Shown: positions 1 through 38,369 of the stretch, piece by piece
How the letters are laid out: each line of letters begins with the position of its first letter
Position numbering within the stretch: the stretch's first letter is position 1
DNA from: Dehalococcoidia bacterium
GTDB taxonomy: Bacteria; Chloroflexota; Dehalococcoidia; DSTF01; JACRBR01
Assembly (NCBI GenBank): GCA_021731085.1
Contig: JAKFYB010000031.1
Span: forward strand, 1-38,369
Length of the DNA stretch: 38,369 nt
Direction: 5' to 3'
Made by a program: the position numbers and the translations under genes
Notes under the pieces: model-generated
What the model was told of the DNA's origin: nothing
Database searches by the model: none
The model's input: only the letters and a program-made list of their open reading frames with translations

Positions 1-374
1 GGGATGGGGTGTTGGCGACGTTCTCTTCTGCTGCGCAGGCTATCGAGGGGGCGCGGCGGTGTCTGGCGCTTAGTGCGGCTTCGGAGTTGGGGTTGCATAT
101 CGGGTTGCATGCTGGGGATGTGATTCGGGAAGAAGTCGATGGACGTCGAGATGTGTTTGGCGGGGCGGTGAATATTGCTGCGCGGATCTGTGGGCTTTCG
201 GCGCCGGGTGAGATCTTGGTGTCGGATGTGGTGCGTGGGATGGCGCGGACGTCGGCGGGGGTGTTGTTTGAGGACCGTGGGGAGCGGGAGATGAAGGGTG
301 TTGGGGAGGCGGTGCGGGTGTATGCCGTCGTAAATGACGGCGTCCGCACGGACGGCGCGCGGGGGCCGGAGTGA
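1..374 (+). CDS. Class III adenylate/guanylate cyclase, C-terminal part (cut by window edge)
   Basis: This is the C-terminal part of a class III nucleotide cyclase catalytic domain; the reading frame is already open at base 3 (Asp-Gly of the GDG metal motif), so the gene starts outside the window. Visible motifs are DVFGGAVNIAAR, which carries the substrate-specifying Asp and the transition-state Asn and Arg, and the conserved C-terminal GVGEAVRVY strand. Over the 105 residues shared with the next gene only three differ, yet many codons differ synonymously. This points to an older tandem duplication kept similar by selection or gene conversion. The stop codon overlaps the GTG of the next gene, so the two are probably translationally coupled. 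The upstream domain is unknown; a hydrolase-like domain as in the neighbour is likely. Confidence 0.85.
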   Translation, partial: DGVLATFSSAAQAIEGARRCLALSAASELGLHIGLHAGDVIREEVDGRRDVFGGAVNIAARICGLSAPGEILVSDVVRGMARTSAGVLFEDRGEREMKGVGEAVRVYAVVNDGVRTDGARGPE

Positions 375-1720
375 GCGTGGAACAGCAGATCTCCTACTGC
401 ACGGCAGCCGATGGTGTGCGCGTCGCATATGCCACATACGGGAATGACGGTGCGGCTCCGGTCGTCTACCTCACTGACCTGCCCGGCCAGGAAGCCCTCT
501 GGGCTTCTACCTGGGGTCGGCGGTTTATGGAGGAGCTGGCGCGATACCGGCGACTCATTACGTTTGACTTTGGTGGATTTGGTGCCTCGCAACGAAACGT
601 CCCGCGGCCTGGCCGCTACGATCTCTTCGCCGCGGATCTCGCGGCTGTGGCCGATCACTTGTCGCTTGGGCAGTTCGATGTCTTCGCAGCGGGCATGGGT
701 CCCGGTATGGCCTCGATCATGTACGCCGGCGCCCACGCGGAACGCGTGACCAGACTCGCCTTGTTCAGTCCCAGGATTACGACGTCGGACGTTGATTCGT
801 CCGTTGCTGAGTCGATCCGCGCGTCGTTCAAGTTGTTCAGCCGCTCGTCCGCATCCCTGTTCTTTCCAGGCGGACCATCCGATGTGCAGCGCTGGTTCTC
901 CACGGCGATCGTTGATTGGACGAGCGCCGCGCAATTCGAGGAATTTTTGCGCGGAACGTTTGACTTGTCGGAGACGCTGTCCAGACTCACGCTGCCTGTC
1001 TTGATCCTACACCGCAAAGGATCACAGGTTGTCTCCTCCTCCGAGATTCGGGAGGCGGCCTCGCTGATCCCCGGTGCACGCCTGGTGACCCTGGAAGGCG
1101 TTGCCGGAGTGCCCTATTGGGACTTCGAGCAGTACATCGACACACTGCGCGAGTTTCTTGGCATCGAGGATAGTGTTGAGACGCGAACAGCCGCGCTGTC
1201 GAGTGGCTCAGCCGTGATCCTCTTTACGGACATTGTTTCCTCCACCGAGCTTACTGAGCGCATGGGTGACACGGCGTTTCGAGATGCTTCGCGAGCGTTA
1301 GATGCGGGGTTGCGGGCGGCGATTCGTGATGCGGGTGGTGTGGCGGTTGAGGGGAAGTTGTTGGGGGATGGGGTGTTGGCGACGTTTGGGTCGGCGGCGC
1401 AGGCGATTGAGGGAGCGCGGCGGTGCCTGGCGTTGTCGGCGGCTTCGGAGTTGGGCCTGCATATCGGGTTGCATGCGGGGGATGTGATTCGGGAGGAAGT
1501 CGACGGGCGGCGGGACGTGTTTGGTGGGGCGGTGAATATTGCTGCGCGGATCTGCGGGCTTTCGGCGCCGGGGGAGATATTGGTGTCGGATGTGGTGCGT
1601 GGGATGGCTCGGTCGTCGGCTGGTGTGGTGTTTGAGGATCGTGGGGAGCGGGAGATGAAGGGTGTTGGGGAGGCGGTGCGGGTGTATGTCGTCCGTGCGG
1701 ACGGCGTTGTTGGGGATTAG
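371..1720 (+). CDS. Alpha/beta-hydrolase-like domain fused to class III adenylate/guanylate cyclase
   Basis: A predicted signalling protein of 449 residues. Residues about 5-265 are an alpha/beta-hydrolase fold and residues about 280-440 a class III cyclase domain making cAMP or cGMP. The cyclase looks active: metal Asp287 (FTDI) and Asp333 (GDG), substrate-specifying Lys329 and Asp382, and transition-state Asn389 and Arg393. The hydrolase looks dead: the nucleophile elbow reads AAGMGPG with Gly108 where Ser is expected, the usual acid (GDxVV) is Ser218, and the usual His region is AGVPYW. I infer a ligand-sensing or dimerisation role. The same architecture is known from mycobacterial proteins such as Rv1900c. 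GTG371 overlaps the previous stop; GTG377, six bases later, is better placed for the GGAG at 368-371. The TAG stop begins a heptad repeat array. Confidence 0.9.
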   Translation: MSVEQQISYCTAADGVRVAYATYGNDGAAPVVYLTDLPGQEALWASTWGRRFMEELARYRRLITFDFGGFGASQRNVPRPGRYDLFAADLAAVADHLSLGQFDVFAAGMGPGMASIMYAGAHAERVTRLALFSPRITTSDVDSSVAESIRASFKLFSRSSASLFFPGGPSDVQRWFSTAIVDWTSAAQFEEFLRGTFDLSETLSRLTLPVLILHRKGSQVVSSSEIREAASLIPGARLVTLEGVAGVPYWDFEQYIDTLREFLGIEDSVETRTAALSSGSAVILFTDIVSSTELTERMGDTAFRDASRALDAGLRAAIRDAGGVAVEGKLLGDGVLATFGSAAQAIEGARRCLALSAASELGLHIGLHAGDVIREEVDGRRDVFGGAVNIAARICGLSAPGEILVSDVVRGMARSSAGVVFEDRGEREMKGVGEAVRVYVVRADGVVGD

Positions 1721-1739
1721 TCGTTGGTCGTTAGGGGTT
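1719..1739 (+). repeat. GG-phased heptad array abutting a stop codon
   Basis: Three heptads in a row (AGTCGTT, GGTCGTT, AGGGGTT), followed by a further GG-starting unit. The array begins inside the TAG stop of the cyclase gene. The first two heptads recur identically at the stop codon of the acyl-CoA dehydrogenase gene ending at 34829. Confidence 0.65.
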
Positions 1740-1760
1740 GGGCCATGGTGATTGCGGATC

Positions 1761-1830
1761 TGTTGGCGCTGGCGGATGTGGGAGGCGGTGGTGGGCGACG
1801 AAGATTCTTCGCTTCGCTCAGAGTGACACG
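1761..1830 (+). repeat. Repeat mosaic: linker plus C module
   Basis: Positions 1761-1780 are a diverged copy of the linker (GGCGCTGGCGGATG). Positions 1798-1830 are a copy of the C module, which starts GAAGATTCTTCGCTTCG and here ends CAGAGTGACACG. The module's core GAAGATTCTTC is self-complementary. It lies in the 160-bp gap before the cyclase-family gene and in the same orientation as all other copies in the first 12 kb. Confidence 0.75.
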
Positions 1831-1880
1831 CTTGGAGATCCCGTGGCGGTGACGGATGTGATGTTGGTGGAGTTGTGGTG

Positions 1881-2546
1881 ATGTCGCAGGGGCGGTTGAT
1901 TGATGTTAGCCACGATGTTGAGGATGGGATGATCACGTATGCGGGGATTCCTGGTCCGGTGATCAGCGACTACTTGAGTCGCGAGAGTTCGCGTGAGCGG
2001 TATTCGGCGGGGACGGAGTTCAATATCGGCAGGATCGAGATGGTGGCGAACACGGGGACGTATGTCGACAGTCCGTTTCATCGGTATGCGGACGGCCGGG
2101 ATCTGAGTGAACTGCCGCTGACGTCGGTCGCAAACGTGGAGTGTGTTGTCGCCTCGATCCCGAGTACGAGGGGGCGCGCGATCGGTCGACTGCCGTTCTC
2201 CGAGGATGAGGTGCGCGGGCGGGCGGTGCTTGTGCATACGGGGTGGGACCGGCACTGGCGGCGCGACGCGTACTCGGAGGGGCATCCTTATCTGACTGCG
2301 GGTCTGGCTGATTGGCTTGTGGCTGCTGGCGTGGCGCTTGTCGGGATCGATTCGTTCAATATCGACAGTACGGATACGGGGGAGCGGCCGGTGCATAGTG
2401 CCCTGCTGCGGCATGACATTCCTGTTGTTGAGCATCTTTGCGGGTTGGAGGATGTGCCGGCGCGGGGTGGGCGGTTCTTTGCTGTGCCGGTGAAGGTTCG
2501 GGGGATGGGGACGTTTCCGGTGCGGGCGTTTGTTGTTGTGTCGTGA
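1881..2546 (+). CDS. Cyclase-family protein (kynurenine formamidase-like fold)
   Basis: A 221-residue protein of the PF04199 cyclase/KynB family, metal-dependent amidohydrolases that include kynurenine formamidase. The family signature HxGTHxDxPxH appears as NTGTYVDSPFH, so two of the usual metal-binding His are Asn and Tyr, while the Asp and last His remain. The second metal half-site is intact: VHSALL and VVEHL place a His and a Glu 12 residues apart, as in KynB. A Tyr-containing subfamily seems to exist from memory, so the substrate may differ from formylkynurenine. I chose ATG1881 because GGAG at 1869-1872 is 8 bases upstream; two in-frame GTG codons just before it are poorer. No tryptophan-degradation genes are nearby, so the pathway is unknown. 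Confidence 0.8.
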   Translation: MSQGRLIDVSHDVEDGMITYAGIPGPVISDYLSRESSRERYSAGTEFNIGRIEMVANTGTYVDSPFHRYADGRDLSELPLTSVANVECVVASIPSTRGRAIGRLPFSEDEVRGRAVLVHTGWDRHWRRDAYSEGHPYLTAGLADWLVAAGVALVGIDSFNIDSTDTGERPVHSALLRHDIPVVEHLCGLEDVPARGGRFFAVPVKVRGMGTFPVRAFVVVS

Positions 2547-2826
2547 TGCACTGCACTGGATTCGAAGAAGAAAACACAGAGATACAGAGGCAAAGAGGAT
2601 CGATTGGATCATGGTGAGGTTCTGTTGGCGCTGTCGCATGGGGGAGTTGGTGGTGGGCGACGAAGATTCTTCGCTTCGCTCAGAATGACGGGATTGGGGG
2701 AGCTGTGGCGCTGTCGCATGGGGAAGTTGGTTGTGGGCGGTGCATCGCGGCGGGGCTGAAGCCCCGCTGGTACTGGTGTCGATCGAGCACGCGGTTCGAG
2801 TCGCAGTCGGTTAGCAGGAGGTGTTT
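2547..2826 (+). repeat. Repeat mosaic A - linker - C - linker - D (280-bp gap)
   Basis: No gene is seen here. The order is: A module (AACACAGAGATACAGAGG type, 2569-2600), linker with TGAGGTTCTGTTGG in front (2614-2640), C module (2661-2690), linker (2701-2720), D hairpin GCGGGGCTGAAGCCCCGC (2750-2767). The tail of the gap carries the parB ribosome-binding site. This is the simplest example of the module order seen across the first 12 kb. Confidence 0.8.
2816..2823 (+). promoter_or_regulatory. Ribosome-binding site deciding the parB start
   Basis: AGGAGGTG lies 5 bases (counted from AGGAGG) before ATG2827. The in-frame GTG at 2821 overlaps this motif, so ATG2827 is the start. Confidence 0.8.
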
Positions 2827-3765
2827 ATGAGTGCGCAGAAGATGGGGTTGGGGCGGGGGCTTTCGGCTTTGATTCCGGCGGCGGCGGATACGTCGTCGGG
2901 GGAGCCTGCGGCTGGGGTTGGGCCTCCTGATGATGGTTCGCGAGCTGGTGGGGTTCCGACGGGGATCTTTACGGTGGATATCGATCTGATTGTGCCGAAT
3001 CCGGATCAGCCTCGCGTGCGGTTTGAGGCGGAGCGGTTGGAGGCGCTTTCGGAGAGCATCCGGCAGCACGGGGTGTTGCAGCCGGTTGTGGTTTCGAGCG
3101 TGCCTTCGGGGACGGGGATCACGACGTACCAGTTGATCGCGGGGGAGCGGCGGTTGCAGGCGGCGCGGATGGCGGGCGTCGAGCGGATGCCCGTGGTTGT
3201 GCGGGAGGCGGCCGGCGCGGAGCTGTTGGAGATCGCGCTGGTCGAGAACATGCTGCGCGAGGATCTGAATCCGATCGAGGAGGCGCAGGCGTTCCAGCGG
3301 CTGAACGATGAGTTCGGGTTGAAGCAGGATCACATCGCGAAGCGGCTGGGCCGTTCGCGGGGGTCGATCACGAACTCGATGCGGCTATTGTCGTTGCCGG
3401 CGGAGATCCGGGAGACGATCGTTTCGGGGCAGATCAAGGAGAGTCACGCGCGCGCGCTGCTGTCGATCGAGAACGAGCGCGAGCGGATGGATGTGTGGCG
3501 GAAGATCCTGTCGGATGAGTTGACGGTGCGACAGGCGGAGGAGATCGCGAAGTCGCTGAAGGATGTTTCGGGATCGCGGGCGCCGATCCGGAAGCGGCCG
3601 AACCGCGTGGATGCGAATGTCCGTGCGATCGAGGATGATCTGCGGCACGCGCTGGGGGTGCCGGTGTCGGTGCGGAAGTCGGCATCGGGGTCGGGGACGG
3701 TGGTGTTGCGGTTTCATTCGGAGGAGGAGTTGGAGGGGATACTTACGAAGGTTGTTGGTTCTTGA
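2827..3765 (+). CDS. parB: Chromosome-partitioning protein ParB/Spo0J
   Basis: ParB binds parS sites near the replication origin, hydrolyses CTP, slides along DNA and stimulates ParA. The 312-residue protein begins with GLGRGLSALIP, the N-terminal ParA-contacting peptide typical of chromosomal ParB. The CTP-binding/ParB-nuclease-like domain covers about 48-130, with GERRLQAAR at 107-114. The ENMLRE box is at 140-145, a central HTH domain spans about 150-210, and a C-terminal dimerisation segment lies about 265-312. No parA is adjacent, which is unusual; repeats and a cyclase-family gene lie upstream and an EEP protein downstream. I noticed no parS-like TGTTTCACGTGAAACA in the window. Codons mostly end in G or T. 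Confidence 0.93.
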   Translation: MSAQKMGLGRGLSALIPAAADTSSGEPAAGVGPPDDGSRAGGVPTGIFTVDIDLIVPNPDQPRVRFEAERLEALSESIRQHGVLQPVVVSSVPSGTGITTYQLIAGERRLQAARMAGVERMPVVVREAAGAELLEIALVENMLREDLNPIEEAQAFQRLNDEFGLKQDHIAKRLGRSRGSITNSMRLLSLPAEIRETIVSGQIKESHARALLSIENERERMDVWRKILSDELTVRQAEEIAKSLKDVSGSRAPIRKRPNRVDANVRAIEDDLRHALGVPVSVRKSASGSGTVVLRFHSEEELEGILTKVVGS

Positions 3766-4258
3766 TCCTGAAGGCCACGAAGGCCACGAAGGGATCGAAG
3801 GGGTTAGAAAACACAGAGACACAGCGGATCGATCTAGATCGTCGTGAGGTTCTGTTGGCGCTGTCGCATGAAGGTGCGGTAGTGGACGACCAGGGCGCAG
3901 CGAGCGGCGGCCCCTACGCGGAGATTGGTGGCTCTGTCGCATGGGGGTGCGCTGTCGCATGGGGGTGCGGTGGCGTAGAACGAAGATTCTTCGCTTCGCT
4001 CAGAATGACGTGATTTGGGTTCTGCGGCGCTGTCGCATGTGGATTCGGACATGAGCGGAGAGTGCGGCGGAGCTGAAGCTCCGCTAGTACAGGTGTCGGA
4101 TGCACTGTCGCGTGATGCTGCGGTGGTAGCCGGCGAGGGCGGCCACGCAGGGCCGCCCCTACAACGGCGGTGCTGTCGCATCTGGGGATAACGCGCGGGC
4201 TGGAAAGCCCGCGCTCCGTGATTGAGGGAGCTTCGGCAACAAGCAGTGGAGGTGATCT
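3766..4258 (+). repeat. Repeat mosaic in a 490-bp gap: H, A, linkers, E, C, D, E, D
   Basis: No gene is seen. Directly after the parB stop comes a short tandem of GGCCACGAA units (3773-3790), then A (3806-3830), linker (3851-3870), an E-type element ending CGGCCCCTACG (3890-3920), two linkers (3931-3943, 3950-3962), C (3981-4010), linker (4021-4040), D GCGGAGCTGAAGCTCCGC (4066-4085), a degenerate linker (4102-4114), E GGGCGGCC...GGCCGCCCC (4137-4160), linker (4169-4182) and D CGCGGGCTGGAAAGCCCGCG (4193-4212). The gap ends with a strong ribosome-binding site, GGAGGTGATC at 4248-4257. Confidence 0.75.
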
Positions 4259-5050
4259 ATGGCTTCGGTGAAGGTGGCTACGCTTAATTTGTTTAATCGG
4301 ATGGGGGAGTGGGGGCTGCGGGCGCCGTTGGTGGTGGATCAGTTGGAGGGGTTGTTGCCGGATGTGATCGGCCTGCAGGAGGTCGATATGGTGCTGGACC
4401 AGGGGATGTGGATCAGCAAGCAGGTGAATCAGCGGTTGCCTGGTGTACCGCATTACCGGATCAAGCATGCGGTTAATCCGGAGCAGCGGGCGTACTTTCA
4501 TGGTATCGCGACGCTTTCGCGGATCGGGTTTGGGTCGCACGACATTTTGGACATGATGACGCATGAGCGGGTGGCACAGCGGATGATGTTCATGTGTGGG
4601 CAGCGACCCTTCTACCTCATTAATACGCATCTGCACTTCCCACCGGCGGCGTCGCAGGATCGTGTGGATCAGTTGGAGCGGTTGCTGGAGTGGCACGACC
4701 GGACGTCGGGCGGGGACGGGCTGCCCCTGGTGATTCTCGGCGATTTCAATGCGTACGCGGTTGCGCCGGACGGGATGCCGAATGCGGGCAAGCCGGAGGC
4801 GGCGGTGACGCTGATGAAGTCGCGGTTCCGGTCGGCGGTGGAGGTGGCGTTGGGGTCGGAGCCGGAGAAGACGTGGTCGACGCCGGTGAATACGTACGAC
4901 CCAGATCCGCATGGGACGCTGGACTACATTTTCGTTTCGGAGGAGTGGAAGGTGGAGGACGCGGGGTTGGCGTTCGACAAGGCTGCGCCGCACGACGGGA
5001 AGTTGTTTCCGTCGGATCATTTGGGGTTGTTTGCGGTGCTTTCGTTGTAG
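4259..5050 (+). CDS. Endonuclease/exonuclease/phosphatase (EEP) family protein
   Basis: A 263-residue member of the metal-dependent EEP superfamily, which includes exonuclease III, DNase I, sphingomyelinases and inositol phosphatases. All signature residues are visible: Asn10 (TLNLF), Glu41 (LQEVD), His124 (NTHLH), Asp162 and Asn164 (GDFN), Asp222 (LDYIF) and the SDH motif with Asp253 and His254. No signal peptide or extra domain is present, so a cytoplasmic phosphodiesterase is likely, but the substrate (nucleic acid or a small phosphoester) cannot be told. GGAGGTGATC ends one base before ATG4259, and its GGAGG core is 6 bases from the start, an almost ideal Shine-Dalgarno match. The gene stands alone between two long repeat mosaics, and its codons mostly end in G or T. 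Confidence 0.88.
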   Translation: MASVKVATLNLFNRMGEWGLRAPLVVDQLEGLLPDVIGLQEVDMVLDQGMWISKQVNQRLPGVPHYRIKHAVNPEQRAYFHGIATLSRIGFGSHDILDMMTHERVAQRMMFMCGQRPFYLINTHLHFPPAASQDRVDQLERLLEWHDRTSGGDGLPLVILGDFNAYAVAPDGMPNAGKPEAAVTLMKSRFRSAVEVALGSEPEKTWSTPVNTYDPDPHGTLDYIFVSEEWKVEDAGLAFDKAAPHDGKLFPSDHLGLFAVLSL

Positions 5051-5547
5051 TCCGGACGGGCGAGAAAAAACACAGAGGCACAGAGGCACAGAGGATCGAT
5101 CTGGATCTTCGGTGAGGTTCTGGCGGCGCTTACGCATGTTGCACCTCACCCCCGGCCCCTCTCCACGTCGTGGAGAGGGGAGCTCGGACAATGTCTGTTG
5201 GCGCTGTCGTCGTGCGGCGGTGTTGTTCGGCGAAGATTCTTCGGCTTCGCTCAGAATGACGGGATTGGGGTTCTGTCGGCGCTGTCGCCATTCGTGACCA
5301 TTTGGCCGACGAGGGCGCGGCGAGCGGCGCCCCTACATGATGTTGGTTCGCGCTGTCGCATGATGCCGCGGTGGAGAGCGGAGTAGATTCTTCGCTGCGC
5401 TCAGAATGACGGGATTGGGGTTCTGTTGCCGCTGTCGCATGGGGCGGCCGTGCTAGGCGAGGACTGAGCGGAGCTGAAGCTCCGCCGCTACTTCCCGCCG
5501 ACCTCATTGCTGTTCCCGCCCGCGCTGGCCCCGCTGTCGCGGACAAC
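5051..5547 (+). repeat. Repeat mosaic in a 500-bp gap: A, F, C, E, C, D joined by linkers
   Basis: No gene is seen. Order: A (5068-5092), linker (5118-5138), F element (5141-5185, with an inner CCCCTCTCCACG/CGTGGAGAGGGG hairpin), linker (5193-5212), C with one extra G (5231-5261), linker (5271-5290), E (5309-5336), linker (5349-5363), C (5384-5411), linker (5421-5441), D GCGGAGCTGAAGCTCCGC (5468-5485). The segment about 5199-5341 has the same module order as the insert in the radical SAM gene at 6926-7068. Confidence 0.8.
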
Positions 5548-7626
5548 TCAGGTGATGGAGAACATTTCTATGGGGCGGATTAGGCCTTCGCGGGGCTTTT
5601 TGGGTTTGCCGGCGGCTTCGAGTTTGAGGTCGAGGCGGTCTAGGCAGTCTTCGGCGTTTTGGTTTTGGACGCCGCAGACGTTGCATGGGTCTTTGTGGCA
5701 GTCGGCGGTGGTTTGGGCGTTGAGGGTGCGCATCCATTCGGCGCGGAGGTAGGACTCGGTGACGCCGATGTTGATGTGGGACCATGGAAAGTGGCCGAAG
5801 GGTTCGGGTTGGCGGTAGGCGTAGAACGCGGGGTCGACGCCGGTTTCTTCGAAGGCCTGGAGCCAGCGGTTCCAGTCGTAGTGCTCGTGCCAGGCGTCGA
5901 AGCGCGCGCCGAGTTCCCACGCGCGGTGGATGGCCTTGCCGAGACGGCGGTCGCCACGGGAGAGAACTGCTTCCAGGAGCGAGTGCTCCGGATCCTCCCA
6001 CGTGAACTGTACGCCGATCTTTTTGAGGTGATCGCGGAGGTAGTGGTGTCGGGCGCGGAGGATGCCGGGCTGTTCCTGGACGGCGTACTGGAACGGCGTG
6101 TGGGCTTTCGGGATGAAGTTTGATGTGCTGACGCGAACGCGCGCGCGGCCGCCGTGGTAGCGGCGGCCGATCTCTTTCACTTTCTTGGCGAGCGCGACGA
6201 TACCTTCGATGTCTTCGTGGGTTTCTGTCGGCTGGCCGACCATGAAGTACATCTTGACGTTGGTCCAGCCCTGGGCGAAGGCGTTATCGACGGCGGTGAA
6301 GAGATCGTCGTCGGTGACGATCTTGTTGATCGTCATGCGGAGGCGTTCGGTGCCGGCCTCCGGCGCGAAGGTGATGCTGTGCTTGCCGCGCTGGGCGACG
6401 AGTTCGCTGATGCGGACGGAGAAGCTGTCGACGCGCATGCTCGGGAGGGAGATCGTGAGATCGTCGCCGAACTCTTCACGGAGGCCTTCGGCGATCTCGA
6501 CGATGCGTGAGTGGTCGGTTGTGCTGAGCGAGACGAGGGAGAGTTCGTCGTAGCCTGTGTTCTCGCGCAATTCTTTGGCGGCGGCGACGACTTCTTCGGG
6601 ATCGCGTTCGAGGCGCGGTCGGTAGATGATGCCGGCCTGGCAGAAGCGGCAGCCCTGTGTGCAGCCGCGCTGGATCTCGATCGCCATGCGGTCATGCACG
6701 GTCTGGAGGAAGGGGACGATAGGTTTGGTTAGGGGTGGAGGGAGTTGTTGTACGAAGCGCTTGGTTACGCGCTTTGGGAGCCAGTCTTCGGTTGGTGCGA
6801 CGATCTTGATGCTGCCGTCTTCGTTGTAGACCGGCTCGTAGAAGCGTGGGTTGTATGTGCCCCAGATCTTCTGCAGCCGCCGCATGAGATCGATCCGCGA
6901 GGAGTTGTCATGAATCGGCGTCTCGGTGGCGCTATCGCCTGTGGGCGCGGTGATGGTACTGCTAGATTCTTCGCTTTGCTCAGAATGACGTGACCCCACA
7001 CTCTTCGCGCTGTCGCGAGCGGCATTGGACGTCGACGACGAGGGCGCGGCAAGCAGCGCCCCTACATGGGACTGTTTCCAGTTTCTTACGGTGTCTACCA
7101 CGTCGAGGATGGCTTCTTCGCCGTCGCCCATAACGAAGACGTCGATGAAGTCGGCGAGGGCGTCGGGGTTGAGGGCGCCGGAGCCGCCGCAGATGATGAG
7201 GGGGTGGGTTTCGTTGCGATCGGCCGCCAGCACCGGGATGCCGGCGAGATCGAGCATGTTGAGGATGTTTGTGTAGGTGCCCTCGTAGGAGAGGGAGAAG
7301 CCGAGGATGTCGAACTCGCTGATGGGATGGCGGGTTTCGAGGGACCAGAGGGGGACGTTCTCGTCTCGCATGATCTGTTCGAGGTCGGTCCAGGGTGCGT
7401 AGACGCGTTCGGCGAGCATGCCATCGCGGCGGTTGATGATGTCGTAGAGGATGCCGATGCCCATGTTGGACATGCCGATGTCGTAGAGGTCGGGGTAGGC
7501 GAGGGCGATGCGGAGGTCGCAGGCGTCCCAGGCTTTGGTGGTGGAGTTCCATTCGCCGCCCGTGTAGCGGGCGGGTTTTTGGACACGTGGGAGGATGTGG
7601 TCGATGTTTACGGTTGGCATTGTCAT
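5548..7626 (-). CDS. B12-binding-type radical SAM protein (TIGR03960-like) with in-frame repeat insert
   Basis: A 692-residue radical SAM enzyme. An N-terminal cobalamin-binding-like region (about 30-185, with [14 protein letters not shown] and GDGEEAILD) precedes a radical SAM core whose 4Fe-4S site is C322xxxC326xxC329. The C-terminus has a further Cys cluster ([11 protein letters not shown]). The layout fits the TIGR03960 family; its reaction is not established, so I assign none. Residues about 186-243 (DNA 6898-7071) are unlike the family and consist of translated repeat modules ([10 protein letters not shown] and [11 protein letters not shown]), added without breaking the frame. ATG7626 or ATG7620 begins the family-like sequence (MPTVNIDH); longer in-frame extensions run into repeats. 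No clear ribosome-binding site precedes it. The downstream neighbour on this strand is the repeat mosaic. Confidence 0.87.
6926..7068 (+). repeat. Repeat composite (linker - C - linker - E) inside the radical SAM coding sequence
   Basis: On the plus strand this reads linker (about 6926-6943, GGCGCTATCGCCTG), C module (6963-6990), linker (7010-7020, CGCTGTCGCG) and E module (7038-7066, ending GCGCCCCTACATG). Orientation and order match the intergenic composite at 5199-5341. It contributes about 48 residues to the minus-strand protein with no stop codon. Confidence 0.85.
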
Positions 7627-7641
7627 GCAGGGTAACGGATC

Positions 7642-7827
7642 GGTCGTCGGTCGCCGGTCGCCGGTCGTCGAGGGCGGAAACACAGAGACACAGAGGATCG
7701 AATAGGCCTGGGTGAAGTTCTGTGGGCGCTGGCGCATGCGTGCTGCGCGGCGAGGGCGGCCACGCAGGGCCGCCCCTACGCGGGACATGGGCGCTGGTTC
7801 GACGAGGGCCGACACGCAGGTCGGCCC
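7642..7827 (+). repeat. Heptad array plus A, linker and two E modules
   Basis: Four heptads, GGTCGTC, GGTCGCC, GGTCGCC, GGTCGTC, occupy 7642-7669. They are followed by A (7678-7697), linker (7718-7738), an E hairpin GGGCGGCC...GGCCGCCCC (7750-7775) and a second E-type hairpin GGGCCGAC...GTCGGCCCC (7805-7828). The last one overlaps the stop codon of the dockerin frame. No gene is seen in this gap. Confidence 0.75.
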
Positions 7828-10735
7828 CTACGGGCACCTCCTTGGGCCGAATTGGCGGGCGGCAGCGAAGAGGTCGGCGATGGTTACGGCGCCGTCGCGG
7901 TTGATGTCGTGCTGTGCGCTGTAGGGTCGGAAGATGTGGACGGCGATGCGGAGCATGTCGCCGACGTTGACGCGTCCGTCGTTGTTGAGGTCGGCGGTCG
8001 GCGGTTGGTGTTGTTGTGTTGGTCGCTGTTGGTGGGACGGATGTGTTGGTTGCGGTGTTGACGGGCGTATTTGTGGGCGTGTGAGTCGCCGCCGGGATGG
8101 GCGTGTTGGTTGATGTTGGTGGAACCGGCGTGTTTGTGGTGGTTTGGGTTGGCGTGAGGGTTGATGTGGGCGGAACCGGCGTGTTCGTTGGTGTGTGAGT
8201 TGCTGTCTGTGGGACTGCGGTGTTTGTTGGCGTTGAGGTTGGTGGGAGCGGCGTGTTGGTAGCCGTCGCCGTTGGTGGTAGGGGCGTGTTCGTTGGCGTG
8301 TGAGTTGCCGTCGGTGGGACGGGCGTGTTTGTCGGGGTGTTGGTTGCAGTGAAGGTCGCGCTTGGTGGAATGGGCGTGTTGGTAGGCGTGTGCGTTGTGG
8401 TGCTAGTGGATGTCGGCGCGAGGATGGTGTTTGTTGCCGTCGGTTGGTTCGGGGTGTTGGTAGCGGTTGGCGCGATTGGCGTGCTGGTCGGAGTTTCGGT
8501 CGGTGGTGGCGTGGCTGTGCGTGTCGGCGTCGCCGTTGGTTCCGGCGCGGGACAGGAGGGATCGATGGGCGTTAGGCCCGTCCATGAGGGCTGCGTGTCG
8601 GTCGCTGGGGAGTTGCTGATGTTCGTTTGGTCAGATCCGTCTGCGTCCATCAGGTAGATCTCGTAGTTACCGTCGCGGTTGGTAACGAATGCTAGCTGGG
8701 TTCCGTCGGGCGAGAACTCTGAGGCGAAGTCATCGAGCGCGTTGTTTGTGAGACGGGTCTGGTTCGCGCCGTCGTCGGCGTCCATCACATAGACCTCGTT
8801 GTTGCCGTCGCGTGTGCTTGCGAAGGTGATCTTCGTACCGTCCGGCGACCACTGTGGAATGTTGTCCATGGCGACGTTGTTCGAGAGTCTCGTCGGATTC
8901 GTACCGTTGGCATTCATCACATAGATTTCCGCCGCGAGAGTGAACCAGTCACGGTAGGCGACGAAGGCGATTTTTGTGCCGTCGGGTGACCACGCCGGGA
9001 ACTCATCGTGAAAGTCGCCGTCCGCGCCGTTCGTCACGTTGATGACGTTGGAGCCGTTGGCGTTCATGACGAAGATGTCGTAGTTCTCGCCGTCGCGGTT
9101 GCTGGAAAACGCGATCTTTGTGCCGTCGGGTGACCAGACTGCTGTGTCGTCGAGAAAGGCGTTGTTTGTGAGGTTGACGACGTTTGAGCCGTCGGCGTCC
9201 ACAACGTAGATCTCGCGATCGTTGAGTCCACCGCGGCTTCGCGTGAAGACGACCTTCGTGCCGTCGGGCGACCAGTCGGGGCGATAGCTCTGGACGGGGT
9301 GGGCGGTGTTCGTGAGGCAGGTCGGGGCTGCGCCGTCGCCGTCCATGACGTAGAGATCGAACTGGCCCCCAGCATCGCGATCGGTGGTGTAGACGATGCG
9401 CCCGAGGTTTTCGGTCGCGGGCGTGCTGGTTGGCGTTGGGGCGACGGGAGTGTGTGTTGGCGTGTGCGTCGCTGTGGGTGCGGTCGTGTTAGTGGCGGCG
9501 GGTGTGTTGGTTGGGGTTGCGAGCGGCGGGATGGAGCAGTTGACGTCGCCGCAGTGGAGAATGGCGAGATCGGTTCCCGAGGCTGCGTAGAGCGACACTG
9601 CGGGGCGTCCGCTCGCGTCGAGCACGATGGATGTGGCGCCATGGACGGAGCCATTTCCACCGGCAGCCGCGGCCAGGACGTGGCTTTCGTCTCCCCCGGT
9701 GCAGGCAGGATCGTTGCAGTGGATGACGTACGTCTGGTTGTGTTCGCGGTAGTAACTGATCACGGGGTTCGCGTCGTCGTCGATGGCGAGCCCAGGGGCG
9801 CTGTTGAAGGAGACATTTCCGGAGGTGAGCGTCTGGAAGGTATCGCCGCCGGGCGCGCAGTTGGGGTCGTCGCAGCGGGCGAGCGCGATCTGCGTTAGGC
9901 CATTGACGTTGACGTTGTAGGCGATGACAGGGTTGCCGCCGACGAGCTTGATAGCGGTGTGGCGACCGGCCATCGCACCGTCGAGGGACTGGACGCTTTC
10001 GTCTCCGCCCGCGCAGTTGAGGTCGTTGCAGTGGAGCAAGCGTAGGCCGTCGGCGCCGCTGTATGCGATGACAGGAAAGCCGGCGGCGTCGAGCGTGATG
10101 CTGTTCGCGGCAGTTGGTTCTGGTTGGACGATGAAGCTCGGGTCGTTGGTGAGTGCAGTGCAGTTCGTGTTGGCGCAGCGTGCAATCTGGAGGCCGTTCT
10201 GGCGGAAGACGATGACGGGGAGATCGCCGGCTGCGAGGACGTGGCTCGAATAGAGTTCGCAGCAGCCCGTGACCGGCGTGACGAGCGACTCGTCGTTGCC
10301 GTCGCAGTTGGCGTCGTTGCAGTGGAGGACGTTGATGCCGCCGTGCAAGAACGTGATGATCGGGTTGCCCGCAGAGTCGAGGGACAGAGAGGGGTTGGTT
10401 ACGCCAGCCCCGGTCGCAAATAGAGTCTCGATGCTGTCGTCGCCTCCAGCGCAGTTCGCGTCGTTGCAGTGGAGTAGACGGATCTGGTTGGCCAACTCGC
10501 CGGGCCCGCTTTTCTTGAATGCGACGACTGGAAATCCGTCGGCATCCAGCTTCATGCTTGACTCTTCGCCGATGTTGTCGACTGGGTGCGGGTCGGGGAA
10601 GGTGAGGGTGTTTTCGCCGATGGCGGCGGCCGGAGGGGCGTCGTGGCGTGCGAGTAGTGCTGCCGTCAGGGCCAGGGCTGCTAGTGTCGCTAGCGGCAGC
10701 AGCACGAACGACCGACGATTTAGTTGACGAGTCAT
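7828..10735 (-). CDS. Secreted double beta-propeller protein with PT-rich linkers and a frameshifted C-terminal dockerin
   Basis: A large exported protein, about 966 residues if the frame is restored. NRRSFVL followed by a hydrophobic stretch suggests a Sec or twin-arginine signal. Residues about 45-400 hold seven repeats with a Cys-x4-Cys motif (HCNDANC), probably a seven-bladed propeller with disulfides. After a Pro/Thr-rich linker come six PD40/TolB-like blades ([10 protein letters not shown], about 440-720), then a long Pro/Thr linker (about 725-910). A type I dockerin with two calcium loops ([12 protein letters not shown] and [12 protein letters not shown]) follows in another frame. The frame break coincides with a tandem duplication of GGTCGGC at 7989-8002; deleting one copy restores one continuous frame to the TAG at 7828-7830. 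As read, the main frame runs on through unrelated sequence to 6980. GGGAGG precedes ATG10735. The ligand is unknown. Confidence 0.8.
7989..8002 (+). repeat. 7-bp tandem duplication causing the dockerin frameshift
   Basis: GGTCGGC occurs twice in tandem (7989-7995 and 7996-8002), followed by GGTTGGT, so it belongs to the GG-phased heptad type. One copy would give the in-frame junction Thr-Pro-Thr-Ala-Asp-Leu-Asn-Asn on the minus strand. Confidence 0.85.
8003..8550 (-). repeat. Low-complexity Pro/Thr/Asn linker-coding region
   Basis: The minus strand encodes degenerate repeats of the type [13 protein letters not shown] over about 180 residues, joining the second propeller to the dockerin. Such linkers are flexible and often O-glycosylated in secreted proteins. 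Repetitive coding DNA of this kind is also prone to slippage. Confidence 0.8.
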
Positions 10736-10810
10736 AGCGACCTCCCGGGGATGCTGGTTTCGGTTGGTTGCATCGTGGTTTTTGGGGTGGTGCGTGAGCA
10801 ATGCGATTTC

Positions 10811-10849
10811 GGACACAATGTGTGAACCTGCGGTACACGGTTTGTGTCC
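10811..10849. promoter_or_regulatory. 39-bp imperfect dyad between divergent genes (probable operator)
   Basis: GGACACAA at 10811-10818 and TTGTGTCC at 10842-10849 are a perfect 8-bp inverted repeat, and the inner bases continue the dyad partly (14 of 19 paired positions agree by eye). It lies in the 125-bp gap between the divergent dockerin and XRE-regulator genes, ending 11 bases before the regulator start. Autoregulation by the XRE protein is the simplest reading; this is inference. Confidence 0.55.
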
Positions 10850-10860
10850 ACTAGGAACGA

Positions 10861-11679
10861 ATGATGTTTGAGCTTGACGAGGCGTTGGACTGGCGGGCGG
10901 CGCTGCGGGAGCACCGGAAGTCGCGCGGCTTCACGCAGACGCGTCTTGCGCGCGAGTCGAGCCTGTCGCTGTCGGCGCTGAAGCAGTACGAGACGGGGCA
11001 GCGGCATCCGAGCGCGGAGGCGTTGGACGCGATCATCGCGGCGTTGGGGCTGACGGCGGAGCAGTCGAATCCGATCCGTGCGGGTGCGGGATACGCGCCG
11101 GACATGCGGCGGATTTTCTACGACCGGCTGGGGCCGTACGAGTTGCACGATCTCGAGGAGCAGGCGAACCGATATTCGTGGCCGGTATTCGTCGCGAACA
11201 TCGCCTCGGACATCCTGGTGGCTAACAAGGCGTTCTTTCGCGTGCTGGGGCCGGAGCTGGAGGGTTTGTTTCGCGCTGATGCTTCGCAGCGGAACCTGAT
11301 GGCGGTGGCGAGCGATCCGCGGTTCGCAGGGCGTGTGCGCAATTGGGACGACTCGATGCGCTTCTTCATCGGGCTGATGAAGGGCGAGGAGCGCTGGCAG
11401 CACAACATGGAGCGGCCGCTGCCGCTGATGGAGGGGCCGGTGCGGCGGTTTCTCGAAGGCGATCCGGACTTGATCCGGCGGATGCTCTCCTTATATGAGA
11501 GCGCGCCGCCGTTGCGGCATACGGCGCGCATCGAGAGCACGTTTGTGTGGGCGGTGGAAGATGGGCGTGAGGTGACGTTCAAGAGCCTGATTCATGTGGC
11601 GGATTTGTACCAGGAGTTGTCGTGGCATGATTGGGTGCCGCAGACGGCTGCTGATCTTGCGATCGTGGAGTCGTTGTAG
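10861..11679 (+). CDS. XRE-family regulator with MmyB-like ligand-binding domain
   Basis: A 272-residue transcriptional regulator. Residues about 10-70 form an HTH_XRE domain ([19 protein letters not shown], then [11 protein letters not shown]). Residues about 85-265 resemble the MmyB-like C-terminal ligand-binding domain with its typical [21 protein letters not shown] region. Related actinobacterial regulators often control nearby redox or short-chain dehydrogenase genes. Here the divergent neighbour is the secreted propeller/dockerin gene, with a dyad in the shared control region, so regulation of that gene and of itself is plausible. ATG10861 and ATG10864 are equivalent starts; only a weak AGGA precedes them. 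Codons mostly end in G, as in other plus-strand genes of the first 12 kb. Confidence 0.87.
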
Positions 11680-11982
11680 GACGGGTCTTTTCCGAAAACA
11701 CAGAGGCACAGCGCACCGCGTCCGGGGCACAGAGGATCGAGTTGGGCCTGGGTGAGGTTCTGTTGGCGCTGTCGCATGGGGCACCTCACCCCCGGCCCCT
11801 CTCCACGTAGTGGAGAGGGGAGCTCTATCGGGAGATGTGTGGCGCTGTCGCAGGGTGGGGGCCTCACTGCTGACGTGACGGTCGCCGTCGGTTTCGTATC
11901 TCACGGCATGCAAGGCGCCGCTTGCCGCGGCCTCGCTGACGACGAACAATGCGCGCAACTTGCGTTCGAGAGGAGCACTACC
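11680..11982 (+). repeat. Repeat mosaic A - linker - F - linker in a 300-bp gap
   Basis: A module with an internal GC-rich interruption (11695-11738), linker with TGAGGTTCTGTTGG in front (11752-11777), F element (11781-11825), degenerate linker (11838-11853). The F element differs from the one at 5141-5185 by one base in 45. The rest of the gap (about 11860-11966) is unremarkable non-coding sequence. GAGAGGAG at 11968-11975 serves the next gene. Confidence 0.75.
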
Positions 11983-12450
11983 ATGGACGTTACATCCTTC
12001 GAAGAGATCGCCGAAGACTTCAAGAGCCGCACGACGCGCATCGCCTGGTGCAGCGTCGCGACCATTGACCGCAAGGGCCGGCCACGGCAGCGCATCCTTC
12101 ACCCGATCTGGGAGGGACCGATGGGGTGGATCGCGACGGGGCGACACTCCCACAAGGAGAAGCACATCGCCGCGAACCCACATGTCTCACTGTCGTACTG
12201 GGATCCGCAGCACCAGCAGGTCTACGTCGACGCGACGGCGTCGTGGGAGGACGATGCTGCGGAGAAGCGGCGCATCTGGGATCTGTACAAGAGCACGCCC
12301 CCGCCGCTGGGCTACGACCCGGGCATGATCTGGCAGGGCGGCGTCGAGGATCCGACGTACGGGCTACTGAAGCTCACGCCGTGGCGCATCGAGATTTACG
12401 GGCTGGGGAACATGGCGACGATGGAGCCAGCGAAGGTGTGGCGGCCGTGA
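11983..12450 (+). CDS. Pyridoxamine 5'-phosphate oxidase-like flavin-binding protein
   Basis: A 155-residue split-barrel protein of the PNPOx-like family, which binds FMN or F420 and reduces small molecules or acts as a stress protein. Typical features are RIAWCSVATIDRKGRPRQRILHPIWE (given here as the segment about 19-44), the phosphate-site-like GRHSHKEKHIAANPHVSLSY (about 54-73) and a C-terminal TPWRIEIYG strand. Full pyridoxamine oxidase is longer, so vitamin B6 synthesis is unlikely. ATG11983 is supported by GAGAGGAG 7 bases upstream; the in-frame extension before it is translated repeat DNA. This is the first plus-strand gene whose codons mainly end in C, a marked change from genes before 11.7 kb. 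Confidence 0.8.
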   Translation: MDVTSFEEIAEDFKSRTTRIAWCSVATIDRKGRPRQRILHPIWEGPMGWIATGRHSHKEKHIAANPHVSLSYWDPQHQQVYVDATASWEDDAAEKRRIWDLYKSTPPPLGYDPGMIWQGGVEDPTYGLLKLTPWRIEIYGLGNMATMEPAKVWRP

Positions 12451-12468
12451 GAATCTTGCGATCCTCTT

Positions 12469-12828
12469 CTACGGTGACGGAAGAACGAGATATGCATTGC
12501 GCATATCCTCTGCGGTTCGTTCTCCAAGGAGTGTGACGATTGCTTTGGCCAAGAGGCCGAGCTCATCGTCGCGGAACTGGTGATAGGACACGATGATGCC
12601 TGCGTGATCGCGTCCGGCTCCCGCTTCACGATGTGCGATGACCTCGAAGTCGTGGTAGTTGTAGGTAACGAACACTAGACCGTGTGACTTAGCGAACCCG
12701 AATTGCTCAGGATCTAGCGCGCCCAGTCGATCCGCATCGCGCGCGGAAAGCGCGTCAATGCCGTCCGACGCGAGCAGCTTCGAGAGCGATGGGTTGATGT
12801 CTTCATCGAGGAACAACGACGGCTTCAA
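12469..12828 (-). CDS. DUF5615 PIN-like toxin
   Basis: A 119-residue protein resembling the DUF5615 PIN-like family, small VapC-like predicted nucleases. The N-terminus FLDEDINPSLSKLLASDGID carries the expected acidic residues (LDED), and VFVTYNYHDFEVI matches the conserved segment that usually reads like TxxxDF. Its ATG overlaps the TGA of the upstream DUF433 gene (ATGA at 12825-12828), a coupled arrangement typical of toxin-antitoxin pairs. RNA cleavage has not been shown for this protein; the role rests on family and context. The two genes follow the P450 gene on the same strand. Confidence 0.78.
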   Translation of the reverse strand: MKPSLFLDEDINPSLSKLLASDGIDALSARDADRLGALDPEQFGFAKSHGLVFVTYNYHDFEVIAHREAGAGRDHAGIIVSYHQFRDDELGLLAKAIVTLLGERTAEDMRNAYLVLPSP

Positions 12829-13121
12829 CGAGGCGCGACATCAGACCGGCGGTGCTTGTCCGCCTCACGATCGCCGTGTTCGATTATGGGGTCGATCTCG
12901 TCGCGATGATCGTGGTAGTAGCTGATGGCGTCGTGAATACTCGCCAGGGTGAGGTTCGGATACCCGTAGGCCTTCACGATGGCTTCAGGTGAGTCGCCGG
13001 TTCGGAGTTGGCGAATGATGAACCACACGGCCAAGTTCGTACCTGCGATGACCGCACGGTCACCGGCGGCACCGCTACGGCGAACGATGTGTGGGTGCTC
13101 AGTCTTGATATCCGTGACCAT
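12825..13121 (-). CDS. DUF433 antitoxin
   Basis: A 98-residue DUF433 protein, the usual partner of DUF5615 toxins. Typical features are PHIVRRSG, the DRAVIAGTNLAVWFIIRQL segment (about 22-40), GDSPEAIVKAYGYPNLTL and the C-terminal AISYYHDHRDEID. The fold is a winged-helix-like DNA-binding unit, so autoregulation is expected. AGGAG lies about 8 bases before ATG13121 on the minus strand; a longer in-frame version would run into the end of the P450 gene and is unlikely. The 61-bp gap after the P450 gene could hold the operon promoter. Confidence 0.8.
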   Translation of the reverse strand: MVTDIKTEHPHIVRRSGAAGDRAVIAGTNLAVWFIIRQLRTGDSPEAIVKAYGYPNLTLASIHDAISYYHDHRDEIDPIIEHGDREADKHRRSDVAPR

Positions 13122-13182
13122 CGGGTACTCCTGAGAGGAGTATAGCCATTCGGGACGCGCGCCGGCACCGCTTGATTCGCTG

Positions 13183-14349
13183 CTAAGCCTTCGTCTCGAA
13201 CGCGATCGGCATCGCCGACATGCCGCGCAAGAACATCGACTGCAATCGCACTGCTTCACCGTTGAGGCGAATGTCGCCGCACGCTGCGAACAGCTCCTCG
13301 AACGCGACGCGCGCTTCGAGACGGGCGAGCGGCGCGCCGAGGCAGAAGTGCGGGCCGAGACCGAACGCGAGATGGCCCTGCGTGTTCCGCGTGATGTCGT
13401 AGGTCGCGGCGTCTGGGTACTTTGCGTCGTCGCGGTTGCCGGAGGCGTAGATCGGCACGACGACGCTGCCCTTCGGCACCGGCACGTCTGCGACCTCGAC
13501 GTCCTGTGTCGTCGTGCGGAAGAGGAACTGCACGGGCGAGTCCCAGCGCAGCGTCTCTTCGACCATGTTTGGGATGGCGGCAGGGCTGTCGGCGACGGCG
13601 GCGAGCTGGTCCGGATGCTCGCACAGCGCTTTCAGTGCGTTGCCGATGAGGTTCGTCGTCGTTTCGTTGCCGGCGATCAGGAGCAGCATCGCGAAGGACA
13701 CGATTTCCTCGGTCGTCAGGCGGCCGCCTTCTGCCGCGTCCGCCGCGATCAGGACTGAGAGCAGGTCGTCGGACGGCGTTTCGCGGCGCTTGGTCACCGC
13801 TGCTTCGAAGTAGGCGTAGAACTCGTCGCGGTCCTTCTGCGTCGATTCCGGCGATGCCGTCACGGTGGCGTTGCCGACGAAGGCGTTCGACCAGCGCTTG
13901 AAGTCCTCCCGCCGCTCCGACTCGACGCCGAGGATCTCGGCGATGACGGTGACCGGCAGCGGCACGGCGAGGTCGTGCACGAGTTCCATCTCGCCCGACG
14001 CCGACACGCGGCCGATGAAGTCGCGTGCGATCTCGCGGATGCGCGGCTCCATCTCGGCGACCATGCGCGGCGTGAAGGCCTTGTTCACGAGATTGCGCAG
14101 GTACGTGTGGTCGGGCGGATCCGTGTTGATGATGGTGCGCGACATCGCGGAGTTCGGCCCACCCACGTTGCCCATGCCCTGTGACGAGAATAGCTGCGGG
14201 TTCTTCAACACATGCACGACATCGTCGTAGCGGCTGACGGCCCAGAACTGCAGGGGAGTCTGCAGCACGGGCGCCTCAGCGCGGAGCTGTGCATACACGG
14301 CGTAGGGATCGCGAGTGAAGTCTGCGGAGAACGGATTGAACTCAACCAT
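13183..14349 (-). CDS. Cytochrome P450
   Basis: A soluble bacterial class I P450 of 388 residues, which needs ferredoxin and ferredoxin reductase (none is in the window) to hydroxylate a small substrate. Key motifs are all present: I-helix AGNETTTN, K-helix EETLRW (ExxR) and heme-binding FGLGPHFCLG with the thiolate Cys336. TDPPDHTYLRNLVNKAFTP is the usual C-helix region. There is no membrane anchor. Substrate class cannot be told; CYP107- and CYP125-like families share these motifs. The start is ATG14349, only 8 bases downstream of a perfect TATAAT and with no Shine-Dalgarno sequence, suggesting a leaderless mRNA. The DUF433/DUF5615 pair follows on the same strand. Confidence 0.95.
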   Translation of the reverse strand: MVEFNPFSADFTRDPYAVYAQLRAEAPVLQTPLQFWAVSRYDDVVHVLKNPQLFSSQGMGNVGGPNSAMSRTIINTDPPDHTYLRNLVNKAFTPRMVAEMEPRIREIARDFIGRVSASGEMELVHDLAVPLPVTVIAEILGVESERREDFKRWSNAFVGNATVTASPESTQKDRDEFYAYFEAAVTKRRETPSDDLLSVLIAADAAEGGRLTTEEIVSFAMLLLIAGNETTTNLIGNALKALCEHPDQLAAVADSPAAIPNMVEETLRWDSPVQFLFRTTTQDVEVADVPVPKGSVVVPIYASGNRDDAKYPDAATYDITRNTQGHLAFGLGPHFCLGAPLARLEARVAFEELFAACGDIRLNGEAVRLQSMFLRGMSAMPIAFETKA

Positions 14350-14357
14350 AGGGCGGG

Positions 14358-14363
14358 ATTATA
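14358..14363 (-). promoter_or_regulatory. Perfect -10 box (TATAAT) close to the P450 start
   Basis: On the minus strand TATAAT is followed by 8 bases and then the ATG at 14349, so transcription would start at or next to the start codon. I see no convincing -35 box. A leaderless transcript is the inference. Confidence 0.5.
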
Positions 14364-14445
14364 GAGGAGATCAGGGGCGTTCGGTACAGTTCGCGAGCTG
14401 CGCTATCACAGCCTTCCTACGCAACATGGGCGAGAGAGCGGAACG

Positions 14446-15297
14446 ATGCAAGCATCAGAGGCTCGGCGTGCTGTAGCCGCCGCGATAGCCAGCGCCACAG
14501 CGCAAGGACTTAGCGCCTCAGACGTGACTGTCCTCAACGACTCGAACCGGCTCGTCCTGCGCCTCATGCCGTGCGATGTCGTCGCCCGCGTCGCGCCTGT
14601 AACTCATCCGCACGGGAATGCCGAGCTTGAGGTCGAGGTCCTACGACGGCTTGCCGAAACTGATAGCCCGGTGACTGCGCTTGAGCCCCGGGTGGAGCCG
14701 CTTACCGACGCACGTGATGGCTTCATGGTGAGCATGTGGAAGCACTACGAACCTGTGTCGGACCAGGAGCTTTCGCCAGCAGACTACGCGCGTGCCCTCG
14801 CGCGAATGCATGAAGGTCTGCGGAACGTCGACCTCACGGCGCCGCACTTTCTGGATCGCGTCGCGGGCAACCAACGCGACGTTGCTAGCCGCGACACCAC
14901 TCCGGATCAGGCGGACGCGGACCGGACGTTTCTTGCCGACACGCTGGAGCATCTGCGGAAGTCCATCCTCGAGCGCGGCGCGGCCGAGCAGCTGCTGCAC
15001 GGCGAGCCGCATCCATGGAATGTGCTGAACACGAAGGGCGGGCCATTGTTCATGGACTTCGAGAACACATGTCGCGGGCCGGTGGAGTACGACCTTGGGT
15101 GGGTGCCCGTAGAGGTCAGCGCGCAGTACCCGAACGTCGATCACGAACTGGTCGACCAGTGCCGCGGCCTTATGATCGCGATCGTCGCAGCGTGCCACTG
15201 GCGTGTGGACGACGAGCACCCGGGCAATGTAGGGCGGGGAGACTGGATCAAGGCGTTGCGCCAGGGCCCTCCATGGCCCTCGGTCGAAGCCGTGTAG
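14446..15297 (+). CDS. Aminoglycoside phosphotransferase-like kinase
   Basis: A 283-residue protein of the APH/choline kinase fold (PF01636). The catalytic-loop motif, normally HGDxHxxN, is HGEPHPWN (His185, Glu187, His189, Asn192), so the catalytic Asp is replaced by Glu. The metal-binding Asp204 is in FMDFENT. An N-terminal lobe with VARVAP and ELEVEVLRRL fits the nucleotide-binding part. The Asp-to-Glu change may lower or alter activity. The substrate is unknown; most chromosomal members do not confer antibiotic resistance. Only a weak ribosome-binding site precedes ATG14446. The Nudix gene follows 42 bp later and may be cotranscribed. Confidence 0.8.
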   Translation: MQASEARRAVAAAIASATAQGLSASDVTVLNDSNRLVLRLMPCDVVARVAPVTHPHGNAELEVEVLRRLAETDSPVTALEPRVEPLTDARDGFMVSMWKHYEPVSDQELSPADYARALARMHEGLRNVDLTAPHFLDRVAGNQRDVASRDTTPDQADADRTFLADTLEHLRKSILERGAAEQLLHGEPHPWNVLNTKGGPLFMDFENTCRGPVEYDLGWVPVEVSAQYPNVDHELVDQCRGLMIAIVAACHWRVDDEHPGNVGRGDWIKALRQGPPWPSVEAV

Positions 15298-15339
15298 CAC
15301 ACAATCCAGCCCGAATAGTCATTCAAGGAGGACGACCAC

Positions 15340-15780
15340 ATGGAAGCTGAATGGCGACGCGCCGCTGCGTACGTCCTCTGCCGCGACGGTGACGGCCGCA
15401 TTCTGCTGACGCGCTTCGTGCACGAGGGTAGCCCTGACGCCGGAAAGTGGACGATGCCCGGCGGCGGCATGGAGTGGGGCGAGGACCCGATCGAGACGGC
15501 CGCGCGCGAGTTCGAAGAAGAGACAGGACTGGACGTCGACATCGGCCGCGTCCTCGGCGTGTTCTCGCGCTGGTACACGGCCGACGAGTCAGCCCGCGGC
15601 AAGGCCGGTCACGTCATCGGCATCGTCTACGAAGGCACGAACATGCGCGGCGTCCTCCGCACAGAATTCTCGCGCGACCCCGACAACACCACGGATGCCG
15701 CAGCCTGGTTCACGCTCGACGAAGCACGCGCACTCCCGCACGTCGAGCTGGTGACGTACTGCCTTGAGTTGTGTGATTGA
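15340..15780 (+). CDS. Nudix hydrolase
   Basis: A 146-residue Nudix protein that hydrolyses nucleoside-diphosphate-linked compounds using magnesium. The Nudix box is complete: from GGMEWGE through AAREFEEETGL it fits G-x5-E-x7-R-E-hydrophobic-x-E-E-x-G-hydrophobic. AAGGAGGA at 15325-15332 gives a strong start at ATG15340. There is no extra domain, so the substrate could be an oxidised nucleotide, ADP-ribose or a dinucleotide. The gene follows a kinase-like gene by 42 bp and runs head-on into the SirB1-like gene, with 16 bp between the stop codons. Confidence 0.92.
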   Translation: MEAEWRRAAAYVLCRDGDGRILLTRFVHEGSPDAGKWTMPGGGMEWGEDPIETAAREFEEETGLDVDIGRVLGVFSRWYTADESARGKAGHVIGIVYEGTNMRGVLRTEFSRDPDNTTDAAAWFTLDEARALPHVELVTYCLELCD

Positions 15781-15796
15781 AGGAACGCGGTCCGGT

Positions 15797-16525
15797 CTAC
15801 ACCAGGCGTCGCAGCTCCGACGCCAACCGCAGGTCGTTGGCGGCGCGCGGCTCGATGCACAGCGCCAACTCCACCATCTCCAAGCAGCGCGCGTACTCTT
15901 GGCGGTTGAGGTAGATCTGCTTCAGGTTGTTGAGCATGCGGGCGAGGATTTCGGGCGGTGTCACTGCGGGCGCGATCTCCGGCACGGCCGACGCATCGAA
16001 GCCGGCCGCAGACGCGATCTGCGCGACGTCGTCCGGTTCGAGAATGACGCCGCGGTGGAACGGATCGATGAGCACGTCGCCATCATCGTCGTCGCGATAG
16101 CGCACGAGAAAGTGGCCCGGCATGCCAGCGCCCTCGACCGGCAGCCCCATCCGCCGCCCGATCTCGATGTACACCACGGCCAGCGTGATCGGGATGCCGA
16201 GCTTTCGTTCGAGCACGTCGTTGAGGAAGCTGTTGCGCGGGTCGTAGTAGTCGTCGTGATTGCCGCGCAGCCCGACTCCGCCGTGCGCTTCGTCGTCGAA
16301 GAGGTACTCGCTCAGCATGTTGGCGACCGCAAACGGCGCAGTCTCTCCGCCGAGCCTGCGCGCCGCCTCCACCGCCATCACGTCGATCTGGCGCACGTAG
16401 GCCGCCCGATCCAGCTCCGGGTACGCCGTCTGCGCGATGATCAGCGCCGCATCGGTCAGGTCGATCGCGTCGGCGGGCGCCGAAACGGCGGCAGCGAACT
16501 CCCTGCGAGTGTCTTCGAAAGTCAT
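15797..16525 (-). CDS. SirB1-family transglutaminase-like protein with C-terminal TPR
   Basis: A 242-residue protein of the SirB1/YchA family (Transglut_core2). The diagnostic segment runs from about residue 97: PRNSFLNDVLERKLGIPI, then TLAVVYIEIGRRMGLPVEG and MPGHFLVRY. Family members have a transglutaminase-like fold followed by tetratricopeptide-like helices, here NNLKQIYLNRQEYARCLEMV. Their biochemical function is not firmly known. The start is taken as ATG16525, where the family-like MTFEDTRREF begins; an upstream in-frame ATG is possible, and AGAAG is the only weak ribosome-binding site. Confidence 0.82.
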   Translation of the reverse strand: MTFEDTRREFAAAVSAPADAIDLTDAALIIAQTAYPELDRAAYVRQIDVMAVEAARRLGGETAPFAVANMLSEYLFDDEAHGGVGLRGNHDDYYDPRNSFLNDVLERKLGIPITLAVVYIEIGRRMGLPVEGAGMPGHFLVRYRDDDDGDVLIDPFHRGVILEPDDVAQIASAAGFDASAVPEIAPAVTPPEILARMLNNLKQIYLNRQEYARCLEMVELALCIEPRAANDLRLASELRRLV

Positions 16526-16641
16526 GACTTCTAGAGTATCGGCCCGCATCGCAACCCTGTGGCGCCGCCGTCCTCTCGCGCGGCGCCACTTCCCGCAGAT
16601 TCGACCCACCCGTACACTGGCGATCGCCTCAGTTCGGCCAC

Positions 16642-16679
16642 CGACGACCGACGACCGACGACGACCGACGACCGACGAC
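16642..16679 (+). repeat. CGACGAC heptad array upstream of the GH1 gene
   Basis: Five copies of CGACGAC (complement GTCGTCG, the same GGTCGTC phase as at 7642) occupy 16642-16679, interrupted by one extra GAC after the third copy. The array ends directly before the AGGAG ribosome-binding site of the GH1 gene at 16681-16685, so changes in copy number could move the promoter relative to the gene. Confidence 0.8.
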
Positions 16680-16692
16680 CAGGAGCCACCAC

Positions 16693-18048
16693 ATGAAGAA
16701 GATGACCTTCCCGGCGGGATTCAGCTGGGGCACCGCCACCGCCTCGTACCAGGTGGAGGGCGCGTGGGACGAGGACGGCAAGGGCGAGTCGATCTGGGAT
16801 CGCTTCTCGCACACCGAGGGCCGCATCGCCACCGGCGACACCGGCGACGTGGCGTGCGACCAGTACCACCGCTACGCCGAGGACGCCGCGATCATGAAGC
16901 AGATCGGCATGCGGGGGTATCGCTTCAGTGTGTCGTGGTCGCGGATCTTTCCGGACGCGTCGGGGAAGGTGAACCAGGCGGGGTTGGACTACTACAGCCG
17001 CCTCACCGACGAACTGCTGAAGAACGGCGTCATGCCCTTCCCGACGCTGTACCACTGGGACCTGCCACAGTGGCTGCAGGACCAGGGCGGCTGGGCGAAC
17101 CGCGACATCATCACGCACTTCGCGACGTACGCCGAGACCGTCGTCAACGCGCTCGGCGACCGCATCAAGAACTGGATGGTCTTCAACGAGCCGTGGGTGT
17201 TCGTGTACCTCGGCTACCTCTACGGCGTGCACGCGCCCGGTATCCGCGACAGCGATCTCGGCGTGAAGGCGTCGCACATCGTGAACCTCGCGCAGGCATC
17301 GGCGATGAAGGCGATGCGAGCAACGGGCAAGATCGAGCAGGTCGGCAGCGCGTACAGCATGGCGTCGACGTATCCGTACTCCGACAGCGCCGACGACAAG
17401 GCCGCGGCCGAACGCCAGCACGCGTGGAACAACGTCTGGTTCCTCGACCCATCGATCAAAGGCGCGTACCCGAACGCCTACATCGAGCAGGAGAAGATGC
17501 TGCGCAAGATGGATGTGCGCCCCGGCGACATGGAGGCCTGCGTCGAGAAGCCGGACTTTATCGGCATCAACCTCTACCAGCGCTCGATCGTCGAGAACGA
17601 CCCGAACAACCGTAACCTCGGCCTGCGCCAGCACCGCGGCCCCGGCCCGCAGACGGCGTTCGGCTGGGAGATCTGGCCGGCGGCGCTGTACCAGATGATC
17701 AAGCGCATCGATAAGGACTACGGCCTGCCGATCTACATCACCGAGAACGGTTGCAGCTTCCCGACCGGCCCCGACGCGAATGGCCGCGTGCCCGACCAGG
17801 ACCGGATCGACTTCTACCACGGCTTCGTCGGGCAGGTCGGGCGGGCGATCGATGAGGGCTGCGATGTGCGTGGCTACTACGGTTGGACGCTCATCGACAA
17901 CTTCGAGTGGGCGGAGGGCTTCCGCCAGCGCTTCGGCATCGTGCATGTAGACTTCGAGACGCAGAAGCGCACGATCAAGGACAGCGGCTACTGGTTCCGC
18001 GACCTAATCGCCGCGAACGAGATCGAGTACGACGAAACGCTTGTTTAG
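16693..18048 (+). CDS. Glycoside hydrolase family 1 beta-glucosidase
   Basis: A 451-residue GH1 retaining beta-glycosidase, cytoplasmic by its lack of a signal peptide. It begins with the GH1 N-terminal signature FPAGFSWGTATASYQVEG (6-23). The acid/base Glu166 is in FNEPW and the nucleophile Glu351 in ITENG. HWDLPQWL (121-128) and the C-terminal NFEWAEGF complete the glycone-binding site. Length is normal for the family. It probably cleaves cellobiose or other beta-linked glucosides or galactosides. AGGAG 7 bases upstream supports ATG16693. Heptad repeats lie directly before the gene and start again at its TAG stop. No transporter or sugar regulator is adjacent. Confidence 0.96.
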   Translation: MKKMTFPAGFSWGTATASYQVEGAWDEDGKGESIWDRFSHTEGRIATGDTGDVACDQYHRYAEDAAIMKQIGMRGYRFSVSWSRIFPDASGKVNQAGLDYYSRLTDELLKNGVMPFPTLYHWDLPQWLQDQGGWANRDIITHFATYAETVVNALGDRIKNWMVFNEPWVFVYLGYLYGVHAPGIRDSDLGVKASHIVNLAQASAMKAMRATGKIEQVGSAYSMASTYPYSDSADDKAAAERQHAWNNVWFLDPSIKGAYPNAYIEQEKMLRKMDVRPGDMEACVEKPDFIGINLYQRSIVENDPNNRNLGLRQHRGPGPQTAFGWEIWPAALYQMIKRIDKDYGLPIYITENGCSFPTGPDANGRVPDQDRIDFYHGFVGQVGRAIDEGCDVRGYYGWTLIDNFEWAEGFRQRFGIVHVDFETQKRTIKDSGYWFRDLIAANEIEYDETLV

Positions 18049-18074
18049 GTGACAGGTGACCGGTTACAGGTGAC
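18047..18074 (+). repeat. AGGTGAC heptad array starting in the GH1 stop codon
   Basis: Four heptads, AGGTGAC, AGGTGAC, CGGTTAC, AGGTGAC, start within the TAG stop of the GH1 gene. A degenerate E-type element (GTAGGGGC...GCGCCC) follows at 18080-18103. Confidence 0.75.
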
Positions 18075-18126
18075 AGTCGCGTAGGGGCACAGCAGGCTGC
18101 GCCCACAGAGGCGGAGACGAATCGCA

Positions 18127-18429
18127 ATGCCAACAGAGATGGCCATCCTCGAACTGAATGCCGCCGACCTCGGCACGCTCGAGCTCGAGAACGACCTCTG
18201 GGTCGCGTACATCGACCTTGTCGGCGAAGTGCCGTATGTGCCTAGCGTCGTGCGCGTCGGCGGCAAGGACTACACGTACGTGATGAGCGCGATCGTGTTC
18301 GGGCATGGCGCTGAGCTTCCGGCGAAGGTGCGCGAGCTGCGGGCCGCGGGCAAAGCCGTGCTTGTTATCCAACGCGGGTCGTCGGGCAGCGGCGGCAAGA
18401 ACGAACGCTACATCGTCTTCGCGTCATAG
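18127..18429 (+). CDS. Small hypothetical protein
   Basis: A 100-residue acidic, soluble protein of unknown family. It has alternating short strands (LWVAYIDLVG, KDYTYVMSAIVFG, AVLVIQRG) and a Gly/Ser turn near the end, suggesting a compact alpha/beta fold. GGAG at 18112-18115 precedes ATG18127; ATG18139 is an alternative. Codon use matches the neighbouring real genes, which supports coding. It lies 80 bp after the GH1 gene and 29 bp before a small zinc-binding-type gene in the same direction, so these two may form an operon. Confidence 0.65.
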   Translation: MPTEMAILELNAADLGTLELENDLWVAYIDLVGEVPYVPSVVRVGGKDYTYVMSAIVFGHGAELPAKVRELRAAGKAVLVIQRGSSGSGGKNERYIVFAS

Positions 18430-18458
18430 TTCTTAACACCTAGCCCCTACGAGCAACG

Positions 18459-18650
18459 ATGCCTCCCAAGAAAAAACTCAACGAACCCCACGTCAAACTC
18501 TACGAGGCCGACTGCGAACTGTGTGGCCGGCACTACGAAGGCAACTTCCCGATGTGGGTGCGCATCCCCGACTTCCCGTGCATTTGCGGACACACGGTGA
18601 AGGCACCGCAGAGTCAGGGTGGGTACAACGACTACTCGTACGACGATTGA
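18459..18650 (+). CDS. Small Cys-rich (zinc-ribbon-like) protein
   Basis: A 63-residue protein with a basic start (PPKKK), Cys19-x2-Cys22 and Cys41-x-Cys43 followed by His45. The arrangement suggests a small zinc-binding fold, but spacing of the second pair is not a standard zinc ribbon. The C-terminus is rich in Tyr and Asp (NDYSYDD). I do not recognise the family. C-ending codons and the paired cysteines argue for a real gene. It follows the 100-residue hypothetical gene closely and converges on the flavoprotein gene. Confidence 0.6.
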   Translation: MPPKKKLNEPHVKLYEADCELCGRHYEGNFPMWVRIPDFPCICGHTVKAPQSQGGYNDYSYDD

Positions 18651-18682
18651 ACTACGCGACAGTTGGGCTGACCGCTGACCCG

Positions 18683-19822
18683 CTACTCCGACAACCCAAA
18701 CCAGCGCCGCCTGCGGCTCGCACCGAACTCGTCCTTCTCCGCCGTGATGGCGGGGGATGGGCCGGAGATGCTGCCTGTGGGCGACGGGCCTGAGAAGAAG
18801 TCGACATCCACGCGGCCGACGCTGCCCGCGCCGAACTCGATATAGCAACCACCGTCGCCCTTGTACCCCGCGGGGGACGCAGTTCCCCGCGCTTCGGCAA
18901 TGATCGACGCGGCGACGATCTTGGCCGCGCCCTCCGAGAACACGCCTGCCTTCGGTGTGCCGACGCTCGTCACGTCGCCGACGGCGTATACGCCCGGGTA
19001 CTTCGTCTTGAGATCGCTGCGGCTCACGGGGATCCAGCCATCCTCCGTCATGCCGCTCGCCGCGACGACGTCCGGCACGAGGTGCTTGGGCACGCCGAGG
19101 AACAGGTCGAACGGCATCTCGCTGCCGTCATCGAGGATCGCGGCGTGTTTCGCAGGATCGATCGCGCGCACGAGCTTGCCCGGCACGAACGTAATCCCGC
19201 GCTCGACGAACGCGGCCATCAGCGCCTTCGATGCTTCGGGCGCAGGCGGGATCGGTACGCCGAACGGCATCACGATGCTGATCTGGCACGAGTCGCGCAC
19301 GCCGCGTTCGGTGAGGTAGTCGTGGAGTAGCAGCGCGCACTCGCTCGGCGCCGGTGGGCATTTGAACGGCGTCGATGTCACGCCGACGATAGCGTGACCG
19401 CTCGTGAACTTCGGCAGCGCCTCGCGCAGCCGCTCCGCTCCTGCGAACGAATAGAACTCATTGCCGCCCTCCGCCAGCCCGGGCGTCGCGGCGATGTCGT
19501 AGTCCGCGCCCAGTGCCACGACGAGCACGTCGGCGTCGTACGTGCCGCCGTCCGTCGTCACGCGGCGCGCGTCGGCGTCGATCGCGGTCACCGCCTCCTG
19601 CCGGAAACGCACGCCGGGCTTGGCGATGTTGCTGTACGAGACGCGCACCGCGTCTGCCGTCTTGCGCCCGAACATCACGTCGAGCTTCGAGTACCCGAAG
19701 TAGAAGTGGTCCGACTTGTCGATCAGCGTCAGGTCGAGGTCGTTGCCGAGCGCCTCCGACAACAGCGTCGTCAACTCCAGCCCGCCAAAACCCGCGCCGA
19801 GTACGACTACCTTCAGTGCCAT
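18683..19822 (-). CDS. FAD-dependent oxidoreductase, sulfide:quinone reductase-like
   Basis: A 379-residue two-dinucleotide-fold flavoprotein. GAGFGG (residues 9-14) is the FAD ADP-binding loop, and YAVGDVTSV near residue 300 is the second FAD motif. TPFKCPPAPSEC (151-162) matches the Cys-containing segment of sulfide:quinone oxidoreductase and flavocytochrome c sulfide dehydrogenase relatives. Cys155, Cys162 and Cys179 are candidates, but the exact catalytic Cys triad is not certain. An NADH or polysulfide role is possible. No membrane helix is obvious. GGAGG lies 5 bases before ATG19822 on the minus strand. The O-methyltransferase gene is 48 bp upstream on the same strand. Confidence 0.82.
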   Translation of the reverse strand: MALKVVVLGAGFGGLELTTLLSEALGNDLDLTLIDKSDHFYFGYSKLDVMFGRKTADAVRVSYSNIAKPGVRFRQEAVTAIDADARRVTTDGGTYDADVLVVALGADYDIAATPGLAEGGNEFYSFAGAERLREALPKFTSGHAIVGVTSTPFKCPPAPSECALLLHDYLTERGVRDSCQISIVMPFGVPIPPAPEASKALMAAFVERGITFVPGKLVRAIDPAKHAAILDDGSEMPFDLFLGVPKHLVPDVVAASGMTEDGWIPVSRSDLKTKYPGVYAVGDVTSVGTPKAGVFSEGAAKIVAASIIAEARGTASPAGYKGDGGCYIEFGAGSVGRVDVDFFSGPSPTGSISGPSPAITAEKDEFGASRRRRWFGLSE

Positions 19823-19870
19823 GAATCCTCCATCAATGCGTGATGGTTGGCAGTGTAAGTCGCGCCGCGC

Positions 19871-20518
19871 TTACGCTCGTAGGCTCAGCGCCAAACCACC
19901 CGGCAGGAACGCGGTGTTGAGTCGTGGGTCACGCAGGAGCGCTTCGCGATACTGGGCTGCGGCAGCGAGGTACGGTGCGTCCGGCACATGCACGCCGAGA
20001 AACAGGTTCGAACTGATCAGCAGACCACCTGCGCGAAGCAGTCGCACTAAGTCCTCGAACATCGCCGGGTATTCGCCCGGATCGCCGTCGACGAAGATCA
20101 GATCGTACTCCGGCGACAGTCCTGTGACCGTTGTCGCCGCCGACGCTTCGAGCACGGTCACGCGGCGCGACGCACCAGCCTGCTCGAAGATCGCCCGCGC
20201 AAGGCGAGCATGCTCCGCGTCAGCTTCGCACGAGTCAATTGTTGCCTCAGTGCCGCCACCATCGAGCAGCCACAACGCGCTGTACCCGAGGCCACATCCC
20301 ACTTCGAGCATGCGCCTCGCACCCGAAACGCGCGCCAGTACGCCAAGCAGCGCGCCGCTGCTCGTGGGGTACACATCGCACGACGGCCCGTGCTCAGCTC
20401 GATGCATCTCCGAACGGGAGTAGACGTGGCCGAACCGATCCTGGGCAGTTCGCTGCTGTGCGACCCAGTCCGCCACCATCTCGACGCTCGTCGGCTCCTC
20501 GTATTCCGGTAGAAGCAT
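19871..20518 (-). CDS. SAM-dependent O-methyltransferase-like protein
   Basis: A 215-residue class I methyltransferase resembling the catechol/caffeoyl-CoA O-methyltransferase group (Methyltransf_3). Motif I is [15 protein letters not shown], the acidic post-motif is [13 protein letters not shown], and [13 protein letters not shown] corresponds to the metal- and SAM-proximal Asp region. The family methylates hydroxyl groups of small aromatics, but the substrate is not evident. The gene is divergent from hemB, with 52 bp between the starts, and may be cotranscribed with the flavoprotein gene downstream. Confidence 0.82.
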
Positions 20519-20558
20519 CGCTGATTCTACATCCGCGCAGGCGGCTCGTCCGTCGATC

Positions 20559-20564
20559 TACACT
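20559..20564 (+). promoter_or_regulatory. Possible -10 box for a leaderless hemB transcript
   Basis: TACACT ends 6 bases before ATG20571, and no Shine-Dalgarno sequence is present, which fits a leaderless promoter. I see no clear -35 box, so this is tentative. Confidence 0.3.
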
Positions 20565-20570
20565 GTTCTT

Positions 20571-21569
20571 ATGACGATCACGCAGCTGACTACTCGGGAG
20601 GGCTTCGCGCGACACCGCCGTTTGCGGCAGTCGGCCGGGCTGCGGCGGCTGGTGGCGGAGACGCGGCTGTCGCCTGCGGACTTCGTGTACCCGCTGTTCG
20701 TCACGCACGGCACGAACATCCGCGCCGAGATCCCATCGATGCCCGGCCAGTACCACATCTCCATCGACCAGGTGCACCGCGAGGCCGACGACCTGCGCGC
20801 GCTCGGCATTCCTGCCGTGCTGCTCTTCGGCCTGCCTGCATCGAAGGACGCGACTGGAAGCGAGGCCTATGCCGACGACGGCATCGTCCAGCAGGCCGTG
20901 CGCGCGTTCAAAGCCGCTGATCCGGATATCGTCGTCGTCACCGACGTCTGTCTCTGCGAGTACACCGACCACGGCCACTGCGGCCTCATCGTCGATGGTG
21001 AAGTCGACAACGGCTCGTCGCTCGATGTGCTCGCCCATACCGCACTCTCACACGCACGCGCAGGCGCTGACATCGTCGCGCCGAGCGACATGATGGACGG
21101 CCGTGTCGCCGCCATCCGCGAGACGCTCGACGACGAAGGCTACGTGAACACGCCGATCATGGCGTACAGCGCGAAGTACGCATCCGCGTTCTACGGACCC
21201 TTCCGCGTCGCCGCCGACAGCGCGCCCCAGTTCGGCGATCGGCGCGGCTACCAGATGGACCCGCCGAACGCGCGCGAAGCCCTGCGCGAGATCGAGGCCG
21301 ACATTGCCGAGGGCGCCGACATCGTCATGGTCAAGCCGGCGCTGCCGTACCTAGACGTCATCGCCCGCGCCCGCGCCGAGTTCGACGCACCGCTCGCCGC
21401 CTACAACGTCAGCGGCGAGTACGCGATGATCAAGGCCGCCGGCGAACGCGGCTGGATCGACGAACAGCGCGCCACGCTCGAAACGTTGACGGCGATCAAA
21501 CGCGCGGGGGCGGACATCATTGTCACCTACCACGCGAAGGACGCCGCCCGATGGTTGGCGCAGTCCTGA
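20571..21569 (+). CDS. hemB: Porphobilinogen synthase (delta-aminolevulinate dehydratase)
   Basis: HemB joins two 5-aminolevulinate molecules into porphobilinogen in heme, chlorophyll and B12 synthesis. The 332-residue protein has the metal-site Cys127, Cys129 and Cys137 ([13 protein letters not shown]), Lys202 in the [14 protein letters not shown] segment and the Schiff-base Lys255 in [11 protein letters not shown]. The three Cys indicate a zinc-type enzyme. Length and ends are normal. No other heme genes are nearby. The TGA stop shares its A with the ATG of the following small gene, so the two are probably translationally coupled. Heme supply would serve the P450 in the window, though that link is only contextual. 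Confidence 0.97.
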
Positions 21570-21826
21570 TGAGCACCAGAGATGTAAGGCCGTGCCACGA
21601 GATTGTTCTCGAAGCCGCGCAGCGAATCGTGCGACGCACCGGCTTGAATCACTTCTCGATCGACGACGTTGTTCGCGAGTCTCGGGATTTGGGATCGAAG
21701 CATGCGGAGTCGACGATCCGTACTCACGTTACTTCGCGATGCTGCGTTGATGCGCCGGACAATCACCAACCTGTGTACGACTACTTTCGTCGGATTGAGC
21801 GTGGAACGTACGCGCTGGCGAACTAG
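21569..21826 (+). CDS. Small winged-helix-like protein (DUF7669-like), coupled to hemB
   Basis: An 85-residue protein whose ATG21569 overlaps the hemB stop (TGATG). The sequence EIVLEAAQRIVRRTG, FSIDDVVRES and SKHAESTIRTHVTSRCC, followed by an Asp-x-x-x-x-Ile-x-Arg-Gly-x-Tyr end, looks like a small winged-helix DNA-binding unit. It resembles, from memory, the DUF7669 family; the assignment is tentative. The overlap suggests coupled translation and perhaps a regulatory role, but no target is visible. It converges with the phosphotransferase gene with only 2 bp between stops. Confidence 0.65.
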   Translation: MSTRDVRPCHEIVLEAAQRIVRRTGLNHFSIDDVVRESRDLGSKHAESTIRTHVTSRCCVDAPDNHQPVYDYFRRIERGTYALAN

Positions 21827-21828
21827 CT

Positions 21829-22854
21829 CTACCCAAACGCCGTCGCCAGCTTCCAAAACCGATCGCGCGCGACGCCGAGCGTTCCCGCAGGGATTTGCTC
21901 CGCCATTTCTGTTTGCTTCTCGCCGCGGGCTGATCGTGCTGCTACGCCTTCGAGCTGCGCCCAGCCCCAGAACGTGTGCAGCGTCTCCCAGTACGCCAGC
22001 CGCTGGTGGTCAACGGGCATGCGCTCGTTGTAGCGATTGAAGTAGCACCCGCGCAGGTAGTTGCGCGTGAGCTTGAGCAGGGTGCGCTCGACGGCGCTGG
22101 TCGCGGCGACCTGTGAGAACCAGATCAGCGCGACGGTTCGTGCGACATCGCAGTGACGGTCGCCCAGCGCCGCGTCCGACCAGTCGATGACCGTCATCGC
22201 GCCGCCAGCCTCTTCCATCACGTTCAGCGGATGGAAGTCGAGGTGGCATAGCACGATGTCTTCCGTCGCGACGACGGCCTTATGCTCGTCGAGCCAGCGA
22301 TAGCCGTCCTCCATGTGCGTCGCGCCGTGTTCTTCGATGAGGTCGCGCAGCTCCGTGAGTTTGCGTTCGACCAGCGGGCTCTCGTACGGCAGCGGGCAGC
22401 CGTCCGTCGGCAGTGCGTGGAGGTCGGCGTGCAGATCCGCCATGCGCGAGAGCAGCCCTTTCGCCCGCCATGGTTTCGACGTGATGCCCTGGAGCAGCGT
22501 CCCGCCGGCGACGCGCCGCATGACCATGATCGGCAGCCCGAACGATGACGCATGACCTTCGATCGCGAGCGGCCTCAGCGCTGGATACGCAAGCGTGGTG
22601 GCGAACGTCTGGATGGAGGCCTCACGCTCCGCCTTCTCTAACTGTTCCGCGTTCGGGTACACGCGAAGGACGAGCGGTTGTCGCCACTCTTGTTCGAGCG
22701 CGTCACCGCGTACGGAGAACGTGTATATGTATGTGTCGAAGCCGCGTCCCAGGGCGGCCGGCGGCTCGTCGAAGTCCACGGCCGGGCCGAACCGATGCCG
22801 CACGTACGCGAGCAGCGCATCGTGGACATCAGCAACCGCCGCGGGATCGATCAT
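21829..22854 (-). CDS. Phosphotransferase of the APH/choline-kinase fold
   Basis: A 341-residue kinase-like protein with a complete catalytic loop, CHLDFHPLNV (His204, Asp206, His208, Asn211), and the metal Asp224 in VIDWSDAALGD. The N-lobe has RGFDTYIYTF and QPLVLRVYP, and MRRVAGGTL resembles the hinge. The residues are those of an active enzyme, in contrast to the gene at 14446. Length is somewhat greater than typical aminoglycoside kinases, so a different small alcohol substrate is likely. ATG22854 is preceded only by a weak AGGA. The LACTB2-like gene lies 43 bp upstream on the same strand. Confidence 0.85.
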   Translation of the reverse strand: MIDPAAVADVHDALLAYVRHRFGPAVDFDEPPAALGRGFDTYIYTFSVRGDALEQEWRQPLVLRVYPNAEQLEKAEREASIQTFATTLAYPALRPLAIEGHASSFGLPIMVMRRVAGGTLLQGITSKPWRAKGLLSRMADLHADLHALPTDGCPLPYESPLVERKLTELRDLIEEHGATHMEDGYRWLDEHKAVVATEDIVLCHLDFHPLNVMEEAGGAMTVIDWSDAALGDRHCDVARTVALIWFSQVAATSAVERTLLKLTRNYLRGCYFNRYNERMPVDHQRLAYWETLHTFWGWAQLEGVAARSARGEKQTEMAEQIPAGTLGVARDRFWKLATAFG

Positions 22855-22897
22855 GAGGTAGTGTCCTGATGCTCGTCGCTAGGCCTGCCCCAGCGAC

Positions 22898-23821
22898 CTA
22901 CGCCGCGACGACCTTTGTGTCAGGGCCCTTGCCCTCGAGCGTGACCTTGCCCTCATCCTGCAGCTTGTGCAGGTGCGAGAGGATCTGCCCCGTCGCCATA
23001 GACACCAGGTGTTTGTTCAGCTCGGGATAGATCGCCTTGACGATGGACTTCACGTCGTCGCGGCCGTCCGCGAGCAGGCCGACGATCTGCGCCTCCCGCT
23101 GCTCGCGATGTTCGATCAGCTCCTGGATCTTGCGCTGCGGTTCTTTCACGACGGGTCCGTGTCCGGGAACGAGCAGATCGGCGTCGACCGTTTTCATGCG
23201 GTGTAGTGACGCGACGTACTGCGTCATGCTGCCGCTCGGCGGCGGCGGTATGGCCGCCGTACCGACGCCGAGGACGTTGTCGCCGCTGAACAGCACCTTC
23301 TCTTCCGGCACATAGAAGCAGAGGTGGCCGGCGGTGTGGCCCGGCGTGTGCAGGCAATGCACCGTGATGCCGCCCACCTTGATCACGGCGTCGTCCTCGA
23401 CGCACATGTCCGGGACGGCCTTCGCCGCCATCTCGCGCCATTCCTGCGCCTTCTTTCGAAGTTCCTTCTGGTCCTCCGGGATGTCGAAGTCGCCCGTCTC
23501 TTCCTGTGGCGAGAGGAGCCACTTTTCCTCATCGACGTGCAGGACGATCTCGGCGCCAGTGGCCTCCTTTAGCTTCTGTGCGCCGGAGGAGTGATCGTAG
23601 TGGTGGTGCGTCAGCATGATGTACTTCAGCTTCACGTCGCTGTTCGCCTCGAGGAACTCCATCCGCTGCTTGAACGAATCGTCGTCCCCGAACCCGGCGT
23701 CGATGAGCACGCCCTGGCCACCGTCCTTAATAAGGAAGACGTTGGGTGGATACGGCTGCTTGAACCACTCCAGCTCGACGTGAAAGCTCGTGATGTGCGG
23801 CGTGATCTCGATCTGTGCCAT
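22898..23821 (-). CDS. Metallo-beta-lactamase-fold hydrolase, LACTB2-like
   Basis: A 307-residue MBL-fold hydrolase with a dinuclear metal site: His72, His74, Asp76 and His77 (HHHYDH), His162 (TPGHTAGH), Asp181 (FSGDNVLG) and His221 (VPGHGP). The C-terminal segment IQELIEHREQREAQIVGLL followed by a winged-helix-like end is typical of the LACTB2 group, which includes a single-strand endoribonuclease in animals; bacterial members are poorly defined. It is not an antibiotic-resistance lactamase by these features. The start ATG23821 begins the family-like sequence. A D hairpin lies 20 bp upstream. Confidence 0.88.
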   Translation of the reverse strand: MAQIEITPHITSFHVELEWFKQPYPPNVFLIKDGGQGVLIDAGFGDDDSFKQRMEFLEANSDVKLKYIMLTHHHYDHSSGAQKLKEATGAEIVLHVDEEKWLLSPQEETGDFDIPEDQKELRKKAQEWREMAAKAVPDMCVEDDAVIKVGGITVHCLHTPGHTAGHLCFYVPEEKVLFSGDNVLGVGTAAIPPPPSGSMTQYVASLHRMKTVDADLLVPGHGPVVKEPQRKIQELIEHREQREAQIVGLLADGRDDVKSIVKAIYPELNKHLVSMATGQILSHLHKLQDEGKVTLEGKGPDTKVVAA

Positions 23822-23838
23822 CGATTGCTCCGCGTTCC

Positions 23839-23861
23839 GTAGCGCGGGCCTTCAGCCCGCG
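23839..23861 (+). repeat. D-type hairpin repeat
   Basis: GTAGCGCGGGCCTTCAGCCC followed by GCG, a GCGGGC/GCCCGC stem, in the 260-bp gap between the divergent MBL and DUF2231 genes. The rest of that gap shows no gene; CTGTT-TGGC-AACAG at 24008-24021 is a weak dyad. Confidence 0.7.
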
Positions 23862-24083
23862 ATGCGCCGGTCGCCGTCCGAGCCGGATCGGCGCCGCCTA
23901 AGCCACCGGATCGTACGTGAACGAGGCCCATTGCGTCGAGTCGCAGCCAATGCCATGTTTGGTCCGGGCCATTCGGCCCTGACATTCGCATTGACAGTCC
24001 GTCACAACTGTTTGGCAACAGCATCCTGGTGGCCGCAGACCTAGCATGCATTCGAAACAACCAAGCAGATAGAAAGGCCTGAC

Positions 24084-24587
24084 ATGCCGATCTTGGAACT
24101 ATCGAAGCTATTTGGACTCCCCGCCCACCCACTGCTCGTACACGCAGCAGTGGTGCTGGTCCCGCTGGCGGCCCTCGCCTTGATGGCCACCGGGTGGAAG
24201 ACCGCGTGGCGGCGCATGTACTACCTGCCCATCACCTTGATCGCCGGTGCGGGCGCGGTCGCTGCCTTCCTCGCGAAAGAAAGTGGAGAGCCGCTGGCGC
24301 ACAGCGTTCGGCAGGCAGGCAAGAGAGTAGGTGAGCATCCAGAACAGGGTGATACGGCGTTCGTATTCGCAGCGATTCTCGCGGCTTCATGTACCGCGCT
24401 CTTCGTGTGGAATCGCTTCGGTGAGCAGATTCGCGAGAAGATCGGCTGGCAGGACAAGTTACGCCTGCCGGTTGATGAGAACCTCGCCCTGTACCTGCTT
24501 TGTCTGCCGGTCGCGGCAATCGCGATCTACACCATGATCCTGGCCGGCCACTCCGGCGCGACGCTCGTCTGGAAAACGAACAGATAG
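24084..24587 (+). CDS. DUF2231-type membrane protein
   Basis: A 167-residue membrane protein with four likely helices (about 17-38, 45-64, 88-108 and 132-155). HPLLVHAAVVLVPLA near the N-terminus is the hallmark of DUF2231, in which a conserved His in HPxxVH lies in the first helix. Such proteins are often linked with redox or heme-copper components, and the intramembrane histidines suggest metal or heme contact, but the function is unknown. A second conserved-looking HSGATLVW is at the C-terminus. AAAGG precedes ATG24084. It lies upstream of mscL with a 114-bp gap. Confidence 0.8.
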   Translation: MPILELSKLFGLPAHPLLVHAAVVLVPLAALALMATGWKTAWRRMYYLPITLIAGAGAVAAFLAKESGEPLAHSVRQAGKRVGEHPEQGDTAFVFAAILAASCTALFVWNRFGEQIREKIGWQDKLRLPVDENLALYLLCLPVAAIAIYTMILAGHSGATLVWKTNR

Positions 24588-24701
24588 CCCAGATGCCGGC
24601 GACTTTGTCCCGTCAACCAGTTGAATCCGCACTGGGTTCCGGCCTATGATGGCGCCAACCACGGAGGGCGGCTCACCGCCCACAACACGCCGGGAGGTGC
24701 C

Positions 24702-25091
24702 ATGAACGACCTGCTCAACGAATTCAAGACGTTCCTGCTGCGAGGCAACGTCATCGATCTGGCCGTCGCCGTCGTCCTGGGAGCCGCGTTCGGAGGCGTG
24801 GTAACGTCGTTCGTCACCAACATCATCACGCCGCTCATTGCGATGATCTTCGGAGAACCGGACCTTTCGTATCTGGATTTCACCATCAACGACGCCGTGT
24901 TCAGCTACGGCGTATTCCTGAACAGCCTCATTTCCTTCATCAGCATCGCGGCCGCCGTCTTCTTCTTCGTCGTCAAGCCCGTGAACATGCTCACGGAGCG
25001 CCGCAAGAAGGGTGAGGAGCCGCCCGAGGAGACCCCCGAGGACATCCAGCTCCTGCGCGAGATCCGGGACGCCCTCCGCGCCCGCCAGTAG
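24702..25091 (+). CDS. mscL: Large-conductance mechanosensitive channel
   Basis: MscL opens under membrane tension and releases solutes during osmotic down-shock. The 129-residue protein starts NEFKTFLLRGNVIDLAVAVV, the conserved N-terminal helix and pore-lining TM1 (about 14-40). A periplasmic loop follows, then TM2 (about 66-92) and a charged C-terminal bundle ending EDIQLLREIRDALRA. Length is normal. GGGAGGTG at 24692-24699 sets ATG24702; longer in-frame versions lack a ribosome-binding site. An E-type hairpin follows the stop. Confidence 0.96.
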   Translation: MNDLLNEFKTFLLRGNVIDLAVAVVLGAAFGGVVTSFVTNIITPLIAMIFGEPDLSYLDFTINDAVFSYGVFLNSLISFISIAAAVFFFVVKPVNMLTERRKKGEEPPEETPEDIQLLREIRDALRARQ

Positions 25092-25109
25092 GACTTGTCA
25101 CGAAACGTC

Positions 25110-25137
25110 GTAGGGGCGGCCCTGTGTGGCCGCCCTA
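25110..25137 (-). repeat. E-type hairpin after mscL
   Basis: GGGCGGCC - CTGTGT - GGCCGCCC hairpin, the E module in the orientation opposite to the copies before 12 kb. There is no T-run, so it is not a standard terminator. Confidence 0.7.
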
Positions 25138-25161
25138 TCCTCGCCCGGCGTTCTTGGCATA

Positions 25162-25190
25162 TTGACAGCGCGCCCTACCCGTTATACGAT
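25162..25190 (+). promoter_or_regulatory. Sigma70-like promoter of the DJ-1/TetR/acyl-CoA dehydrogenase block
   Basis: A perfect -35 TTGACA (25162-25167), a 17-bp spacer and a -10 TACGAT (25185-25190). The likely start site is near 25197, just before the palindrome at 25202-25219. This is the best promoter I can see in the window. Confidence 0.65.
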
Positions 25191-25201
25191 CGCGGAGCGT
25201 T

Positions 25202-25219
25202 AGTTAGTGGCCACTAACT
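25202..25219. promoter_or_regulatory. 18-bp perfect palindrome, probable TetR operator
   Basis: AGTTAGTGGCCACTAACT is a perfect palindrome, located at the predicted transcription start and 20 bp before the DJ-1 gene. Size and symmetry fit a TetR-family operator, and a TetR gene is the second gene downstream. Binding here would block transcription initiation. Confidence 0.65.
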
Positions 25220-25238
25220 TGCGACAGCGGAGGGGCTT

Positions 25239-25904
25239 ATGCGCATCGCATTCGTTCTGTATCCCGACATGACCGGCCTCGACCTCGTCGGGCCTTGTGA
25301 GCTCATAAGCCGCTGGCCCGGCGCCTCCTCGGAGTTCATCGCCGCTACGCGAGACACCGTGCGCTGCGACTCCGGCCTCGTCCTCACCCCATCAATGACC
25401 TTCGCCGACTCAGACGCGTTCGACCTGGTGCTCGTGCCCGGCTCCGGCGTGATCGAAGCGCCGACGCGCGACCAGCGGTTGCTCGACTGGCTCATCGCCG
25501 CGGACGCATCAGCGACCTGGATGACGTCGGTCTGTACCGGCGCTGGCGCCTACGGCAAGTCCGGCCTGACGAAGGGTCGCAGAGCGACGACACACTGGGG
25601 CTACCGGCCGATCCTCGCCGAGATGGGCGTGAACGTCGTCGCTGAACGCGTGGTCTTCGACGACAAGTACGTGAGCGCGGCCGGCGTCTCCGCAGGAATC
25701 GACATGGCGCTGCAACTTACGGCACTCGTCCACGGCGACGCCCACGCGAAGGGCGCGCAGCTTGCCATTGAGTACGATCCGCAGCCGCCGTTCGACGTCG
25801 GCTCGCTCGAGAAAGCGGATCCCGAGACGGTGAAGGCGGCGATTGAGTTGTTGACCGGCGCCCCGCAATCGGCGGCGCCAGCTGGCGCGTCGGCGGGAGG
25901 CTAA
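25239..25904 (+). CDS. DJ-1/PfpI family protein (isonitrile-hydratase-like)
   Basis: A 221-residue class I glutamine-amidotransferase-like protein of the DJ-1/PfpI superfamily. The elbow Cys99 is in TSVCTGAGAYG, the partnering Glu21 in GPCELIS, and His119 in TTHWGY; this set resembles isonitrile hydratase (InhA-type) and related proteins. The family-typical EYDPQPPFDVGS is at about 175-190. It is a stand-alone domain with no AraC-type HTH. It is the first gene after the promoter and palindrome and is followed 2 bp later by the TetR gene, so it is part of that regulon. The substrate is unknown. Confidence 0.85.
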   Translation: MRIAFVLYPDMTGLDLVGPCELISRWPGASSEFIAATRDTVRCDSGLVLTPSMTFADSDAFDLVLVPGSGVIEAPTRDQRLLDWLIAADASATWMTSVCTGAGAYGKSGLTKGRRATTHWGYRPILAEMGVNVVAERVVFDDKYVSAAGVSAGIDMALQLTALVHGDAHAKGAQLAIEYDPQPPFDVGSLEKADPETVKAAIELLTGAPQSAAPAGASAGG

Positions 25905-25906
25905 CG

Positions 25907-26575
25907 ATGGTGCAACAGCATCGAGCCCGCCGTCTGCCCGCAGCGAAGCGGCGTCTCCAGATCATCGACAGCGCGCGCGAGGTGTTCGCGACCCAGGGCT
26001 ATGCGCGCGTCGGCACCGCCGATCTCGCCCGCGCAGCCGGAATCTCGGAGCCCGCCCTCTACCGCCACTTCGCCGGCAAGAAGGAACTCTTCCTCGAAAC
26101 CATCCGCTCCACAGGCCCGCGCCTCCTCAACATCTGGGAGGACATCTCCGTCGACTACGAGGACCCCATCGACACCCTCCGGGCGATCGCGGCCTATTAC
26201 TACGACCACCTCGAATCGCACGCCGCCAACATGAAGCTCCAGTGGCGAGCGCTGTCCGAGTCCGACGACCCGGACATCCGCGACGCCATCCGCGAGAACT
26301 TCGAGCACTTCGTTGGCTTCGTCACCGACACGCTGGAGGAAGGCAAGCGCCGTGGCGTCGTCAAGCCCGACCTCGACTCGCGCACACTTGCGTGGAACTT
26401 CCTCGCTCAGGGCATGATGATGGACCTCATGCATATGCTCGGCTTCGGCGAAGAGTTGTCCCGACGCCGCGCCGACATCTCAAGCCGCAGCTATCTCGAA
26501 TCTGTGCGCGCGAAGGACGGCCGCCGCGCGCCCTATGTGAACGCGGAAGCAACGCCGGCACGAGCCGTCAGCTAG
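25907..26575 (+). CDS. TetR/AcrR-family transcriptional regulator
   Basis: A 222-residue TetR repressor. The N-terminal HTH reads IIDSAREVFATQGYARVGTA, then DLARAAGISEPALYRHFAGKK (segment about 18-60), followed by an all-helical ligand-binding domain. GGGAGG precedes ATG25907. The gene starts 2 bp after the DJ-1 stop and ends 9 bp before the first acyl-CoA dehydrogenase, so it is embedded in the operon it probably controls through the palindrome at 25202. By analogy with FadR/PsrA-like and KstR-like TetR proteins the inducer may be an acyl-CoA, but that is inference from context. Confidence 0.93.
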   Translation: MVQQHRARRLPAAKRRLQIIDSAREVFATQGYARVGTADLARAAGISEPALYRHFAGKKELFLETIRSTGPRLLNIWEDISVDYEDPIDTLRAIAAYYYDHLESHAANMKLQWRALSESDDPDIRDAIRENFEHFVGFVTDTLEEGKRRGVVKPDLDSRTLAWNFLAQGMMMDLMHMLGFGEELSRRRADISSRSYLESVRAKDGRRAPYVNAEATPARAVS

Positions 26576-26584
26576 GACGAAGAG

Positions 26585-27802
26585 ATGGAATTCACCGACA
26601 CACCGCAAGAAGCAGCCTTCCGCGCCGAGATGCGCTCGTTCATCGAGCAGGAGTGCCCTGAAGGCATCCGTCGCCGCGGGTTCCGCGCGGCGTTCGGCGG
26701 CGGCGGCTGGGACGACATCCACATGTCGCGCGAGGAGTACTTCAAGCGCAACGGCGCCTGGGTGAAGAAACTCGCCGACCGCGGCCTCATCGCTCCCGCC
26801 TGGCCGAAGGAGTACGGCGGCGCAGGCCTCTCCGTCATGGAGCAGTTCATCTTCACGCAGGAGATGTCGCTGTCGGGCGCGCCGCGCGGCGGCAACTTCG
26901 GTATCGGCACCGGCTGGGCGGGCCCGACGATCATCCTCTACGGCACCGACGAGCAGAAGCAGAAATACCTCACGGGCATCATCAAGGGCGATGACGTTTG
27001 GTGTCAGGGCTTCAGCGAGCCCGGCGCCGGCAGCGATCTCGCCAACGTGCAGACGAAGGCGGTGAAAGACGGCGACGACTACATCGTCAACGGCCAGAAG
27101 ATCTGGACCTCCGGTGCGCACGTCGCCAAGTACATGATCCTCCTCGCGCGCACCGACCCCGATGCGTCGAAGCACAAGGGCATCAGCTACTTCATCGTCG
27201 ATATGAAGACGCCGGGCCTCACCGTCCGCCCGCTCGTCAACATGGCCGGCAACCACGACTTCAACGAGGTCTTCTTCGACAACGTCCGCGTCCCGAAGGA
27301 GAACATGATCGGCGAGGAGAACCGCGGCTGGTACGTCGGCACGACGACGCTCGACTTCGAACGCAGCGGCATCGCGACCAGCATCTCGCACACGCTGATG
27401 GTCAAGGACCTCGTCGACTTCATCAAGGAGAACAAGGGCACCGGCGTCATCACCGAAGATGCGGGCCTCCCGAACGAACTCGCCGACCGCATGATCGAAG
27501 CCGCTGTCGAAGAAAATCTCTGCACAATGGTGATCTCGATGCAGAACCGCGGCCTCGTGCCCAACAAGGAGTCGTCGATCGCGAAGCTCTTCTCGTCGGA
27601 GCTCGACGTGCGTATCTCGCGCACAGCGATGAAGGCGCTGGGGCTGTACGGCCAGCTGCGGACGGGTAGCGAGTACGCCGCCGCCAACGGTCGCGTCGAA
27701 AGCACCTACCTCTACGCGACTACATCGACAGTGGGTGGCGGTACGAGTGAGATTCAGCGCAATATCATTGCCAGCCGCGGGCTGGGTATGCCGCGAGCAT
27801 AG
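26585..27802 (+). CDS. Acyl-CoA dehydrogenase paralog 1
   Basis: A 405-residue FAD-dependent acyl-CoA dehydrogenase, oxidising an acyl-CoA at the alpha-beta bond. CQGFSEPGAGSDLANVQTKA (140-159) and IWTSG (173-177) form the FAD and substrate site. The medium-chain-type Glu position near the C-terminus is Gly (VGGGTSEIQ), but Glu259 in LDFERS aligns with the helix-G catalytic Glu of isovaleryl- and long-chain enzymes. The N-terminal loop is longer than in the other four paralogs (FGGGGWDDIHMSRE). It follows the TetR gene by 9 bp. A D hairpin lies in the gap to paralog 2. The substrate is unknown; branched, steroid-side-chain or long acyl chains are candidates. Confidence 0.95.
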   Translation: MEFTDTPQEAAFRAEMRSFIEQECPEGIRRRGFRAAFGGGGWDDIHMSREEYFKRNGAWVKKLADRGLIAPAWPKEYGGAGLSVMEQFIFTQEMSLSGAPRGGNFGIGTGWAGPTIILYGTDEQKQKYLTGIIKGDDVWCQGFSEPGAGSDLANVQTKAVKDGDDYIVNGQKIWTSGAHVAKYMILLARTDPDASKHKGISYFIVDMKTPGLTVRPLVNMAGNHDFNEVFFDNVRVPKENMIGEENRGWYVGTTTLDFERSGIATSISHTLMVKDLVDFIKENKGTGVITEDAGLPNELADRMIEAAVEENLCTMVISMQNRGLVPNKESSIAKLFSSELDVRISRTAMKALGLYGQLRTGSEYAAANGRVESTYLYATTSTVGGGTSEIQRNIIASRGLGMPRA

Positions 27803-27816
27803 GCAAGGTGCCGGAG

Positions 27817-27835
27817 CGCGGGCTTTCAGCCCGCG
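27817..27835 (+). repeat. D hairpin between acyl-CoA dehydrogenases 1 and 2
   Basis: CGCGGGCT - TTC - AGCCCGCG, an 8-bp stem with a 3-base loop and no T-run. The same element recurs in the next two gaps of the array. Confidence 0.8.
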
Positions 27836-27892
27836 TGGGTTGAGCAAGAACAGAGTCTGTAACGCAGGGACGATCGAGTAAGGAGAGTCGAA

Positions 27893-29074
<1,182 letters not shown>

Positions 29075-29089
29075 CCACCTGAGCAGGAG

Positions 29090-29108
29090 CGCGGGCTTTC
29101 AGCCCGCG
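29090..29108 (+). repeat. D hairpin between acyl-CoA dehydrogenases 2 and 3
   Basis: CGCGGGCT - TTC - AGCCCGCG, identical in its 19 bases to the element at 27817-27835 and placed at the same distance after the stop codon. Confidence 0.8.
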
Positions 29109-29209
29109 TCGTCGGCCGAGAAGAAACACCAAAGCAAGAGAACCCGCGCCCGCCTCGGCGGACGCTACGAAGAACACTGAACGACCAACGCAGAGGAGAG
29201 ACGAGAACC

Positions 29210-30391
29210 GTGGACTTTAACGACACGCCAACAGAAGCAGCATTTCGGACCGAGGTCCGGAAGTTCATCCAGAGCGAAGCCCCCAAGCCCCAGAAAGGCC
29301 AAACGGCAACAGAAGCCCTCATGGGCAACTGGCAGGCCAACCAGGAGTGGTTCAAGAAGCTCGGTTCCAAGGGCTGGATCGCCCCCGCTTGGCCGAAAGA
29401 GTACGGCGGCGCGGGCATGACAACCGTCGAGCAGTTCATCTTCAATGAGGAGATGGCGCTCAACAAGGCACCCCGCCCGATGCACATGATCATCGGACTT
29501 GGCATGGCCGGCCCGACACTGATCGTCCACGGCACGGACGAGCAGAAGCAGAAGTTCCTTCCCGGCATGCTCGCCGGCAACGACATCTGGTGCCAGGGTT
29601 ACAGCGAGCCCGAGTCCGGTTCCGACCTCGCATCGCTGAAGACGCGCGCCGTCCGCGATGGCGACGACTACGTGATCAACGGCCAGAAGATCTGGACGAC
29701 GCTCGCCCACATGGCGAACTACATGATCCTGCTCACGCGCACCGACCCCGACGCGCCGAAGCACCGCGGCATCACGTACTTCATCCTCGACATGAAGACG
29801 CCGGGCGTCGAAGTGCGCCCGCTCTACAACCTCGGCAACAGCCACGAGTTCAACGAGGTCTTCTTCGACAACGTCCGCATCCCCAAGGACAACGTCATCG
29901 GCGAGGAGAACCGCGGATGGTACGCCGCCGTCACGACGCTCGACTTCGAGCGCTCCAGCATCGGCAGCGCCACCGGCATGAAACAGCACGTCGAAGAACT
30001 GCTCGAGTATGCAAAGGCCCACGCAGACGACCCGACGAGCACCCTCAGGACCAACCCGATGCTGCGCTACGAACTCGCCGACCGCATGATCGAGACAGAA
30101 GTCGCCCGCATGCTCTCGTACCGCGTCGCGTCGATGCAGAACCGTGGCCTCATCCCGAACTACGAGGCGTCGTCGCTGAAGCTTTTCTCGACCGAACTGA
30201 ACCAGCGCATCGCCAAGTCGGCCATGCACATCCTCGGCCTGTACGGACAGCTCCACGGCGATGCAGCCCCCGGCAAGGGCCGATGGCTCAGCACCTTCCT
30301 CCGCAGCGCCGCCTACACCATCGAAGGCGGCACATCGGAGATCCAGCGCAACATCATCGCCCAGCGTGGCCTGTCGTTGCCGCGCGACTAG
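29210..30391 (+). CDS. Acyl-CoA dehydrogenase paralog 3
   Basis: A 393-residue acyl-CoA dehydrogenase. WCQGYSEPESGSDLASLKTR (128-147) is the FAD/substrate motif and Glu247 in LDFERS the candidate base. The C-terminal motif is IEGGTSEIQ: a Glu is present one position before the medium-chain-type Glu site, which itself is Gly. This paralog is therefore the only one with an acidic residue close to both catalytic positions. It uses a GTG start at 29210 with GAGGAGA upstream. The 135-bp gap before it holds a D hairpin. Confidence 0.95.
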   Translation: MDFNDTPTEAAFRTEVRKFIQSEAPKPQKGQTATEALMGNWQANQEWFKKLGSKGWIAPAWPKEYGGAGMTTVEQFIFNEEMALNKAPRPMHMIIGLGMAGPTLIVHGTDEQKQKFLPGMLAGNDIWCQGYSEPESGSDLASLKTRAVRDGDDYVINGQKIWTTLAHMANYMILLTRTDPDAPKHRGITYFILDMKTPGVEVRPLYNLGNSHEFNEVFFDNVRIPKDNVIGEENRGWYAAVTTLDFERSSIGSATGMKQHVEELLEYAKAHADDPTSTLRTNPMLRYELADRMIETEVARMLSYRVASMQNRGLIPNYEASSLKLFSTELNQRIAKSAMHILGLYGQLHGDAAPGKGRWLSTFLRSAAYTIEGGTSEIQRNIIAQRGLSLPRD

Positions 30392-30447
30392 CACGCCGTC
30401 CGGAGCGTCCGCCTTCGGCGGGCGTGTTCGTGCACCGGGTAACGGAG

Positions 30448-30514
30448 CGCGGGCTTTTCAGCCCGCGCGGTTGGCGACGAGTGTGGGAAAGTACCCGCGG
30501 AGCCTAAGCTCCGC
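30448..30514 (+). repeat. Two D hairpins between acyl-CoA dehydrogenases 3 and 4
   Basis: CGCGGGCT - TTTC - AGCCCGCG at 30448-30467 and GCGGAGC - CTAA - GCTCCGC at 30497-30514. A third, less regular hairpin CCGCC - TTC - GGCGG is at 30409-30421. None has a T-run. Confidence 0.75.
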
Positions 30515-30553
30515 CATAAAGTTTTGATTGACGCACGAGCGTCCGTGAGTTGA

Positions 30554-31732
30554 ATGCAGTTTAGTTTCACCCCAGAGCAAGAAGCCTTCAGGACCGAGGT
30601 CAACTCGTTCCTGAAACAGCACTTGCCCGCGAACTGGGAAGGCGCCGACAACGCCATTGACGAAGGCGACCACGAATTCGGCCGCGAGTTCCTGAAGAAG
30701 CTCGCGCCGAAGAAGTGGATCGCACCCGCGTGGCCTGTCGAGTACGGCGGCCTTGGCATGTCGCTGTGGGACCAGGTGATCTTCAACGAGGCGATGGGGT
30801 ATGCGCGCGCGCCGATCGTCAACACCGCTGCCGTTGGCTATCTCGGTCCGACGATCATCCTGTACGGCAGCGACGAGCAGAAGAAGCAGCACCTGCCCGG
30901 CATCACTTCCGGCGACGTGATCTGGTGCCAGGGTTACAGCGAGCCGAACAGCGGCAGTGACCTCGCTTCCCTGCAGACGCGCGCGGTCAAGGATGGCGAC
31001 GACTGGATCATCAACGGGCAGAAGATCTGGACATCGCAGGGCCACTACGCCGACTGGATGTTCCTCATCGCCCGCACCGATCCCGACGCGCCGAAGCACC
31101 GCGGCATCAGCTACTTCCTCCTTGACATGAAGACGCCGGGCATCTCCGTCCGGCCGCTGATCAACATGGCGGACGGCGAGGGCTTCAACGAAGTCTTCTT
31201 CGACAACGTCCGCGTGCCGTCATCGGCGCTGCTCGGCGAACTCAACCGCGGCTGGTACATCGCCACGACGACCCTCGACTTCGAGCGCTCGGCCATCGGC
31301 GGCACCATGCAGGCGCTCCGCACGCTCGAAGAACTCACGCGTTTCGCCAAGACCGAGAGTGACGGCCGGGGCAAGACGCTCTGGGATAAGCCTCCCGTCC
31401 GCCACGCGCTCGCCGATCTCTGGATCACGTCCGACATCACGAAGCTGTTGTCCTACCGCGTCGTCTCGATGCAGGAGCGCGGCCTCGTCCCAAACTACGA
31501 GTCCAGCATCAACAAGATCCTCACCACCGAGTACGTGCAGCGGCAGCAGCGCGTCGGCATCAGCATCCTCGGCATGTACGGCGGTCTCTGGGGCGAGGGT
31601 CCGTGCGCGAAGCTCCGCGGACGCTTCGCGAAGGCATACGTCGCGACGGTTGGGTCAGCGATCGCCGGCGGCACAACAGAGATCCAGAAGAACATCATCG
31701 CGACGAGGGGCCTCGGCCTCCCGCGCCAATAA
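30554..31732 (+). CDS. Acyl-CoA dehydrogenase paralog 4
   Basis: A 392-residue acyl-CoA dehydrogenase, the most divergent of the five tandem copies: its N-terminus MQFSFTPEQEAFRTEV and the region 80-100 differ, and the C-terminal motif is IAGGTTEIQKNIIA. WCQGYSEPNSGSDLASLQTR (124-143) and Glu244 in LDFERS are kept. The start is ATG30554 without a recognisable Shine-Dalgarno sequence, unlike its neighbours, so translation may depend on coupling or a different start. Three hairpin repeats fill the gap before it. Confidence 0.95.
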   Translation: MQFSFTPEQEAFRTEVNSFLKQHLPANWEGADNAIDEGDHEFGREFLKKLAPKKWIAPAWPVEYGGLGMSLWDQVIFNEAMGYARAPIVNTAAVGYLGPTIILYGSDEQKKQHLPGITSGDVIWCQGYSEPNSGSDLASLQTRAVKDGDDWIINGQKIWTSQGHYADWMFLIARTDPDAPKHRGISYFLLDMKTPGISVRPLINMADGEGFNEVFFDNVRVPSSALLGELNRGWYIATTTLDFERSAIGGTMQALRTLEELTRFAKTESDGRGKTLWDKPPVRHALADLWITSDITKLLSYRVVSMQERGLVPNYESSINKILTTEYVQRQQRVGISILGMYGGLWGEGPCAKLRGRFAKAYVATVGSAIAGGTTEIQKNIIATRGLGLPRQ

Positions 31733-31748
31733 CGAGCATCAAGTAGCG

Positions 31749-31766
31749 GCGGAGCTTCAGCTCCGC
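31749..31766 (+). repeat. D hairpin between acyl-CoA dehydrogenases 4 and 5
   Basis: GCGGAGCTTCAGCTCCGC, an almost perfect palindrome of the GGAGC-type D module. Confidence 0.8.
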
Positions 31767-31806
31767 TCAGTCGCTGACATCAAGCGAATGTCAGCAAAGA
31801 GGAACA

Positions 31807-32982
31807 GTGGACTTCAGGGACTCGACCGAAGACGCAGCATTCCGACAGGAAGTTAAAGACTTCCTGCGGACGGATCTGCCCGCCGATCTCAAGGCGGACG
31901 ATGATGTGATCCTCGGCGTCGGCGTGGGGGAGAACCCACGCGACAAGGACTGGCTCAAGACGCTGTCGAAGCGCGGCTGGGTCGCCCCCAACTGGCCGGT
32001 TGCGTACGGTGGCGCCGGCCTCAGCGTCATGCAGCAGTTCATCTTCAACGAGGAGATGGCACGCGCTGCCGCTCCCCGCCCCAACTTCCTGGCGATAGGC
32101 CTCGCTGGCCCCACGATCATCGTCCACGGCGACGAGGCGCAGAAGAAGCAGCATCTCTCCGGCATCCTTTCCGGCGAGGACTACTGGTGCCAGGGATTCA
32201 GCGAGCCCGGCTCGGGCTCCGACCTCGCGTCGCTCCAGACGAAAGCGACGCAGGACGGCGACGACTTCATCATCAATGGACAGAAGATCTGGACCTCTGG
32301 CGCACACCGCGCCGACCGCATGATGCTCCTCGCCCGCACCGACCCCGACCAGCCGAAGCACAAGGGCATCAGCTACTTCCTGCTCGACATGAAGACGCCC
32401 GGGATCAGCATTCGCCCGCTCACCAACATGGCCGACACGCCGAGCTTCAACGAAGTCTTCTTCGACAACGTCCGCGTCCCCAAGGGCGACCTTCTCGGCG
32501 AGGCCAATCGCGGCTGGTATTACGCGACGACGACGCTGGACTTCGAGCGCAGCGGCATCATCAGCGGCGTCGCGCTCCAGCGTCTCGTCACCGACACCAT
32601 CGGTTACGCGAAGCAGTCGCCGCGCACGGACGGGGCCTGGTCGGCGATCCGTCACGAACTCGCCGAACGGTACATTGAGACCGAGATCTCGATCGCGCTC
32701 TCATATAGAGTCGCGTCGATGCAGGCGAAGGGCATGGTTCCGAACCAGGAAGCGTCGATCACGAAGCTCTTCGGTTCGGAGCTGGCGCAGCGCATCGCCA
32801 AGACAGGCATCAAAGTCGCGGGACTGTTCGGCCAACTGCGCGAAGGTTCCCAGCACGCCGCGCTCGGTGGAAGATTCGAAGGCTGGTACCGTATCGCCGT
32901 CGGCTCGACGCTGGCAGGCGGCACATCAGAAATACAGCGCGGAGTCATCGCGCAACGCGGCCTCGCGCTGCCGCGAGGCTAA
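31807..32982 (+). CDS. Acyl-CoA dehydrogenase paralog 5
   Basis: A 391-residue acyl-CoA dehydrogenase. WCQGFSEPGSGSDLASLQTK (128-147) and Glu247 in LDFERS are kept; the C-terminal motif is LAGGTSEIQRGVIA, with Gly at the medium-chain-type Glu site. The start is GTG31807, with AGAGGA just upstream. The region 26-48 (ADLKADDDVILGVGVGE) is specific to this copy. A small membrane protein and the divergent sixth dehydrogenase follow in the same direction, so the operon probably continues. Confidence 0.95.
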   Translation: MDFRDSTEDAAFRQEVKDFLRTDLPADLKADDDVILGVGVGENPRDKDWLKTLSKRGWVAPNWPVAYGGAGLSVMQQFIFNEEMARAAAPRPNFLAIGLAGPTIIVHGDEAQKKQHLSGILSGEDYWCQGFSEPGSGSDLASLQTKATQDGDDFIINGQKIWTSGAHRADRMMLLARTDPDQPKHKGISYFLLDMKTPGISIRPLTNMADTPSFNEVFFDNVRVPKGDLLGEANRGWYYATTTLDFERSGIISGVALQRLVTDTIGYAKQSPRTDGAWSAIRHELAERYIETEISIALSYRVASMQAKGMVPNQEASITKLFGSELAQRIAKTGIKVAGLFGQLREGSQHAALGGRFEGWYRIAVGSTLAGGTSEIQRGVIAQRGLALPRG

Positions 32983-33076
32983 GGAAGAAGCAGTGGAAAT
33001 GAGAACAGAGAGAATACGCTCCGACGCAGAGTCTGAACATGAACAAGGTCGCGGAACGACAGGAAAGTAGCTCCGA

Positions 33077-33493
33077 ATGAAACGAATTCTCATAGCGCTC
33101 GCCATCGCCGCCAGCATCTACGGCCTCGCGCTCGCCGTCGGCGGCATCGTCTATGCGACCGACAACGTCCCGACGGGGCCGACGCACAATGACTGTGGCG
33201 ACCTCAAGCCCGTCATCGCGGAACGCGATCACGGTGGCGACGAGGAAGAAGTCACGCAGGAAGAACTCAAGCAGGAGACGATCGACTGCCTCGCTGGCAC
33301 TGGCTTGTATGTCGAGGAAGGCGGGCACGAACGCACGGAAGAAGAGGTCGTCCGCGAGTACATCATCTGGAGCATTTGGCCCGGCATCATCGTCGCCGTC
33401 ATCTTCCTGCTCTGGCCAGTCTGGACGCAGATTCTCCTCAACCACGAAGACGAGGAACTCAGAAAGGGAGAGGACGTACCACACAAGGATTAG
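33077..33493 (+). CDS. Small membrane protein of unknown function
   Basis: A 138-residue protein with two predicted membrane helices (about 4-26 and 98-117) enclosing an acidic loop with two Cys (Cys40 and Cys70), rich in Glu and Asp. The ends are charged. I do not recognise the family. It sits between acyl-CoA dehydrogenases 5 and 6 on the same strand and may be cotranscribed with them. The two Cys in an external loop could form a disulfide. The 210-bp gap after it (33494-33704) contains no gene or module I can name, apart from a short CCCGCC-GGACGGG hairpin-like stretch. Confidence 0.7.
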   Translation: MKRILIALAIAASIYGLALAVGGIVYATDNVPTGPTHNDCGDLKPVIAERDHGGDEEEVTQEELKQETIDCLAGTGLYVEEGGHERTEEEVVREYIIWSIWPGIIVAVIFLLWPVWTQILLNHEDEELRKGEDVPHKD

Positions 33494-33704
33494 GCGGCGT
33501 TGCGAGTAGGATGACGGAGGGGGCAGGCCATCCAGGGATTGGAGCTCGCAGACCCAGCGCCTCGCACGCCCATGCAGCAGTAGTTCCACCCGCCGGACGG
33601 GTGTCAAGAAGCAAGGAATATCGCCCGAAGCCAATTTCGCTGGATCGTCAGACCGCCAGCCAATAACCTTTCGAGGCGAACAAGCATAAGGAGACGGTAG
33701 CAAC

Positions 33705-34829
33705 ATGGACCTGGGACTTTCAGAACAGCAGGAACTGCTGAAGAACGCCGCGCGCGACTTCCTCGAGAAGGAGTGCCCGGAGACCCTCGTGCGCGAGATG
33801 GAAGAGGACGAGAAGGGCTACTCGCCCGACCTCTGGAAGAAGATGGCGGAGCAGGGTTGGCAGGGGCTCCTCATCCCGGAGGCGTACGGCGGCGCTGAGT
33901 TCTCATACCTCGACCTGATCATTCTCATCGAAGAGTTCGGTCGCTCGCTCGTACCCGGCCCGTTCCTCTCGACGCAGGTCGGCGGCGTGCTGCCCCTGCT
34001 CGAAGGCGGCACGGAGCAGCAGAAGCAGTACGCGCTCCCGAAGATCGCCAGCGGCGAGACCATCTGGACGCTCGCTTACACCGAGCCCTCCGCGCGCTTC
34101 GACACCGAAGGCGTCGCGCTCGAGATCAAGGAGGACGGCGGCGACCTCGTTCTCAACGGCACGAAGCTCTTCGTCCGCGATGGCAACGTCGCCGACTACT
34201 TCACCGTCGTCGGCCGCAAGCCGGGCACGAAGGGCGACGACGGCATCGAGCTCGTCATCGTCGACGCGAAGACGGCGGGCATCACCATCACGACCCTCAA
34301 GACGATCGCCGCCGACAAGCAGTGCGAGATCAAGTTCGAGAACGTGAAGGTCCCGAAGGAGAGCATCATCGCCGGCGGCGCCGCGCTGCTGAAGAAGGTG
34401 CAGAACAAGGCGACGGTGCTCGAGTGCGCGTACCTCGTCGGCCTGGCGCAGATGGACTTCGACATCAGCGTTCAGTACGCGAAGGACCGCATCCAGTTCG
34501 GCCGCCCGATCGGCTCTTTCCAGGCGATCCAGCACAAGGCCGCCGACATGGTCACGGACGTCGATGGTTCGCGCTTCATCACCTACCGCGCTGCCTGGTC
34601 CGTCGACCAGAGCGAAGACGACGCCGACCTCAACGTCAACATGGCGAAGGCCTGGGTGAGCGAGGCCACGCGGCGGGTCGTCGCGCACGGCCAGCAGATC
34701 CACGGCGGCATCGGCTTCACGAAGGACTACAAGGTCCAGCTGTACTTCCGCCGCCAGAAGGCCGCGGAGTTGGCGTGGGGCGACAGCGACTACCACCGCG
34801 AAGCGGTGGCGGAAGCCCTCGCCATCTAG
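33705..34829 (+). CDS. Acyl-CoA dehydrogenase-like protein 6, probably non-catalytic partner
   Basis: A 374-residue acyl-CoA dehydrogenase-fold protein clearly different from the five upstream paralogs. LAYTEPSARFDTEGVAL replaces the usual FAD-motif sequence, FGRPIGSFQAIQHKAADM (264-281) is typical, and the C-terminus HGGIGFTKDYKVQLYFRRQK ends in ELAWGDSDYHRE. Neither catalytic Glu is present: the C-terminal site has no Glu, and the helix-G site aligns with Ala236. In actinobacterial alpha2-beta2 acyl-CoA dehydrogenases one subunit lacks the base, so this may be the partner of one or more upstream paralogs. AAGGAGA precedes ATG33705. A heptad array starts in its stop codon and a strong terminator follows. 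Confidence 0.9.
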   Translation: MDLGLSEQQELLKNAARDFLEKECPETLVREMEEDEKGYSPDLWKKMAEQGWQGLLIPEAYGGAEFSYLDLIILIEEFGRSLVPGPFLSTQVGGVLPLLEGGTEQQKQYALPKIASGETIWTLAYTEPSARFDTEGVALEIKEDGGDLVLNGTKLFVRDGNVADYFTVVGRKPGTKGDDGIELVIVDAKTAGITITTLKTIAADKQCEIKFENVKVPKESIIAGGAALLKKVQNKATVLECAYLVGLAQMDFDISVQYAKDRIQFGRPIGSFQAIQHKAADMVTDVDGSRFITYRAAWSVDQSEDDADLNVNMAKAWVSEATRRVVAHGQQIHGGIGFTKDYKVQLYFRRQKAAELAWGDSDYHREAVAEALAI

Positions 34830-34848
34830 TCGTTGGTCGTTGGGACAT
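34828..34848 (+). repeat. Heptad array starting in a stop codon
   Basis: AGTCGTT, GGTCGTT, GGGACAT starting within the TAG of the dehydrogenase gene. The first two units are identical to those at 1719-1732. Confidence 0.65.
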
Positions 34849-34857
34849 TGCTAAAGC

Positions 34858-34889
34858 AGAAGGGCCGCTCGTATCGAGCGGCCCTTCTT
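34858..34889. terminator. Strong bidirectional terminator hairpin
   Basis: AGAAGGGCCGCTCG - TAT - CGAGCGGCCCTTCT, a 14-bp perfect stem with a 3-base loop, flanked by short T/C-rich stretches on both sides. It ends the acyl-CoA dehydrogenase block on the plus strand and also the lipoprotein gene on the minus strand. Confidence 0.85.
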
Positions 34890-34913
34890 CATCCTGCGCA
34901 CGATCCCCGAGGA

Positions 34914-34940
34914 CGTCATTCTGAGCGAAGCGAAGAATCC
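34914..34940 (-). repeat. C module in reverse orientation
   Basis: CGTCATTCTGAGCGAAGCG followed by AAGAATC: the C module, here on the opposite strand and without linker or other modules. It is the only C copy after 12 kb. Confidence 0.75.
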
Positions 34941-35004
34941 ACGCCTGCCAACACCGGTACTGGAAATTGAGTGACCCAATTCGGCGAGCGAATTCGACGC
35001 GCAG

Positions 35005-35471
35005 CTAGCCGCCGTCCCGCGCAGTCTTCGTCTTCTGGCAATCCTGGATGAACGGCGGGACGCCCTCGGGGATCCATGCGCTTCCGTTCGAATCAATCGC
35101 GACGATACCCGCCGCGCGTTCCTCGATGAAGGTAATCGCATCGGGAACAGACCCAGCAGGCACGTCCAGGAGGATATGCGTCGTCTCCAGCACCTCGGAC
35201 TCGTACCGATTGAGTTCGTCGAATCCCGCATCCTCTGCACATTCATGAAGTCATCGGCGTGCTCTCGCTCGACAACTACGGCTACCTGATCTGCGGCTTC
35301 CCAACCGCACTCCTCCGTCAGCGAGTACACGTCACTGCATGCCACGTTGGGACAACCGCGCTCGGGCAGTTGTGTGTACGGCACCGGCGTAAACGAGAAG
35401 TCAGCGCTTGACGATGAACAGCCGGCGACGACAAACATGGACGCTGCCAACGCGACGATGAATTGCTGCAA
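35005..35471 (-). pseudogene. Lipoprotein gene with a frameshift
   Basis: The gene starts with a lipoprotein signal (MQQFIVALAASMFVVAGCSS; lipobox VAGC, acylated Cys18) and would yield about 155 residues anchored in the membrane. Its frame follows TEECGWEAADQVAVVVERE and HADDFMNV. At about 35232-35240 the coding signal moves to another frame that continues EDAGFDELNRYESEVLETTH and runs to the stop at 35005 (CQKTKTARDGG). The joined product is a plausible small extracytoplasmic protein with several Cys. The original frame instead continues as low-quality Arg/Ser-rich sequence through the terminator and repeat. Either a recent mutation or a sequencing error explains this. No family is recognised. 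Confidence 0.6.
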
Positions 35472-35534
35472 CCGTCACCTCCGTGGCGGCTATTGTCGGA
35501 CGGACGTGTGAAAACGTCAACGACTTGAAAAGGA

Positions 35535-35562
35535 AAGGGCCGCCCCGTGAGGGGCGGCCCTT
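35535..35562. terminator. Terminator hairpin between the RDD and lipoprotein genes
   Basis: AAGGGCCGCCCC - GTGA - GGGGCGGCCCTT, a 12-bp perfect stem. On the minus strand it is followed by TTCCTTTTC, giving a terminator for the RDD gene. Confidence 0.8.
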
Positions 35563-35594
35563 CTTCTCTTCCGCGCGCATTCCATGCGCCTGAC

Positions 35595-36011
35595 TTACGA
35601 GACCTTGATCACCTTCGTCTTCGCGATCTTGTCGTGCCAGCCGTCGTGGTTCGGGTCCCAGATGATCCAGAAGAACCCGAGCGAGAACGGAATGCTCGAC
35701 ACGATGTAGCCGACGTAGCGGAGACCGGCTTCCTGCGCGGTCAGCACGCCACCATGTTCGGCGCTCACGACCTTCAGGCCCATCGCCTTCTTACCGAACG
35801 TCTGGCCGGTCGTTGACCAGAAATAGATCAGGTACCCGATGCTCAGCACGAGGCCGACGACATACGCCAGCATCATCGGCAGAATGATCATCAGCACGAA
35901 GAACGGCACGCCGACAATCACCGCATCGATCAGGTACGCCACCAGGCGCGTAAAGAAATCCGCCGAGACCGTCTCGGAATTGACCGTTCCCTGTGTCACA
36001 TCAGCCTGCAT
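35595..36011 (-). CDS. RDD-family membrane protein
   Basis: A 138-residue RDD protein with three likely membrane helices. ARLVAYLIDAVIVG-like sequence (FFTRLVAYLIDAVIVG) contains the conserved Arg and Asp of the family name, and TTGQTFGKKAMGLKVV is the second signature. RDD proteins are small membrane proteins, some of which act in ion transport; the role here is unknown. GGAGGAGG lies just before ATG36011 on the minus strand, deciding the start; longer in-frame versions would include repeat DNA. It is followed by a terminator. Confidence 0.9.
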   Translation of the reverse strand: MQADVTQGTVNSETVSADFFTRLVAYLIDAVIVGVPFFVLMIILPMMLAYVVGLVLSIGYLIYFWSTTGQTFGKKAMGLKVVSAEHGGVLTAQEAGLRYVGYIVSSIPFSLGFFWIIWDPNHDGWHDKIAKTKVIKVS

Positions 36012-36113
36012 AGAGCCTCCTCCAGGCGTGAGCCCGCGCCCCGGCGGGATCTGTCCGTCTACGGAGATCATCGGCTTACACAGACAACAATGAACGTCGG
36101 GGAGAACCCTACT

Positions 36114-36265
36114 GGTTGGTGGTGACTGGGGATTGGTGTTTGGTGGCCGCAGCGGGCGGCCACATAGGGCCGCCCCTACAGGCACGCGCCTCCAGTTCGT
36201 CGGGTGCGGAGATCGGGGATTGGTGGTCGCAGCGGGCGGCCACATAGGGCCGCCCTACAGGGCCA
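36114..36265 (+). repeat. Duplicated unit: GG-heptads plus E hairpin, twice
   Basis: First unit: heptads GGTTGGT, GGTGACT, GGGGATT, GGTGTTT, GGTGGCC (36114-36148) then an E hairpin (36153-36180). Second unit: GGAGATC, GGGGATT, GGTGGTC (36208-36228) then an almost identical E hairpin (36232-36258). The core CGCAGCGGGCGGCCACATAG is identical in both. The rest of the 270-bp gap has no gene. Confidence 0.75.
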
Positions 36266-36284
36266 CGGTTGTTTGCCGCGCGCG

Positions 36285-37079
36285 CTATGGCTCGAACAGG
36301 TTCCGGTTGTCTTCGCTCCAGCGCGCCCGCGCCTCGAGTTCGTCGAGGTGGCCTGCCGCCACCCACTCGCCTTGCGGCTGCTCGCCGCGTTCGGCGAGCT
36401 CGCGGATCACGGCGATCGCGTCGCGCTGGACCCGGACGACCTCATCGAACAGTCCCGCCGCCGACGCGAGTCCGTAGGCGTCCGCGAAGACCGCGATGCG
36501 TCGCGTCCTGTCCGGTGGCGATGGATACCGCAGCCACTGCACGCACTCCGTATCGTCGCGGAACGGCACGGCGTACTCCAACGCGTACGCAACGTCGTAG
36601 AGCGCCGGCCGCGGACCAGCCAGCTCCCAGTCGATGATCCCGACGGGCTCGTCGCCCCGCCACACGGTGTTCCACGGCCCGAAGTCGCCATGACAGATGA
36701 TCTCGTGGGGTGCAGGCGCTCGCGTCTCCGTCGCCCACTGGATCGAAGATGGCTCGAATCCGGCGACGGCATCGTGATACGACCGCAGCAGGCGCGCGAA
36801 CCTGCGTAGGCCGTCCTCGCGCACGATCTTCGCCCACGCGTCCGGCCCGCTTTCGCCCGCGATGAACGTGAGGACTTCGTTGCCGTCGTCGTCGAAGCCC
36901 AACACGCGCGGCGAGTAGGCGAAGTTCACGTCTTCAAGGTGACGCAGAAGTCCAAACACGGACGCTGTCCACGGACCCGGCTTCCGGCGGACGGTCTGGC
37001 CGAACCGGCCGATGATGCGCCCGGCATTGCTCTTGAAGGTCTCGTCGGGTTCAGTCAATGCGTTGGTCCTCGCCTGCAC
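36285..37079 (-). CDS. Phosphotransferase of the APH fold
   Basis: A kinase-like protein of about 264 residues. The catalytic loop is HGDFGPWN (the second His of HGDxHxxN is Gly) with the metal Asp in IIDWELAGPRPALYD, typical of the APH family found in many bacteria. The N-lobe has LTFIAGESGP as hinge-like region. The N-terminal start is uncertain: GTG37079 is used here, but TTG37058 with AGGA upstream is possible; ATG codons are lacking in the region, and anything longer would enter repeat DNA at 37095. The substrate is unknown. It is the third gene of this fold in the window. Confidence 0.82.
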   Translation of the reverse strand: MQARTNALTEPDETFKSNAGRIIGRFGQTVRRKPGPWTASVFGLLRHLEDVNFAYSPRVLGFDDDGNEVLTFIAGESGPDAWAKIVREDGLRRFARLLRSYHDAVAGFEPSSIQWATETRAPAPHEIICHGDFGPWNTVWRGDEPVGIIDWELAGPRPALYDVAYALEYAVPFRDDTECVQWLRYPSPPDRTRRIAVFADAYGLASAAGLFDEVVRVQRDAIAVIRELAERGEQPQGEWVAAGHLDELEARARWSEDNRNLFEP

Positions 37080-37094
37080 AGGCGTCGTTAGAGT

Positions 37095-37241
37095 GTAGGG
37101 GCGGCCCTGCGTGGCCGGCCCGCTGTCGCCGCTCCCACCCAAAGCTGACGTCAGAGAGAGTACCCACGGAGGTTCAGCTCCGCCGCAGAGCTCGAATTGC
37201 GACCCGCCGACGACTGAGCGGAGCTAAAGCTCCGCCGCTAC
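37095..37241. repeat. E hairpin and two D hairpins
   Basis: E module in reverse orientation (37095-37121), a partial D (GGAGGTTCAGCTCC, 37168-37181) and a full D, GCGGAGCTAAAGCTCCGC (37218-37235). They fill the 194-bp gap between the phosphotransferase gene and the next minus-strand gene. No coding signal is seen. Confidence 0.7.
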
Positions 37242-37273
37242 TTTCAAGACGGCACCATGCAGCGAGGTGGCGT

Positions 37274-38275
37274 TCACAACGGCAACAGCGCGTCGGGGTT
37301 GCGCGGCACCGGGAAGTACTGGTGGTGGTGCGCGCCCGTGATCTCATAGATCGCCGTCCCCGTGCGGCCGTCGTCCGCTTTCACGACCATCTGGTGCAGG
37401 CCGCCACCGTAGGGGCCGTACGGCGCGCATCGCGTGCCCTCCGCGTCGACCGTGATCGTGCGGCCGTCTTCGAGGCGGAAGACCGAGCGGCCAGCGAGCC
37501 CCGCCGTATTCTCGCCGAACTGGCCGTACTCCGCCGGCTTGCCGTCCTTGTCGGTCCAGTGCATCTCGTCGTGGCGGAAGTCGACGATGGCGACGGGATC
37601 GCTGCCGTCGGCGCCAGCCCAGCAGCCGTCGGTGTACACGCGCGCGCCGTTCGCGTACTCCCAGTGCCAGACGCCCAGAAACCCGTCCTCGAACTGGATC
37701 TGGAACCACATCCATAGCGGACAGCGCGCGTGGTCGCGGATGCCCCAGGAGTGGTCGCGCTGCCCCCACCAGTTGTCGATCGCGTAGTCCACGCCGTTGT
37801 GGCGGTACGTGCCGGAGAAGCTGCCCGACTGGAACATGTGGCTCTGGTCCCAGATGATCTCGTCGCCGCGCTTCATCGTTCCGCGCCGCAGTCCGTACGG
37901 CTGCGTCCGCGCCGTGAACGTGATGTCGAGCCCGACGGGCGCGCTCTCATCGACGTGCAGCTTGATGTTCTTGTATGGCTCGATGATGTCGATCTTCACC
38001 GGCCCCGCGACTGGCGCGTACGGATCGTCGCCATAAGGCCGCTCATGTCGAGCGAAGATCTGGTTGCCCGCGATCTGCCCCATCTGCAGCGAGTCCATCA
38101 CCTGCCGCACGGGATAGTGCGCCATCGTAAGAATGATCACATCGCCCAGGCGGTCGCGCGGATGGATGATGAAAAAGTAACTATCGCGCCAGTGCTCGTG
38201 ATGCGTCCCCACATTGGGGAAAGGCTCCGGTATCTGGTGCAGGAAGAGTTCGTCGGCAGCAGTCAGTGTGGGCAT
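37274..38275 (-). CDS. Lipocalin-like protein of unknown function (DUF7064/7065-like)
   Basis: A 333-residue soluble protein rich in aromatic residues and Gly, with predicted beta-strands throughout. The central segment NWWGQRDHSWGIRDHARCPL, followed by WMWFQIQFEDGFLGVWH, resembles the core of AttH/CrtC-like double-lipocalin proteins and of the DUF7064/DUF7065 families, from memory. Members of that broad group bind or hydrate hydrophobic molecules; no catalytic role can be assigned here. A C-terminal GAHHHQYFPV is notable. ATG38275 has AAGGAG about 10 bases upstream on the minus strand. The last 94 bases of the window (38276-38369) show no gene start or repeat I recognise. Confidence 0.7.
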   Translation of the reverse strand: MPTLTAADELFLHQIPEPFPNVGTHHEHWRDSYFFIIHPRDRLGDVIILTMAHYPVRQVMDSLQMGQIAGNQIFARHERPYGDDPYAPVAGPVKIDIIEPYKNIKLHVDESAPVGLDITFTARTQPYGLRRGTMKRGDEIIWDQSHMFQSGSFSGTYRHNGVDYAIDNWWGQRDHSWGIRDHARCPLWMWFQIQFEDGFLGVWHWEYANGARVYTDGCWAGADGSDPVAIVDFRHDEMHWTDKDGKPAEYGQFGENTAGLAGRSVFRLEDGRTITVDAEGTRCAPYGPYGGGLHQMVVKADDGRTGTAIYEITGAHHHQYFPVPRNPDALLPL

Positions 38276-38369
38276 TTCGGAACAGCTCCTTCGCGTCAGG
38301 TGGTGCGAGGATTGTCGCTGTTCGGGACGTAGGCCAACAGTGCGCGCCGAGCGGCAGGCTGATCCACCC

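Follow-up and report, generated by a model that had tools for sequence, protein, structure and literature searches.

A tandem 7-bp repeat lies at a frame break between the linker and the dockerin of a predicted exported protein in a Dehalococcoidia genome

The window, by which we mean the whole stretch of 38,369 nucleotides that was analysed, carries on its minus strand a gene for a predicted exported protein, composed from its N terminus of a signal-like segment, HCNDANC-type motifs, a Thr/Pro linker, five PD40 repeats and a second, long Thr/Pro linker (Table 1). The codon model put the gene start at 10705, and the start read from the sequence is Met 10735; from that Met about 913 residues can be followed to ...TTTPTAD, after which the sense is lost. 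Stretches related to the HCNDANC-motif region were present in order-level and class-level relatives, and many of the relatives named belong to the Chloroflexota. Beyond the end of the long linker lies a dockerin domain, matched by Dockerin_1 (PF00404) at 7995-7870 (26.9 bits, and 30.3 bits in a second scan, with a curated cut-off of 22.9), whose two canonical F-hand calcium loops (DxNxDGxxxxxD) are present and undamaged. Elsewhere in the window, six acyl-CoA dehydrogenase genes (374-405 residues) lie on one strand at 26585-34829, five of them in a row. A palindrome-like element (minus strand CGTAGGGGC...GCCCTCG) is present twice at 7748-7832, the copies lying 52 bp from one another with 85% likeness, and its gene-proximal copy supplies the stop codon of the dockerin.

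Table 1. Features of the dockerin-protein locus and the frameshifts accepted in the sampled genome
Feature	Position	Strand	Basis or remark
Likely start Met 10735 and signal peptide	10622..10735	minus	read from sequence
N-terminal region, repeated HCNDANC-type motifs	9533..10621 (approximate bounds)	minus	translation
PD40 (WD40-like) beta-propeller repeats, five stretches	8578..9373 (approximate bounds)	minus	Pfam PF07676, 3.2e-43
Thr/Pro-rich linker, same frame as body	8000..8560 (approximate start)	minus	translation
Perfect period-7 run, minus strand ACCGCCGACCGCCGACC, 2.4 copies, frame-break site	7989..8005	minus	
Type-I dockerin, +1 frame, two calcium loops, C-terminal Cys	7831..7998	minus	PF00404
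TAG stop of the dockerin frame	7828..7830	minus	
Upstream protein continued out of frame (338 residues, 26% Arg; stop 6980-6982)	6980..7996	minus	translation
Downstream radical-SAM gene	5548..7626	minus	PF19864, PF04055; start ~7626 read from sequence
Frameshift, linker-dockerin break	7995/7996	minus	codon model
Frameshift, LamG-LamG-phosphatase-linker-dockerin protein (named from sequence, not scanned)	C24:48585 (L102:12585)		break near GACAGCGCACGATCGCGACG; no 7-bp repeat
Frameshift, SulP-like transporter (named from sequence), C-terminal part in other frame	C22:48175 (L164:18175)		

The initial annotation had described an exported protein separated from an out-of-frame C-terminal dockerin by a GGTCGGC GGTCGGC pair, and in these points our analysis bore it out: the pair lies at 7989-8002 within a perfect period-7 run that reaches 8005 (17 nt), its 14-mer occurs only once in the whole genome, and the dockerin is read in the +1 frame with its own TAG at 7830-7828. 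A codon-usage model that allowed for six coding frames and was blind to the repeat placed its only frame switch in the window at this site and scored the dockerin stretch at +11.7 in its own frame versus -58.9 and -22.6 in the other two, indicating that the dockerin is coding-like and that the break falls at the repeat; third-position G+C of the same stretch was 87.5%. We found no start codon in the dockerin frame in the 300 bases before the break, which makes separate production of the domain unlikely. The upstream frame, for its part, does not end close to the repeat; it crosses the intergenic DNA and then overlaps the radical-SAM gene for about 215 codons. We looked for a terminator-like site close to the gene on the minus strand and found none, and an idea involving non-stop mRNA was therefore dropped. 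A programmed +1 ribosomal frameshift that joins body and dockerin from the two-copy sequence would be in keeping with a junction open in both frames; however, by inspection the codons ACC GCC GAC CGC CGA CCT contain no slippery run or in-frame stop, and the paralogues need no shift, so that we regard such a mechanism as extremely improbable. Two of these paralogues, with Thr/Pro linkers and from the same genome, hold linker and dockerin in one frame (C9:30633-30791 and C3:118937-119098).

The junction itself differs from those of related proteins in a second respect. We compared it with the other dockerins ending with a C-terminal Cys in the same genome and in genomes of the family, and all 35 had a partner Cys, which lay in the N flank (within about ten residues before loop 1) in 32 and inside loop 1 in three. 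The dockerin studied here retains the C-terminal Cys (GPRRCP) and lacks the partner in head or loop 1, and no Cys codon occurs in any frame of the minus strand at 7990-8150. The closest Thr/Pro-linker paralogue reads PTNGRRCADVNGDGRV, and frame 0 here reads PTADRR, followed by the dockerin from ADLNNDGRV, so that PTNGRRCADVN in the paralogue is compared with PTADRR-ADLNN. With the partner Cys present in 35 of 35, the rule of succession gives a functional dockerin that lacks it a chance near 1 in 37. By analogy, the paired Cys of head (or loop 1) and tail may be a disulfide counterpart of the dockerin clasp and may play a stabilising part similar to that of the cellulosomal clasp. In a single-sequence fold, the dockerin shows two helices where they are expected, with a pLDDT of 59.5 that is too low to rely on. 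These comparisons qualify two earlier statements: removing one repeat unit does restore the frame, but the resulting join is not the perfect one that had been described, as it is without the partner Cys of all 35 relatives; and the dockerin, said to show no other damage, lacks its head partner Cys. Either the dockerin was already degenerate or a deletion took the Cys codon.

A restored one-copy join that lacks the partner Cys favours a deletion or earlier decay. If the ancestral joint was ...PTADRR-C-ADLNND, losing a net 2 mod 3 bases, for example 8 bp between two GCCG copies, could have taken out the Cys codon and put the dockerin out of frame, and the 7-bp repeat would then have arisen incidentally from the way in which T-A-D-R-R and A-D-L are encoded. 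One event would account for both the missing Cys and the change of frame, in keeping with the conserved partner Cys of the comparable dockerins, the lack of any Cys codon around the junction, and the way in which frame-0 TPTADRR lines up with PTNGRRCADVN and SRGNRCADVN of the paralogues. However, the RR alignment was noticed after the fact, and a tandem run with at least 10 matches arose at only 0.03% of simulated deletion joints (0.3% if the ancestral joint was TADRRC), and we consider this origin somewhat unlikely. An error of assembly or sequencing, with the true genome in frame, would fit the 3.58-Mb draft of 52 contigs, in which the window is contig 29, and the undamaged calcium loops, and yet it leaves the missing Cys unexplained; a 17-nt repeat is shorter than the usual assembly k-mers and reads, and a spurious perfect 7-bp duplication is not the common type of error. 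Accepted frameshifts are also rare (three in 623 kb), arguing that the assembly is not error-prone, and we therefore judge an error unlikely.

Those three frameshifts were obtained from the genome sampled as 20 + 20 stretches, in which dockerin regions were deliberately over-sampled, with the model switches sorted by eye. By eye, the candidates at L096, L149, L156:12590 and L165 proved to be genes that adjoin or overlap one another, and Thr/Pro linkers taken in a wrong frame accounted for L099, L195 and L206; L146:42 and L156:273, near the end of a stretch, stand outside the three accepted. In the C24 protein, the Thr/Pro linker and dockerin lie in another frame than the LamG-LamG-phosphatase body; this candidate was called in the first model run and lost on retraining, and it therefore rests on its translation. 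Two of the three frameshifts fall in dockerin proteins, from which no enrichment is claimed given the over-sampling of dockerin regions. It is highly doubtful, in our estimation, that recurrent frameshift loss and regain of dockerin tails at or before the linker serves as a contingency mechanism releasing or holding surface proteins, with the 7-bp doublet and the C24 break as two such sites.

The statement that 7-bp units are common in this genome proved right, the enriched class being the longer arrays and the doublets being barely in excess genome-wide. Within the window, exact period-7 doublets numbered 8 against 3.5-4.2 expected under Markov models of the window, and period-7 runs of at least 17 nt numbered 4 against 0.1-0.2 in Markov simulations. 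Across 623 kb of the genome, there were 14 such runs (0.5 expected) and nine runs of three full copies (0 expected), compared with 3, 1 and 0 runs of two units plus 3 nt at periods 8, 10 and 11, respectively; periods 6 and 12 were also above expectation, as is expected of coding repeats such as Thr/Pro linkers. Exact doublets of at least 14 nt genome-wide showed hardly any excess (65 vs 56 expected), and overlapping doublet matches to the unit ACCGACG alone number 43 genome-wide. According to the model, eight of the 14 runs are intergenic and five, besides the run at 7989-8005, lie in open frames; some open-frame period-7 runs are in-frame inserts, for example ASNIQHPTSNI in a 1493-residue frame. 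The window also holds heptanucleotide arrays of related units (ACCGACG, ACCGGCG and others) at 7640-7667, 16640-16680, 18047-18060 and 34829-34843, which are mostly intergenic.

Attachment to the cell surface, which had been proposed as the role of the domain, is plausible from what the sequence predicts, since the genome encodes 19 dockerins together with predicted membrane-anchored cohesin partners. Four cohesin-like domains were matched by PF00963, three of them above the cut-off. In the cohesin protein of contig 22, one cohesin and a linker stand between a signal-like N terminus and a hydrophobic helix at the C-terminal end, behind which come basic residues; the cohesin proteins of contigs 18 and 26 have lipobox-like N termini. 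It is thus plausible that exported proteins of this organism dock to the cell surface.

Could slippage between one and two copies of the repeat then toggle surface docking? The enrichment of 7-bp arrays, the anchored cohesin and a second dockerin protein that is also frameshifted ahead of its dockerin would all be in keeping with a reversible phase-variable switch. Against this, the repeat has only 2.4 copies (17 nt) and is much shorter than a contingency tract would be, the other dockerin gene with a frameshift is without a 7-bp repeat, and the partner Cys is missing. A switch between one and two copies would moreover have an awkward off state, as the two-copy sequence runs on as an Arg-rich tail of 338 residues into the next gene, to the stop at 6980, and only a three-copy allele would stop soon, ending the upstream frame after some 38 residues. 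With two copies only, an off state that is not clean and no known allele of another copy number, the proposal of a reversible on/off switch was not upheld, and we consider it very unlikely.

By a little better than an even chance, in our assessment, a single indel broke the frame where linker and dockerin meet in an ordinary exported protein with a dockerin tag, most simply by a duplication through slippage. In favour of this stand the placing of the break inside the repeat by the model, the two paralogues with linker and dockerin in one frame, the rarity of so long a tandem run at simulated deletion joints, the genome-wide enrichment of period-7 arrays, the lack of a start codon for the dockerin and the small number of other frameshifts. 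Such slippage would have occurred between two ACC triplets 7 bp apart (ACCGCCGACC) and duplicated GCCGACC. In the sequenced lineage, the ribosome would then pass the dockerin in the wrong frame and make the Arg-rich tail of 338 residues with no dockerin, docking onto the anchored cohesins would be lost, and no selection for the event need be supposed. The most likely interpretation overall is a plain loss-of-frame mutation in one gene among about 20 dockerin genes and no programmed switch. We keep the duplication ahead of the deletion and retain both readings, the deletion because, among small indels, deletions are the commoner class. An orthologous allele was sought in the genus, the family and 84,980 species genomes, and this sensitivity-limited search returned none, only domain-level relatives; the lack of an allele from the same or a sister species counts against this account. 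A literature search on microhomology-driven tandem duplication in bacteria yielded nothing directly on point.

Overall, the break is a real observation of an ordinary kind, and a reversible switch is unlikely. If it is ordinary, the locus illustrates how a tandem doublet may sit at a break point without being the lesion, as comparison with the paralogues exposed a missing conserved Cys that attention to the repeat alone would miss. A true switch would make this a frame-controlled dockerin, and in the literature searched on dockerins and phase variation, where one general review named both, no precedent for one was found. Among known systems, simple-sequence-repeat contingency loci undergo phase variation by slipped-strand mispairing, as reviewed in PMC11868660; the likeness to these lies in a short tandem array that fixes, through its number of copies, the frame in which a surface-related protein is read, whereas here there are only 2.4 copies, no known variation, an off state that is not clean and no orthologue that carries the repeat. 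Reversible frameshift indels and scars have been described in Mycobacterium tuberculosis (PMC8339072), where likewise a small indel at repetitive sequence puts a gene out of frame in a manner reversible in principle, but that work drew on 5977 clinical genomes and ours on one draft genome. Type-I dockerins, with their head-to-tail clasp (discussed in PMC4728124), share with the present domain (PF00404) the two calcium loops, the C-terminal position and the genomic cohesins, and the dockerin here differs in being out of frame and in lacking the head Cys that its relatives have along with the tail Cys. Finally, the interspersed heptanucleotide repeats of Beggiatoaceae, such as TAACTGA (PMC4679880), are similarly enriched and mostly intergenic 7-bp tandem units, in contrast to which the unit varies in this genome and the doublet studied here sits at a coding junction.
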